Source: Dehalococcoidia bacterium (GTDB lineage Bacteria; Chloroflexota; Dehalococcoidia; Lucifugimonadales; Australimonadaceae). Taken from it: a stretch of 49,743 nucleotides of DNA. The notes under the pieces are model-generated. The model ran no database searches. It was not told where the DNA came from and saw only the letters and a program-made list of their open reading frames with translations. Shown one piece after another: positions 1-49,743 of the stretch (position 1 is its first letter; every line of letters starts with the position of its first letter). Both the position numbers and the translations under genes were made by a program. The DNA is taken from NCBI GenBank assembly GCA_022449765.1, contig JAKUPZ010000013.1:1-49743 (forward strand), read 5' to 3'.

Positions 1-761
1 TTGACACCCACTATCTCAACTTCATCTCCTGGATGAATGGTTCCTCGCTCTACACGTCCAGTAACAACAGTACCTCGACCCTTGATTGAGAAAACGTCCT
101 CAACAGGCATCAAGAAATCACCATCGCGTGGGCGTTCAGGAACCTCAATATATTCGTCAATTTGCTTTACTAATTCGAGAACACCAGCGTATTCAGGAGC
201 GGAAGCATCTGTACTGGTTGACTCAAGAGCACCAAGTGCGCTCAACCGAACAATCGGAGTGTCATCTCCAGGGAAATTATACTTGCTCAGAAGCTCACGT
301 ATTTCTAATTCAACCAGCTCAAGCAACTCTTCATCGTCCATCATGTCACACTTATTTAGTGCTACGACGATCTTAGGCACTTCAACCTGTCGAGCAAGCA
401 ATATGTGCTCACGAGTCTGAGGCATTGGACCATCTGGGGCAGAAACTACAAGTATCGCACCATCCATCTGTGCAGCACCTGTAATCATATTTTTAATATA
501 GTCAGCGTGACCAGGGCAATCCACGTGAGCATAATGTCGAGTTTCCGATTCATACTCAACATGAGAAATATTAATTGTTACACCACGTGCTTTTTCTTCA
601 GGTGCGCTGTCGATCGAATCGAACGCACGAAAAGAACCTGTCCCCGCTGTGGCAAGCACCTTAGTGATAGCAGCGGTCAATGTCGTTTTCCCATGGTCGA
701 CGTGACCAATAGTACCTACATTAAGGTGGGGCTTATTCCGTTCAAACTTTTGCTTCGCCAT
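1..761 (-). CDS. tuf: Elongation factor Tu (N-terminal part, cut by window edge)
   Basis: EF-Tu is the GTPase that delivers aminoacyl-tRNA to the ribosome. About 253 codons are present, read leftward from the ATG at 761-759; the stop lies outside the window. The visible part holds the whole GTPase domain: the P-loop GHVDHGKTT near residue 19, the switch region [19 protein letters not shown] (G3), NKCD (G4) and SAL (G5). It continues into domain 2 ([15 protein letters not shown]). A clear GAGGAG ribosome site lies about 8 bases before the ATG. It is the last gene of a Thr-Tyr-Thr tRNA operon, the arrangement known from thrU-tyrU-glyT-thrT-tufB in other bacteria. Identification is certain; only the C-terminus is unseen. 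Confidence 0.98.
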
Positions 762-846
762 CTAACTTTCTCCTCTATCGTTGCGACTTCATGAGTCTTT
801 ATCAACAATCTACTTATCTTTCCTACACTGCCTCTATATCATCGAA

Positions 847-922
847 TGGAGCCCACAATCGGACTTGAACCGATGACCTCGTTCTTACCAAGAACGTGCT
901 CTACCGTCTGAGCTATGTGGGC
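847..922 (-). tRNA. tRNA-Thr (anticodon GGT)
   Basis: This is a 76-nt cloverleaf read on the minus strand. The acceptor pairs gcccaca with tgtgggc, the D-arm is gctcagacggtagagc, the anticodon stem is cgttc/gaacg with loop TTGGTAA (anticodon GGT), and the T-arm contains GGTTCAAGTCC. CCA is encoded (complement of 847-849). It is the third tRNA of the operon and lies 85 nt before tuf. Confidence 0.95.
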
Positions 923-950
923 TAATCGCCAGCCTGCCAACACCATGGTG

Positions 951-1036
951 TGGTGGAGGGAACAGGATTCGAACCTGTGTAGCCCGAAGGCGTCAGTTTT
1001 ACAGACTGATGGATTTAGCCACTCTCCCATCCCTCC
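951..1036 (-). tRNA. tRNA-Tyr (anticodon GTA)
   Basis: This is an 86-nt class II tRNA on the minus strand. The acceptor is ggaggga/tccctcc, the anticodon stem is tcagt/actga with loop CTGTAAA (anticodon GTA), and there is a long variable arm (cgccttcgggcta), as expected for bacterial tRNA-Tyr. The discriminator is A and CCA is encoded. It lies 28 nt upstream of tRNA-Thr(GGT). Confidence 0.95.
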
Positions 1037-1085
1037 GCAAGGCCATTGCCTAGTTTATCACCCCAATCTCGTTCCAGACAAAGCC

Positions 1086-1161
1086 TGGAGCCCGAGGAGG
1101 GAATCGAACCCACAACCTGCCGATTACAAATCGGCTGCGCTAGCCGTTGCGCCACTCGGGC
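1086..1161 (-). tRNA. tRNA-Thr (anticodon TGT)
   Basis: This is a 76-nt cloverleaf on the minus strand. The acceptor is gcccgag/ctcgggc, the anticodon stem is gccga/tcggc with loop TTTGTAA (anticodon TGT), the T-arm contains GGTTCGATTCC, and CCA is encoded. It is the first gene of the operon. Together with the GGT isoacceptor downstream, this operon carries two different threonine tRNAs. Confidence 0.95.
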
Positions 1162-1182
1162 TAGGACGGCACTCGCAGAATT

Positions 1183-1205
1183 AAAAAGACGGCCCGAAGG
1201 CCATC
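1183..1205 (-). terminator. Terminator-like hairpin at the head of the tRNA-tuf operon
   Basis: On the minus strand GATGGCC and GGCCGTC pair over 7 bp (one G-U) around a TTCG tetraloop and are followed directly by five T. That is the form of an intrinsic terminator. It lies between the predicted transcription start (about 1206) and the first tRNA at 1161, so it would be the very 5' end of the operon transcript. It may act as an attenuator, or it may stop leftward read-through from the right. Confidence 0.6.
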
Positions 1206-1211
1206 CGTTGA

Positions 1212-1241
1212 ATTATAATTTTTGGCACGCCACTCAGTCAA
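1212..1241 (-). promoter_or_regulatory. Sigma70-type promoter of the tRNA-tuf operon
   Basis: On the minus strand TTGACT (1241-1236) is followed, after an 18-nt spacer, by a perfect TATAAT (1217-1212). The predicted start is near 1206, about 45 nt before tRNA-Thr(TGT). It is the only good promoter seen upstream of the three tRNAs and tuf. Confidence 0.75.
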
Positions 1242-1311
1242 TATTTACCTTTGTTTTAATATTTGAAAAAGTAGTAAAAGCATTTATATTGCCCAAAGAC
1301 AAGGAGTAGCT

Positions 1312-1473
1312 ATGAGACCAAGCCTCATTTTTCTAGGGCTATTTTCGATCTTAATGCTTATTTATTTCGCTCTATCAACTTTTGTACAAGCAAGCCATAT
1401 TTTCCTATTACAATTAGCACTAATATTAGTGCTGTTAGTCATCACTCGATGGTTTCGGCATCGTAATCATTAA
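1312..1473 (+). CDS. Small two-helix membrane protein, 53 aa
   Basis: This ORF has an AAGGAG ribosome site 5 bases before its ATG. The product is almost wholly hydrophobic: one helix at about residues 5-24 and a second at about 30-46, ending in a basic, His-containing tail (RWFRHRNH). I do not recognise a family. Its stop lies 2 nt from the stop of the convergent NHL gene. The Shine-Dalgarno and two clean helices make a real gene likely, though the short length means conservation should decide. Confidence 0.6.
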   Translation: MRPSLIFLGLFSILMLIYFALSTFVQASHIFLLQLALILVLLVITRWFRHRNH

Positions 1474-1475
1474 AA

Positions 1476-2453
1476 TTAAAAATCGACATTTAAGGTGGTA
1501 ACAACCTGATTAGTTACATCTAAGACGCGCACGGCATTATTCTTTGTATCAGCAACAAATATTTTATCTCCTGCTATCGATATCCCTCTCGGCTCGTTAA
1601 ATCTTGCATCAGCAAAATTACCATCCCTAAATCCTTTTTGTTTCACCCCTGCAATTGTGCTCACTCCTTCAGTGGTTAAACCAATGCGCCTAATCTTGTG
1701 ATTGTGAGTATCCGAAATGTAGAGTACTCCTCCATTTTCAGTAACTCCCTGAGGCATTCTTAACCTTGCCTCCGGCATCGCACCGTCAATGTCCCCCGAA
1801 TCGAATTTAGCATTGCCCAATATTGTCCAAACTGCATGAGATGTGGTCAGATCAGCGCAACGAACTGCACTAGCAACGGTATCTAAGAAATAAATCACTC
1901 CATCTTCGTCTGAGGCAATTGCACTAGGGTCTAGAAGCAATGCTTCTTCTGGCGCACCATCCTTAAATCCTTGTACTCCTTGTCCTACAACTGCCTGAAT
2001 CACACCGCTGTCTAGGCTATATGTCCAAATTTGGGACCTCCCATTCATTGAAATGTACAAATCTCTACCTATCAAAGTCATGTCCCATGGTGATTCCAAG
2101 TCGATCTCTAATGCTGGGCCGCCATCAACCCTTCCTCCCGCTGGAAAGCCAGTTCCCGCTATTGTGTCCACATTCGAAAATTCAAGATCGATCATACGGA
2201 TCAAATGATTAGTTGTATCAGCCGCAAAAAGAATTTCTCCAAGCTGGACAAGTCCTTGTGGTTGACTGAATTGTGCTGTCTCAAAAGAACCATCAGACAT
2301 TCCTTCAATTCCGTTCCCAATGAGTGTCTGGATCTCACCATCAAGGCTAGCTACAATTATTCGGTTATGCCCTGTGTCAGAAATAAACAATCGATCATTA
2401 TCGAAGTCTGTTAACACATGTGTGGGAAATCGAAGATTCTGGTTATATTGCAT
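1476..2453 (-). CDS. NHL-repeat beta-propeller protein (NHLRC2-like, no thioredoxin domain)
   Basis: The 325 residues fold as about six NHL blades. Blades carry motifs such as LFISDTGHNRI, LYISDTHNHKIRRI and IFVADTKNNAVRVLD, with linking motifs of the type DGSFETAQFSQPQGL and DGNFADARFNEPRGI. These are typical of the propeller half of NHLRC2-like proteins, which usually have a thioredoxin-like domain in front. Here the reading frame is closed by a TGA four codons upstream of the ATG, so no such domain is attached. There is no signal peptide and the ribosome site is weak (GAGAAA). The gene diverges from gatB over 64 nt. The ligand or partner is unknown. Confidence 0.8.
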   Translation of the reverse strand: MQYNQNLRFPTHVLTDFDNDRLFISDTGHNRIIVASLDGEIQTLIGNGIEGMSDGSFETAQFSQPQGLVQLGEILFAADTTNHLIRMIDLEFSNVDTIAGTGFPAGGRVDGGPALEIDLESPWDMTLIGRDLYISMNGRSQIWTYSLDSGVIQAVVGQGVQGFKDGAPEEALLLDPSAIASDEDGVIYFLDTVASAVRCADLTTSHAVWTILGNAKFDSGDIDGAMPEARLRMPQGVTENGGVLYISDTHNHKIRRIGLTTEGVSTIAGVKQKGFRDGNFADARFNEPRGISIAGDKIFVADTKNNAVRVLDVTNQVVTTLNVDF

Positions 2454-2505
2454 ATGGATTTCTCATTTGTTTTAAACCTACAGTCACCTTTCTAATTCTA
2501 ATGTA

Positions 2506-2517
2506 TATAATTAGCTA
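2506..2517 (+). promoter_or_regulatory. -10 element of gatB, apparently leaderless
   Basis: A perfect TATAAT (2506-2511) ends 6 nt before the gatB ATG at 2518. No Shine-Dalgarno is present (tagcta). Transcription should start at or next to the ATG. No good -35 is seen at the usual distance. Confidence 0.5.
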
Positions 2518-3999
2518 ATGATTACCTATGAACCCGTCATTGGCCTTGAGGTCCATGCACAATTGAAAACCGCGAGCAAGATGTATTGTTCATGTGGCTC
2601 TGATTATCAAAATGCTGAACCAAACAGCAGGGTATGTCCTGTGTGCCTCGGTCTCCCAGGTGCTCTCCCTGTTATAAATCGTGAGGCAATTAAGTCCATT
2701 ATTATGATTGGGCTGGCATTAAATTGCGATATCTCAGAACACAGTAAATTTGACCGAAAAAATTATACGTACCCAGATTTAATGAAAGGTTATCAAGTCT
2801 CTCAATATGACCTTCCTGTTTGTTTAGATGGATACATGGATATCAATGTTGATGGTATTGAGCGGCGTGTTGGAATCGAAAGAGTACACATGGAAGAGGA
2901 CGTAGCAAAACTTAGCCACCATCTGGACTCTTCTACTGGAAAAGGCTATTCACTTGTAGATGTCAATCGTTCAGGTGTCCCTTTAGTCGAAATGGTTAGT
3001 AGGCCCGACATTAGATCAGCCGAAGAAGCGCGACAATACTTAATTAATTACCAATCCATATTAAGGTATTTAAATGTATCGACAGCAAATATGGATGAGG
3101 GTTCATTCCGTTGTGATGCAAATGTAAGTATAAGACCGAAGGGCGAAGAAAAATTTGGTACAAAAGTTGAAATAAAAAACATGAATAGCTTTAGATCTGT
3201 ATTTCGAGCAATCGAATATGAATTAGTACGACAGGCAGAGCTTTTAAACGCTGGAGAAAGAATCAAGCAAGAAACTCGTGGGTGGCTAGAAGACAAAGGA
3301 GTCACTATTTCATTGCGTAGTAAAGAAGAAGCCAACGATTATCGGTATTTCCCCGAACCAGATCTTCCGCCCTTAAATATATCGAAAACTTGGGTAAGCG
3401 AAATTGCTAAAATCTTGCCAGAACTACCTGCTGAAAGAAAAGCCCGTTTTACGAGGCAGTACGAACTATCTGAATACGACTCTAACCTGCTAATTAGCAC
3501 ACCCATGCTTGCAGATTATTTCGAAGAATCTGTTGCTGCAGCAAAAGCCAATTTCGGATTAGGAAAAGGTTCTGCAAAATCCATTGCAAACTGGACAATT
3601 ACTGAACTCTCTAAGCTTTCTAATGAATTCAATACAGAAATTTATGAATCTCTAGTCATTCCAAATCACCTCGCTGAATTAATTTCTTTAATCGATAATG
3701 GCACTATAGGGACGCCACAAGCAAAAATTGTTTTAGCTGAGATTTATTCATCCGGTGAAAAACCGACTGCTATAGTAGAAAAATTAGGGCTAGTTCAGAT
3801 TTCAGATTCGTCAGAATTAGACTCGGTAGTTGATATTGTTATATCTGAAAATCCACAAGCAGTGGCAGACTACAATGCAGGTAAGGAAACCGCAGCAAAA
3901 TTCCTTGTAGGTCAAGTAATGAAAGCTACTAAAGGAAAAGCAAACCCTGGTGTTGTGTCTAAAATAATAGTCGAACACTTAGAATCAATAAAAAATTAG
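2518..3999 (+). CDS. gatB: Aspartyl/glutamyl-tRNA(Asn/Gln) amidotransferase subunit B
   Basis: GatB is the tRNA-binding kinase subunit of GatCAB, which turns Glu-tRNA(Gln) and Asp-tRNA(Asn) into Gln- and Asn-tRNA. The 493-residue length is normal. The N-terminal cradle domain has IGLEVHAQL and the zinc site C24-x-C26 / C40-x2-C43 (CPVCLGLPG), followed by NRKNYTYPDLMKGYQ-type and SGVPLVE motifs. The C-terminal YqeY-like helical domain ends with GQVMKATKGKANP. gatA and gatC are not in the window, so the complex is encoded at more than one locus. The start follows a TATAAT by 6 nt without a ribosome site. secG follows after 10 nt. Confidence 0.97.
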   Translation: MITYEPVIGLEVHAQLKTASKMYCSCGSDYQNAEPNSRVCPVCLGLPGALPVINREAIKSIIMIGLALNCDISEHSKFDRKNYTYPDLMKGYQVSQYDLPVCLDGYMDINVDGIERRVGIERVHMEEDVAKLSHHLDSSTGKGYSLVDVNRSGVPLVEMVSRPDIRSAEEARQYLINYQSILRYLNVSTANMDEGSFRCDANVSIRPKGEEKFGTKVEIKNMNSFRSVFRAIEYELVRQAELLNAGERIKQETRGWLEDKGVTISLRSKEEANDYRYFPEPDLPPLNISKTWVSEIAKILPELPAERKARFTRQYELSEYDSNLLISTPMLADYFEESVAAAKANFGLGKGSAKSIANWTITELSKLSNEFNTEIYESLVIPNHLAELISLIDNGTIGTPQAKIVLAEIYSSGEKPTAIVEKLGLVQISDSSELDSVVDIVISENPQAVADYNAGKETAAKFLVGQVMKATKGKANPGVVSKIIVEHLESIKN

Positions 4000-4009
4000 A
4001 TGGAGAACA

Positions 4010-4228
4010 ATGAGTACTTATATTAGCTTTGCAGTAATTGTTGTCGTAGCCTTACTAATTGCAAGCATTTTGCTTCAAGTACGTGGAGCTGGCGGGGGCC
4101 TTTTTGGAGGAGGATCCATTGAGTCATTTCGTACTCGCCGAGGGTTAGAGAAAACCTTATTTCAGTTCACAATAGGACTTGCAGTAGTATTCGTAATACT
4201 TGCCTTATTACAATTAACCTACGCCTAA
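4010..4228 (+). CDS. secG: Preprotein translocase subunit SecG
   Basis: SecG is the small auxiliary subunit of the SecYEG protein channel in the inner membrane. The 72 residues show the family pattern: a first helix (residues 4-24), the conserved LLQVRGAGGGLFGGG loop with its run of glycines, a TRRGLEKTLFQFT segment, and a second helix (about 50-70). A GGAGAA ribosome site precedes the ATG. It probably shares a transcript with gatB. Its stop TAA overlaps the stop of the convergent downstream gene by 4 nt (CTAA at 4225-4228). Confidence 0.93.
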   Translation: MSTYISFAVIVVVALLIASILLQVRGAGGGLFGGGSIESFRTRRGLEKTLFQFTIGLAVVFVILALLQLTYA

Positions 4229-5094
4229 GTAAAATTTTCGTAATAGTCAGCTAAGCTGTTGATACCCCACTGCGGGGCAATCATGTCTGTAGCACTCAAA
4301 GCCAATCGATATGAATCGACATCAAATCCATGAGAACTCCTAAGCCGGCGCATTCCAACTTTTAATTGCTCTCTCCAAGTTAATGAGAATTTTATCGGGA
4401 CATCCCCTAATTTTTCACTAGCAATTTCTGCTATTTCACCATATGAAAATATGTCAGGCCCACCGATATCAATGTCTTTTTGATCCCCAAGTAGAGTGTC
4501 CACTAAACACCTTGCAACATCAAACTCATCAATGGGGTTCGTCCTAGCTAGCCCCGTACCTACTATAGATATTTTATTTGAGTTTTCGCCTTTCTCAATA
4601 AGAGAACGGAGGCTGGCAAAAGTCGTAGTAGATCGAACTGTGAATGAATTAATTTTCGAATCGTTCAGTGCAGCAGCAAATGATTCGTGCGCTCTGATAT
4701 ATTCCAGTTTTCCTAAAAATCTACCGCCAAAAACGGAAATGTAACCAAATTTTTTCACGTTAGATTTTGTCGCTTCGTTGAGCAAATTTAGATTGCCCAT
4801 CTCATCCACTGTTCGAAATGTTTCCCCTTTTGAAGACAATCTATTTGCAAAATTAAGAGGAGCTCCAGCACATGAAATAACATAATTTATTCCAGCGCAG
4901 GAACCTTCTATCCCATTAGCGTTTTGAATATTCCCTACAAAAATTTCCTCAGGACAAGAAGTCAACTGAGCAGGGTTCCTTACAAGTGCTCTCACTCTAA
5001 TACCCTGATCTTGTAGTTGACGAACAACATGGTTTCCGATATTACCGGATGCACCCGCAACTAATGCTAAGGGAGGCGCTAATTTCTTCGCCAT
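4225..5094 (-). CDS. NAD(P)-binding atypical SDR / NmrA-like protein
   Basis: This is a 289-residue Rossmann protein of the atypical short-chain dehydrogenase (NmrA / complex I NDUFA9-like) kind. The nucleotide motif GASGNIGNHV is near residue 14, followed by a basic RALVRNP that favours NADP(H), and ISCAGAPL. There is no normal YxxxK active site, so it may bind rather than oxidise its ligand. The C-terminus is short. Its start overlaps the end of cysS by 16 nt, implying translational coupling with cysS-ispF-ispD, though no functional link is evident. The substrate is unknown. Confidence 0.8.
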   Translation of the reverse strand: MAKKLAPPLALVAGASGNIGNHVVRQLQDQGIRVRALVRNPAQLTSCPEEIFVGNIQNANGIEGSCAGINYVISCAGAPLNFANRLSSKGETFRTVDEMGNLNLLNEATKSNVKKFGYISVFGGRFLGKLEYIRAHESFAAALNDSKINSFTVRSTTTFASLRSLIEKGENSNKISIVGTGLARTNPIDEFDVARCLVDTLLGDQKDIDIGGPDIFSYGEIAEIASEKLGDVPIKFSLTWREQLKVGMRRLRSSHGFDVDSYRLALSATDMIAPQWGINSLADYYENFT

Positions 5095-6449
5095 GTCGTC
5101 CCTTCAGCAGTATCGGTAATTTCTATACCTAGAGACATGATCTGATCGCGTACATTATCAGCCTCTGCGTACTTGCCAAGTGATCGTAATTCAGTTCTTT
5201 CCTGTATCAAGTTTTGAACAGTTACAGTAATTTCATCATCTACATCGCTTAAATTTTCTTCCAAGGTAAAGCCTAGAATGAGAGCTAATTCTTTAAGGAT
5301 GCTCTGAGCGTTTGATAGTTTCTTTTCGCCTGATGATGACTCTCTATTAATCTCTCTCGCAAGATCAAACAATGCTGCAAGTGCCTGTGGGGTATTTAAA
5401 TCATCATCCATTGCAGAGATAAAACGAAGTCGGTACTCAGTAGCATCTAAATCAGTTGAACTGTTTTCGTTTGATGAAAGAGAAATTGAATAACGTATCC
5501 GGGCTATAGCTTTCTCAGAAGCACTCAAAGACTGGTCAGAATAATACCCAGGGCTTCGATAATGAGCATTCAAAACAGAAAGACGAATTGCATCTGAAGA
5601 AAATTTCTGCAACGCCTCTCGTATCGTAACTAGGTTTCCTAAGGACTTGCTCATTTTTTCAGAATCTAAATTTAATAACCCGTTATGAAGCCAAAAATTT
5701 GCAAATGGGCTGGAATTTGTAAACGATTCGCTTTGGGCTATCTCATTTTCATGGTGAGGGAAAATAAGATCTTGACCTCCGCCATGTATATCAATTGAAT
5801 TACCAAGGTATTTCAACGCCATTGCAGAACATTCAATATGCCAACCCGGTCTCCCGTTCCCCCAAGGGCTATCCCAAAATGGTTCATTAGGTTTCGCAGA
5901 TTTCCATAAGGCAAAGTCCATCGGATGTTCTTTTTCGGTTTCTGAATCAACCCGGGCTCCTGCTCTCATTGTTTCAAGTGATCGATGGCTAAGTTTCCCG
6001 TAATCGAGGCTTTTACGTACTCTGAAGTAAACATCCCCATTAGATTCGTATGCCATGCCCGAGCTGACTAGTCCTTGTATGAGCTCAATAATCTTAGGAA
6101 TTTCTTGCGTAGCAAGAGGGTAAATATCTGCAGGAATAATGTTTAAGTTCGACATGTCTTCCATATATTCCTGTATATGCAATTGACTCAGCTGCTCAAC
6201 AGATATTCCCCGTTCGTTAGCTCGCGTAATTAATTTGTCATCTATATCAGTAAAATTCTGGACTCGTTGGACAGTAAATTCTTTAAATTCTAAGTAACGG
6301 TGTAAAACATCAAAAACTATATAGCTCATAGCATGGCCGACGTGCGCAGAAGAGTAAGGAGTTACTCCGCACACATAGATACGTACCACATCGCCATTTG
6401 GCTTAAATTCTCTTTTTTCTCCAGTCAAAGTATCCGAAAGTTTCAACAT
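5079..6449 (-). CDS. cysS: Cysteinyl-tRNA synthetase
   Basis: CysRS charges tRNA-Cys and is a class I synthetase. The 456 residues carry the zinc and ATP site CGVTPYSSAHVGHA (the HIGH box reads HVGH), the cysteine-binding GWHIECSAMA, HGGGQDLIFPHHENE, and the KMSKSLGN loop. The C-terminal DALR helical region is present. The gene lies in a tight leftward group: it overlaps ispF upstream by 7 nt and the SDR gene downstream by 16 nt. The ispD-ispF-cysS order is common in several bacterial phyla, supporting a single operon. Confidence 0.97.
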   Translation of the reverse strand: MLKLSDTLTGEKREFKPNGDVVRIYVCGVTPYSSAHVGHAMSYIVFDVLHRYLEFKEFTVQRVQNFTDIDDKLITRANERGISVEQLSQLHIQEYMEDMSNLNIIPADIYPLATQEIPKIIELIQGLVSSGMAYESNGDVYFRVRKSLDYGKLSHRSLETMRAGARVDSETEKEHPMDFALWKSAKPNEPFWDSPWGNGRPGWHIECSAMALKYLGNSIDIHGGGQDLIFPHHENEIAQSESFTNSSPFANFWLHNGLLNLDSEKMSKSLGNLVTIREALQKFSSDAIRLSVLNAHYRSPGYYSDQSLSASEKAIARIRYSISLSSNENSSTDLDATEYRLRFISAMDDDLNTPQALAALFDLAREINRESSSGEKKLSNAQSILKELALILGFTLEENLSDVDDEITVTVQNLIQERTELRSLGKYAEADNVRDQIMSLGIEITDTAEGTTWRRN

Positions 6450-6931
6450 TTTTCATCTGTTATTGCAGCAATCGCAATCGAAAAAATTCCATCTCCTGAT
6501 CCTGTATACCCAAGACCGTCTTCAGTCGTAGCTTTGATATTCACCTGCGAGACATCTATAAAAATAGATTCCGCTATGGCAATGCGCATTGCATTAAAAA
6601 ATGGCTGAAGTTTTGGCAATTGAAGTGCAATTGTAGCATCGACATTCACAACCCTCCATCCAGAATCATGAAGCATTCTCAAGCTTCGGTTGAGCAATTC
6701 CATACTTGATATACCCTTCGGAACCGAGGACGAAGATTCAGAGAAGTGCATTCCTATGTCTCCCAGGCCTGCCGCGCCAAGCAAAGCGTCAATAATCGCA
6801 TGGGCTAAGACATCTCCGTCACTATGGCCCTTAGGCCCTTTTTCAAATGGGATTTTTACCCCTGCTAAATAAAAATCTTCCCCTTGAACCAATTGATGTG
6901 CATCATATCCAATTCCGAAACGTGTGGTCAT
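6443..6931 (-). CDS. ispF: 2-C-methyl-D-erythritol 2,4-cyclodiphosphate synthase
   Basis: IspF catalyses the fifth step of the MEP isoprenoid pathway, cyclising CDP-methylerythritol 2-phosphate with loss of CMP. The 162-residue length is normal. Diagnostic motifs are the metal-binding GYDAHQ near residue 8, GHSDGDVLAHAIIDALLGAAG, DIGMHFS, and the C-terminal KATTEDGLGYTGSGDGI. It overlaps ispD by 4 nt, so the two consecutive pathway enzymes are coupled. Confidence 0.97.
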   Translation of the reverse strand: MTTRFGIGYDAHQLVQGEDFYLAGVKIPFEKGPKGHSDGDVLAHAIIDALLGAAGLGDIGMHFSESSSSVPKGISSMELLNRSLRMLHDSGWRVVNVDATIALQLPKLQPFFNAMRIAIAESIFIDVSQVNIKATTEDGLGYTGSGDGIFSIAIAAITDEKC

Positions 6932-7638
6932 AAATATTTGCCCTTCGCTATTGCATTGGCAGCCACTAAATCATCGTCCGAAGTAATTTTAAAATTCCAT
7001 CTGCTTCCTTCGAAAATTCGTACGCGCAAACCCAATCGTTCAACCATTGATGCATCGTCAGTTACGTCATCTGCAATCTGATAATGGGCATTCAAAAGTA
7101 AATTTTGCTTAAAAATTTGAGGAGTCTGGGTGTGATATAAGTTCTCTCTTTGAAGAGTGGATGATACAAATCCATTTCCATCAATAATTTTTGTAGTATC
7201 CACTGCGGGAAACGCCGCAACTGCAGAGCCCTCAGACTGTGCCAAAGTAATTCCCCTTTTTATCATGTCAATCGTTACAAAAGGCCTTGCCCCATCATGC
7301 ACAATAACCCAATCGCATTCTTCAAGAACTTCCAAGCCATTTAAAACGCTATCCTGCCTCCGCTGTCCTCCGGGGATTATCTGTGTAACTTTATTCCATT
7401 TCATTTGTAATGCGATTTCATTTATTTCGGTTATATTCAAATCAGATGCCACAATGAGGATTGAATCTACCAATTCACATTTTTCAAAAACATCAACTGA
7501 ATGCACGATCAATGGCAAGCCATTCAAATCGGCAAGAATTTTGTCGTTATTGCTCATTCGACTACTTCTACCAGCAGCAACAATTATTACTCGAACAGCG
7601 CCTATATTACTTTCGGTAGGATCGGTGGTCATTTCCAT
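6928..7638 (-). CDS. ispD: 2-C-methyl-D-erythritol 4-phosphate cytidylyltransferase
   Basis: IspD makes CDP-methylerythritol from MEP and CTP, the third MEP-pathway step. The 236-residue protein has the CTP-binding loop AAGRSSRM (usual form GxGxR), PLIVHSVDVFE, GGQRRQDSVLNGL, VHDGARPF, and DDASMVERLG near the end. The first 16 residues ahead of VRVIIVAAG are poorly conserved; the second Met (codon 3) is an equally possible start. It lies 18 nt downstream of clpC and could be read with it. Confidence 0.96.
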   Translation of the reverse strand: MEMTTDPTESNIGAVRVIIVAAGRSSRMSNNDKILADLNGLPLIVHSVDVFEKCELVDSILIVASDLNITEINEIALQMKWNKVTQIIPGGQRRQDSVLNGLEVLEECDWVIVHDGARPFVTIDMIKRGITLAQSEGSAVAAFPAVDTTKIIDGNGFVSSTLQRENLYHTQTPQIFKQNLLLNAHYQIADDVTDDASMVERLGLRVRIFEGSRWNFKITSDDDLVAANAIAKGKYL

Positions 7639-7656
7639 CGATTAATGCCAACTCCA

Positions 7657-10083
7657 TCATTTTGAAGATTTAGAAAATTCCAATACATGATCATTTGCAT
7701 CGACCCGAACAGTATCACCATCAGAATATTCGCCTGCAATAATTCTCTTAGCGATTTCATTTTCTACATGTCTTTCTACTGCACGAAGCAAAGGTCTAGC
7801 ACCGTATACTGGATCGAATCCTTCTTCAACAAGCCAATCCTTTGCAGAGTCTGAAAGTTCAATACTTAGCAAGCGTTCTTCTAAACGAGTTTTCACCTTA
7901 TCAACCATTAGTTCTACAATCTGATGTAAATGTTCACGACCAAGTGGGTGGAAAACAATAAAGTCTCCTATCCTATTTAAAAATTCAGGCTTAAAAGATT
8001 TTTTTAAAGCCTCCATTACCGTCTGCCGCTGTCTCTCTTCTTCAGAGGCTTTTTGCGCAGAGAGAAACCCCAATCCAGCTTTGTTGAATTCGGCGGTCCC
8101 AAGATTGCTTGTCAAAATAATAATTGTATTACTAAAGTCTACAAGCCGACCTTGGCCGTCAGTTAATCTGCCATCATCCAATAATTGCAGCAAAACATTA
8201 AAAACGTCCGGATGCGCTTTCTCAATTTCGTCAAATAAAACTACTCGATATGGGCGCCTACGAACTGCTTCAGTCAATTGACCTGCTTCTTCAAATCCGA
8301 TGTAGCCCGGGGGTGCACCTATTAGGCGTGAAACTGTATGCCGCTCGCCATATTCAGACATGTCAATACGAACCATATTTTCTTCATCATCGAAAAGGTA
8401 CTCGGCTAAGGATCTAGCAAGCTCAGTCTTACCGACACCTGTAGGTCCTAAGAACATGAATGAACCAACTGGTCTTTTGTTGTCCTTAAGCCCAGCGCGA
8501 GCACGACGAATTGCATCTGCTACTGCAATTACAGCGTTTTCTTGGCCAATTAGTCGCCTGTGCAGTCTATCCTCTAAGTGCAATAAACGATTTGTCTCTG
8601 CCTCCATTAACCGATCAGCAGGAATCCCTGTCCAAGTTGCAATTAATGCAGCGATATCATTTTCCCTTACAACCATGTCGGTGTGATCCCTGCCTAAAAA
8701 TTCATTCTTCTTCCTAATAAACTCAGACTCTAAATTGACACGTTCCATTTTTATTTTTGCAGCTGCTTCATAATCTCCCCTTTGAGCAGCAGACTCTTCT
8801 TTCTCAAGCATGCTACGCAAATCTAAAGATTGGGTATTCAAATCAGGGGGCAAACTTTCGACATCTAATCGAAGTTTTGCTGCAGCCTCATCAATTAAAT
8901 CGACAGCCTTATCTGGCAAAAGCCTTTCTGATATGTATCTTGAACTTAATTTTGCTGCAGCCACGATTGCTGAATCATCCAAAGAAACTTTGTGGTGTGC
9001 TTCATACCTTGGCTTTAATCCTCGAAGAATTTCAATTGCTTCATCCAATGCTGGTTCTTCAAGCCATATAGTCTGAAAACGTCTCGCAAGTGCAGAATCT
9101 TTTTCAATATATTTACGAAATTCTTCTGGAGTAGTTGCACCTATAACTTGTAGCTCTCCACGTGCCAACGCAGGTTTCATAATATTAGCTGCATCAATTC
9201 CCCCTTCGGATCCTCCAGCTCCCACCATTGTGTGTAATTCGTCAATAAAAAGGATTACATCTCTTTGGGCGTGCTTCATTTCATCAATTACAGCCTTTAG
9301 GCGCTCTTCAAATTCTCCTCTGAATTTTGCACCTGCAACGATCCCAGGCATATCTAAAGCAAATACTTTCTTACCTCGTAATGATTCCGGCACGTCCTTA
9401 GAAACAATTTGCTGTGCCAAACCTTCAGCAATCGCGGTTTTACCAATACCCGCTCCTCCTATAACCACAGGGTTATTCTTTGTTCGCCGGGTAAGCGTCT
9501 GCATCACACGCCTTATTTCCTTTTCTCGACCAATAACAGGATCTAATTTACCTTCTAAAGCCAATGCGGTTAGATCGATAGAGTATCTTTCTAAGGTTTG
9601 GTAATTACTATCTGCGCGAGGATCATTCAATCTGTGCCCTCCCCTAACTTGTTGTAATGCTTGATATGCAAGTTCTTTATCTACACCGATTTTCTTAAGT
9701 AGTCTCGCGGATTCACCTTTTTCATCCGACAAAACAGCAATAAATAGATGCTCCGTCCCTATGTATTGATCTCGAAATCTTTCAGCCTCCATTTTTGCAT
9801 TGTCTAGCAACTCTTTTACTCTTGGTGTCGGATAAATTTGTGCTGCTTCTTTAGACAAGCTAGGAGTTCTCTCTAATAGTGAAGTAATTTCTAACTCTAA
9901 TTCTTGAGTATTAATCTTTAGATAATTCAACATTTGTACTGGAACCCCTTCAGGGTATTCCAATAATGCCAAAACCAAATGCTCGACATCCCATTCTTGA
10001 TGCTTACAACGACGAACAATTTCGAAACTGGAAGCAATAACCATTTGTGCTTGTTCTGTAAAATCTTCTTGCTTAAAAACCAT
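7657..10083 (-). CDS. clpC: AAA+ unfoldase, ClpC type
   Basis: This is a double-ring Hsp100 ATPase of about 808 residues that unfolds proteins and probably feeds ClpP. In order: two Clp-N repeats (about 5-145), a D1 ATPase with the P-loop GGAGIGKT near residue 212 and the FIDELHT Walker B, a short middle domain with a UVR-type motif ([24 protein letters not shown] region), and a D2 ATPase with [14 protein letters not shown] motif in D2 matches the ClpP-docking loop and the middle domain is short, so I favour ClpC over ClpB. I chose the ATG at 10083, which follows a GGGTG; a GTG three codons upstream is the alternative. It is the third gene of the dnaJ-hspR operon, so heat-shock control by HspR is expected. 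Confidence 0.92.
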
Positions 10084-10103
10084 CTTGTTCACCCAAATTG
10101 TGA

Positions 10104-10436
10104 TTACTGGCTAGATACCATGTACTCAAGTTCACGAACCCTATATTCCAAGTTTGCTATATATTCCTGCATCCGAATAATCACCTCGACACCAGCAAGA
10201 TTAATTCCCAAATCGTTGATTAATGATTTTATCCACCTGGCCCTGCGGATATCCCAAGGCGAAAACATCCTTATATTCCCTCTAGATCTTGCCGGATCAA
10301 TTAATCCTATTCGTTCGTAATATCGAAGTGTCTGTGCGTGCACTCCAATCATCCTTGCAGCCACACTAATGACATAGCAGGGTTCATCCTCCTTAATTGA
10401 TTCAATATTTACAAAATACCTTGTGCTTCTATTCAA
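10104..10436 (-). CDS. hspR: MerR-family heat-shock repressor HspR
   Basis: HspR represses heat-shock genes by binding the HAIR inverted repeat. The 110 residues begin with a MerR-type winged helix ([31 protein letters not shown]) and end in a coiled-coil dimer helix ([16 protein letters not shown]). It lacks metal- or drug-binding cysteines, as HspR does. The start codon is TTG with GGGAG 5 bases upstream. It lies between dnaJ and clpC in one operon whose promoter contains a perfect HAIR element, so autoregulation is very likely. Confidence 0.92.
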
Positions 10437-10467
10437 AATATCTCCCTCGGCAGCAGATTAAAGTGCC

Positions 10468-11364
10468 CTAGCTTAACTGATCCAATTGCTCAAATAATTG
10501 CCTTTGCTCATCTGTAATATTTTGAGGCAAAACAACTTGAACACTAACCATTTGATCGCCAAATTCTGAAGGCTTAGACTTTATTGGCATACCTTTACCT
10601 TTTAATTTAAAGACTTGGCCATTTGGGGTTTCAGGGGGGATTCTAAGAGCTATTTTCTTCCCGCTAATTACCGGCACAAAGATTTCCCCTCCCAGAACAG
10701 CCTGTAAAAGGGTCATTTCCGTTTGAATCTTGAGGTTGTTACCAACCCGCGTGAAAAACCTATGCGCCTTTATTTGAATTTTGCAGTTTAAAAATTGCTG
10801 ATTTTTTTGTGAACCAATTGCCAATTTGATTTTCTCTCCAGGCTTAATACCGGGAGGGATTTTCAATTCGTAGCGATTTGAAGAAATGTTAGAAAAAGGA
10901 GGGGTTTCTACAAGTTTTGTGGTGCCGTTATATGCTTCTTCCAGAGTGACTGAAATGTCTATTTCTTTTACTGAACGAGATGATGCTGGCCCACGAGTGT
11001 AGCCAGCATTAAAGGCTTGGCTGAATACGCTGTCGATAGAATCAAACGGATTAATATTAGATTGGTTTCTAGTCGTCCTAGCATCATTAAACCAAGTAAA
11101 AGGAGATTTCGACGATCGTGCTCTTGTAATGTATTCTGCCTGTCTCCAATTGTCCCCAAATTGATCATATTTGTGGCGAGACGCCGGGTCAGACAAAACT
11201 TGATATGCCTCATTTATTTCTTTAAATTTTGATTCTGCCTCGGAAGTATTCTTCGGGTTTACATCAGGATGGTATTGACGGGCTAATCGTCGATAAGCCG
11301 CCCTAAGCTCTTTTGCAGAGGCATCCTTACCTATTCCTAAAGTATCATAAAAATTTTCTGGCAT
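10468..11364 (-). CDS. cbpA: DnaJ-family co-chaperone, CbpA type
   Basis: This Hsp40 co-chaperone stimulates DnaK ATPase and hands over unfolded clients. Of 298 residues, 5-70 form the J-domain with HPD at 32-34, followed by a Gly/Phe-like linker and two beta-rich C-terminal substrate domains (PPGIKPGEKIKL, FTRVGNNLKIQ, VLGGEIFVP). The zinc-finger cysteines of true DnaJ are absent, which makes it the CbpA type. The ATG has no ribosome site and sits about 8 nt after a TATAAT, so the mRNA looks leaderless. dnaK and grpE are not adjacent. Confidence 0.93.
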   Translation of the reverse strand: MPENFYDTLGIGKDASAKELRAAYRRLARQYHPDVNPKNTSEAESKFKEINEAYQVLSDPASRHKYDQFGDNWRQAEYITRARSSKSPFTWFNDARTTRNQSNINPFDSIDSVFSQAFNAGYTRGPASSRSVKEIDISVTLEEAYNGTTKLVETPPFSNISSNRYELKIPPGIKPGEKIKLAIGSQKNQQFLNCKIQIKAHRFFTRVGNNLKIQTEMTLLQAVLGGEIFVPVISGKKIALRIPPETPNGQVFKLKGKGMPIKSKPSEFGDQMVSVQVVLPQNITDEQRQLFEQLDQLS

Positions 11365-11372
11365 AATTAAGC

Positions 11373-11401
11373 ATTATATAACTTGAGTGTCTGACACTCA
11401 A
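11373..11401 (-). promoter_or_regulatory. Promoter of the dnaJ-hspR-clpC operon
   Basis: On the minus strand TTGAGT (11401-11396), a 17-nt spacer and TATAAT (11378-11373) form a near-ideal sigma70 promoter. The ATG of dnaJ starts only 8 nt after the -10. The -35 is itself part of the HAIR right arm, so HspR binding would cover the polymerase site. Confidence 0.8.
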
Positions 11402-11408
11402 GTTATAT
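11376..11408. promoter_or_regulatory. HAIR operator (HspR site) inside a 33-bp perfect palindrome
   Basis: The core CTTGAGT-N7-ACTCAAG (11382-11402) equals the published HAIR consensus exactly. It is embedded in a 33-bp palindrome with 16-nt arms and one central base at 11392. It covers the -35 and spacer of the heat-shock promoter and touches its -10. Confidence 0.93.
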
Positions 11409-11560
11409 TAATTTACTTTTAAATTTTATGAAAAAAATATTTATTATTGATAGTACATCGCTCAACTTATATATTTTCTGAACTCTGTATTTTCCTTAAA
11501 TTGGTGATCACTTTATCAATTTTTTATGTACCTTCCATTCATAACCCGGTGCTGTCTTTA

Positions 11561-11589
11561 TTGACGATAGAAGTGGGGGCTGTTACGAT
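11561..11589 (+). promoter_or_regulatory. Promoter of the threonine-synthase-like operon
   Basis: TTGACG (11561-11566) and TACGAT (11584-11589) are separated by 17 nt. The predicted start near 11596 gives a leader of about 78 nt before the ATG at 11674. The remainder of the gap between the heat-shock operator and this promoter (11409-11560) is AT-rich and holds nothing I recognise. Confidence 0.6.
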
Positions 11590-11615
11590 TTTCGCATCCA
11601 AATGATGCCTTTTGA

Positions 11616-11646
11616 CGCCAGTGCGAAGTAGGCGAACCGTCGCACT
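11616..11646 (+). promoter_or_regulatory. Structured 5' leader of the threonine-synthase-like gene
   Basis: AGTGCGA (11620-11626) pairs perfectly with TCGCACT (11640-11646) around a 13-nt loop. CGCC just upstream (11616-11619) can pair with GGCG in that loop (11631-11634), giving a competing fold. It does not match a riboswitch I know. It may be a leader that switches between two folds, or a simple hairpin. Confidence 0.4.
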
Positions 11647-11673
11647 AGGTTGGTATTGGAATAGGGGGTTGCC

Positions 11674-12900
11674 ATGGCGAATATCGCCGCATTACGTTGC
11701 AAAGAATGCTCACGTGAGTATCCCGTTGGTGCTTTCAATGTCTGTGATTTCTGTTTCGGACCATTAGAAGTGGTCTATGACATGGATGCTATTGCACAAG
11801 TAGCTAGTCGAGAACGAATCAAATCCGGACCTTTAAGCCTGTGGCGATACGCTGACTTCTTACCTGCTGATTACAATCCAAATATTGATATAAACGCAGG
11901 GTTTACTCCATTAATCAGGTCAAACGGATTAGCGAAAAAATTAGGCTTGGATGAACTCTGGATTAAGAATGATAGCGTTAATCCCTCCTATTCATTTAAA
12001 GACAGAGTTGTAGCTGTAGCTACAGCAAAAGCTCTAGAGCTTGGATTTGATACTATCGCATGTGCATCTACTGGAAATCTTGCGTGCTCCGTTGCAGCCC
12101 ACGCCGCTCGTGCGGGAATAAAAGCTTATGTATTCATCCCTTCTGATCTTGAAAAAGGGAAGGTTCTTGGAGCTGCAATATACAACCCTACCATGATCGC
12201 AATCGATGGTAGCTACGATGACGTAAATCGACTCTGTAGTGAATTAGCTGATCAGTATCCATGGGCGTTTGTAAACATCAATGTACGTCCATTTTATGCT
12301 GATGGGAGTAAGACTCTTGGATTCGAAGTTGCAGAGCAATTAGGTTGGAAGGCTCCAATGCATGCTGTTGCTCCTTCAGCCTCTGGAGCTATGTTTACCA
12401 AAATCTACCAAGGGCTCAAAGAATTTGAGCAAGTTGGTATTATTGATAATGTCGAAACAAAAATGCATTGTGCCCAAGCTCGCGGTTGCGCACCTATTGC
12501 CACAGCTTACGAGGAAGGCAGGCTTGTAATACGCCCTGTCAAACCTGCGACAATAGCAAAATCTCTTGGAATTGGAAATCCTGCGGACGGATATTATGCT
12601 CTCAAGACAATTGAAGCGTCAGCCGGCTCAGCAGTTATCGCCGAAGAGGCTGAAGTTGCCGATGGTATAAAATTGCTGGCTGAAACTGAAGGCATCTTTA
12701 CCGAGGGAGCTGGTGGGGTAGCCATCGCTGGATTAAAACGCCTTGTTGAACGGGGAGAGATCAAAAAAAATGAATCTACAGTCGTCTATATAACTGGAAA
12801 TGGACTGAAAACAACTGAAATTGTTGAAGATGTAGTTAATCCTATTCACATAAACCCAACAGTCTCGGCTTTTGAAGAATCTGTAGGTCTTAAGGCATAG
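11674..12900 (+). CDS. thrC: Threonine synthase-like PLP enzyme with N-terminal zinc ribbon
   Basis: This is a fold-type II PLP enzyme of 408 residues. A zinc ribbon with C9, C12, C24 and C27 opens the protein, followed by the PLP lysine K109 in NPSYSFKDR, the phosphate loop region ASTGNLACS, and ITGNGLKT near the end. The family reference activity is threonine from O-phosphohomoserine. A GGGGG ribosome site precedes the ATG. The next genes encode a NIL-domain protein and a CysO-like sulfur carrier, a setting that also fits a sulfur-amino-acid role, since CysM-type PLP enzymes use such carriers. Sequence favours threonine synthase; context leaves cysteine or homocysteine formation open. Confidence 0.85.
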   Translation: MANIAALRCKECSREYPVGAFNVCDFCFGPLEVVYDMDAIAQVASRERIKSGPLSLWRYADFLPADYNPNIDINAGFTPLIRSNGLAKKLGLDELWIKNDSVNPSYSFKDRVVAVATAKALELGFDTIACASTGNLACSVAAHAARAGIKAYVFIPSDLEKGKVLGAAIYNPTMIAIDGSYDDVNRLCSELADQYPWAFVNINVRPFYADGSKTLGFEVAEQLGWKAPMHAVAPSASGAMFTKIYQGLKEFEQVGIIDNVETKMHCAQARGCAPIATAYEEGRLVIRPVKPATIAKSLGIGNPADGYYALKTIEASAGSAVIAEEAEVADGIKLLAETEGIFTEGAGGVAIAGLKRLVERGEIKKNESTVVYITGNGLKTTEIVEDVVNPIHINPTVSAFEESVGLKA

Positions 12901-12901
12901 T

Positions 12902-13147
12902 ATGAGTCCATTAAAGCGCGTACGTTTTACTTTCTTAGACAGGCTAATCAAAGAGCCCGTAATTTATCGCATGGGTCATGATTACAATATTATTACTAAT
13001 ATTAGACGTGCAGATGTGCAGGAAGGTGTTGGCTGGGTAATTTTAGAAATTGAAGGCGATGTAAGTGAAATTGAACGTAGCCTAGAATGGGTACGCTCAC
13101 TTGGAGTGAGAGTAGACCCTGCTCTGGGCGATTTAGTCGAACCTTAG
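12902..13147 (+). CDS. NIL-domain protein
   Basis: This is an 81-residue alpha/beta protein matching the NIL (ferredoxin-fold) domain, best known at the C-terminus of the MetN methionine importer ATPase, where it binds methionine. Typical segments are RVRFTFLDRLIKEPVIYRM, YNIITNIRRADVQEGVGWVILEIEG and the EIERSLEWVRSLGVRVDP tail. It stands alone here, one base after the PLP enzyme, and precedes a sulfur-carrier gene. Free-standing NIL proteins occur with sulfur-transfer genes in other microbes, so a role in sulfur amino acid synthesis or sensing is plausible. Confidence 0.8.
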   Translation: MSPLKRVRFTFLDRLIKEPVIYRMGHDYNIITNIRRADVQEGVGWVILEIEGDVSEIERSLEWVRSLGVRVDPALGDLVEP

Positions 13148-13166
13148 AGGAAAGAAAGTAGGTAAA

Positions 13167-13445
13167 ATGAGCGTTATTGTTCGAATTCCAGGTCCGCTTC
13201 GAAAAATTACTGATGGAGCAGATAAGGTGGATGTAACTGCCGACAATTTGAAGGGATTGATACATGAATTGGATAAGCAATACCCTGGAATAAAAGACCG
13301 AATTTTAGATGAAAACGAAGATTTAAGATATTTCGTCAATCTTTATCTCAATAATGAAGACGTGCGTTTCTTGGATGGTTTATCCACTTCAGTCAAATCT
13401 GGTGATGAGGTCAGTATAGTACCTGCAGTTGCAGGAGGCTGTTAG
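13167..13445 (+). CDS. CysO/MoaD/ThiS-like sulfur carrier ending Gly-Gly-Cys
   Basis: This is a 92-residue ubiquitin-like sulfur carrier. The segments YFVNLYLNNEDVRFLDGL and VSIVPAVAGG closely follow the CysO type used in cysteine synthesis (carrier thiocarboxylate plus CysM). The mature form of such carriers ends in Gly-Gly. Here an extra Cys92 (TGT) follows G90-G91 before the stop, so the C-terminus must be trimmed before activation, for example by a Mec/JAMM protease, which is not in the window. The start has GTAGG upstream. It sits in an operon with the PLP enzyme and NIL protein, and 21 nt before the selenoprotein-like gene. Confidence 0.85.
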   Translation: MSVIVRIPGPLRKITDGADKVDVTADNLKGLIHELDKQYPGIKDRILDENEDLRYFVNLYLNNEDVRFLDGLSTSVKSGDEVSIVPAVAGGC

Positions 13446-13466
13446 ACACCTAGGGTTACTATTTCA

Positions 13467-14165
13467 ATGAGCCTCAACGAAAGCGATCCTGAATACAATG
13501 AGCGTGAGCTCGCCGAAATTGAAGAGTTAAATCGCCTAAGCGACCACAACCCCGAGATTACTAAAAGCAAGCTTTGGAGACGCTTAACTATTTTTGTAGC
13601 GGTAGTAATAGTTTGCTCACTTTTGCTTCCAATTGCAGCGCTGATATTTAATAGTAGCAATAGCACGACCAGCGGTCGGGATGAAGTTAGAACCTCGACC
13701 AATATTCCTACTCCAAATTTTGAACTCATTGATACCAATGGTCATTCGATCAAATTATCAACGGAACTTGAGAACAATCCCGTAGTAATTCTTATATTTT
13801 ACCGAGGCTTTTTCTGAGGAGTTTGCCAAAGCCAACTCGTAGAGCTGGAAAAATACAAAGCACCCATCAAGGAAGCGGGAGGTCGACTACTTGCAATAAG
13901 TGTTGATGACTTATCGCAGGCTAAGGCTATGCAAAAAGCAACTTCTGCATCTTTCCCAATTTTATCTGATGCAGAAAAGAAAGTATCAAACGCCTACGGA
14001 GTTTATAATTTACTTGGTGATGGGGTAGCTGCCCCTTCAATATTTTTAATTTCAAAAGATAAGCTTATTGGTTACTACGTAGGCTCGCATATCAGCGATC
14101 GAATTGAAACAAGTGAATTATTAAAGATTTTGGAAGAGCATACTTTAAAAGGCCGTGACGCCTAG
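13467..14165 (+). CDS. Peroxiredoxin-like candidate selenoprotein (in-frame TGA = Sec117)
   Basis: Reading through one TGA (13815-13817) gives 232 residues. Residues 1-36 are acidic and cytosolic, 39-63 form one membrane helix, and the rest is an AhpC/TSA-type thioredoxin-fold domain outside the membrane. The redox loop reads FYRGFF-U-GVC, where family members have a Cys in the first position (YRGxWCPxC), so Sec117 and Cys120 form a UxxC pair. Downstream of the TGA the frame stays open and conserved-looking (LAISVDDLSQAKAMQ, FPILSD, VSNAYGV, PSIFLI) to a normal TAG. A SECIS-like hairpin follows the TGA. Other genes here use TGA as stop, so the code is standard. The alternative is a nonsense-mutated pseudogene. 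The stop overlaps aroKB by 4 nt. Confidence 0.85.
13815..13848 (+). promoter_or_regulatory. Candidate bacterial SECIS element
   Basis: Downstream of the TGA at 13815-13817, CCA-A-CTC (13832-13838) pairs with GAG-C-TGG (13842-13848) around a GTA apical loop at 13839-13841, with one A-C mismatch. The loop begins 21 nt after the TGA and its first base is G, which fits the published geometry of bacterial SECIS hairpins. A competing hairpin, GAGTT (13819-13823) with AACTC (13834-13838), also exists. Confidence 0.5.
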
Positions 14166-15835
14166 GTCTTGCTCAATTCTTTTAGCACCTGCAATACAAT
14201 AGCCTGATCTACACCCTTATATGTCATCGCATGCCCAACAGCATCAAGAAGTACCCAGGAAATTTCTCCTGATAACATTTTTTTGTCTCTAGACATCGCA
14301 GCCTGAATGTCATCAATTGAAACATCCGTGTAGTTAACAGGGAGATCAAATCTTGTAATCAATTCGATAAGCCTATTGACTACCTCTATAGGAGTAACTG
14401 ACAGGATTTCGCCAAGTTTTGCAGCCCCTATCATACCTATAGAGACAGCCTCTCCGTGTAAATAACGATCATAGCCTGCGGCCGCTTCCACACCGTGTCC
14501 TATTGTATGACCATAATTTAACAGTTGACGCAGTCCATATACTTCACGCTCATCGTTAGTTACTACATCGGATTTGATCTTAATATTCTTAGAAATAACG
14601 CTTGTAGTAACTTCGGGATCTAAACCAAGTAGCATCTCTAATTCATTTTCGTATATTTCAACTAATGTCTCGTCAAATGCAAAACCATGTTTTATAGCTT
14701 CAGCCCAACCTTCTTTCAAAACTCTTTGGGGCAATGTTTTTAAAGCAGCCACATCTGCTAATACCATAATAGGCTGATGAAAAGCCCCTATCAAATTCTT
14801 TCCAACTGGCAAATCTACACCAGTTTTTCCACCAATACTTGAATCAACCATCGCGGTTAAAGAAGTCGGTACATGTATGAGTTTTATTCCCCGCAGAATT
14901 GTTGATGCAACATACCCTGCTACATCACCTACCACGCCTCCGCCAACCGCAATCACAACGTCCCCGCGTTCAACGCGCTTACTTGCAAGCCATTCATAGA
15001 TCGTCTCAACAGTCTTTAAATTTTTGCTTGCTTCACCAGCCGGGAATGTAAACAAAGTCATCTCTATACCGGCATTATGTAAGGATCTTTGAGCAGATCT
15101 TCCATATGGATGAACTACATTACTATCGCAGATAATATGAGCTCGGCCTTTTATTCCTAAACCATGGACATGGCTGCCTAATTGTTCTTCCAATATATTC
15201 CAGCCAACCACTACGGGGTACGAACCTGATTCGGCATTTACGACAGAAACGACATTAGGGGAGCCAGTCAGATTAAAGTAGTTACCATTTTTCCGCCATG
15301 CTCTTACTGCTTCGTTTGCAACCTGCCCCGTACTCATCTGATCTGTATGAATAGTCCAATGAGCTGACATATATAGAAATTGCCTCTCTGATTTTAATCC
15401 TCTGATCCGATTAATCGGATCAGAGGAACTGAGCAAGGGCCTAACCATTGCTTCAGCTCCATTTACTTCATGGATATTAGATAAGCGTTGATAAATAAGT
15501 TCGGGGCTGGCCTCAAGATTTATTACAAATCCTGTACTTTTCAGCAATTCAAGCGTACTTTCAGAGGTAACTGCTCCGGCTCCAGTAGAAATAACAATAG
15601 AATTAGTTTCATTGGATAATTCATTTATAACAAGGACTTCTTGATCTCGAAAAACTGATTCTCCATCTTCAGAAAATATCTTCTCTATTGATTTCCCTAA
15701 TCGTAGAGAGATTAATTCGTCCACGTCCTTAAATTCCCAACCTAAGATATTTGCAATTACACGACCTGCAGAGCTTTTCCCTGTCCCTGAAAATCCAATA
15801 AGGAATATCCGTTTTTTATCGGTTGATACAGTCAT
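14162..15835 (-). CDS. aroKB: Shikimate kinase / 3-dehydroquinate synthase fusion
   Basis: This 557-residue protein joins two shikimate-pathway enzymes. Residues 1-180 are a shikimate kinase with P-loop GFSGTGKS (14-21), DVDELI, FRDQE, STGAGAV and the lid RPLL. Residues from about 195 on are 3-dehydroquinate synthase with the NAD and zinc-site motifs GGGVVGDVAGY, HVPTSLTAMVDSSIGGKTGVD, EAIKHG, LNYGHTIGHG and HGEAVSIGM. AroB makes 3-dehydroquinate from DAHP; AroK phosphorylates shikimate later in the pathway. Ribosome site AAGGA lies before the ATG. It lies 23 nt downstream of aroC. A 28-bp perfect palindrome lies inside the kinase part (15399-15426). Confidence 0.95.
   Translation of the reverse strand: MTVSTDKKRIFLIGFSGTGKSSAGRVIANILGWEFKDVDELISLRLGKSIEKIFSEDGESVFRDQEVLVINELSNETNSIVISTGAGAVTSESTLELLKSTGFVINLEASPELIYQRLSNIHEVNGAEAMVRPLLSSSDPINRIRGLKSERQFLYMSAHWTIHTDQMSTGQVANEAVRAWRKNGNYFNLTGSPNVVSVVNAESGSYPVVVGWNILEEQLGSHVHGLGIKGRAHIICDSNVVHPYGRSAQRSLHNAGIEMTLFTFPAGEASKNLKTVETIYEWLASKRVERGDVVIAVGGGVVGDVAGYVASTILRGIKLIHVPTSLTAMVDSSIGGKTGVDLPVGKNLIGAFHQPIMVLADVAALKTLPQRVLKEGWAEAIKHGFAFDETLVEIYENELEMLLGLDPEVTTSVISKNIKIKSDVVTNDEREVYGLRQLLNYGHTIGHGVEAAAGYDRYLHGEAVSIGMIGAAKLGEILSVTPIEVVNRLIELITRFDLPVNYTDVSIDDIQAAMSRDKKMLSGEISWVLLDAVGHAMTYKGVDQAIVLQVLKELSKT
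15399..15426. repeat. 28-bp perfect palindrome inside aroKB
   Basis: The arm CCTCTGATCCGATT (15399-15412) is followed without spacer by its exact reverse complement (15413-15426). It encodes part of the kinase segment after RPLL (S-S-D-P-I-N-R-I-R) without lengthening the protein compared with ordinary shikimate kinases. Its purpose is unknown. Confidence 0.9.
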
Positions 15836-15858
15836 GTGATCCTTATGAAGCTAAGAAT

Positions 15859-17061
15859 TTATTTAGGCCCCACAGTTGCAATATACCCATGGTAATTTCG
15901 CATAGTCTCAGATAAATGATCGCCGCCAAATTTTTCCAAAAATGCCTCTGCTAAAACGAACATCAGCATACTTTCTGCGATGACACCACATGTTGGTACA
16001 AACGTGATATCACTCCGTTCGTAGTGCGCTTGAACCAAATCACCAGTTATTAGATCAACAGAAGGCAGAGGATTAATCATTGTAGCTATTGGCTTAACCA
16101 CAGCCCTTACCACTAATGGTTCTCCTGTCGTCATTCCGCCTTCAAGACCCCCAGCATTATTAGTACGACGAGGCCAAGGTTTAACCCAGTTTCCTTGCGA
16201 ATCTGATTCCCATTCCTTAAGCGGTTTTATAACGTCATGAACCTTCGAACCTCTTAAATCCGCCAGCTCAAAACCCTCACCAATTTCGACACCTTTGACA
16301 GCATTCACGCTTCCAATTGCTGCCATAATCTTGGTACTTAATTTTGTATCCCACTGAATGTGAGAACCTAAACCAACCGGAAGGCCTGTAGCTACAACCT
16401 CAATAACTCCGCCCAAGCTATCCCCTGCCTCTTGAGCATTATCAATCTCATCTATCATTTGTTTTTCTGCTTCAGGGTCTGAGCATCTTACAGGAGATTT
16501 CTCTACATTCGCCCAATTAATTACATTAGGCTTTCTAGCCTGTATTCCTCCTATATTAGTTACATGGCTATGAACTTCAACACCAAATTCTAATAAAAAA
16601 GCACGACAAATTGCGCCTATTGCAACTCTAGAAGTTGACTCGCGAGCCGAAGAACGTTCAAGAATATTCCTTGCGTCATTTTGTAAATATTTACTAATCC
16701 CCGGAGTGTCGGCATGACCTGGTCTCAACCTATGAATCGGGGTGACTTCTTCCTCCACTGCCTCTTTCGACATAGTAATAGTCCAAGGTTTACCATCTGG
16801 CCCGTTACCAGATAGATGGTCCTTATTCTCAATTAAGAGCGAAATAGGTGCTCCAGTCGTGGCACCATGCCTTACCCCTGACTGTACTACCGCGTAGTCA
16901 GTTTCTATTTTCATACGTCCCCCGCGGCCATAGCCTGCCTGTCGACGGGCCAGATCCAGACGAATGTCTGCCTCAGAAATTTTTATTCCTGCAGGCAAGC
17001 CCTCTAGTAAAGCGACAAGCCCAGGGCCATGTGACTCACCGCCAGTAAGAAATCGAAGCAA
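15859..17061 (-). CDS. aroC: Chorismate synthase
   Basis: AroC converts EPSP to chorismate with reduced FMN, the last common step of aromatic synthesis. The 400 residues begin RFLTGGESHGPGL and include RRQAGYGRGGRMKIE, HRLRPGHADTPG, NILERSSARESTSRVA, and RRTNNAGGLEGGMTTG, all family signatures. I place the start at the TTG at 17061, because GGAGG stands 8 bases upstream and the family begins there; a longer version from a TTG at 17082 would add seven unconserved residues. It is followed by aroKB, making a two-gene aromatic operon. Confidence 0.96.
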   Translation of the reverse strand: MLRFLTGGESHGPGLVALLEGLPAGIKISEADIRLDLARRQAGYGRGGRMKIETDYAVVQSGVRHGATTGAPISLLIENKDHLSGNGPDGKPWTITMSKEAVEEEVTPIHRLRPGHADTPGISKYLQNDARNILERSSARESTSRVAIGAICRAFLLEFGVEVHSHVTNIGGIQARKPNVINWANVEKSPVRCSDPEAEKQMIDEIDNAQEAGDSLGGVIEVVATGLPVGLGSHIQWDTKLSTKIMAAIGSVNAVKGVEIGEGFELADLRGSKVHDVIKPLKEWESDSQGNWVKPWPRRTNNAGGLEGGMTTGEPLVVRAVVKPIATMINPLPSVDLITGDLVQAHYERSDITFVPTCGVIAESMLMFVLAEAFLEKFGGDHLSETMRNYHGYIATVGPK

Positions 17062-17169
17062 TGTAGCTACCTCCAATAACAAGGTATATTCTATGATGAA
17101 AATGGTCGAGACGCCAAAGTTAATTTATGCGAGAATATTTGAATCGTTTCTTGCACGGAGGGTAAACAA

Positions 17170-18507
17170 ATGTTGTCCACTACTGATAATCAAATTCTCA
17201 CAAGGGTAAGCGCTGGTACGGTAATGGGTGATTTAATGCGGAGATATTGGATACCCGCAGTTTTTTCCAGTGAAATTGCGAAAGATGGCGTACCTCACCG
17301 AACCAGACTATTAGGTGAAGATTTATTAGTACTCCGCTTGACTAGTGGCAAAGTTGCTACTATGTCTCCATCGTGCCCCCACCGAGGAGCTTCCTTGTTC
17401 TTTGGTCGAAATGAAGAGGAAGGGCTACGTTGCGTCTATCATGGATGGAAATTTGACGAATTAGGCCAATGCATTGATATGCCTAGTGAACCTCCTGAAA
17501 GTAACTTCAAAGGAAAAGTCCGCCACGTTGCATACCGCACAATTGAGCGCAACGGCTTAATCTGGATATATATGGGACCAGAGCAAGATAACCCTCCTTC
17601 TCTTCCTGATCTTGAATGGAACCTAGTACCAGAAAATCAATGCTTCATGACCAAAAGAATTGCACAAAACAACTATTTCCAAACACTAGAAGGAGAAATT
17701 GATTCAAGTCATAGTGGATTCCTTCATTCAAGTTTTACTGATCCTTTCAGATTAACAACAAAACAAGAACAAGGCATGATCTATAAAATGAGGGATCGGC
17801 ACCCACGATTTGAAGCCTTAGATACGGACTATGGCGTTTTGATTGGAGCAAGAAGGAATGCTGAGGTAGATTCATATTACTGGCGTATAACCCAATTCTT
17901 ATTCCCCTTTCATACAATCATTCCTCCTTACGGGAATGACCCTTTATTCAGCGGGCATGCATGGGTTCCGATGGATGACGAAAATGTCATCGCCCTCTGC
18001 TTTACTTATAATCCAGTTAGGCCTTTAACAGAATCAGAATTGGATTACTTGCACCACGGTCGTCATGATGGCTTGCAAACTCTGCATCCTACTGTGGATG
18101 CTTTTTTGCCGGAAATACCAAACCGGCCGGAAGGAGCTTGGTGGCCAAAGCACCACATTGATAACGACTTCGACATCAATTGGGATTTACAAAAAACTAC
18201 TTTTTATACTGGGCTACCTGGTACATGGGTGCAAGATTCAGGAATGCAGGAAACAATGGGACGGGTAGTTAATCGCGCTAACGAACACTTGGGAGTAAGC
18301 GATACAGCAATTATTCGCGCCAGAAGGGCCCTCTTAAAAGCCTCTAAGCTACTAAACGAGCAAGGTATAGAGCCAACATCAGTTAATGATCCTACTGTTT
18401 ACAACATTAGATCGGCTGCAGTAGTAATACCAAAAGATGTAGATTGGGTCACTGCATCTGAAAAATATCGATCAGCAAATCCAACGAAAAATTTCGCTGC
18501 GATTTAA
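17170..18507 (+). CDS. Rieske non-heme iron oxygenase, alpha subunit
   Basis: This 445-residue ring-hydroxylating-type oxygenase has an intact Rieske cluster site (C69-P-H71 and C88-V-Y-H91) and an intact mononuclear iron motif (D178-S-S-H181-x4-H186). It belongs to the phthalate dioxygenase / single-component-like group that needs a separate reductase; none is adjacent. GGAGGG precedes the ATG. It diverges from aroC and ends in a 4-nt overlap with the convergent DUF429 gene. The substrate cannot be read from the sequence; an aromatic or cyclic carboxylate is the usual case. A degenerate paralogue lies at 34870-36108. Confidence 0.92.
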   Translation: MLSTTDNQILTRVSAGTVMGDLMRRYWIPAVFSSEIAKDGVPHRTRLLGEDLLVLRLTSGKVATMSPSCPHRGASLFFGRNEEEGLRCVYHGWKFDELGQCIDMPSEPPESNFKGKVRHVAYRTIERNGLIWIYMGPEQDNPPSLPDLEWNLVPENQCFMTKRIAQNNYFQTLEGEIDSSHSGFLHSSFTDPFRLTTKQEQGMIYKMRDRHPRFEALDTDYGVLIGARRNAEVDSYYWRITQFLFPFHTIIPPYGNDPLFSGHAWVPMDDENVIALCFTYNPVRPLTESELDYLHHGRHDGLQTLHPTVDAFLPEIPNRPEGAWWPKHHIDNDFDINWDLQKTTFYTGLPGTWVQDSGMQETMGRVVNRANEHLGVSDTAIIRARRALLKASKLLNEQGIEPTSVNDPTVYNIRSAAVVIPKDVDWVTASEKYRSANPTKNFAAI

Positions 18508-19379
18508 ACGGGAGCTACTTCTTCTATATCATTATGAATTTCACCAGAAGATAGGGTTGGCATGACTATGTACCCTTCTCTGATAATGGAGTTTAATTCA
18601 TCCATTTCAGGCGCTGTGCCTTCAATAGAACTTTCTCCTATCCAAAATTTATATGCTACCCATGCAGCTAATGTGGCATCTAGCTGGTCATTAGTAGGCA
18701 AGTCACTTGAGGCGAATTTGACTCCAAGCTGCGTCAGTAATTCTGCTCTCCTATACCTACCAGATACAGTACGCTTAGCTGGCAAGTTACCTTTTGATAA
18801 AATTTTCCATGCACCGCCAGGATAGACTTCAATAAGCGTTGTATCAGAGACCGGAACTCCATCTAATCCAAGAAGGCGAAATCGGCTACCACTAGTCACC
18901 AATTTATGAAATAAATTAACTGAACCCTGAATTAACCCCTGATAAGGCTTACCTTCTAGCTTAAGAAAATATGGAGTGCGACCGGGTGCATTCACAAGTT
19001 TTTCAGAAATTCGAACATTCGCATCTGGTTCGCCCGCCAAGCCTTGTGGACCATCAATGGCTAAGATAAAAGAACGGCCTAACGCAGGTTGAGGAATAAT
19101 ACTAGCTCCGTCTACGTTATAATCCCAAAGACCAAAATTGCAATTTAGGTCAGTATCAAGAATTGCATAATCACAGGGTCTTGAGCTAGAAGCATAAGGG
19201 TCGGTCAAATCTAATCCAATGAATACCTGGCCGCCGCCCAAATCTCTTATCCCTTCACCACGACGCATATACCTTCGCTTTCTCCATTTTGCAACATATC
19301 GAGTAGCTACAGCTGCAGCAATTATTGATGCGCCTGCAGCGGCATATACTCGAGGATTATTCCTAATACTCATGCCCAT
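18504..19379 (-). CDS. DUF429 domain protein with N-terminal membrane helix
   Basis: The 291 residues start with a probable membrane anchor (about 9-27) and a very basic stretch (KWRKRRYMRRGEG), followed by a DUF429 domain, a predicted RNase H-like fold. The acidic motifs FIGLDLTDP and ILAIDGPQGL are in the expected places, and VSDTTLIEVYPGGAW and DQLDATLAAWVAYKFW match the C-terminal half. The activity of the family is not established. The start could be the second ATG, two codons later. It ends in a 4-nt stop-codon overlap with the Rieske gene. Confidence 0.75.
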   Translation of the reverse strand: MGMSIRNNPRVYAAAGASIIAAAVATRYVAKWRKRRYMRRGEGIRDLGGGQVFIGLDLTDPYASSSRPCDYAILDTDLNCNFGLWDYNVDGASIIPQPALGRSFILAIDGPQGLAGEPDANVRISEKLVNAPGRTPYFLKLEGKPYQGLIQGSVNLFHKLVTSGSRFRLLGLDGVPVSDTTLIEVYPGGAWKILSKGNLPAKRTVSGRYRRAELLTQLGVKFASSDLPTNDQLDATLAAWVAYKFWIGESSIEGTAPEMDELNSIIREGYIVMPTLSSGEIHNDIEEVAPV

Positions 19380-19426
19380 AGTCTATACAACGCAATTTAT
19401 ATTCATTAGTGGTTTCATGGGGGATT

Positions 19427-19864
19427 TTAATTGATCGTACGAGAGTCCATCCATGATTGGAGTATCACTGCTGCTGAAGATGAATCTACTTCATCAGTCT
19501 TAATAGCAAATTTTTTCTTTCGTGTTCGTTTTTTGTTTAATCGCTGTTCAACAATTTTATGCACGATAGAGGTGCTTAATCTTTCGTCTACCATCTCTAC
19601 AGGCAAGCGCGTTTGAGATCGTAATATTTCAATAAATGAAATGACTAATTCCGCTTGAGGACCTACTTTTCCTGACATTGAATAAGGAACACCTACGACA
19701 ATTACTTGCGCGTTAGTTTCTTCGGCTTTCCCAATAATGTAGCCTGCTGCGTCTGATGTAGAGTGGTTAATATATACATCTTGCGGAATTGCTAGGCCTA
19801 TTCCTGTATCACCAATCGCAATACCAATACGCTTATCCCCAAAATCAATGCCTATTACTTGCAA
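19427..19864 (-). CDS. ruvX: Putative Holliday junction resolvase RuvX/YqgF
   Basis: This 145-residue RNase H-fold protein carries the family motifs IGIDFGDKRIGIAI (first Asp), IVVGVPYSMSGKVGPQ, and VDERLST. YqgF proteins act in rRNA 5'-end maturation and are also called Holliday junction resolvases. The tail is rich in lysine and arginine (LNKKRTRKKK). It overlaps the end of alaS by 10 nt; alaS-yqgF pairing is widespread in bacteria and supports the call. Confidence 0.93.
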   Translation of the reverse strand: MQVIGIDFGDKRIGIAIGDTGIGLAIPQDVYINHSTSDAAGYIIGKAEETNAQVIVVGVPYSMSGKVGPQAELVISFIEILRSQTRLPVEMVDERLSTSIVHKIVEQRLNKKRTRKKKFAIKTDEVDSSSAAVILQSWMDSRTIN

Positions 19865-22485
19865 TTGGCAATTTGTCGCTTTGCAATATTTTCTGCTTCT
19901 GCCATGGCATCTTTCAATCTGGCTATATCTTTACCGCCAGCCTGAGCAAGCTTCGCTTGGCCTCCGCCACCGCCGCCCATAATTGGTGCAGCTCCTTTAA
20001 CGATTAAGGAGGCATCGACGCCGAATGCAATTAAATCACCCGAAACCATCGAAATGAGAAATGGCTTTTTTTGGAAAACAGTACCCAGAATAATCACGGC
20101 AGAGCCTAACTTGTCACGAAGCCAATCTCCAGTTTCTCGCATCAAATCAGGCGTAGAAGAGTCTATTTCCGTAACAAGTAATGAGACATTTTCAATTTCA
20201 TGCGCGAGCTGCAATAAATCTTCTGCTTCTTTTTTCAAATTCTCTTTGCGCTTCGAACTAGAAAATCTCTTAGCATCTTCGACTTGATCAAGCAGAGAAT
20301 CTAAGCGAGGCAGCAAATTTGCTGATGTGGTACGGAGCTTGATCAAAACTTCATCAAGCACTTTCAATTGCGAATTCATCCATTCGTGACTAGCCTCCCC
20401 GGTAAGTGCTTCAATACGACGAATACCTGAACCTATGCTACTTTCTCCAATAATTTTCATGACCCCAATTTGGCCCACATAGTTGATGTGGGTCCCTCCG
20501 CACAGCTCAAAACTTACTGGGTTGCCAGATCCAATTTGGATTGTCCTTACGGTGTCTCCATAACGCTCATCAAAAAAAGCCAATGCTCCTTTTTGTGTTG
20601 CCTCATTGAAACTTGATTCACTCTTTATTACTTCTAAATCATTACGAATATTGCTGTTCACCGCATCCTCAATCAAAATTAATTCTTCAGGAGATACCGC
20701 AGCGATATGGGTAAAATCAAAACGCAACCTATCTTCAGCTACAAGAGACCCCGCTTGCCTAACGTGATTACCTAAAATATTTCGCAATGCCGAATGTAAT
20801 AGATGTGTAGCAGTGTGGTTACGCGCAATACTTAATCTACGTTCAGGAATCACAGTAGCCTTTGTAATATCACCTAGTGCTACTTTCCCTTGGGAAACAA
20901 TACCAACATGGGTAATGCGATCGGCATAAACACGTTGGGTATCTTTTATCTCGACGTTGAAACCTTCACCTTGGATAAAACCTATGTCACCAACTTGGCC
21001 ACCACCTTCGGGGTAAAATGGCGTCTGGTCCAAAAAAAGTTCAATTTCATCTCCCTCAGAGGCTACTTCTGCAGAATTATCACCAATAAGAATTGCAACA
21101 ACAGTAGCATTTATCTCAGTTGCGTTATAACCAAGAAACTGAGTAGAAGCAATATCTAAGCTTTCGTATATTTTTGACCTATCTTCAATACCCGAAAACT
21201 GAGAAGACGCTCGGCCACGCTGCCTCTGAGATTCCATCTCAGCATGAAATGCGTCAACATCAACAAAAATTCCATGTTCTTTTGCTATTTCTATTGTAAG
21301 GTCAAGAGGGAATCCATAAGTGTCATAAAACAAAAATGCATCCCTACCAGTTATAGATTCTCCCAAGCTTATTTTTCCCTCAAGCAGTGTCATCCCTGTA
21401 GCTAAAGTTTGGTCAAAGCGTAGTTCTTCAGCCTCGAGAGTATTGAGAAGAAACGCTTTATTTTGCAATAACTCAGGGTATATATTCCCAAAACGCTCGA
21501 TTACCTCTACTGCAATTGACGACATAAATGGAGAATGAAGATTAAGCTTTCGAGCGTACCTAATCCCTCTCCTAATTAATCGACGTAATACATAACCCCT
21601 ACCCTCATTTGAGGGTACTACTCCATCGGAAATCAAAAAAGCAACGCTACGAGTGTGCTCAGTGACGACTCTAATAGCGAAGTCTATTTCATCGTCCAAT
21701 CCATAAGACTTTGCGGAAAGTTCTTCAACCTTCTGGCGTATGGGAAGAAGTAAATCTGTTTCATAAGCGGACGCCACACCTTGCATAATTGCAGCAACTC
21801 TTTCTAATCCCATTCCGGTATCGATACCGGGAGCAGGCAGCTTTACTCTCTCTCCGCTACTATTTTGGTAAAATTGAGGAAATACTAGATTCCAGATCTC
21901 TATGAATCGTTCAGTATCGTCTCCTGGCTTTAGGCCAGGCCCTTTATTTTCACCTATATCATAATGAAGTTCACTCGATGGTCCGCACGCACCTTCGTCT
22001 CCTGCCGGTCCCCAGAAATTATCTTCGTCTCCTAAAGTGACAATGCGGTCTTGAGGAATTCCAATTTTTTCGTTCCAAATATTGCCCGCTTCTTGATCAC
22101 TGTAGTGAATGGTGACCCAAATTTTTTCGGGATCCAATTTAAGGACCTCAGTGACAAATTCCCATGCCCACTCTATTGCCTCTGATTTAAAGTAATCACC
22201 AATACTGAAATTACCAAGCATTTCAAACATAGTGTGATGAGTAAAATCACCAACTATGTCGATATCTGTAGTTCGAAAGCATTTCTGCGCAGAGGTTAGT
22301 CGAGGGCTTGGAGGATCTTGTTCACCTGAGTAATAGGGCTTAAAAGGAACCATGCCTGCAGAAGTTAACAACAAAGTCGGATCCCCCGCAGGAATGAGAG
22401 AGGAGCTTGGCATTTTTAAATGGCCGCGTTCCTGGAAGAAATCTAGGTACGCTTCACGTATTTGATCACCTGTAAGAGGTATCAC
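19855..22485 (-). CDS. alaS: Alanyl-tRNA synthetase
   Basis: AlaRS charges tRNA-Ala and edits mischarged Ser and Gly. The 876 residues include the class II catalytic core (FFQERGHLKMPSSSL, FTHHTMFEMLGNFSIGDYF, DTGMGLERVA), the editing-domain zinc motif (HTATHLLHSAL and C-G-G-T-H), and a C-Ala domain with GGGGGGQAKLAQAGG. The start is GTG with GGGAG about 10 bases upstream. The region upstream (22486-22600) contains TTGACT on the minus strand (22536-22531) but no convincing -10. Confidence 0.97.
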   Translation of the reverse strand: MIPLTGDQIREAYLDFFQERGHLKMPSSSLIPAGDPTLLLTSAGMVPFKPYYSGEQDPPSPRLTSAQKCFRTTDIDIVGDFTHHTMFEMLGNFSIGDYFKSEAIEWAWEFVTEVLKLDPEKIWVTIHYSDQEAGNIWNEKIGIPQDRIVTLGDEDNFWGPAGDEGACGPSSELHYDIGENKGPGLKPGDDTERFIEIWNLVFPQFYQNSSGERVKLPAPGIDTGMGLERVAAIMQGVASAYETDLLLPIRQKVEELSAKSYGLDDEIDFAIRVVTEHTRSVAFLISDGVVPSNEGRGYVLRRLIRRGIRYARKLNLHSPFMSSIAVEVIERFGNIYPELLQNKAFLLNTLEAEELRFDQTLATGMTLLEGKISLGESITGRDAFLFYDTYGFPLDLTIEIAKEHGIFVDVDAFHAEMESQRQRGRASSQFSGIEDRSKIYESLDIASTQFLGYNATEINATVVAILIGDNSAEVASEGDEIELFLDQTPFYPEGGGQVGDIGFIQGEGFNVEIKDTQRVYADRITHVGIVSQGKVALGDITKATVIPERRLSIARNHTATHLLHSALRNILGNHVRQAGSLVAEDRLRFDFTHIAAVSPEELILIEDAVNSNIRNDLEVIKSESSFNEATQKGALAFFDERYGDTVRTIQIGSGNPVSFELCGGTHINYVGQIGVMKIIGESSIGSGIRRIEALTGEASHEWMNSQLKVLDEVLIKLRTTSANLLPRLDSLLDQVEDAKRFSSSKRKENLKKEAEDLLQLAHEIENVSLLVTEIDSSTPDLMRETGDWLRDKLGSAVIILGTVFQKKPFLISMVSGDLIAFGVDASLIVKGAAPIMGGGGGGQAKLAQAGGKDIARLKDAMAEAENIAKRQIANCK

Positions 22486-22600
22486 CTCAGTCCAACTCCC
22501 TCTTTACTATCATTAAATTGCAGTTCATCAAGTCAAAATTTCTACTGATTTGAATATTTATTATACGTGAAACCGAAAAGTCCATAAATTAGGCGAGTTG

Positions 22601-23704
22601 CTAAATTGCAGGCTTAGGGCCTTCTAGGTTAGCGAGGTCTAGGTCCCCTGAAATAATTTTCCTTACAGGGTAGTTGATCTCAATTGCTTCCTGTGCAAAA
22701 CGCGCATGGAGGCTTTTAATCAAATCGCTAGTCAGCATAAATGATCCAATTCTGTCGCGAGCTTGCAGATAAATCCAAAACTCTACATTAGAATCACCAA
22801 ATTTATCGTAACCAAACCATGGAGCCTCTGTCTTCACTGCAAAATTACTTGAGTTGATGACATCGTGAGCAACTTCTAATGCAATACGATTTACTTCTTC
22901 TAAATCTGAATCATAACTTACGCCGCAAGTGACAATAGTATTAATCTTTGGGTCGGGACCGCTATAGTTCGTCAGAATAGTATCTGACATTTTTGAGTTA
23001 GGAATAAGTACATAATTATTAAGCCATGTTCTTATACGAGTACTTCTCCAGCCAATGTTGACAACGTACCCAGCCGGTCCCCCTTGAAGCTCAATATAAT
23101 CACCGACAGAAATCATCCCTTCCGAAAGAACGTATGCCCCCGAAAAGAAATTACTCAAAGTCGGCTGTAATGCTAACGCCACAGCTAGTCCGGTAATTCC
23201 TAAACCACCAAGCAAAGGACTGATACTGATGCCTAAGGTATCAAGGATAATCAATCCACCTATAAGATAAATAGCGACTGACAAAAATCTTCGAATTATC
23301 GGTAAAATCGTGTCATCAAATTTCGAAGTCGTCCTAGGCGCAACGTTCAAAACATACCAACTAATGCTTACAGAGAGAACATTGGTCAATACCCTGGCAC
23401 CAATGATCAGAAATGCAATCGTTGCAATTTTCCTATATTCATTCTGCCATTCTTTAGTATCAATATCTGGAAGTGCAGTTAACGCCAATAATAAGCCTAA
23501 GACTACGAAGAATAGCGCTCCTGAATATGAGATGGATTTAATAATCTCCGCCGCCAGTTTATGGGCCTTGCTTGAACCTAACCGCCTGCTCAAAAATTTA
23601 GTTACTAATAGGAAAACAATCGATATTAGAAGGAATGCAATTAATATTCCAGCACCTATTAGGCGCTGCGCCATAGAACTGTCGATAATCGAATCCAAAG
23701 ACAT
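22601..23704 (-). CDS. mscS: Small-conductance mechanosensitive channel, MscS family
   Basis: MscS-type channels release solutes on hypo-osmotic shock. The roughly 367-residue protein has four or five membrane segments, the pore-lining helix with small residues (LLGGLGITGLAVALALQPTLSNFFSG), then the beta domain (GDYIELQGGPAGYVVNIGWRSTRIRTW, VLIPNSKMSD) and an alpha/beta C-terminus. I chose the ATG at 23704, which follows GGGAG by 6 nt; a GTG six codons upstream lacks a ribosome site. It stands alone between alaS and a small membrane gene. Confidence 0.93.
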   Translation of the reverse strand: MSLDSIIDSSMAQRLIGAGILIAFLLISIVFLLVTKFLSRRLGSSKAHKLAAEIIKSISYSGALFFVVLGLLLALTALPDIDTKEWQNEYRKIATIAFLIIGARVLTNVLSVSISWYVLNVAPRTTSKFDDTILPIIRRFLSVAIYLIGGLIILDTLGISISPLLGGLGITGLAVALALQPTLSNFFSGAYVLSEGMISVGDYIELQGGPAGYVVNIGWRSTRIRTWLNNYVLIPNSKMSDTILTNYSGPDPKINTIVTCGVSYDSDLEEVNRIALEVAHDVINSSNFAVKTEAPWFGYDKFGDSNVEFWIYLQARDRIGSFMLTSDLIKSLHARFAQEAIEINYPVRKIISGDLDLANLEGPKPAI

Positions 23705-23870
23705 GCCTGCTCCCAGCCCCACTGTACAGAGTAGAGTTCAAGGCGGGGAGGTCCTATGCGTGCAAGAAAAATCAATTACCAACACTTTATTATCTGAATA
23801 TTATTGCCGCCCAAATTTCCATGTAGTAGCGTAATATATGGATGTAAGAATTTTCATGGAGTTGAAATCA

Positions 23871-24056
23871 ATGTCCCTTTTAAACGCTTCTCCGAATAAC
23901 GCTCGTTCGATTTACACTTTTCTCATTGTATTAGGGATTGTTGCTGCATTACTTGGTACTTGGAACATGGGGCGAATTTCATACGAGTATTACCTACATT
24001 TAAAGGATGTTGAATCACATCAATTAACCGGCTCCTCGAGTGACTCGCATCACTAG
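23871..24056 (+). CDS. Small membrane protein, 61 aa
   Basis: This short protein has one membrane helix (about residues 14-35, containing FLIVLGIVAALLG) and a polar tail ending in Ser/His. I recognise no family. I place the start at the ATG at 23871, which has GGAG 9 bases upstream; the frame is open to an ATG at 23838. It lies alone between mscS and an SDR gene. Confidence 0.5.
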   Translation: MSLLNASPNNARSIYTFLIVLGIVAALLGTWNMGRISYEYYLHLKDVESHQLTGSSSDSHH

Positions 24057-24127
24057 CACCGCTACACTCTATGTGTTCGCTGATGCGGTAAATATGTGTA
24101 TTTTTGTACGAACTGGTTCAGGAAGCT

Positions 24128-24886
24128 ATGGGCGATCAGCTTAAAAATCGAATAGCTATCGTAACCGGGGGTAGCCAAGGCATTGGAAAAGCAATCAGCA
24201 CTAGCCTTGCCAATGCCGGAGCCACGGTTATTATTGCTAATATTCCATCCAAGCGTTCTGATGTCGAACAACTGGTATCTGACTTGAATGGCTCTGGCTT
24301 CCAAGCATTTGGGCATGAATTGGATGTTACCAATGTTCAAGATATTCATCGTGCCTTTGAAGAAATTGTTAGCACCCATAAAAAGATTGATATTTTAATA
24401 AACAACGCCGGTATACGGGCTTCATCCAGCGTACTAGAAGCTACGGAGGATTTATGGGACGCGGTTCAAGCTGTAAATCTTAAAGGTGTCTTCTTTGCAT
24501 CACAGGCTGCCGCCAAGTACATGATTCGCCAAAACCATGGACGCATTATCAACATAGCTTCACAACTCGCAGTCACAGCTGCTCCCAATCGCTCAATCTA
24601 TATTGCATCTAAAGGCGGCGTCATAGCAATGACTAAATCAATGGCACTTGAATGGGCGTCAAATGGAATAACTGTAAACGCTATAGGGCCAGGCCCTACA
24701 AATACTCCAATGACTTCTACACCTGATCCGAATAGAAGTGATGCCGATTTTCTAAAAAGATCACCTATAGGTCGAAGGCTTGAGCCAGAAGAAATTGCTG
24801 AAGCTGCAGTATTTCTAGCAAGTGATGATGCAAAGGCAATCAATGGGCATCATTTACTAGTTGATGCGGGCTGGAGTATCGGCTAG
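24128..24886 (+). CDS. Short-chain dehydrogenase/reductase (classical SDR)
   Basis: This is a 252-residue classical SDR. The cofactor motif TGGSQGIGKA is near residue 12, NNAG is in place, the catalytic Ser lies in NIASQ, and Y-x3-K is YIASK, with the C-terminal GHHLLVDAGWS typical of FabG-like enzymes. I chose the ATG at 24128 because AGGA precedes it; a TTG eight codons upstream is less likely. It lies 23 nt before the CoA-transferase pair and probably shares a transcript, which suggests oxidation of a hydroxyacid or hydroxyacyl substrate in the same pathway. The true substrate is unknown. Confidence 0.9.
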   Translation: MGDQLKNRIAIVTGGSQGIGKAISTSLANAGATVIIANIPSKRSDVEQLVSDLNGSGFQAFGHELDVTNVQDIHRAFEEIVSTHKKIDILINNAGIRASSSVLEATEDLWDAVQAVNLKGVFFASQAAAKYMIRQNHGRIINIASQLAVTAAPNRSIYIASKGGVIAMTKSMALEWASNGITVNAIGPGPTNTPMTSTPDPNRSDADFLKRSPIGRRLEPEEIAEAAVFLASDDAKAINGHHLLVDAGWSIG

Positions 24887-24909
24887 TAGCAAAGTCGATT
24901 TTTTTGTAA

Positions 24910-25629
24910 ATGAAAGAAAAAGTATTCACTAATTTCGATAAAATTATTGCCGATATCCCTAATGGTAGCGTGATAATGATTTCAGGATTTGCCGGCCCAG
25001 GCACTCCTAGGAATTTAATTAATGCCTTAGCAAAAACAACCATTAAGGACTTAACTATTGTTTGTAATACCCCTGGGCGATGGGGCGATAGCAGAATGGA
25101 TGCCGGCGCGCTAATACTTAATGGCCAAGTGTCTAAAGTCCTAACCGCTTTTACTTCTTCTCCTCATCCTTCTATCACATCTCCTTTCAATGACTTGTAC
25201 CAGAAAGGAAAAATTGAAGCAGAATTAATAGCCCAAGGCACTCTCGCTGAGCGAATACGAGCTGCAGGCGCAGGAATACCAGCTTTTTATACGCCGACAG
25301 GCGTAGGTACTGAAATTGCCGTAGGGAAAGAAACTCGCTTTTTTGGAAGCCAAGAATATGTTATGGAAACCGCCCTCTGCGCTGACTATGCACTCATACG
25401 TTCTCGATATTCAGACGTCATGGGAAATACTCAATTCCACAGAACCCAAAGAAATTTTGGCCCCATTATGGCAAAGGCTGCCAAAACCACAATTATCGAA
25501 GTCGATGAGCCCATTCTAAATGCAGGTGAAATTGATCCTGACTTTGTTCATTTGCCAGGAATATTCGTGGATAGAGTAATCCATGTCGGAAAAGACGGGA
25601 TTGCAGAAAGGCCGCCAGGAAATGAGTGA
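24910..25629 (+). CDS. CoA-transferase subunit A (3-oxoacid CoA-transferase family)
   Basis: The 239-residue alpha subunit belongs to family I CoA-transferases, which move CoA between acids such as succinyl-CoA and 3-oxoacids. Diagnostic parts are the glycine loop ISGFAGPGTPRNLI, GTLAERIRAAGAGIPAFYTPTGVGT, and the C-terminal DFVHLPGIFVDRVI. There is no clear ribosome site ahead of the ATG. It ends in TGA, overlapping the start of subunit B by 8 nt, so the two are translated together. The exact acid pair is not predictable. Confidence 0.92.
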   Translation: MKEKVFTNFDKIIADIPNGSVIMISGFAGPGTPRNLINALAKTTIKDLTIVCNTPGRWGDSRMDAGALILNGQVSKVLTAFTSSPHPSITSPFNDLYQKGKIEAELIAQGTLAERIRAAGAGIPAFYTPTGVGTEIAVGKETRFFGSQEYVMETALCADYALIRSRYSDVMGNTQFHRTQRNFGPIMAKAAKTTIIEVDEPILNAGEIDPDFVHLPGIFVDRVIHVGKDGIAERPPGNE

Positions 25630-26299
25630 AAAGCGACCTTTAACTAGGCAAGAAATGGCAAATCGAATCGCAATGGAATTCCAAGATGGGAATGTCGTTA
25701 ATCTTGGAATAGGCATACCGACTTTATGCTCAAATTATGTGCACCATAATAAAACTATTTTCTATCAATCTGAAAATGGACTGGTTAATTATGGACCTAT
25801 TGCATTCCCAGGAGAAGAAAATCCTGAATTAGTCAACGCAGGCGGGCAATACGTTATAGAACTCCCTGGCATGGCTATTTTGGATCATGCAGATTCTTTT
25901 GGGTTAATTCGATCGGGGTATGTAGACATTACTGTACTAGGAGCATATGAAGTTGCCTCCAACGGTGACTTTGCTAATTGGAAACTTGCTAACGCTAAGG
26001 GAGGCAGCATTGGAGGTGCAATGGACCTTGCAGTAGGTGCAAAAAAAGTATTTCTTATACTTGAGCATACTACTAAAGAGGGGCAATCAAGACTAGTCGA
26101 GAAATGTACACTTCCAGTGACTGCTGTGGGTGTAGTAGGTTTAGTAGCAACTAATCTGGGCCTCTTCCAAATATCCGAGAACGGATTCGAGCTTATAGAA
26201 ATTGCGCCCGGCTACACTATCAATGACGTCCAAGATCAAACCGAAGCAAATTTACTTATTTCTCCTAACCTGAAGTCTTTCTGCACACAGCTTGATTAG
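25622..26299 (+). CDS. CoA-transferase subunit B
   Basis: The 225-residue beta subunit carries the catalytic glutamate in SENGLVNYGP, together with VNLGIGIPTL, the GGxxGAMDLA motif in the form GGSIGGAMDLAVGAKK and KCTLPVTAVGVV. The start is the ATG at 25622 inside the end of subunit A (AGGA two bases before it); an in-frame ATG 39 bases upstream would only repeat sequence within subunit A. The gene ends 15 nt before the convergent esterase gene. Confidence 0.93.
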   Translation: MSEKRPLTRQEMANRIAMEFQDGNVVNLGIGIPTLCSNYVHHNKTIFYQSENGLVNYGPIAFPGEENPELVNAGGQYVIELPGMAILDHADSFGLIRSGYVDITVLGAYEVASNGDFANWKLANAKGGSIGGAMDLAVGAKKVFLILEHTTKEGQSRLVEKCTLPVTAVGVVGLVATNLGLFQISENGFELIEIAPGYTINDVQDQTEANLLISPNLKSFCTQLD

Positions 26300-26314
26300 C
26301 GTTATCTGAAAACT

Positions 26315-26965
26315 TTACGAAGCAAAAACGGAGTTGAGAAAATCCGTAATAAGTGATACTCCTCTAATATCGATGCTATGGCCTAAATCAGGAAGTATAT
26401 GTAATTCAGATTTAATCCCCACTTCCTGAAGAAAAGCAGCAGCTTGTTTAGAATTAGAACAATCCACAACCAAATCATTTGCTCCATGAATTAACACTGA
26501 AGGTGGAAAACTTTCCATTTCCGTTGCCAATGTATCCCCAGTGATCAAAGCCCCACTAATACAGACTATGCCTCCAAGTTGTTCCTTTCGCCTAGGGCCT
26601 AAGTGCATAGCCATCATGGATCCTTGAGAAAAACCGATTACGACACAGCGATCAGATCTTAAGCCATGGAACAGCAGCAACTGATCTATATACTGATTTA
26701 TTAAATTTTCTGACTCCTTAATTTCCGTAATTTCACCTGAATTTAAATCGTTTATATCAAACCATTGAAACCCCAGGCCTCCAAGCTTATAAGGAGTAGG
26801 AGCGTCTGGAGAATAAAATGCGGTATTAGGAAATTGTCCCATTAAAAAGTCTGCAAGGCTGATCAAATCATTCCCGTCAGCGCCAAGTCCATGTAAAAAA
26901 ACCACTATTGAGTCAACGGGGACTCCATTATTAGGTAACTTAAAATTTCCACTTAGTTTATTCAT
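26315..26965 (-). CDS. Alpha/beta-hydrolase, carboxylesterase/phospholipase family
   Basis: This 216-residue hydrolase of the YpfH / acyl-protein thioesterase-like family has the oxyanion loop FLHGLGADGNDLISLA, the nucleophile elbow GFSQGS, the acid in HGANDLVVD and the histidine in LGHSID, all in the expected order. There is no signal peptide, so it is cytosolic and probably a small-ester hydrolase. The start is ATG at 26965, or GTG two codons upstream; neither has a clear ribosome site. It diverges from the DtxR-family gene over about 58 nt. Confidence 0.88.
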   Translation of the reverse strand: MNKLSGNFKLPNNGVPVDSIVVFLHGLGADGNDLISLADFLMGQFPNTAFYSPDAPTPYKLGGLGFQWFDINDLNSGEITEIKESENLINQYIDQLLLFHGLRSDRCVVIGFSQGSMMAMHLGPRRKEQLGGIVCISGALITGDTLATEMESFPPSVLIHGANDLVVDCSNSKQAAAFLQEVGIKSELHILPDLGHSIDIRGVSLITDFLNSVFAS

Positions 26966-26987
26966 TGCCACATTTATTGCAGAAATT

Positions 26988-27017
26988 TTGTAGGAAGTAC
27001 ATTAAATCATGCATAAT
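26988..27017 (+). promoter_or_regulatory. Candidate promoter of the DtxR-family gene (leaderless)
   Basis: TTGTAG (26988-26993), an 18-nt spacer and CATAAT (27012-27017) precede the ATG at 27024 by 6 nt, with no ribosome site. An alternative upstream ATG at 27009 falls at the end of the spacer, so it could not be used from this promoter. Confidence 0.45.
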
Positions 27018-27023
27018 AGGGAT

Positions 27024-27746
27024 ATGTCAGAACCATTACAAAAGAATCAGTCACCGAGAATAACCCAAACAGCTGAAAATTACCTGCTTTCCATTGCCGT
27101 ACTTCACGAAGATGGTGTGAATCCACATATCAGTGAATTAGCGGCCTATCTACGCCGGATACCAAAGGGCGAAGAAGTAGGCACAACATTAGCCTCAGTA
27201 TCAGGAATGATCCAGCGTATGACAAAGGACGGCCTTTTAGAGATCACGAAGGATAAGCGTATTTTGCTAAGCCCAATGGGGATGAATTATGCAAAAAATG
27301 TTGTACGACGGCACCGTCTTTCCGAACGACTATTGGTTGATCTGCTAGATATACCCTTAGAGAGAGCGGAATCAGAAGCGCATAGTTTAGAACACGGAAT
27401 TTCAGAAGAATTACTTTCAAAAATAGAGGAAAAACTCAATTTCCCTGAAACTTGCCCCTATGGTAGGCCAATTTACCGGCCTGAAGACATGGAAATTTCT
27501 ACAACTGATGCAAACTCCATCAAATTAAGTGACGCTGTACAGGGAGACACCTACTCCATCGTTCGAATACCGGACGAAGATTACCCGCTACTCTCGTTCT
27601 TGGTTAGTAATAAAATCCTGCCAGGGCAGCAAATTCGGGTTGAGGAAAGAGCTGTCTATCGAGGGGTCATTGACATAACCCATAGTGAATCTAGCTTGTC
27701 TTTGGGAATGGATGTTGCAGGTCGTATCAGGGTAAGAGCAATCTAG
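27024..27746 (+). CDS. DtxR/MntR-family metal-dependent transcriptional regulator
   Basis: This is a roughly 240-residue three-domain regulator: an N-terminal winged helix, a dimer and metal domain (RRHRLSERLLVDLLDIP, AESEAHSLEHGIS, ETCPYGRP, giving His, Glu, Cys ligands as in DtxR), and a C-terminal FeoA/SH3-like domain. Such proteins sense Fe(II) or Mn(II) and repress uptake genes. Compared with the usual DNA-binding helix-turn-helix, about ten extra residues (RIPKGEEVGTT) sit in the turn. No metal transporter is adjacent. The stop overlaps msrB by 4 nt. Confidence 0.88.
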   Translation: MSEPLQKNQSPRITQTAENYLLSIAVLHEDGVNPHISELAAYLRRIPKGEEVGTTLASVSGMIQRMTKDGLLEITKDKRILLSPMGMNYAKNVVRRHRLSERLLVDLLDIPLERAESEAHSLEHGISEELLSKIEEKLNFPETCPYGRPIYRPEDMEISTTDANSIKLSDAVQGDTYSIVRIPDEDYPLLSFLVSNKILPGQQIRVEERAVYRGVIDITHSESSLSLGMDVAGRIRVRAI

Positions 27747-28117
27747 TCAACTAAATCACTTTTAGCCTCAACAAAACGTATCGATAAAGAATTCACACAG
27801 TGCCGAGCATTAGTCTCAGTGAAGCCTTCCCCTAAAAAAACATGCCCCAAGTGACCGTCACAATTGCTACAAGTTATTTCAATTCTAAAGCCATCTGGGT
27901 CAGGTAACATTCGAACTGAATCTTCAATCTCTCGGTCGAATGCAGGCCATCCACATCCTGCATCAAATTTATAAGTGGATTGAAAAAGCTTTGCATTGCA
28001 TCGCCTACAAATATAAGTACCATCTTTGTAAAAATTATCGTATTCACCAGTAAAAGGGCGCTCAGTCCCTTTATTTAAAATCACGAAGGCTTCCTCGTTC
28101 GTCAGGTCGTTATACAT
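27743..28117 (-). CDS. msrB: Peptide-methionine (R)-S-oxide reductase MsrB
   Basis: MsrB repairs oxidised methionine. The roughly 124-residue protein has both zinc pairs (C-R-R-C and C-S-N-C), the substrate motif GCGWPAF, GHLGHVF, and the catalytic Cys in RHCVNS. I chose the ATG at 28117 with GAGG 6 bases upstream; a TTG four codons earlier overlaps the stop of the F420 enzyme. It is the last gene of the leftward cof operon, linking methionine repair to F420 genes. Confidence 0.94.
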   Translation of the reverse strand: MYNDLTNEEAFVILNKGTERPFTGEYDNFYKDGTYICRRCNAKLFQSTYKFDAGCGWPAFDREIEDSVRMLPDPDGFRIEITCSNCDGHLGHVFLGEGFTETNARHCVNSLSIRFVEAKSDLVD

Positions 28118-28125
28118 TTCAAACC

Positions 28126-29097
28126 TCAATCCTTAAATTCTGGTAATACCTGTTTTGCAAACCTATCCCATTGTTCATTTTGATTCCATGAGGCAAAGCG
28201 AATGATAACCGTATCTGCTCCAGCATCTGAGTACTCTTTAATTCTAGAAACAATATCTTGGGCTTTCCCCCAGGGGCCCCATGAGTTACCCCAATGATTA
28301 ACATTGTAGTAGCTCATGAGAAAATCACGTGCCTCAGCCTCGCCAAAGGCTACATCGTCGCATAAATTTACAGTCATATAATAGACGTGCTGGAAAGTAT
28401 CTAGTGTTTTCTTTTGCGCCAAAACTGCCTGGTCAACCTTGGCGCATACGGTTTGAAATTCTTCGGGCGAGTCTGTTATCCCAATTATACCGTCACCATG
28501 TAACGCTGCTCGCAGTATCTGTGCATCAGAACCCGTTTTGTTATGTGTTGCCAATAGGACAGGAATTCCGTCGTTTCTAGCAGGCTTGGGATCTAACGTG
28601 ACGTCTTGCAAAGAAAAATGACTGCCGCTGTATGAAACATGATCTTCGGTCCAAAGACGTTTCAGTATTTCTACTGTCTCAGTAAATCTTTTTGCTCTCT
28701 TTGATGGATCTACATCCACTGAAGTCCAGTCTTTTTTTTGATCTGCATTAAATGCTCCACCGACTCCTGCTCCTATTACTACTCTGCCTCTTGAAAGAAT
28801 ATCTAAAGTTGCCAATGAATGCGCAAGGGTAACTGGGTTTCTTAATGCCGGTAATAAAACAGAAGTTCCTAATTTCACGCTAGACGTTCTAGCGGCTAAA
28901 TACGACAAAGCGGTGATAGGTTCAAATCTAGGTTTTGAGACTAGGCTATCCCCGACCCAAATTGAGTCAAGGCCAGAATTTTCTGCTTCCTCTGCTAGTC
29001 TGAGCATCAAATCAGGAGCGGGGACTGTATTATCCCTTTGGGAAGACATCACTATTCCACGAGTACCAATTAGCAATCCAATTTTGGGTTTAGCCAT
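28126..29097 (-). CDS. LLM-class (luciferase-like) F420-dependent oxidoreductase
   Basis: This 323-residue TIM-barrel oxidoreductase of the bacterial luciferase-like superfamily has DSIWVGDSLV, TSSVKLGTSVLLPALRNPVTLAHSLATLDILSRGRVVIGAGVGG, and the C-terminal FAKQVLPEF. Members use F420 or FMN to reduce or oxygenate small organic molecules. Its start overlaps cofC by 8 nt, within an operon that makes F420, which favours F420 over FMN as cofactor. The substrate is unknown. Confidence 0.9.
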   Translation of the reverse strand: MAKPKIGLLIGTRGIVMSSQRDNTVPAPDLMLRLAEEAENSGLDSIWVGDSLVSKPRFEPITALSYLAARTSSVKLGTSVLLPALRNPVTLAHSLATLDILSRGRVVIGAGVGGAFNADQKKDWTSVDVDPSKRAKRFTETVEILKRLWTEDHVSYSGSHFSLQDVTLDPKPARNDGIPVLLATHNKTGSDAQILRAALHGDGIIGITDSPEEFQTVCAKVDQAVLAQKKTLDTFQHVYYMTVNLCDDVAFGEAEARDFLMSYYNVNHWGNSWGPWGKAQDIVSRIKEYSDAGADTVIIRFASWNQNEQWDRFAKQVLPEFKD

Positions 29098-29746
29098 ACA
29101 ATTCCTTTTGCGATAAAAGCCACAATTCCCAGGATTTTAAATCTCGATCCCATCCATGAATATTACTTGATGCCCATTCGTAATCAACTTTATTATCCAG
29201 ATCGAAACCTACTCCATCTCTTTCCACAACCGCAAATTTTTTTCCTAAAGATTTAATAAACTCCCGATGCTTATTGAAGCTGCCTAATCCCATCATCGGC
29301 TTAATTGCACCTTCAACAGGTTGAAAAAAAGCATTAGTCCCACCTTCGCTCGACGCTGGAGAGCAAACGTGGCTACAGTAGTTATCGCTCGCTCGAACAA
29401 TTTCTAATATATCCTCAGCCATCAATAATGGTAGATCTGCAGGCAAAATTAGTGTAGCTGAAAACCCTTTTCTTTGAGCGTCACGAATCGCAACCCATAG
29501 TGAGTCATTCAAATTCGTTGCTGCATCTTTCTCTAATTCAAGTTGATGTTCCCGAACTATCTTCTCTATGATTTTATCTCCTCCTAAAACGGTACATGAG
29601 CTTGGGCCTAAGGCATCTTTTGAAGCCTTTATTACTTGGTTCAACATCATCAAAACAAGAGACTCACGAGTGTGGCTCTCTAGAACGGAAACAAGCCGAC
29701 TCTTTGCTTTGTGCAAAGGTTTTATGGGGATAATTATCTGTAGCAT
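29090..29746 (-). CDS. cofC: 2-phospholactate/PEP guanylyltransferase (F420 synthesis)
   Basis: CofC (FbiD in actinobacteria) joins GTP to phospholactate or phosphoenolpyruvate to make the activated side chain of F420. The 218 residues begin IIIPIKPLHKAKSRL and include LPADLPLL and EGGTNAFF, with GFDLDNKVDYE near the end. No ribosome site is obvious. It lies 18 nt after cofD in the same operon. Whether it prefers phospholactate, 3-phosphoglycerate or PEP cannot be told. Confidence 0.92.
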   Translation of the reverse strand: MLQIIIPIKPLHKAKSRLVSVLESHTRESLVLMMLNQVIKASKDALGPSSCTVLGGDKIIEKIVREHQLELEKDAATNLNDSLWVAIRDAQRKGFSATLILPADLPLLMAEDILEIVRASDNYCSHVCSPASSEGGTNAFFQPVEGAIKPMMGLGSFNKHREFIKSLGKKFAVVERDGVGFDLDNKVDYEWASSNIHGWDRDLKSWELWLLSQKELYG

Positions 29747-29764
29747 AAGAAAAGTAACGTTGGA

Positions 29765-30703
29765 TTACTTGTATTCGTCCAAGATTTTTAAGATTTCTTG
29801 CGCGAGAGCTACCTTCTCACTTTCAGAATTCATAATTGTTGGCAAAGCAATAGCAGAGATGCCTAAGGCCTCGATATCATCAATATCTTCCGCATCAGCC
29901 TCATCAATAATCAGCGTATCGCAAACTTTTTCGTACAACATAGCAAGTCCTCTGTTCGATGATTCCAGTCCCAATTCTTTCATCATTTTAGAGGCAGGAC
30001 CGCGCACAGCATTTCCTCCAATAATTGGACTTACTGCAACCCTCGGACCATTAAAATTTTCTATCATGTTACGGATAGATTGGATTGCCAATATTGGTCC
30101 AATACTTAATAAAGGGTTAGAAGGGCAAAAAATAATTGCATCTGCCACATTGAAAAAGGAAATTAACCTGTCAGGAGGTACAGCAAGTTCAGTTCCTGCA
30201 AAACTTATTTCCTTTGTTATAGGTTCACACCTATTCTTCACAAAATATTCCTGGAATGAAAGCTCGCCAATATCCGTATGAAGCTTGGTTTGTATGCGAC
30301 TGTCCGACATAGGGATAATTTGATGTTTGACGCCAAATTTAGAAGCGATAGCAGTAGTTATTTCTGACAATTTCATCCCTGATTGAAGAGATGCAGTCCT
30401 CCATATATGCAAACCAAGATCTTTATCACCGAGGTTAAACCACGTATCTGAGCCTAATTTACCCAAGACACTTAGAGCCTGAAATGTATCTCCTTCTAAA
30501 CCCCATCCTTTGCTTTTATTAATTAAACCTGCCAACGAATAAGTCATAGTGTCAATATCAGGGGATATATAAAGTCCATGAAAAAATTCATCGTCTGCAG
30601 TATTAACTAAAATACATAAATTTTCTGGGGGCAATATTTTTGAGAGGCCTAATGCTAATTTTGATCCTCCTACACCTCCAGCTAATGCAACTATCTTAGG
30701 CAT
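29765..30703 (-). CDS. cofD: 2-phospho-L-lactate transferase (F420-0 synthesis)
   Basis: CofD (FbiA) transfers the phospholactyl or PEP-derived group to FO, giving F420-0 or its dehydro form. The 312-residue protein opens with VALAGGVGGSKLALGL, then NTADDEFFHGLYISPDIDT, WFNLGDKDLGLH, and SNPLLSIGPILAI, all typical. It sits 15 nt after cofH. Confidence 0.96.
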   Translation of the reverse strand: MPKIVALAGGVGGSKLALGLSKILPPENLCILVNTADDEFFHGLYISPDIDTMTYSLAGLINKSKGWGLEGDTFQALSVLGKLGSDTWFNLGDKDLGLHIWRTASLQSGMKLSEITTAIASKFGVKHQIIPMSDSRIQTKLHTDIGELSFQEYFVKNRCEPITKEISFAGTELAVPPDRLISFFNVADAIIFCPSNPLLSIGPILAIQSIRNMIENFNGPRVAVSPIIGGNAVRGPASKMMKELGLESSNRGLAMLYEKVCDTLIIDEADAEDIDDIEALGISAIALPTIMNSESEKVALAQEILKILDEYK

Positions 30704-30718
30704 GATTTCTCAATTACC

Positions 30719-32062
30719 CTACTTCGTGCCAATAATTTCAGGTAAAGTCGGCCCCATGAGCGACGGTGAACGTTGGCCTTCATAGCGGAACTCCGCAAGC
30801 TTAACAAGTTCCAAATAGGAGCCAAATTTCTCTGGATTATTTGCAGCTAAATCCAGAGGCTCCGCTTCATCAGGCTCTTCCTCATAAACCTGTATTGGCT
30901 TATATAAAGTGTTACGTTGTACAGGGGTTTTCCCGATATCTCTAATTAATCTTCTTAATTCTGATGGAGGGATCAGTTGTCCGTACGCTGCGCCCGCAGC
31001 AGTTGAAATACTTTCATTAATCAACGTTCCACCTAAATCATTACACCCTGATTGCAGCAAAATTTGAGAAAGTTTTGGTCCTTCCTTAACCCAAGAGCAT
31101 TGAATATTATCAATCCAGCCATTGAGCATTAAACGAGCGATTGCATGCATACGCACAACTTCTGCTCCGGTAGCACCTGGCCTCAGGTCATTATTCATTT
31201 TTTTTGCAAACATTGGTGCTTCTTCGTGTACAAAACTTAATGGGACAAACTCTGTAAACCCCCCTGTGGATTTTTGGATGTCTCGCAAAGTGGACAAATG
31301 CTGCGCACGATGATCGTTAGTTTCTATGTGCCCAAACATTATTGTACTTGTAGTAGGTATCCCTACTGAATGGGCAGATGTTATAACCTCAATCCATTGC
31401 TTAACTGTTATACGACCAGGCGCAATTTTATCCCTGATTGGTTGCACAAGTATCTCTGCTGAAGTACCCGGAAGCGAGCCAACTCCGGCATCTTTTAATC
31501 TAATTAAATATTCTTTTATAGAACATTTAGAGCGTATCGCTCCATACATAACTTCTTCAGGAGAAAAGCCATGAATATGCAAATCTGGGAAATCATTTTT
31601 GATCGATGCCGCTAAGTCCGAGTACAAAGATCCATCCATTTTTGGTGGCAAGCCTGCTTGGATGCATACCTCAGAGGCTCCTAATTCAACAGCCTCTTGG
31701 ACTCTACGAAGAATTTCATTTAAAGGAAGAAAATATCCTTCTTCCTGCCTGAAATCTCTGCTAAAAGCACAAAATCCGCACCTTTTGATACAGACGTTAG
31801 TGAAATTAATATTCCTATTTATTACATATGTAACTTGGTCTCCATTTACTGATCCGCGTATCTCATCAGCTGTCATCATCAGAGCTGAAAGCGCAGGGCC
31901 TTCTGCTTCGAATAGCCTAGATCCTTCAGGAATTGAAATCTCTTTACCAGTAAGTGCGTTATCTAAAATACGTGCTATATCCAAAGGTATTTTGCTAAGC
32001 ATTGTTTCTGTGCTTAACCGAAGATTGGGGAAATCTCCATCCGAGGGAATATTTACTAACAT
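30719..32062 (-). CDS. cofH: FO synthase subunit 2 (radical SAM)
   Basis: CofH is the radical-SAM half of FO synthase that joins tyrosine to the pyrimidine precursor, giving the deazaflavin chromophore. The 447-residue length is slightly long. The [4Fe-4S] motif is C91-x3-C95-x2-C98 (CIKRCGFC). Further matches are GASEVCIQAGLPP, HGFSPEEV and GVGSLPGTSAEIL. A GGAAATGG precedes the ATG, which lies within the end of cofG (7-nt overlap). Separate cofG and cofH genes are the archaeal and cyanobacterial layout; actinobacteria usually fuse them as FbiC. Confidence 0.96.
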   Translation of the reverse strand: MLVNIPSDGDFPNLRLSTETMLSKIPLDIARILDNALTGKEISIPEGSRLFEAEGPALSALMMTADEIRGSVNGDQVTYVINRNINFTNVCIKRCGFCAFSRDFRQEEGYFLPLNEILRRVQEAVELGASEVCIQAGLPPKMDGSLYSDLAASIKNDFPDLHIHGFSPEEVMYGAIRSKCSIKEYLIRLKDAGVGSLPGTSAEILVQPIRDKIAPGRITVKQWIEVITSAHSVGIPTTSTIMFGHIETNDHRAQHLSTLRDIQKSTGGFTEFVPLSFVHEEAPMFAKKMNNDLRPGATGAEVVRMHAIARLMLNGWIDNIQCSWVKEGPKLSQILLQSGCNDLGGTLINESISTAAGAAYGQLIPPSELRRLIRDIGKTPVQRNTLYKPIQVYEEEPDEAEPLDLAANNPEKFGSYLELVKLAEFRYEGQRSPSLMGPTLPEIIGTK

Positions 32063-33252
32063 ATTTCCATTTCCTTTTTTATATAGCCTTCTTCATCAAT
32101 AAGTTGTTTGATTCTCTGATGCATAGGCCCTGATCTACTATACCGCGAGTTAAAAATGTACTCAGGATAAAGAGCCGTACGTTCTCGTAGAGTAAATTCA
32201 GCTCGTGAGGTAATTTCTCTTAATTCGTTTATTTGAGGCCATGCGGCTTCCGGATTAATAAAATCTATTGTCAGAGGAGATACTCCGCCCCAGTCGTTAA
32301 TACCGCAATCTAAATATGATCCATAATCTTTCAGGTTTAAATTAGGAGGAGCTTGGATATTCATTTCAGGCCCTAAAATTAAACGAGCTACCGCCAGTGT
32401 CTTCAGCATATCTACAGTATCTGGTTCGACTGATTTGCCCATACGAGTAGATTTTTTTGCACGGAAATTTTGAATTATGACTTCCTGAATATTGCCCAGT
32501 CTTTTCTGTGTATCTCTTATTAGAATTAAGGAATCTATTCTTTCCAATAGAGTTTCTCCGATACCTAACAAAATTCCCGTAGTCATTGCCATGCCGATTT
32601 TAGAGGCAACTTCGATGGTATTAATTCTCATACCAGGATCTTTAGAAGATGTTTGATAATGAGCTTCACCGAAGTCGTGCAATCTAAGGCTAGTACTTTC
32701 AAGCATGATACCCATGCTGGCGTTCCATTCTGCGATTGGAGCCATTTCATCTTCGCTTAATATGCCGCAATTTGTATGTGGGAGAAGCCCTGTTTCTTCA
32801 AAGACTAATTTTGACATTGCTGCAACATATTGTGGAGTAGAGGCAAAACCCATTTGATTAAGAGTCTCAAGCATCTCGGGGTGTCGATATTCTGGATGAT
32901 CACCTAAGCTAATAAGCGCTTCTTTACATCCTAAATCTGCAGCTTTGCTTGCAATTGAAACTACTTCAGTGGCAGACATAGTGTGTGCGCCTTTTTGGTT
33001 AGGACCTTTGACAAAAATACAATATCCGCAACGGTCTCTACACAAATTTGTTAAAGGGAGAAAAACTTTCGGCGAAAAAGTAACCTGTCGTTTAGGCCTT
33101 GAAGAATCATTTACCTTAGTAGCAAGCTCTAATAAAAGATGAAGTTCATCGTTTTTACACGATATAAGCCTAAGTAATTCATCACGAGTGAACGAGTAAT
33201 CAGTTACTACACGTGAAACAATAGGGTAAATTGAGTCCAGATCCTGAGACAC
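32056..33252 (-). CDS. cofG: FO synthase subunit 1 (radical SAM)
   Basis: CofG completes FO ring formation after CofH. The 398-residue protein has the radical-SAM motif C71-x3-C75-x2-C78 (CRDRCGYC), LGDHPEYR, LPHTNCGILS, MGIMLESTS and NFRAKKSTRMG. The start is a GTG with GAGGAG 5 bases upstream. It is the first gene of cofG-cofH-cofD-cofC-LLM-msrB. CofE, which adds the glutamate tail, is not in the window. Confidence 0.96.
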   Translation of the reverse strand: MSQDLDSIYPIVSRVVTDYSFTRDELLRLISCKNDELHLLLELATKVNDSSRPKRQVTFSPKVFLPLTNLCRDRCGYCIFVKGPNQKGAHTMSATEVVSIASKAADLGCKEALISLGDHPEYRHPEMLETLNQMGFASTPQYVAAMSKLVFEETGLLPHTNCGILSEDEMAPIAEWNASMGIMLESTSLRLHDFGEAHYQTSSKDPGMRINTIEVASKIGMAMTTGILLGIGETLLERIDSLILIRDTQKRLGNIQEVIIQNFRAKKSTRMGKSVEPDTVDMLKTLAVARLILGPEMNIQAPPNLNLKDYGSYLDCGINDWGGVSPLTIDFINPEAAWPQINELREITSRAEFTLRERTALYPEYIFNSRYSRSGPMHQRIKQLIDEEGYIKKEMEIC

Positions 33253-33296
33253 ACTCGCTCCTCTCTACGTGGGATTTCCATGCAGGATGAGACACG

Positions 33297-33713
33297 ATGG
33301 GTCTCGACAAACAGATATTACTATCATTAACCAAACAATCAAATATGGTGATGAAAATTAATTTTGCAATATTTCTCAAATTTATAGCTTTAAGCATCCT
33401 AGGATATTCGTGCCTCTCGTCTATCAAATATTTATCTGGAGAAATAAACGATACTTCAACGCTTCTTTGGGTTCTAACAACAATGGTTATCCCATGGTTC
33501 ACTGGCTTAATCTTTCCTGTAAGTCTTCATGTATTTACTCAACGCATAATGGGGGTATTAATCGGGGCATTTACGGCGATAATTCCAATTTTCTTTACTG
33601 GAATCAATTTAGTTCCCGAGGCTCAATTTTTTCCGCTAATGGGTGTCATGGGTGGAATAAATGGGTATATCTGCCTACCTGTTGGACAAAGCCTTAAAAA
33701 AACAAAAAAATAG
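33297..33713 (+). CDS. Hypothetical membrane protein, 138 aa
   Basis: Three or four hydrophobic segments (about 23-46, 57-78, 85-103, 110-128) give an integral membrane protein. No family is recognised. AGGA lies 9 bases before the ATG at 33297; in-frame ATGs at 33345 and 33351 are possible starts nearer the first helix. It diverges from cofG over 44 nt and precedes the amidohydrolase by 66 nt. Confidence 0.55.
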   Translation: MGLDKQILLSLTKQSNMVMKINFAIFLKFIALSILGYSCLSSIKYLSGEINDTSTLLWVLTTMVIPWFTGLIFPVSLHVFTQRIMGVLIGAFTAIIPIFFTGINLVPEAQFFPLMGVMGGINGYICLPVGQSLKKTKK

Positions 33714-33735
33714 AATAAATATTGACGACCGCTCT

Positions 33736-33768
33736 TGTACCCGCTAGCCTCAATTTAAATAAGGGTAC
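33736..33768. promoter_or_regulatory. Inverted repeat before the amidohydrolase gene
   Basis: GTACCC (33736-33741) and GGGTAC (33763-33768) face each other across 21 nt, ending 11 nt before the amidohydrolase ATG. It may be an operator; no full promoter is clear here. Confidence 0.25.
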
Positions 33769-33779
33769 GGGGGGAACCT

Positions 33780-34850
33780 ATGACCAGCATTCTTTCAGCT
33801 TCAAATCAGGTTATTGATCTATCTGGCGAAGTCTTAATTTCGGCTGATTCGCACGTAATGGAAGAACCTGACCTTTGGGATTTAAATCTACCAGATAGCT
33901 TGAAAAGTGATGTTCCGTCGTTCCCTCCTAGACCCAAGACTGGTACCGCAATGGCTGACCAGCGACCAGGAGGTTATGACCCTAAGGAAAGAATCGCTGA
34001 AATGGAAACTGACGGAGTATCAGCTGAGGTTCTATACCCTACTTTGGGCCTTAGGCTTTTTAGCCTCGATAGTCCAGAGGCGCAAGAGGCGTGCTTTCGA
34101 ATATATAACGATTGGCTGATCAATTATTGCGCTACTTCTCCAAAACGACTAGTCGGTATCCCTTGTATTTCTACCTACAACATAGACAACGCTATACGGG
34201 AATTACATAGAACCCATGAAGCAGGTCTATATGGCGCATTAGTATGGCAAGTCCCGCATCCTGATATCCCTTTCACGGGGGAGCATTATGATCGGTTTTG
34301 GGCTGCTGCTCAAGAATTAAACGTACCAATACATCTGCATATCCTAACTGGATTTGATTATAGTTCTGAATCAAATTTTGCTTCGCGGCAAGCTGATCCA
34401 TTATTAGGTCATCGTGGCTCCGTAAATTTAAAATTACAAAGCGTTACGAACTCACTTTTCGATTTGATTTTCACTGGTGTTTTTGAAAGATTCCCAAAGC
34501 TAAAAGCTGTCATAGTAGAAAGCGAAATTGGATGGATACCTTTTGTTTTGCAGCAATGGGATTATTACTACAAAAGATTCCTCGGTCAAAGAATTGTTCC
34601 GATAACGATGCCACCAAGTGAGTATTTTTATAGAAATATATTTGCAACTTTCTTCAATGATGCGGTCGGAGGTCAATTGCTCTCGTGGTGGGGGCAAGAT
34701 AATTGCATGTGGTCTACAGATTACCCACATCCAAATTCACCGTGGCCAAACTCCCGAAAAGTTCTTGAAGAAAATTTAGGGCACTTGCCGTTAGAAACTC
34801 TAAGAAAACTAGTTAATACAAACGTACGAAAAATTTATCCGATTGGGTAA
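33780..34850 (+). CDS. Amidohydrolase-2 family metal-dependent hydrolase (ACMSD-like)
   Basis: This 356-residue TIM-barrel protein belongs to the amidohydrolase-2 group, which includes ACMSD-type decarboxylases and ring-cleavage hydrolases. It has ISADSHVMEEPDLW (the first metal position, where many members have DxHxH; only one His is kept), IHLHIL, VESEIGWIP, and STDYPHPNSPWP. A GGGGGA ribosome site precedes the ATG. It lies convergent with the Rieske-like gene and may act on products of that cluster, but this is context only. Confidence 0.88.
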   Translation: MTSILSASNQVIDLSGEVLISADSHVMEEPDLWDLNLPDSLKSDVPSFPPRPKTGTAMADQRPGGYDPKERIAEMETDGVSAEVLYPTLGLRLFSLDSPEAQEACFRIYNDWLINYCATSPKRLVGIPCISTYNIDNAIRELHRTHEAGLYGALVWQVPHPDIPFTGEHYDRFWAAAQELNVPIHLHILTGFDYSSESNFASRQADPLLGHRGSVNLKLQSVTNSLFDLIFTGVFERFPKLKAVIVESEIGWIPFVLQQWDYYYKRFLGQRIVPITMPPSEYFYRNIFATFFNDAVGGQLLSWWGQDNCMWSTDYPHPNSPWPNSRKVLEENLGHLPLETLRKLVNTNVRKIYPIG

Positions 34851-34869
34851 ATGCAGAGCCATGAATCGG

Positions 34870-36108
34870 TTAGATTTCAGGAATTATCCCACGAGTAATT
34901 TCTTCATGTTGTAGAGTGCTTGAGGCTTTAGCCCGAAATGACCTCACTCTGTATTTGTCACCCCGATTGATAATGACTGGGATCGTCCCTTCCATTAGGT
35001 CAACGGCTGCTTGCATTAATTTCTTTCGCGCATTTTCTACTGCAGCATCATTTGAACTAAGCATTTCATGAGTTCGATCAACAATTGATCCCATGCTTTC
35101 CTGACATGCTATTGCCATTTCAAATGAAGTCGAAAATCTAGATGCAAATTCGTTGGTCCGCTGCTGGTTGGGAGCTAGGAAACCATTGCTTCGATTGAGC
35201 TCTCGCTTATAAGAATTTTTCATTAATTTTGGATGGATCCGCTTACCTTGCCTTATTTCCGTAAGCAATTTTTTACTTAAAGGTTTCCGAGGACTATAAG
35301 TTACTGGAAATGCCATTGTATTTTCATTATCTACAGGAACCCATGCCACTCCTTCATAGATGCCCGTCCTATCAACGACTGAAGTTGTGTAGAACGGCAT
35401 CATCCATTGGGTAATATGTAACGCGGCATTACTCTTTTCTGACTCCAAACCTGTTCCCACTAACAATCCATATTCAGTACTTTGAATCTTTACATCATGC
35501 GCAACTTCTTCACCCATGGGATCTTCAGGGCCAATTGCACCAGATTCTTTCAAGGCTTGAACACGAGCTGCGTCCAACCCACCTTCCATGGCCTGCATGT
35601 AATTACATTCAACCAAAAAACGAGAGAGAAATCGATGCTCTTGAGGTACGCGGGTCCATTCAAACTCTGGAAGCTCAGGAGTATTTTTTGCAGACCCGAT
35701 ATAAGCCCATAGAAGCCCGCCATATTCAACTAACTTATGAGCTGAGGCTTTTACTTCATTCCAAATTGGACTGTCATCAGGTTCCAGAGGCAAGTCCAAA
35801 ATATTTCCTTCAACATCAAATTTCCAATAGCAACGTGCACAACGAATTCCGCCTTCCTCGACAACACCAAATGCAAGATCTGCCCCTCTGTGAGGGCAGC
35901 CAGCATCAAGCAGGCCTAATCGACCATCGGAATCTCGAAACGCGACTAAATATTCTCCGAGGGCACGAACTCGAATCGGAGGCGAGTCCGGTACCGGCAA
36001 TTCATCACTTAACAGCACAGGAAACCAAAAGCATCTAAACAAATCTCCCATTGGTGATCCAGCTTGGACCAGAGTTAGTAAATCGTTGTCTTCTTTTGAT
36101 AGTGCCAT
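34870..36108 (-). CDS. Degenerate Rieske-oxygenase homologue (3Cys-1His cluster site, no mononuclear iron site)
   Basis: This 412-residue paralogue of the oxygenase at 17170 has the same N-terminus pattern (AGSPMGDLFRCFWFP) and the CPHRGADLAFG half of the Rieske motif, C71 and H73. The second half reads C90-A-R-C93-Y-W where C-x2-H-G-W is usual, so one cluster His has become Cys. The mononuclear iron motif is also lost: D179-A-A-R182-x4-K187 in place of D-x2-H-x4-H. The frame is intact and of normal length, so this is not decay. It might be a non-catalytic redox or regulatory partner. It is the last gene of a dehydrogenase-ThDP enzyme-cupin operon. Confidence 0.85.
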   Translation of the reverse strand: MALSKEDNDLLTLVQAGSPMGDLFRCFWFPVLLSDELPVPDSPPIRVRALGEYLVAFRDSDGRLGLLDAGCPHRGADLAFGVVEEGGIRCARCYWKFDVEGNILDLPLEPDDSPIWNEVKASAHKLVEYGGLLWAYIGSAKNTPELPEFEWTRVPQEHRFLSRFLVECNYMQAMEGGLDAARVQALKESGAIGPEDPMGEEVAHDVKIQSTEYGLLVGTGLESEKSNAALHITQWMMPFYTTSVVDRTGIYEGVAWVPVDNENTMAFPVTYSPRKPLSKKLLTEIRQGKRIHPKLMKNSYKRELNRSNGFLAPNQQRTNEFASRFSTSFEMAIACQESMGSIVDRTHEMLSSNDAAVENARKKLMQAAVDLMEGTIPVIINRGDKYRVRSFRAKASSTLQHEEITRGIIPEI

Positions 36109-36129
36109 TTTATTATTATAAAGGAGGAG

Positions 36130-36549
36130 TTACTTGCCGGGACCGGATCCTACTAAATCTTCCCCAGAAAGATGTTCAACAGTCACCCCCGTCTCAGCAA
36201 AAGTGCGAGTTACTGTTGTCGTTGCATAAATCCACATTATTTTCATTGTCCCTTTTCCGGTATTGCGAAAACAATGGACAATATTTTTTGGGATAAATGT
36301 TGTGTCCCATAATTTGACAGATCTCACAATGCCATCTATCTCACACTCTCCTGATCCTTGAAGAACAGTAACCATCTCTTCCACATTATGAGAATGCAAA
36401 GGTACTTCCAATCCTTCGGGGAAACTACTAATTCCAGCTGTAAAAGAGTCAGTCCCATCCATTTTGCCAACCAATGGAAATGATTCGGCTCCATTCCCAC
36501 GTGATACAGGGATTTGCTTTGCAAAATCTATAAATTTTACTTCTGCCAT
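36130..36549 (-). CDS. Cupin-domain protein
   Basis: This is a 139-residue single-domain cupin. Motif 1 reads PLHSHNVEEMVTVLQGSGECEIDG (two His and a Glu as metal ligands) and motif 2 reads IPKNIVHCFRNTG with the last His. Small cupins act as metal-dependent dioxygenases, isomerases or sensors; the reaction is not predictable. Its start lies 4 nt after the stop of the ThDP enzyme. Confidence 0.88.
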   Translation of the reverse strand: MAEVKFIDFAKQIPVSRGNGAESFPLVGKMDGTDSFTAGISSFPEGLEVPLHSHNVEEMVTVLQGSGECEIDGIVRSVKLWDTTFIPKNIVHCFRNTGKGTMKIMWIYATTTVTRTFAETGVTVEHLSGEDLVGSGPGK

Positions 36550-36553
36550 AGTA

Positions 36554-38338
36554 TTACCTATCTCCTAACTCTGTTATGACATCTACAACGGCGAGCTTGC
36601 CATTGTTAATAACTTCGCTTACAGCCCGCTCCAAAGCGCTTCGAAGTTGCGAGGGGTCGTCAATTGGGCCTTCTGCCCATGCTCCAAAAGACCTAGCCAT
36701 TGCAGCAAAATCTACGTAAGGATCATCAATATCTATCCCTATGTTCTTATTCTCATCTGGTCTACCTCTTACTTCCGCCATCAGTCCCTGGTGACCTAAA
36801 TCATTGCCATAGGTACGATTGTTGTACATTACCACTAGCATGGGGATTTTATGATGCACGCCAGTCCAAACAGCAGAGGGAGTAAAGAGGAAGTCACCAT
36901 CAGATTGAATATTTATTGTCAGTCGATTTTTCCCCTTATTCGCTAACGCAACTCCTAAGGCATGGCCAAATCCCATACCCAGGCCGCCTCCCCCTCTCGA
37001 ATCGATCACTTGATATGGCTCTTTATAGTCCCATAACCTTTCCGTCCATCCTCGCAAATTCCCATTACCTAAAACCCAATCTTTATCTTTAATTACTTCC
37101 CAAAGCTCTGAGGCAAGAAATGGTAATGCTATTGGAGATTCCGCAGATCTATTTTTAACGATTTCTCTGAAAGACTCATGCGATAAATTATGCATTGATT
37201 CGATAATTTGAAAGCGTTCATGAAATTCACCAGAGCGATCAACCCCATCATCTAAACGCCTTTCAACCAATTCGACCATTAATGGAAGTGCGACTTTAAT
37301 ATCAGCTTGAACCGAAAGTGATGTTGGGTATAAGCCTCCATAATCGTGAGTCCAACTCCTTATGGAAAGTTGGCGCAATGAGATATCAATCAAGCTCGCG
37401 TCTGGTTTAAGCAAGTGTTCTAGGCTTCTTGACCGATAATCCTGACCAGTAAGAGATTGCTGTAAATCGTAAACATCTAGGGCAAGAACCACATCGGCTT
37501 CTTGAAGCAATTGCTTCTTTGAGTAAGTCGCATTCAATGGGTGATTAGTCGGGAAATTATATAAATCTCCTCCTGAAATAACTGGTATTGATAGCAATTC
37601 TGCCAATTTAATCAGGCTTTTTGCAGCTTCGGGAGCTTTCCCTATAAAGTCAGCCAAGACTACTGGATTTTTAGCTGAAACTAATAAATTTACAGCTTCT
37701 TCCATCGCATTCAAATCAGCTTGGAAGTTAGTAGGCTTAGGGAATGAAGAAACGTTTGGAAGTTCGATTGGCTCGTCAATTTTTTCTTCCTGCGTAGCAA
37801 CATCAAAGCAAATATATACAGGGCCTTCTGGTGCACTAGAGGTAATATGATAACCTCGGATAAGCGATTCAATAGATGAGCCCACACTAGCAGGCTGATC
37901 GTCCCATTTTACAAAGTCACGTATAGCATTTCCTTGAACATTTGCTGTATGTATCCAGTCAATCCAAGGCCTTCGGCCATCTGCAGCCATCGGGCCTGTA
38001 CCACCCAACACCAGCATACTTGAACGATTAGCCCATGCATTGTAAATCGCCATGCTTGCATGTAGCAGGCCTACAACATTGTGAACGTATGCCGCCATTG
38101 GTTTGCCTGCGGCTTTACCGTATCCATGCGCGATTGCAACTGCGATTTCTTCATGAGTGCAAAGGATCATTTCCGGGTTTTTATTACCCAAGAAATTAAC
38201 TATAGAGTCATGTACTCCACGGAATGTTGCGCCTGGATTAAGAGCTACATATTCAATCCCTAAATCACGCAAAACCTCGACTATTACATCTGAACCCCAT
38301 TCAGCTTTACTAAATCGAACATCATCTTGTGATTCCAT
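36554..38338 (-). CDS. Thiamine-diphosphate-dependent enzyme (acetolactate synthase/benzoylformate decarboxylase family)
   Basis: The 594-residue protein has the three domains of the POX/ALS family: a Pyr domain with the catalytic Glu in CTHEEIAVAIAHGYGK, a central domain, and a PP domain with the ThDP-binding motif SDGDFLFTPS...YNN. The glycine run SRGGGGLGMGFGHALG fits. It may decarboxylate a 2-oxo acid or make a carboligation product. In order it follows a D-2-hydroxyacid dehydrogenase by 20 nt and precedes a cupin by 4 nt, suggesting a hydroxyacid to 2-oxoacid to aldehyde route. The substrate is unknown. Confidence 0.88.
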   Translation of the reverse strand: MESQDDVRFSKAEWGSDVIVEVLRDLGIEYVALNPGATFRGVHDSIVNFLGNKNPEMILCTHEEIAVAIAHGYGKAAGKPMAAYVHNVVGLLHASMAIYNAWANRSSMLVLGGTGPMAADGRRPWIDWIHTANVQGNAIRDFVKWDDQPASVGSSIESLIRGYHITSSAPEGPVYICFDVATQEEKIDEPIELPNVSSFPKPTNFQADLNAMEEAVNLLVSAKNPVVLADFIGKAPEAAKSLIKLAELLSIPVISGGDLYNFPTNHPLNATYSKKQLLQEADVVLALDVYDLQQSLTGQDYRSRSLEHLLKPDASLIDISLRQLSIRSWTHDYGGLYPTSLSVQADIKVALPLMVELVERRLDDGVDRSGEFHERFQIIESMHNLSHESFREIVKNRSAESPIALPFLASELWEVIKDKDWVLGNGNLRGWTERLWDYKEPYQVIDSRGGGGLGMGFGHALGVALANKGKNRLTINIQSDGDFLFTPSAVWTGVHHKIPMLVVMYNNRTYGNDLGHQGLMAEVRGRPDENKNIGIDIDDPYVDFAAMARSFGAWAEGPIDDPSQLRSALERAVSEVINNGKLAVVDVITELGDR

Positions 38339-38358
38339 GTAGATTTACCTCTGAAATG

Positions 38359-39417
38359 CTAAATTGCAGAACGCCCTTCAAAACGTTCGCGCCATCTAGG
38401 GATAACTTCTTTGTTAAACACGTGCTCTGGAATTTGACCTTTCAAAGCCTTTAATACGTCTTCAGTCGCCCATTCAATACCAGGGCCAATTCCAGCACCA
38501 TAATTATGGGCTGCAACATGAGCAGATAATAAAACTCTATCGTCCATTTTTCTCAAAGGACTATCCATCGGTAGAGGCTCCACTTCAAATACGTCAAGCC
38601 CAGCACCTGCTATGACTTCGTTTTCCAAAGCTCTAATTAAGGCAGGCTCATCTACAGCGGGACCACGAGAAGTATTCAAAAAGACTGCACTAGGCTTCAT
38701 TAATCCAAATTCCCTATCGCTCATCATATGATATGTCTCTGTATTCAAAACCACATGAAGGGAGACAACGTCTGATTCCATAAGCAACGTTTCCAAATCC
38801 ACTCGCTGTACATTGGCGTGTATAAATCTATCAATTGGTTGATATGGGTCATAGGCAATAATACGCACTCTCCATGGTGCTAACATCTGAGCAAAACGAC
38901 CACCAATTCGTCCAAGTCCAATAATACCTATGGTCAAGCCTGGATACCCATCTTCTCTGCTTCCAATATGCGTAGCAGTAAGTTCTGGAGTCCTCCAATC
39001 CGTGCTTGTCTTAAGTGCATGATCTCGCTGCCTAACTTTTTTGAGCATCGTAAGCATTTGGGTCATGGTTGTTTCAACAACTCCTCCCCAATTTGCTTCC
39101 GTCGGAGCATGCGTGACAATGATCCCCAAATCTGTTGCCGCATTCACATCTATTTCGTCAACACCAATTGAATATTTTGCAACGATACGCAAGTGCTCCG
39201 AAGCTGACATTACGGAGCGGTCGATTTTACCGCCTTTGATTGAGGTACCTACCAAAGCATCAGCCTCGTTAGCCATGCTAGCCAATTCATCGGTTGTATT
39301 CCCTGTTGGGTCGGACCACGAAGCTTTTCCTAAGACAACTTCACAGCCAATTTCTTCAAATTTCTTATAACTTTGTTCGTCTCCTGGGGCAAAGACTACT
39401 ACCTTTGGTGCTGCCAT
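38359..39417 (-). CDS. D-2-hydroxyacid dehydrogenase, NAD-binding
   Basis: This 352-residue D-isomer-specific 2-hydroxyacid dehydrogenase has the NAD motif GIIGLGRIGGRFA, then YDPYQP, the arginine and glutamate of the active site in NTSRGPAVDE and GLDVFEVEPLP, and the catalytic His in LLSAHVAAHN. GGAGG precedes the ATG. It is the first gene of a four-gene leftward operon and so may supply a 2-oxo acid to the ThDP enzyme. Confidence 0.92.
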   Translation of the reverse strand: MAAPKVVVFAPGDEQSYKKFEEIGCEVVLGKASWSDPTGNTTDELASMANEADALVGTSIKGGKIDRSVMSASEHLRIVAKYSIGVDEIDVNAATDLGIIVTHAPTEANWGGVVETTMTQMLTMLKKVRQRDHALKTSTDWRTPELTATHIGSREDGYPGLTIGIIGLGRIGGRFAQMLAPWRVRIIAYDPYQPIDRFIHANVQRVDLETLLMESDVVSLHVVLNTETYHMMSDREFGLMKPSAVFLNTSRGPAVDEPALIRALENEVIAGAGLDVFEVEPLPMDSPLRKMDDRVLLSAHVAAHNYGAGIGPGIEWATEDVLKALKGQIPEHVFNKEVIPRWRERFEGRSAI

Positions 39418-39478
39418 ATATCCTCCGTATAGGCGTCATTATGCGACACAATGCGCACAAAGCAAAGATTGGTGAGAA

Positions 39479-39862
39479 TTATGAACGATTGCGCCCGCGG
39501 CGATTTTGGTTTTCTGCTGAACCTCGCGAATTATCCCTAGATGAAGCTCGGAACTCTTCAGCAATTTGTGGATTCTCGCGCAATAAAGACTGTAGTTCTG
39601 ATCGAAGCTTTGCTTGATCACCGTCAGCATCATCGATAGCTGTGCGAATTTTCGCAGCAAATTCCGGATTATTTTCTGCTATCTGCTCAAGCCTAGCCTC
39701 AATATTTCCTCGAGCTGGTACATTGGCGTTGCCAGTTTCATCAAGTTCAGGCTCAATATTTTGTTGCTGAACTTGGCTAGTGTCTTTGAAAATCTCAGCA
39801 GTGCCCCAGCCAAAAGCCAGTCCTGCAAATAACATAATTAATGCTGCTATTAAAAATCGCAT
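39479..39862 (-). CDS. Small anchored protein of the export operon, 127 aa
   Basis: An N-terminal hydrophobic helix (about 3-20) anchors or exports this otherwise charged protein. The middle (about 55-105) is helical and acidic-basic (RLEQIAENNPEFAAKIR, KLRSELQSLLRENPQIAEEF), and the tail is rich in Ser, Arg and Asn (SSRDNSRGS, NRRGRNRS). No family is recognised. It lies 20 nt after the permease gene and probably belongs to the same transcript; the adaptor protein has a similar Gly/Arg/Ser-rich tail. Confidence 0.65.
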   Translation of the reverse strand: MRFLIAALIMLFAGLAFGWGTAEIFKDTSQVQQQNIEPELDETGNANVPARGNIEARLEQIAENNPEFAAKIRTAIDDADGDQAKLRSELQSLLRENPQIAEEFRASSRDNSRGSAENQNRRGRNRS

Positions 39863-39882
39863 CTATCTTCACCTTACCTTAA

Positions 39883-41088
39883 TCATTCGTAACGAAGAGC
39901 TTCTATTGGATGAAGCTTGGCTGCTCTACTTGCGGGGTAAATACCGAAAAATAATCCAATAGCTGCAGATACAACAAGCGCAAGAACTGCTATATCTCCA
40001 CTTAGTACGGTAGATACCTGAGTCCCCGCCAAAGGTAAGCCATTTAATAATTGAGAGGCCAATACCCCAAATGCAACACCGAGCAAACCGCCCACTAAGC
40101 TAATGAGCACCGCTTCAATGACAAACTGGGATAATATGTCCCGACGAGTGGCTCCCATTGCTTTACGAATACCAATTTCTTTAGTGCGTTCAGTTACAGA
40201 TACAAGCATGATATTCATTATTCCAATACCACCGACAATCAATGAGATGCCTGCTACTGCTCCCAGAAAAATAGTCAAAGTCGCCGTAGTTTCTGCAAGA
40301 GTGTCGATGACTGCCTGTTGACTAGCAACCGTAAAATCGTCTTCGTCAATGACCCTATGGCGAAGTCTTAAAATCGTAGTGACTTCCTCTGCTGCTATCC
40401 CAATGAGTCCTTCCGTCGCCTTGACATTAATTGTGGTTACTGGGATATCTCCCTTTAAATTCAAGTTTCGAATAACTTTGTGATGAGCCGTTGAAATAGG
40501 GATTAGAAGCCTGTTGTCTTCGTTGCCTAAAGCACTTGCACCTTTACTTGCCAAAACCCCTACCACACTAAATGGAATCCTGCTGATCAGAATTTCAGAG
40601 CCAATTGGTTCCCGTACACCAAATAAATCTTCTTTGGCCTGCGACCCCAGGACCACGACATTGTTTTTCCCCAAAACATGCGCAGGTGAAATAAATTCTC
40701 CTGATGCAATTGTAAAATTTCGTATTTCTGCGAAATCCGAAGTAACCCCAAAAATTGGTACGTTATGCTCTTGTTCGCCAAACACAGCAACTGTATTAGA
40801 TTGGACTTCAGGCGCAACTTTTAGAACGGAAGGAGCGAATACAGGATCAGCTAATGCTAATGCATCATCTAACGTTATTTCTCCTCCATTTACAGAGCGA
40901 ACAAACAATAAATTAGTCCCTAAAGATTCAATCCTTGAAGTTATCGATTCTTGAGCACCTTTGCCAACTGACATCAGCGCAATTACAGCCGAGACGCCAA
41001 TAATGATGCCTAGTAAAGTAAGCATCGTCCGTAGCCTATTGCTACCAATCGAGGACCATGCGGTCTTTATTAGCGATACAAATGTCAC
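39883..41088 (-). CDS. MacB-type ABC transporter permease
   Basis: This 401-residue permease of the MacB/FtsX family has one N-terminal helix (RTMLTLLGIIIGVSAVIALMS), a large periplasmic domain (about 45-275) and three C-terminal helices with the conserved TKEIGIRKAMGATRRDI and a PASRAAKLHPIEALRYE end. MacB permeases do not carry substrate through the membrane; they drive an outer conduit mechanically. It overlaps the ATPase gene by 4 nt. Confidence 0.94.
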   Translation of the reverse strand: MTFVSLIKTAWSSIGSNRLRTMLTLLGIIIGVSAVIALMSVGKGAQESITSRIESLGTNLLFVRSVNGGEITLDDALALADPVFAPSVLKVAPEVQSNTVAVFGEQEHNVPIFGVTSDFAEIRNFTIASGEFISPAHVLGKNNVVVLGSQAKEDLFGVREPIGSEILISRIPFSVVGVLASKGASALGNEDNRLLIPISTAHHKVIRNLNLKGDIPVTTINVKATEGLIGIAAEEVTTILRLRHRVIDEDDFTVASQQAVIDTLAETTATLTIFLGAVAGISLIVGGIGIMNIMLVSVTERTKEIGIRKAMGATRRDILSQFVIEAVLISLVGGLLGVAFGVLASQLLNGLPLAGTQVSTVLSGDIAVLALVVSAAIGLFFGIYPASRAAKLHPIEALRYE

Positions 41089-41804
41089 TTTTCACCCTCG
41101 GCCGATAAGATCACTTGGCGCTCTACAGGTGCATCTTGAACAATTCTCCCGTCACTAAACGAAATTATTCGCTGTGTATACAAAGCTACGTCATTTTCAT
41201 GTGTAACTATGATGACAGTAAGCCCCATCTCTTTGTTAAGCCTTTGAAGTATTGCCATTATTTCTGTGCTCGATCGTGTGTCTAGTGCACCTGTAGGCTC
41301 ATCTGCTAAAAGCATTACCGGTTCTTTAACTAAGGCTCTTGCTATAGCTACTCTCTGTTGTTCTCCCCCGGATAATTCCATAGGTCTATGCGAGTACCGA
41401 TGACCAAGACCCACAGAGTCTAATGCTGCCATTGAACGATCTTTCACATACGAAGATTTTCTATACAAAAGTGCGAGCTCGACATTTGACAATGCACTGA
41501 GGCGTGGCAATAAGTTGTAGTTCTGGAAAACAAAACCTATTTTAGAACCACGCAATGATGCTAAAGAATCGTCATTCAAACCGCTAATTTCTTCACCGTC
41601 CAGAGAGTATGTGCCCTCTGTAGGAACATCTAAACATCCAATTATATTGAGAAGAGTAGATTTGCCAGAACCAGATGCGCCCATAATGGAAACCATCTCC
41701 CCTCTTTCAACAGATAAATCTACTCCGTTTAGCGCAGGAACTTGTAAAGTTCCAAGCGTATACGATTTCCTGAGGTTACTAATCTCAATAATTCCCAAGA
41801 TCAA
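41085..41804 (-). CDS. MacB/LolD-type ABC transporter ATPase
   Basis: This 239-residue ATPase has Walker A GASGSGKST, the Q-loop in FVFQNYNLLPRLS, the signature LSGGEQQRVAIARAL, Walker B MLLADEPTGALD and the H-loop VTHEND. It powers the adjacent permease. It overlaps both neighbours by 4 nt, giving tight coupling of adaptor, ATPase and permease. Confidence 0.96.
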   Translation of the reverse strand: MILGIIEISNLRKSYTLGTLQVPALNGVDLSVERGEMVSIMGASGSGKSTLLNIIGCLDVPTEGTYSLDGEEISGLNDDSLASLRGSKIGFVFQNYNLLPRLSALSNVELALLYRKSSYVKDRSMAALDSVGLGHRYSHRPMELSGGEQQRVAIARALVKEPVMLLADEPTGALDTRSSTEIMAILQRLNKEMGLTVIIVTHENDVALYTQRIISFSDGRIVQDAPVERQVILSAEGEK

Positions 41805-43723
41805 TTCCCTCTGTTGCCGGAGCCGCCACCGCGGTTACTACCTCGGCTACTACCTCGACCAATCAAGCCTCTAAACCCGCTTGATTGAGTATTTGCAGAT
41901 GCTGGTTCAGGCATAATTACCCTGTCTCCTTCAGTTATGCCTCGCTCAATTATTACCCAAAAATCATCACTGGGACCTAGGCGCACAGGTCTTTCCAAAA
42001 TACTATTTCCTACCATCACTCTCACAGTAGGTGCTACAAAGCTTCCTGATATAGAAGAAGTTGGAACAATCAGTACGTCTCGGTACTCTTCCAACACGAT
42101 ATCAACCGTTGCCGTAAGTCCTTCTCGAACAACAATATTTGATGGCACAGTCATTTGAATTTCAACGGGAAAGGTCACTAGGTTGTTTTGACCGTTAGAT
42201 GCGGTTCCAATGCGTTTAATAGAACCATCAAATTGACGTTCTGGTAATGAGGTCATCGAAATGACTACAGGCATACCAGACTTTAATGGCAGGACATCAA
42301 TTTCATCGACAGAGCCATGGATTTCTACAACTGATGTATCTACTAATTCGATATATGTATTTGCTTGATTCGATCGATCACCCGAGTTCATTGAAACCAG
42401 ATCAACGGTTCCTGAAAATGGTGCCACTAAGTTGGTATTTTCAAGTTGAGTAGAAAAATCAATAAGTGCTTTTTCTTCGTAATTTAACTTCGCACGAAGA
42501 AGGGCTAGGTCAAAGTTATCAGGCTCAGCTTCAATTTCAATTAATTTACGTTTTGCATCCTCAAAATTTGCAGAAGCCAATTTGACATCCGCATCTGCTT
42601 TCGCCAGTTCCAATGGCTCTAGAATCAATAGAGCATCAAGAGCTTCTATTGCTTTCGCATGTTCTTTTCTGGCTTTGTCTACTGCTTGCTGGGATTTCAC
42701 GATATTTTTTGAAGTTGATAAATTAATAGAATCTAGTTCCTCAACAGCGTCACTTACCTGCTCCCACGCGTCATCAAATTCCTTGCTCGCACATACTCCT
42801 TGAAAAGGAGCTCCATCGGGGCAAATACCTTTTACTAAGCCTGGGTAAAGAGACAACCATGAATACACGGTGACTTCATTCCAGGGCGTCAATGGGTCAT
42901 CAATTGGTGTAGAGTTTGAGCTTGTATTACTTAAAACATCTCTATTTTCAAATAATTGATTCAAATTAATTTGGTAATTATCAAGTAGGGTAGTAGGGTT
43001 CAGGGTTAATTCTGGCTTAGTTAATTCAATCCCAAGCCATCTCCTGAAAGTATCTAAATATTGCGTTCGATTAGTTTCCAATACTTCTTTTGCATTAATT
43101 ATTTTGGCCTCAGCATCATTCTCGACAGACGCTAATTCCACAATAGAATTTTGGTGCACTTGTTCTAATCGAGCTGCATCCAATCGAGCATCAGTTATTT
43201 CCTGCTTATCTTTTACTTTTAATTCTGCCAACGTGTCTTGCTTTTGCTTGAGTAAGAGCTCTGTGCGCGCGACAGCTTCAAGTGATTTTGCGTATTGCAA
43301 TACATCAGGGTCATCAAGAGCTATTTGCAAGGCATCTTTTGCATCACTGACTTTAACTGCAGAGTCAGCAATAGATTTCTCAATCTCGACACGTGTCATT
43401 ACGTCAATATCTGCAAGTTTTTGCCCTAATTTTACAAAATCACCTTCTTCTACAAAAACATTTGCAACATCCCCCGTTATATCAAAAGATAGCTCCTCTC
43501 TTATTGGAAAAACTACGCTACCGCTAACTGATACATAGTCACGCAAATCGCCTAAGCGTGCAGTGATTAACTGCTCATCTTCAGCTAATAGTGAACCAGG
43601 GTTATTATTCCCATCCGAATAATAAAAATACGAAACTAAAGCAGCTCCACTAAATATCAAAAGTAAAACTATGAGCTGCCAAGCACGGAACGAGGCTAAC
43701 TTTAATTGTGTAAATTCTATCAT
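41801..43723 (-). CDS. MacA/HlyD-type membrane fusion protein, unusually long
   Basis: The adaptor links the permease to the outside. Of 640 residues, 12-34 are a membrane anchor, about 50-110 and 440-500 form the split lipoyl and beta-barrel parts (VAPFSGTVDLVSMNSGD), and two long coiled-coil arms lie between. Typical MacA is near 370 residues; here an extra segment (about 225-320), with a Cys pair at 301 and 311 (CPDGAPFQGVC), separates the coils. The C-terminus is a Gly/Arg/Ser tail (GRGSSRGSNRGGGSG). The cargo is unknown; an exported peptide, lipid or antibiotic is usual for the family. Confidence 0.9.
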   Translation of the reverse strand: MIEFTQLKLASFRAWQLIVLLLIFSGAALVSYFYYSDGNNNPGSLLAEDEQLITARLGDLRDYVSVSGSVVFPIREELSFDITGDVANVFVEEGDFVKLGQKLADIDVMTRVEIEKSIADSAVKVSDAKDALQIALDDPDVLQYAKSLEAVARTELLLKQKQDTLAELKVKDKQEITDARLDAARLEQVHQNSIVELASVENDAEAKIINAKEVLETNRTQYLDTFRRWLGIELTKPELTLNPTTLLDNYQINLNQLFENRDVLSNTSSNSTPIDDPLTPWNEVTVYSWLSLYPGLVKGICPDGAPFQGVCASKEFDDAWEQVSDAVEELDSINLSTSKNIVKSQQAVDKARKEHAKAIEALDALLILEPLELAKADADVKLASANFEDAKRKLIEIEAEPDNFDLALLRAKLNYEEKALIDFSTQLENTNLVAPFSGTVDLVSMNSGDRSNQANTYIELVDTSVVEIHGSVDEIDVLPLKSGMPVVISMTSLPERQFDGSIKRIGTASNGQNNLVTFPVEIQMTVPSNIVVREGLTATVDIVLEEYRDVLIVPTSSISGSFVAPTVRVMVGNSILERPVRLGPSDDFWVIIERGITEGDRVIMPEPASANTQSSGFRGLIGRGSSRGSNRGGGSGNRGN

Positions 43724-43786
43724 TTAATTACCAACTAATTAGATTAAAGTTATTATAGAATCGCACAAATCCCAAGAGGTGAACAT

Positions 43787-44104
43787 ATGGCCAACGAAAA
43801 TACGCAAAACACGTTTGATACCGGACGGTTAGCAGTACTACTGATTGCTCCGTTTGCTTCTATCTCGTTTTCATTACTATCAATTATTTCTGGGCTCCTA
43901 CCTGATGGAGATACGATAGATATGGTGCAGGGAACGTTATTGTTTTTCAGCGGATTGTCGGGCTTTATGTCCCTAGTTATAGGCATGACTATTCTGATAA
44001 CTCAACTTGTGCGGAATAACCTGAATGCAAGGAACGTTGCCTATTTTATAGGCGCCTGGTTTATTTCAGTTTTGGTGTTTATTTTTGCCACCACACTAAT
44101 GTGA
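43787..44104 (+). CDS. Small membrane protein, 105 aa, three helices
   Basis: Hydrophobic segments at about 15-37, 46-72 and 82-103 suggest three membrane spans after a polar start. AGAGGTG lies 6 bases before the ATG. No family is recognised. It diverges from the export operon over 63 nt and ends in TGA. Confidence 0.6.
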   Translation: MANENTQNTFDTGRLAVLLIAPFASISFSLLSIISGLLPDGDTIDMVQGTLLFFSGLSGFMSLVIGMTILITQLVRNNLNARNVAYFIGAWFISVLVFIFATTLM

Positions 44105-44111
44105 AGAAGGT

Positions 44112-44146
44112 TTATCGATGGCCCACAATCTGCGTGCCATCGATAA
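44112..44146. terminator. Terminator-like hairpin between convergent genes
   Basis: TTATCGATGGC (44112-44122) and GCCATCGATAA (44136-44146) form a perfect 11-bp stem around a 13-nt loop, between the stops of two convergent genes. No T-run follows on either strand, so termination is unproven. Confidence 0.5.
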
Positions 44147-44155
44147 TGATTGATA

Positions 44156-45484
44156 TCAAACTAATCCATCGTAGATATAATTTCGGTTAAATCCTCTTTG
44201 CAATGAGAGGTATGCTTCCTTATCAAGAGTCGGTTTGAATTCCTTCATTATTGATGATGCTTGAGCTGGATTTGAAAGCAGATCAAAAGCAGTCAACGCC
44301 ATTGCGGCTGCTGGGTCTACGACAGCAGCCTGATAATCATCTACTATGAAATCTGCTCCATGCACAGTCCCGGAACATCCAGCAGCGTAAGGTTGGATCG
44401 TAGGGATAATATGAGTCAAATCCCCCATATCCGTAGAGCTGCCACGAGGGGCACCCCGTTTCACGTTATTTACACCTACAATTGTTTCGGCGTTTTGCCG
44501 ATAGATATCAAAGAAATTTTCATTAACCAGCATAGGTAGGTATGCTGAAAAAGTTGTTAACTCCACTTTAGCCCCCACTGCGAGAGCTCCTGCCTTTAGG
44601 GCACGCTCCACCTTAAAATCTGCGTCTGCTATAGCCTCCAAAGTACGCCCTCTAACAAACATTTCCATGCGTACATTAGCTGGTACTGCATTCACTACAT
44701 CTCCACCGTGAGTGATTATTGGGTGCACTCTAATGCTATCCGAGTCTTGAAAGGTCTCACGATTTGCGTTAATTGCAGATATTGCAATTTGTGCCGCCTG
44801 AAGCGCATTTACTCCTTTATGAGGAGAACTCCCTGCATGTGCCTGCACACCTATAAACCTTGCTTCCTTAGCAATAGCTCCATTGTTTATTGAGCCATAA
44901 GCTATTTTCCCTTCAGATACGTTTGAACTCGAGTGTGTAAGCATCGCCATATCAATATCATCAAAAACGCCGAGCCTCACTAGTTCAGCCTTACCCCCCA
45001 TGAATTCAAGTTCGCCTTTTCTCACTAGCGATTGTCTATACTCAAGTTCTATATATTCCTCTGCCGGTACGGCCAAGAAACATACGTCTCCATGCAGGTA
45101 TTCTCTGATGTCAGGGTCAGAAAGAGCCCCAGCAACAGCAAGCATTGAGCCAATTTGAGTATGATGCCCACAAGCGTGGGCAAAATTATTGTTTGGGTCT
45201 GCGTATGGGTGTCCAGGTACTATTAATGAATCTAATTCGCCCATAATTGCAATCCGTGGTCCCTTTTGCTTTCCTGCCAAGTCAGCCCGTGTTCCTGTTA
45301 TTGCTAGTCCATCCTGATGAGGGAGTCCAAGATAATCGAAAAATTCGTGTACGAGATTAGCTGTACGAAATTCACGAAATCCAGTTTCGGGGTTTTTTAA
45401 AATATCCTGTGCAAGATCCACCACTTTTGAGGAATGGCGAGCAATAATTTGAAGGATATGCTTTCTTATTGTTTCTTCTTTCAT
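44156..45484 (-). CDS. M20-family amidohydrolase (AbgB-like)
   Basis: This 442-residue metal hydrolase of the M20D/amidohydrolase group has the metal motif HACGHHTQIGSML, the EE pair in VPAEEYIELEYR, the dimer-domain EARFIGVQAHAGSSPHKGVNAL and a late HGADF His. Best relatives cleave N-acyl amino acids or p-aminobenzoyl-glutamate. No ribosome site is clear. It is the last gene after two MFS transporters, so import of the transporter's substrate and its hydrolysis is a reasonable guess. Confidence 0.88.
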   Translation of the reverse strand: MKEETIRKHILQIIARHSSKVVDLAQDILKNPETGFREFRTANLVHEFFDYLGLPHQDGLAITGTRADLAGKQKGPRIAIMGELDSLIVPGHPYADPNNNFAHACGHHTQIGSMLAVAGALSDPDIREYLHGDVCFLAVPAEEYIELEYRQSLVRKGELEFMGGKAELVRLGVFDDIDMAMLTHSSSNVSEGKIAYGSINNGAIAKEARFIGVQAHAGSSPHKGVNALQAAQIAISAINANRETFQDSDSIRVHPIITHGGDVVNAVPANVRMEMFVRGRTLEAIADADFKVERALKAGALAVGAKVELTTFSAYLPMLVNENFFDIYRQNAETIVGVNNVKRGAPRGSSTDMGDLTHIIPTIQPYAAGCSGTVHGADFIVDDYQAAVVDPAAAMALTAFDLLSNPAQASSIMKEFKPTLDKEAYLSLQRGFNRNYIYDGLV

Positions 45485-45492
45485 ATTAATAA

Positions 45493-46713
45493 TTACTCTT
45501 TACTACCTAGCGCATCATTGACGCTATATGCGCGGAATGCCATTACAAAAATAGTCAAAGCAACGAGAATAACTGCTGCACCTAACCCATAGGACCAGCT
45601 GAAGCCTAAATTAGCAACCATCGGAAGCGCGAAAATCGGACCGATACCCGAACCAGCATCAGAAAAAGTTGCATACCTCCCTAAGATTTTCATCCTGTGC
45701 TTTGGCGGTGCGACAACTGCAATTGAAGCATTTAAGGATACTAATAGTCCTGTGCTGGAGAAAAATATAAGCGTAAACGAAGGAATAACTACCCATACGA
45801 TAGGCAATATTGCAACAGTAGTTAAAGCTATTCCAATAATGGATAAGGATCCTATTATCACCACATGACGGCCAATCCGATCCGAAATGTATCCTGAAAT
45901 AGGGCCTAGCGTTAAATCCCCGAACCAGCGAATCGACACAAGTAATCCGCTGAGGGTTCCTACTCCAACTACAAATCCCAAAATCACTGCCTCTTCGCCC
46001 ACGATCACACGAACTAAATAGCCTGCTGTTGAGACAACTAAGCCTGCAACAATCATCCAAGCCACAAATGCTACAAAGTATAAATTCCTTATAAACCACA
46101 TTCGTGAAATTATTACGTTTGTGGTCTCTAAGTTCGCTTGTACGCTACTATCGGCCCCTAATTTTCCGGAGAATGAAACGAGAGGTAGCAATCCGAAAGC
46201 GAAAATGGTAATTATCCCTAAAACAAGAAAAGCATTCCCTGCTCCACTGTAATCAGCAATAAACCCGCCACCTATCACTGCTATGAGGCTGCCTCCGCGT
46301 GAAAAGCTTTGCAAAAACCCCATCAATTGACCTGTATTACCGCTCTTACTGTTCTCAATAACTGCAAGATAGCCACCCATCCGAATCAATGACCAAGCAA
46401 TTCCCCAAACCCCGTGAGCGATAAATAAAGCCCAAAATCCCTTCGTAAGTCCATAACTCAAAGTAGTGATAGCGGCAAGGCCTATAGAGAAGGCAAAAGG
46501 TTTGAAGAAGCCAAATCGTTCATAAGCAGAGCTAGCCCATCCATTTGATAATATCCGGATAAAGCGATTTACCCCTAAAATAAGACCTGCACCAGTTGGT
46601 GTAACTGCAAAAACCTCAAGACGTGAAGGTAATAAAACGTAGAGTGCTGCATCACCCATCAGGCAAATGGATGTTATAAGTGCTACAAGAATTACAGGTC
46701 TTGGTGCACGCAT
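45493..46713 (-). CDS. Major facilitator superfamily transporter, second copy
   Basis: This 406-residue protein has about twelve membrane segments. Loop motif A appears as GPISGYISDRIGRHVV between the halves and the first helix has ITSICLMGDAALYVLLPSR. Its ATG directly abuts the TAA of the preceding MFS gene (TAAATG). It is not a fragment of that gene: both are full length and differ in sequence. The substrate is unknown. Confidence 0.9.
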   Translation of the reverse strand: MRAPRPVILVALITSICLMGDAALYVLLPSRLEVFAVTPTGAGLILGVNRFIRILSNGWASSAYERFGFFKPFAFSIGLAAITTLSYGLTKGFWALFIAHGVWGIAWSLIRMGGYLAVIENSKSGNTGQLMGFLQSFSRGGSLIAVIGGGFIADYSGAGNAFLVLGIITIFAFGLLPLVSFSGKLGADSSVQANLETTNVIISRMWFIRNLYFVAFVAWMIVAGLVVSTAGYLVRVIVGEEAVILGFVVGVGTLSGLLVSIRWFGDLTLGPISGYISDRIGRHVVIIGSLSIIGIALTTVAILPIVWVVIPSFTLIFFSSTGLLVSLNASIAVVAPPKHRMKILGRYATFSDAGSGIGPIFALPMVANLGFSWSYGLGAAVILVALTIFVMAFRAYSVNDALGSKE

Positions 46714-47931
46714 TTAAGCTTTATCTCTATGCCATTTATTTGTAAGTATTGGGAAAAGTATCGGCATGAGCAATGCGAAGCCGAAAAACATTGCTGACGC
46801 AACCCAGAAAGAATCTTTCAATCCAATATTAGATGCTAAAAGCCCAAAGGCAGCCGGCACTATAATCTGAGCTATGCCCCAATATAACCCGACGTAAGCC
46901 ATTGCAATGCCTCTCTCTTCCTGTGAACTATATGTAGCAGCAGTAAGAGGATACAAAGGACCTAATAGGCCATAAAGGGTACCGTGAGCCAGCATCAAAA
47001 GCCCCATGGCAATCAACGCTGTGCCACTAAATAAGAATAAAAGCATTACGATTCCCATAAAGAAAAGTGCTAGTACGTAGAGGTTTTTTTGCCCAGTCCT
47101 TGCAACAATTCTTCCAAAAATTATGCCTATTCCAACACTGCCAACTAACCCTGCAGTTCTGATAAACCCTACTAAAGTTTCACCATTACCAAGCTCTCTT
47201 AAATATGGGACTAGCAAAATTACAGGTATGGCCATAGCAGCCGATGCTACAAATGCTGTAAAACCCGCCATTACCATGCTTGGACTTTTCATCATCGAAG
47301 GAATCGGTGCTAGTACTTGCGTAAATCCACGCTGGTCTTGCTTCCTTGGAAGCAATGGCAACGCTAAAGAGCCAATAACACCACTAAGGCCTAGTACAGT
47401 TAGCATGCTCCAAGCCACCCCGTAGCCGAGTAGCTCGGCAACGAGTCCAGCAAACAACGCTCCAACCATTTCTCCAGAAGTCCTTGAGCTACTCATTCTG
47501 CCCAGTAGTATTCCTGCTTTAGAAGGGTTGATTCTACTGCAGTAAGATTGTGTGGCCGTCCAGTAAGTAGCTCGGGATATACCAAGCAATGTCTGGCCTA
47601 AAATGAGAGGCCAAAAAGTACTAGCTATCCCAATTATGGCTGCACCTAAAGCCATCGTTGCAAAACTGATTAAAAGGACCCAGCGTTCTCCAAATCTGTC
47701 AGAAAGAGCTCCTGCAATAAGTCTTAAAAATAATCCAAGTACAGCTTGAGATGCGACAATCATACCTAGTTCATCTAAATCAAAACCAAGGTGTAGTGCG
47801 TATAAGGGTACAAGTATAAGAGTGGCACCCAAGCCAATATGATATGTAAACCCTGCAAGGTAAATGAGAAAAGTAGCACGGAGTTCGTTCTGCGGACTTA
47901 AACCCTGGGGTATAGCCATACCATTAGACAT
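46714..47931 (-). CDS. Major facilitator superfamily transporter, first copy
   Basis: This 405-residue twelve-helix transporter has the motif A form GALSDRFGERWVL near residue 75. GGAG lies about 10 bases before the ATG. It follows the FDOR gene by 15 nt and is itself followed without a gap by a second MFS gene. A polyspecific exporter or a carboxylate importer are both possible. Confidence 0.9.
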   Translation of the reverse strand: MSNGMAIPQGLSPQNELRATFLIYLAGFTYHIGLGATLILVPLYALHLGFDLDELGMIVASQAVLGLFLRLIAGALSDRFGERWVLLISFATMALGAAIIGIASTFWPLILGQTLLGISRATYWTATQSYCSRINPSKAGILLGRMSSSRTSGEMVGALFAGLVAELLGYGVAWSMLTVLGLSGVIGSLALPLLPRKQDQRGFTQVLAPIPSMMKSPSMVMAGFTAFVASAAMAIPVILLVPYLRELGNGETLVGFIRTAGLVGSVGIGIIFGRIVARTGQKNLYVLALFFMGIVMLLFLFSGTALIAMGLLMLAHGTLYGLLGPLYPLTAATYSSQEERGIAMAYVGLYWGIAQIIVPAAFGLLASNIGLKDSFWVASAMFFGFALLMPILFPILTNKWHRDKA

Positions 47932-47946
47932 AAAATGAAATCTCCA

Positions 47947-48381
47947 TCAACGAGTTAAGCTTCCATATACTGAATCAGGTTTGACCGCAATAATTGTACG
48001 CTTTTCTTGACCCATTACTTGCCCAAATTCATCATCAGATTGGCTCGGGGTTCTTCCCATGGATATATAAACTTCTTTCAAGTGTTTTACATGGTTTTCG
48101 ATATCAGCCTCTAAGTAATTTTCCGGCCAATGATAAATGGTAGCCGTACCTTCAATTGTTACGTAACGACGTGTATCAAGATTTATCACCGTAACTGTGG
48201 CACGTCCTGTTCTCTCTATATTTTTGACTTTGATCGTACGTCCTCTTGAAATCCAACAGAGCTCTCCATTAACCATGCCTGTCGTAACCACTGTAGATTG
48301 AGGCTTTCCTGTCTTATTCACTGTAGTAGCTACGGCTGTATGATTCTCAGTTAATAAAGGCATTGCTTCTGCTAGTTCCAT
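47947..48381 (-). CDS. F420-binding split beta-barrel protein (FDOR/PNPOx-like)
   Basis: This is a 144-residue PNPOx-like split barrel of the flavin/deazaflavin oxidoreductase (FDOR-B) kind. Supporting motifs are HTAVATTVNKTGKPQSTVVT, ISRGRTIKVKNIERTGRATVTVINLD and YVTIEGTATI. These proteins bind F420, FMN or heme; F420 is favoured because the genome makes it. It opens the operon with two MFS carriers and the M20 hydrolase. GGTGG lies before the ATG. Confidence 0.85.
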   Translation of the reverse strand: MELAEAMPLLTENHTAVATTVNKTGKPQSTVVTTGMVNGELCWISRGRTIKVKNIERTGRATVTVINLDTRRYVTIEGTATIYHWPENYLEADIENHVKHLKEVYISMGRTPSQSDDEFGQVMGQEKRTIIAVKPDSVYGSLTR

Positions 48382-48491
48382 ATATTGCCACCCGAAAGTT
48401 TCTTGAAGGGATTGTATATTCTGAAATCAAATAGGTACATCGAATTTACGTATCAACACATTTACACGTGAATGTTCAATGTCTTATGTTG

Positions 48492-48503
48492 TAAAATCGC
48501 TTA
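48492..48503 (+). promoter_or_regulatory. -10 element of the PhnD-like gene (leaderless)
   Basis: TAAAAT (48492-48497) ends 6 nt before the GTG start at 48504 and there is no ribosome site between them. A good -35 is not evident. Confidence 0.4.
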
Positions 48504-49343
48504 GTGCGTATTACTACATGCCAAGCACCAAACAGTGATCACATCGTCCTTGGTCTCCATGAGTACCTTAAAGACCAATTGGGTAAACCACTTGAACTCG
48601 TGATAGATATGCCATGGCAAGACCGTGCAAAAATGCTCTATGACGGGGAAATAGATATCGCATGGATATGTGGGCTGCCATACACAAGGCATACTGATGC
48701 AGGTACCGCAGCATATGAATTGCTAGCAACACCTGCCCGCAATGCAAAACGCTACCTCAATAGACCAGTTTTTTTCTCTGATTTAGTAATACGTGCAGAC
48801 AGTGACGCTCAAGTACTTACTGACCTACGGGGTGCTACTGTTGCATATAACGAGCCCGAGTCATTCTCAGGCTACACTGCACTACGTGCTCATATTGCGT
48901 CGATTGATGAGCACGAGTTGTTTGACAAGGTTTATGAAGCAGGCTCTCATGAAGAAGCATTGGAATTAATAAAAACTAGCGTCGTTGATGTAGCTGCCAT
49001 TGATAGCACAGTACTTGAAATGCAAGAAGCAATAAACCCATCAAGTGTGAGAGGACTCAAAGTTCTTCGCTCTCTTGGACCATATCCTGGCCCTCCTCTT
49101 GTCATTAGTAAAAGATTACCGAAGAGCATTCGGGAAACGATTCGCACGGCAGTACTAAACATGCATAATAATTCTTTAGGTCGGCAATTATTAGAGCAAG
49201 GGATGCTTTCAAGGTTCATGGAAGTGAATGATAACGATTACGACATTATACGTAATTTAGACCAAGTCAGTCGCCAAGTAACAGATTGGAGCCACCGAAC
49301 GCATATGAATAATCTACCATCATTGAATGAGTTGAGGGGGTAG
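48504..49343 (+). CDS. PhnD-like periplasmic-binding-fold protein without signal peptide
   Basis: This 279-residue protein of the phosphate/phosphonate binding (PhnD) family has DMPWQDRAKMLYDGEIDIAWICGLPY, LRGATVAYNEPESFSGY, and SVVDVAAIDSTV. The start is a GTG four codons after an in-frame stop, and the product begins MRITTC with no signal peptide or lipobox, so it is probably cytoplasmic. No ABC permease or ATPase is near. It may sense or bind a ligand instead of importing it. Confidence 0.75.
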   Translation: MRITTCQAPNSDHIVLGLHEYLKDQLGKPLELVIDMPWQDRAKMLYDGEIDIAWICGLPYTRHTDAGTAAYELLATPARNAKRYLNRPVFFSDLVIRADSDAQVLTDLRGATVAYNEPESFSGYTALRAHIASIDEHELFDKVYEAGSHEEALELIKTSVVDVAAIDSTVLEMQEAINPSSVRGLKVLRSLGPYPGPPLVISKRLPKSIRETIRTAVLNMHNNSLGRQLLEQGMLSRFMEVNDNDYDIIRNLDQVSRQVTDWSHRTHMNNLPSLNELRG

Positions 49344-49364
49344 GAAGAAATAATTAGTTCTGAG

Positions 49365-49743
49365 TTATTGCTTAGTCGGTGAATAACTTCCATCTGGAAT
49401 GCGTGTTGGAAGTTTGAATCCATGATTGTTTAATAAGTCATATGCTTTAACATCACGAATTTTTAATTCTTCTTTTGTACAAATTGACCACTCTACATTG
49501 GGGCACTTGTTTGTGATTGATGGATCTAATGCTCCAATATTGGCAACAGTTATCCAATAAAAGTATTCGTGAACTTGGCATCCATAGGGACAATCAAAAT
49601 ATCTATACCAAGCTTCCGCTGGATAAACTTTAGGTGCTTCTTCGAAGTAACCTCCACGTGCAGCATCCACTGCTTCTGTAAGAAGGCTATCTCTGGGGTC
49701 ATCGTACTTATCATTGAAATATTCAGGATAGACTCTGTACCAT
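49365..49743 (-). CDS. Unidentified protein (C-terminal part, cut by window edge)
   Basis: The frame is open from the window edge to a TAA at 49365, about 125 residues. It is rich in aromatic residues (AWYRYFDCPYGCQVHEYFYW) and has two Cys pairs (C-P-Y-G-C, and C-P-N-V-E-W-S-I-C), which could bind metal or form disulfides. I recognise no family. It is convergent with the PhnD-like gene. The start lies outside the window. Confidence 0.65.
   Translation of the reverse strand, partial: WYRVYPEYFNDKYDDPRDSLLTEAVDAARGGYFEEAPKVYPAEAWYRYFDCPYGCQVHEYFYWITVANIGALDPSITNKCPNVEWSICTKEELKIRDVKAYDLLNNHGFKLPTRIPDGSYSPTKQ

Follow-up and report, generated by a model that had tools for sequence, protein, structure and literature searches.

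The locus at positions 13467-14165 (+ strand) of a contig from a Dehalococcoidia bacterium, analysed over a stretch of 49,743 nt (hereafter the window), raises the question of whether a TGA lying inside a long open frame acts as a stop or is read as selenocysteine (Sec). The frame comprises 232 codons followed by TAG, and its sole in-frame TGA is codon 117 (13815-13817, + strand), in the context FYRGFF-U-GVC. The explanation favoured here, to which a probability of roughly 0.9 is assigned, is that the locus encodes a UxxC selenoprotein, with Sec insertion directed by a SECIS element, which would work as an anchored, outward-facing oxidoreductase or peroxidase of the thioredoxin type. The complete gene would specify a membrane-anchored, peroxiredoxin-like protein of 232 aa, carrying Sec at residue 117. 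Standard gene callers would miss it, yielding either two false genes or a stub of 116 aa.

A match to the AhpC-TSA domain (Pfam PF00578; residues 82-203, 1.3e-24) runs uninterrupted across the TGA, and its score of 86.9 bits lies above the gathering cut-off of 26. The reading of the frame and the unbroken domain match both agree with the initial annotation, in which a single TGA had been placed in an open frame of 232 codons. Compared with the orthologue from the same genus (L018, 65% identity), differences in first, second and third codon position number 33/24/65 upstream of the TGA, and 35/7/65 downstream. The latter pattern indicates that the downstream half evolves as coding DNA, under a constraint at least as strong as that acting on the upstream half. 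A pseudogene, or an ordinary nonsense mutation, in which the TGA terminates translation and leaves two non-functional halves or two distinct genes, would account for the in-frame stop, and could also appeal to the weak folding of the window's own hairpin when taken alone, but is at odds with such strong constraint past the TGA, and with the data on homologues and on the Sec machinery reported below.

Homologues were searched for in 147 related genomes, and the search was extended across the phylum. Nearly all of the best matches in the 147 genomes feature exactly one TGA inside the match. Dozens of homologous genes with one TGA were identified within the order, more throughout the phylum. At the site of codon 117 (FYRGxFUGxC), TGA is found in 97 distinct homologous domains (U..C) and Cys in 9 (C..C), and the Sec or Cys residue is always located three residues ahead of an invariant Cys. 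This residue, Cys120 in the window protein (13824-13826, + strand), forms the UxxC motif together with Sec117, and is conserved in 97/97 Sec rows and in 12/12 other rows, the latter being the 9 Cys rows plus 3 ordinary TxxC or TxxU peroxiredoxins. Two of the 9 Cys rows, L117 and L118, represent TlpA-type domains joined to the Prx-like domain and not that domain itself. The protein tree requires four changes of the Sec/Cys label. The TGA had been proposed to fall at the redox-active Cys site of Prx-like proteins, and the occurrence of TGA or Cys at this site in the homologues supports the proposal; random stops at codon 117 were looked for in the same set, and TGA or Cys was found instead.

Two genomes of the same taxonomic family (G005 and G010) have Cys (CKPC, CTGC) in the gene found at the same locus, next to ThrC and ThiS. 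These syntenic orthologues (L074 in G005, L069 in G010) lack, besides Sec, Pro190 and a DRP-like motif close to the C-terminus, and the joint loss suggests a change in function. L117, L118 and L130 are Cys forms from a different family within the phylum, and the first two carry a TlpA/ResA-type domain (FWASWCPAC) fused in frame with a Prx-like domain (FYRSAGCGSC). In genomes of the same order, UxxC Prx-like domains or genes also occur in tandem, two or three at a time (L067, L042, L054, L052), and each unit has a TGA and a downstream hairpin region to itself. A search of genome contigs for related loci revealed one distant relative only.

The genome containing the window measures 1.61 Mb and is 97% complete. 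The presence of selA, selB, selC and selD, suggested earlier as a check, was confirmed for all four: selA (537 bits), selB (350.9 bits), a tRNA-Sec gene (selC, at C16:20674, anticodon TCA, 68.9 bits), and selD (372.6 bits), the last having an in-frame TGA of its own in the active-site loop (CAGUAGK). The selD gene (L047, G000:C3:77325-78722), itself a selenoprotein gene, is directly followed by a gene for a JAMM/Prok-JAB protease. A second peroxiredoxin selenoprotein gene, of the TxxU type (FTGGUTSQ), resides in the same genome (L138 1432-1893; G000:C16:7188-7568). At least three selenoproteins are thus predicted to be encoded, the 13467-14165 product among them.

Retention of the TGA in the 97 domains across the phylum, existence of Cys orthologues and a full Sec machinery in the genome, added to the constraint described above, make the pseudogene interpretation very improbable; it was rejected, together with the two-gene interpretation, on the basis of the conservation of the TGA and of the constraint past it. 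Reading of the TGA as another amino acid, such as Trp, by a change of the code or leaky readthrough, is even less probable. It would explain the open frame, and nothing more. Of the 39 long genes in the window, 9 stop at TGA, and the genetic code is therefore not globally changed, as the initial annotation had maintained on the same grounds. Moreover, homologues lacking the TGA have Cys, not Trp, at the site, and both tRNA-Sec and SelB are present; recoding to Trp was rejected because of the Cys residues and of the TGA stops in the window. As judged from the DNA, 13467-14165 is one selenoprotein gene, neither two genes nor a pseudogene, and codon 117 almost certainly encodes Sec.

The hairpin assigned to the SECIS element spans positions 13832-13848 (+ strand), with a stem of seven positions (13832-13838/13842-13848) and the triloop GTA (13839-13841). 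The stem starts 14 nt and the loop 21 nt past the TGA; the distance of 21 nt, originally attributed to the start of the hairpin, holds for the GTA loop and not for the stem. Pairing was evaluated in 73 sequences at the seven stem positions (511 cells), against 1000 runs in which synonymous codons were redrawn from the usage of each gene. Paired cells number 468/511 (91.6%) versus 340±8 (max 364) in the reshuffled sets, and all seven positions are paired in 40 sequences, versus a reshuffled mean of 3.3. In Cys homologues, 66.7% of stem cells are paired, which corresponds to the shuffled level. Two silent sites, the third position of a Gln codon and the first of a Leu codon, covary (A-T 28, G-C 34, G-T 6, A-C 1; Fisher 2e-12), and the protein tree requires at least 24 switches of pair type. 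Independent contrasts on well-supported branches are about five, all concordant and none opposite, too few to be significant alone. The first loop base is G in 91/93 sequences. In the homologues, the hairpin downstream of the TGA is, by these comparisons, conserved beyond coding constraint. The silent-site covariation, with the TGA/Cys homologues and the four sel genes, sustains the selenoprotein reading originally advanced.

According to PMC13188914, the bSECIS model includes a loop of 3-9 nt with a G in the first two loop positions, located 16-37 nt from the UGA, an upper stem of 4-16 bp and an MFE <= -7.5 kcal/mol. The window hairpin falls within this model for loop size (3 nt), loop start (GU) and spacing (21 nt). 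Its stem is made by 3+3 pairs flanking an internal A.C mismatch (13835/13845), found only in the window gene among 87 comparable sequences; the one A-C case in the covariation counts is this gene. Folded alone with short flanks, the stem measures -4.6 kcal/mol (z -1.4), and the bare 17 nt -3.3; the value of -4.6 is to be compared with the -7.5 kcal/mol of the model, the region considered in the model possibly not being the isolated stem. The stem of the same-genus (sister species) orthologue has 7 pairs and measures -8.4 kcal/mol. When a stretch of 47 nt is folded alone, another hairpin is preferred (z -0.8), which is no better than shuffles, and Rfam searches of the whole window at gathering thresholds matched tRNAs alone. 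The hairpin is therefore established only through the comparison of homologues. The mismatch may be a tolerated one, a sequencing error, or an early weakening of the element.

In the protein, an acidic tail (codons 1-36; 13467-13574, + strand), whose segment NERELAEIEELN is kept in several genera of the taxonomic family according to the alignment, is followed by a predicted transmembrane anchor (codons 37-62; 13575-13652, + strand; hydropathy 3.07, modelled as helix 35-61), whose start bears KSKLWRR, and by a redox domain of the peroxiredoxin fold (codons 75-228; 13689-14150, + strand), delimited by the Pfam match and the structure model. The membrane anchor of the initial annotation is retained as a predicted helix conserved in the taxonomic family, and its topology was deduced. 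The charges flanking the helix (KSKLWRR) and the lipoprotein-type N-termini of most relatives would place the redox domain outside, so that the protein is probably N-in, C-out, with the domain outside the cytoplasm. Most relatives outside the taxonomic family have N-termini with a lipobox-like cysteine, as IFAVSCASPES, which suggests an outside, membrane-attached location for these as well. The AlphaFold2 model, obtained with 36 family sequences, has a pLDDT of 89, and the modelled domain matches peroxiredoxins of known structure at Z 21-23, the best being Bcp4.

In alignments with peroxiredoxins, Sec117 stands where the TxxC motif has Thr/Ser, Cys120 coincides with the peroxidatic Cys, Arg113 with the Pro of the motif, and Pro190 with the active-site Arg. 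The early placement of the Sec at a redox Cys is refined accordingly: Sec117 corresponds to the Thr/Ser site, and it is Cys120 that corresponds to the peroxidatic Cys. The active-site Arg is found in 0/97 Sec rows; Pro is there in 71, and absent from the other 26. Of the classical signature (PxxxTxxC plus active-site Arg), the Cys alone is kept. The domain is best described as a predicted peroxiredoxin fold bearing a thioredoxin-type UxxC pair.

Two mechanisms were weighed. In a true peroxiredoxin mechanism, Cys120 would attack peroxides, and Sec117 would be the resolving residue. The alignment of Cys120 with the peroxidatic Cys of Bcp, PrxQ and AhpE points this way, as do the top structural matches, which are Bcp4 and 2-Cys peroxiredoxins at the Z values given above. 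Sec, however, normally sits where nucleophilic attack happens, the signature Thr and Arg are gone, the Pro of the motif is Arg, and the active-site Arg is missing throughout the Sec rows. In addition, in the Sec peroxiredoxins of the TxxU type it is the Sec that occupies the peroxidatic position (PMC13188914). The true peroxiredoxin mechanism is accordingly rated as rather unlikely. Loss of the Thr and Arg favours a thioredoxin-like selenol oxidoreductase mechanism, which is the most likely one on comparative grounds, and the coupling of the fold to a thioredoxin-type UxxC pair makes attack by Sec, with Cys120 as resolving residue, the preferred inference.

In the favoured explanation, the hairpin starting 14 nt past the UGA would recruit SelB with Sec-tRNA(Sec), and the complex would insert Sec at residue 117. 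Sec117 would attack a disulfide or a peroxide, Cys120 would then close a selenenylsulfide, and electrons would come from a membrane reductase resembling CcdA, from a thioredoxin-like partner, or from both. The protein would be overall a thiol:disulfide oxidoreductase or a thiol peroxidase, of the Trx/ResA type on a Prx fold. A CcdA-like membrane protein with a VNPCG motif was identified in the genome (Pfam score 19.8, below the cut-off of 27.1 bits), and could be the electron source. The low score of this match, and the 26 Sec rows without Pro at position 190, weigh against the scheme. The specific catalytic role assigned to Sec117 and Cys120 is put forward with somewhat better than even confidence.

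UxxC Prx-like selenoproteins had been said to be known from ocean metagenomes, and this is correct. A 'Prx-like' UxxC selenoprotein has been described from the Sargasso Sea (PMC1088965), 225 sequences make up 'Prx-like 1' (pfam00578, UxxC) in the GOS data (PMC2398784), and a 'Prx-like thiol:disulfide oxidoreductase' figures in PMC13188914 as a selenoprotein predicted with high confidence. The window protein shares with these PF00578, UxxC, a SECIS right past the UGA and Cys homologues. It differs in having a transmembrane anchor, a conserved acidic tail and a location in a ThrC-NIL-ThiS cluster. Reported neighbours of Prx-like genes are AhpD-like genes or a DsbC fusion (PMC1088965, PMC2398784 and PMC13188914); neither a membrane anchor nor a ThrC-NIL-ThiS context was found described in this small set of papers. 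A literature search for SAR202 selenoproteins found nothing.

Among known systems, ResA/TlpA proteins resemble the window protein in the N-terminal anchor, the probably extracytoplasmic thioredoxin-type site (CxxC/UxxC) and a Pro near the site. In contrast, motif spacing and nearest structures of the window protein are those of peroxiredoxins, and the match to ResA (NF002854) is weak (47 bits versus a curated cut-off of 170). Bcp, PrxQ and AhpE have the same fold and a peroxidatic Cys that Cys120 matches in position, but the window protein lacks their Thr and Arg, and has Sec three residues ahead of Cys120. The best NCBIfam match is the selenoprotein L/SelL-related family (NF040769), also a Prx-like selenoprotein, but the score is 51.8 bits versus a cut-off of 120, and SelL features UxxU in place of UxxC.

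The gene is preceded, on the + strand, by genes encoding threonine synthase (ThrC, first in the conserved cluster; 11674-12900; TIGR00260, 275 bits), a small NIL-domain protein (12902-13147; PF09383, 8.8e-14), and a ThiS/MoaD/SAMP1-like sulfur-carrier or modifier protein ending in GGC (13167-13445; PF02597, 6.7e-16). The gaps separating the four genes measure 1, 19 and 21 nt. ThrC and ThiS, also recognized by synteny, are found upstream in 13/13 loci examined from the same family, those of the Cys orthologues included, and in 0/2 loci examined from other families; the count of 13 covers ThrC and ThiS, and the NIL gene is known from the window locus. The predicted selenoprotein gene is fixed in a thrC–(NIL)–ThiS–Prx cluster within the taxonomic family. 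A special role for the terminal GGC was considered and rejected, relatives of the ThiS-like protein ending in GG, GGA, GGS, GGF or GGR. The window ThiS-like protein ends in GG plus one residue, and a protease of the JAMM/Prok-JAB type might trim such an end. A redox domain lying outside would be unlikely to have a direct chemical link with a cytosolic sulfur carrier. The selenoprotein might conceivably serve, in this taxonomic family, as a dedicated partner of ThrC-NIL-ThiS, acting through Sec as a redox sensor or reductase and linking, by way of its conserved cytosolic tail, the redox state outside the cell to the metabolism of cysteine/homocysteine/threonine or of protein modifiers; this is a speculative, and on balance doubtful, proposal.

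Marine members of the enzyme family have been described before; the probably outward-facing anchor and the fixed position in a sulfur-carrier gene cluster are less familiar. The locus provides a genome context, in terms of Sec machinery, cluster, anchor and synteny with Cys orthologues, for selenoproteins known largely from marine metagenome fragments. Within one phylum, UxxC Prx-like selenoproteins occur commonly, and often in the form of lipoprotein-like proteins or tandem paralogues, and the ThrC-ThiS locus offers a clean natural comparison of Sec and Cys at a single site.
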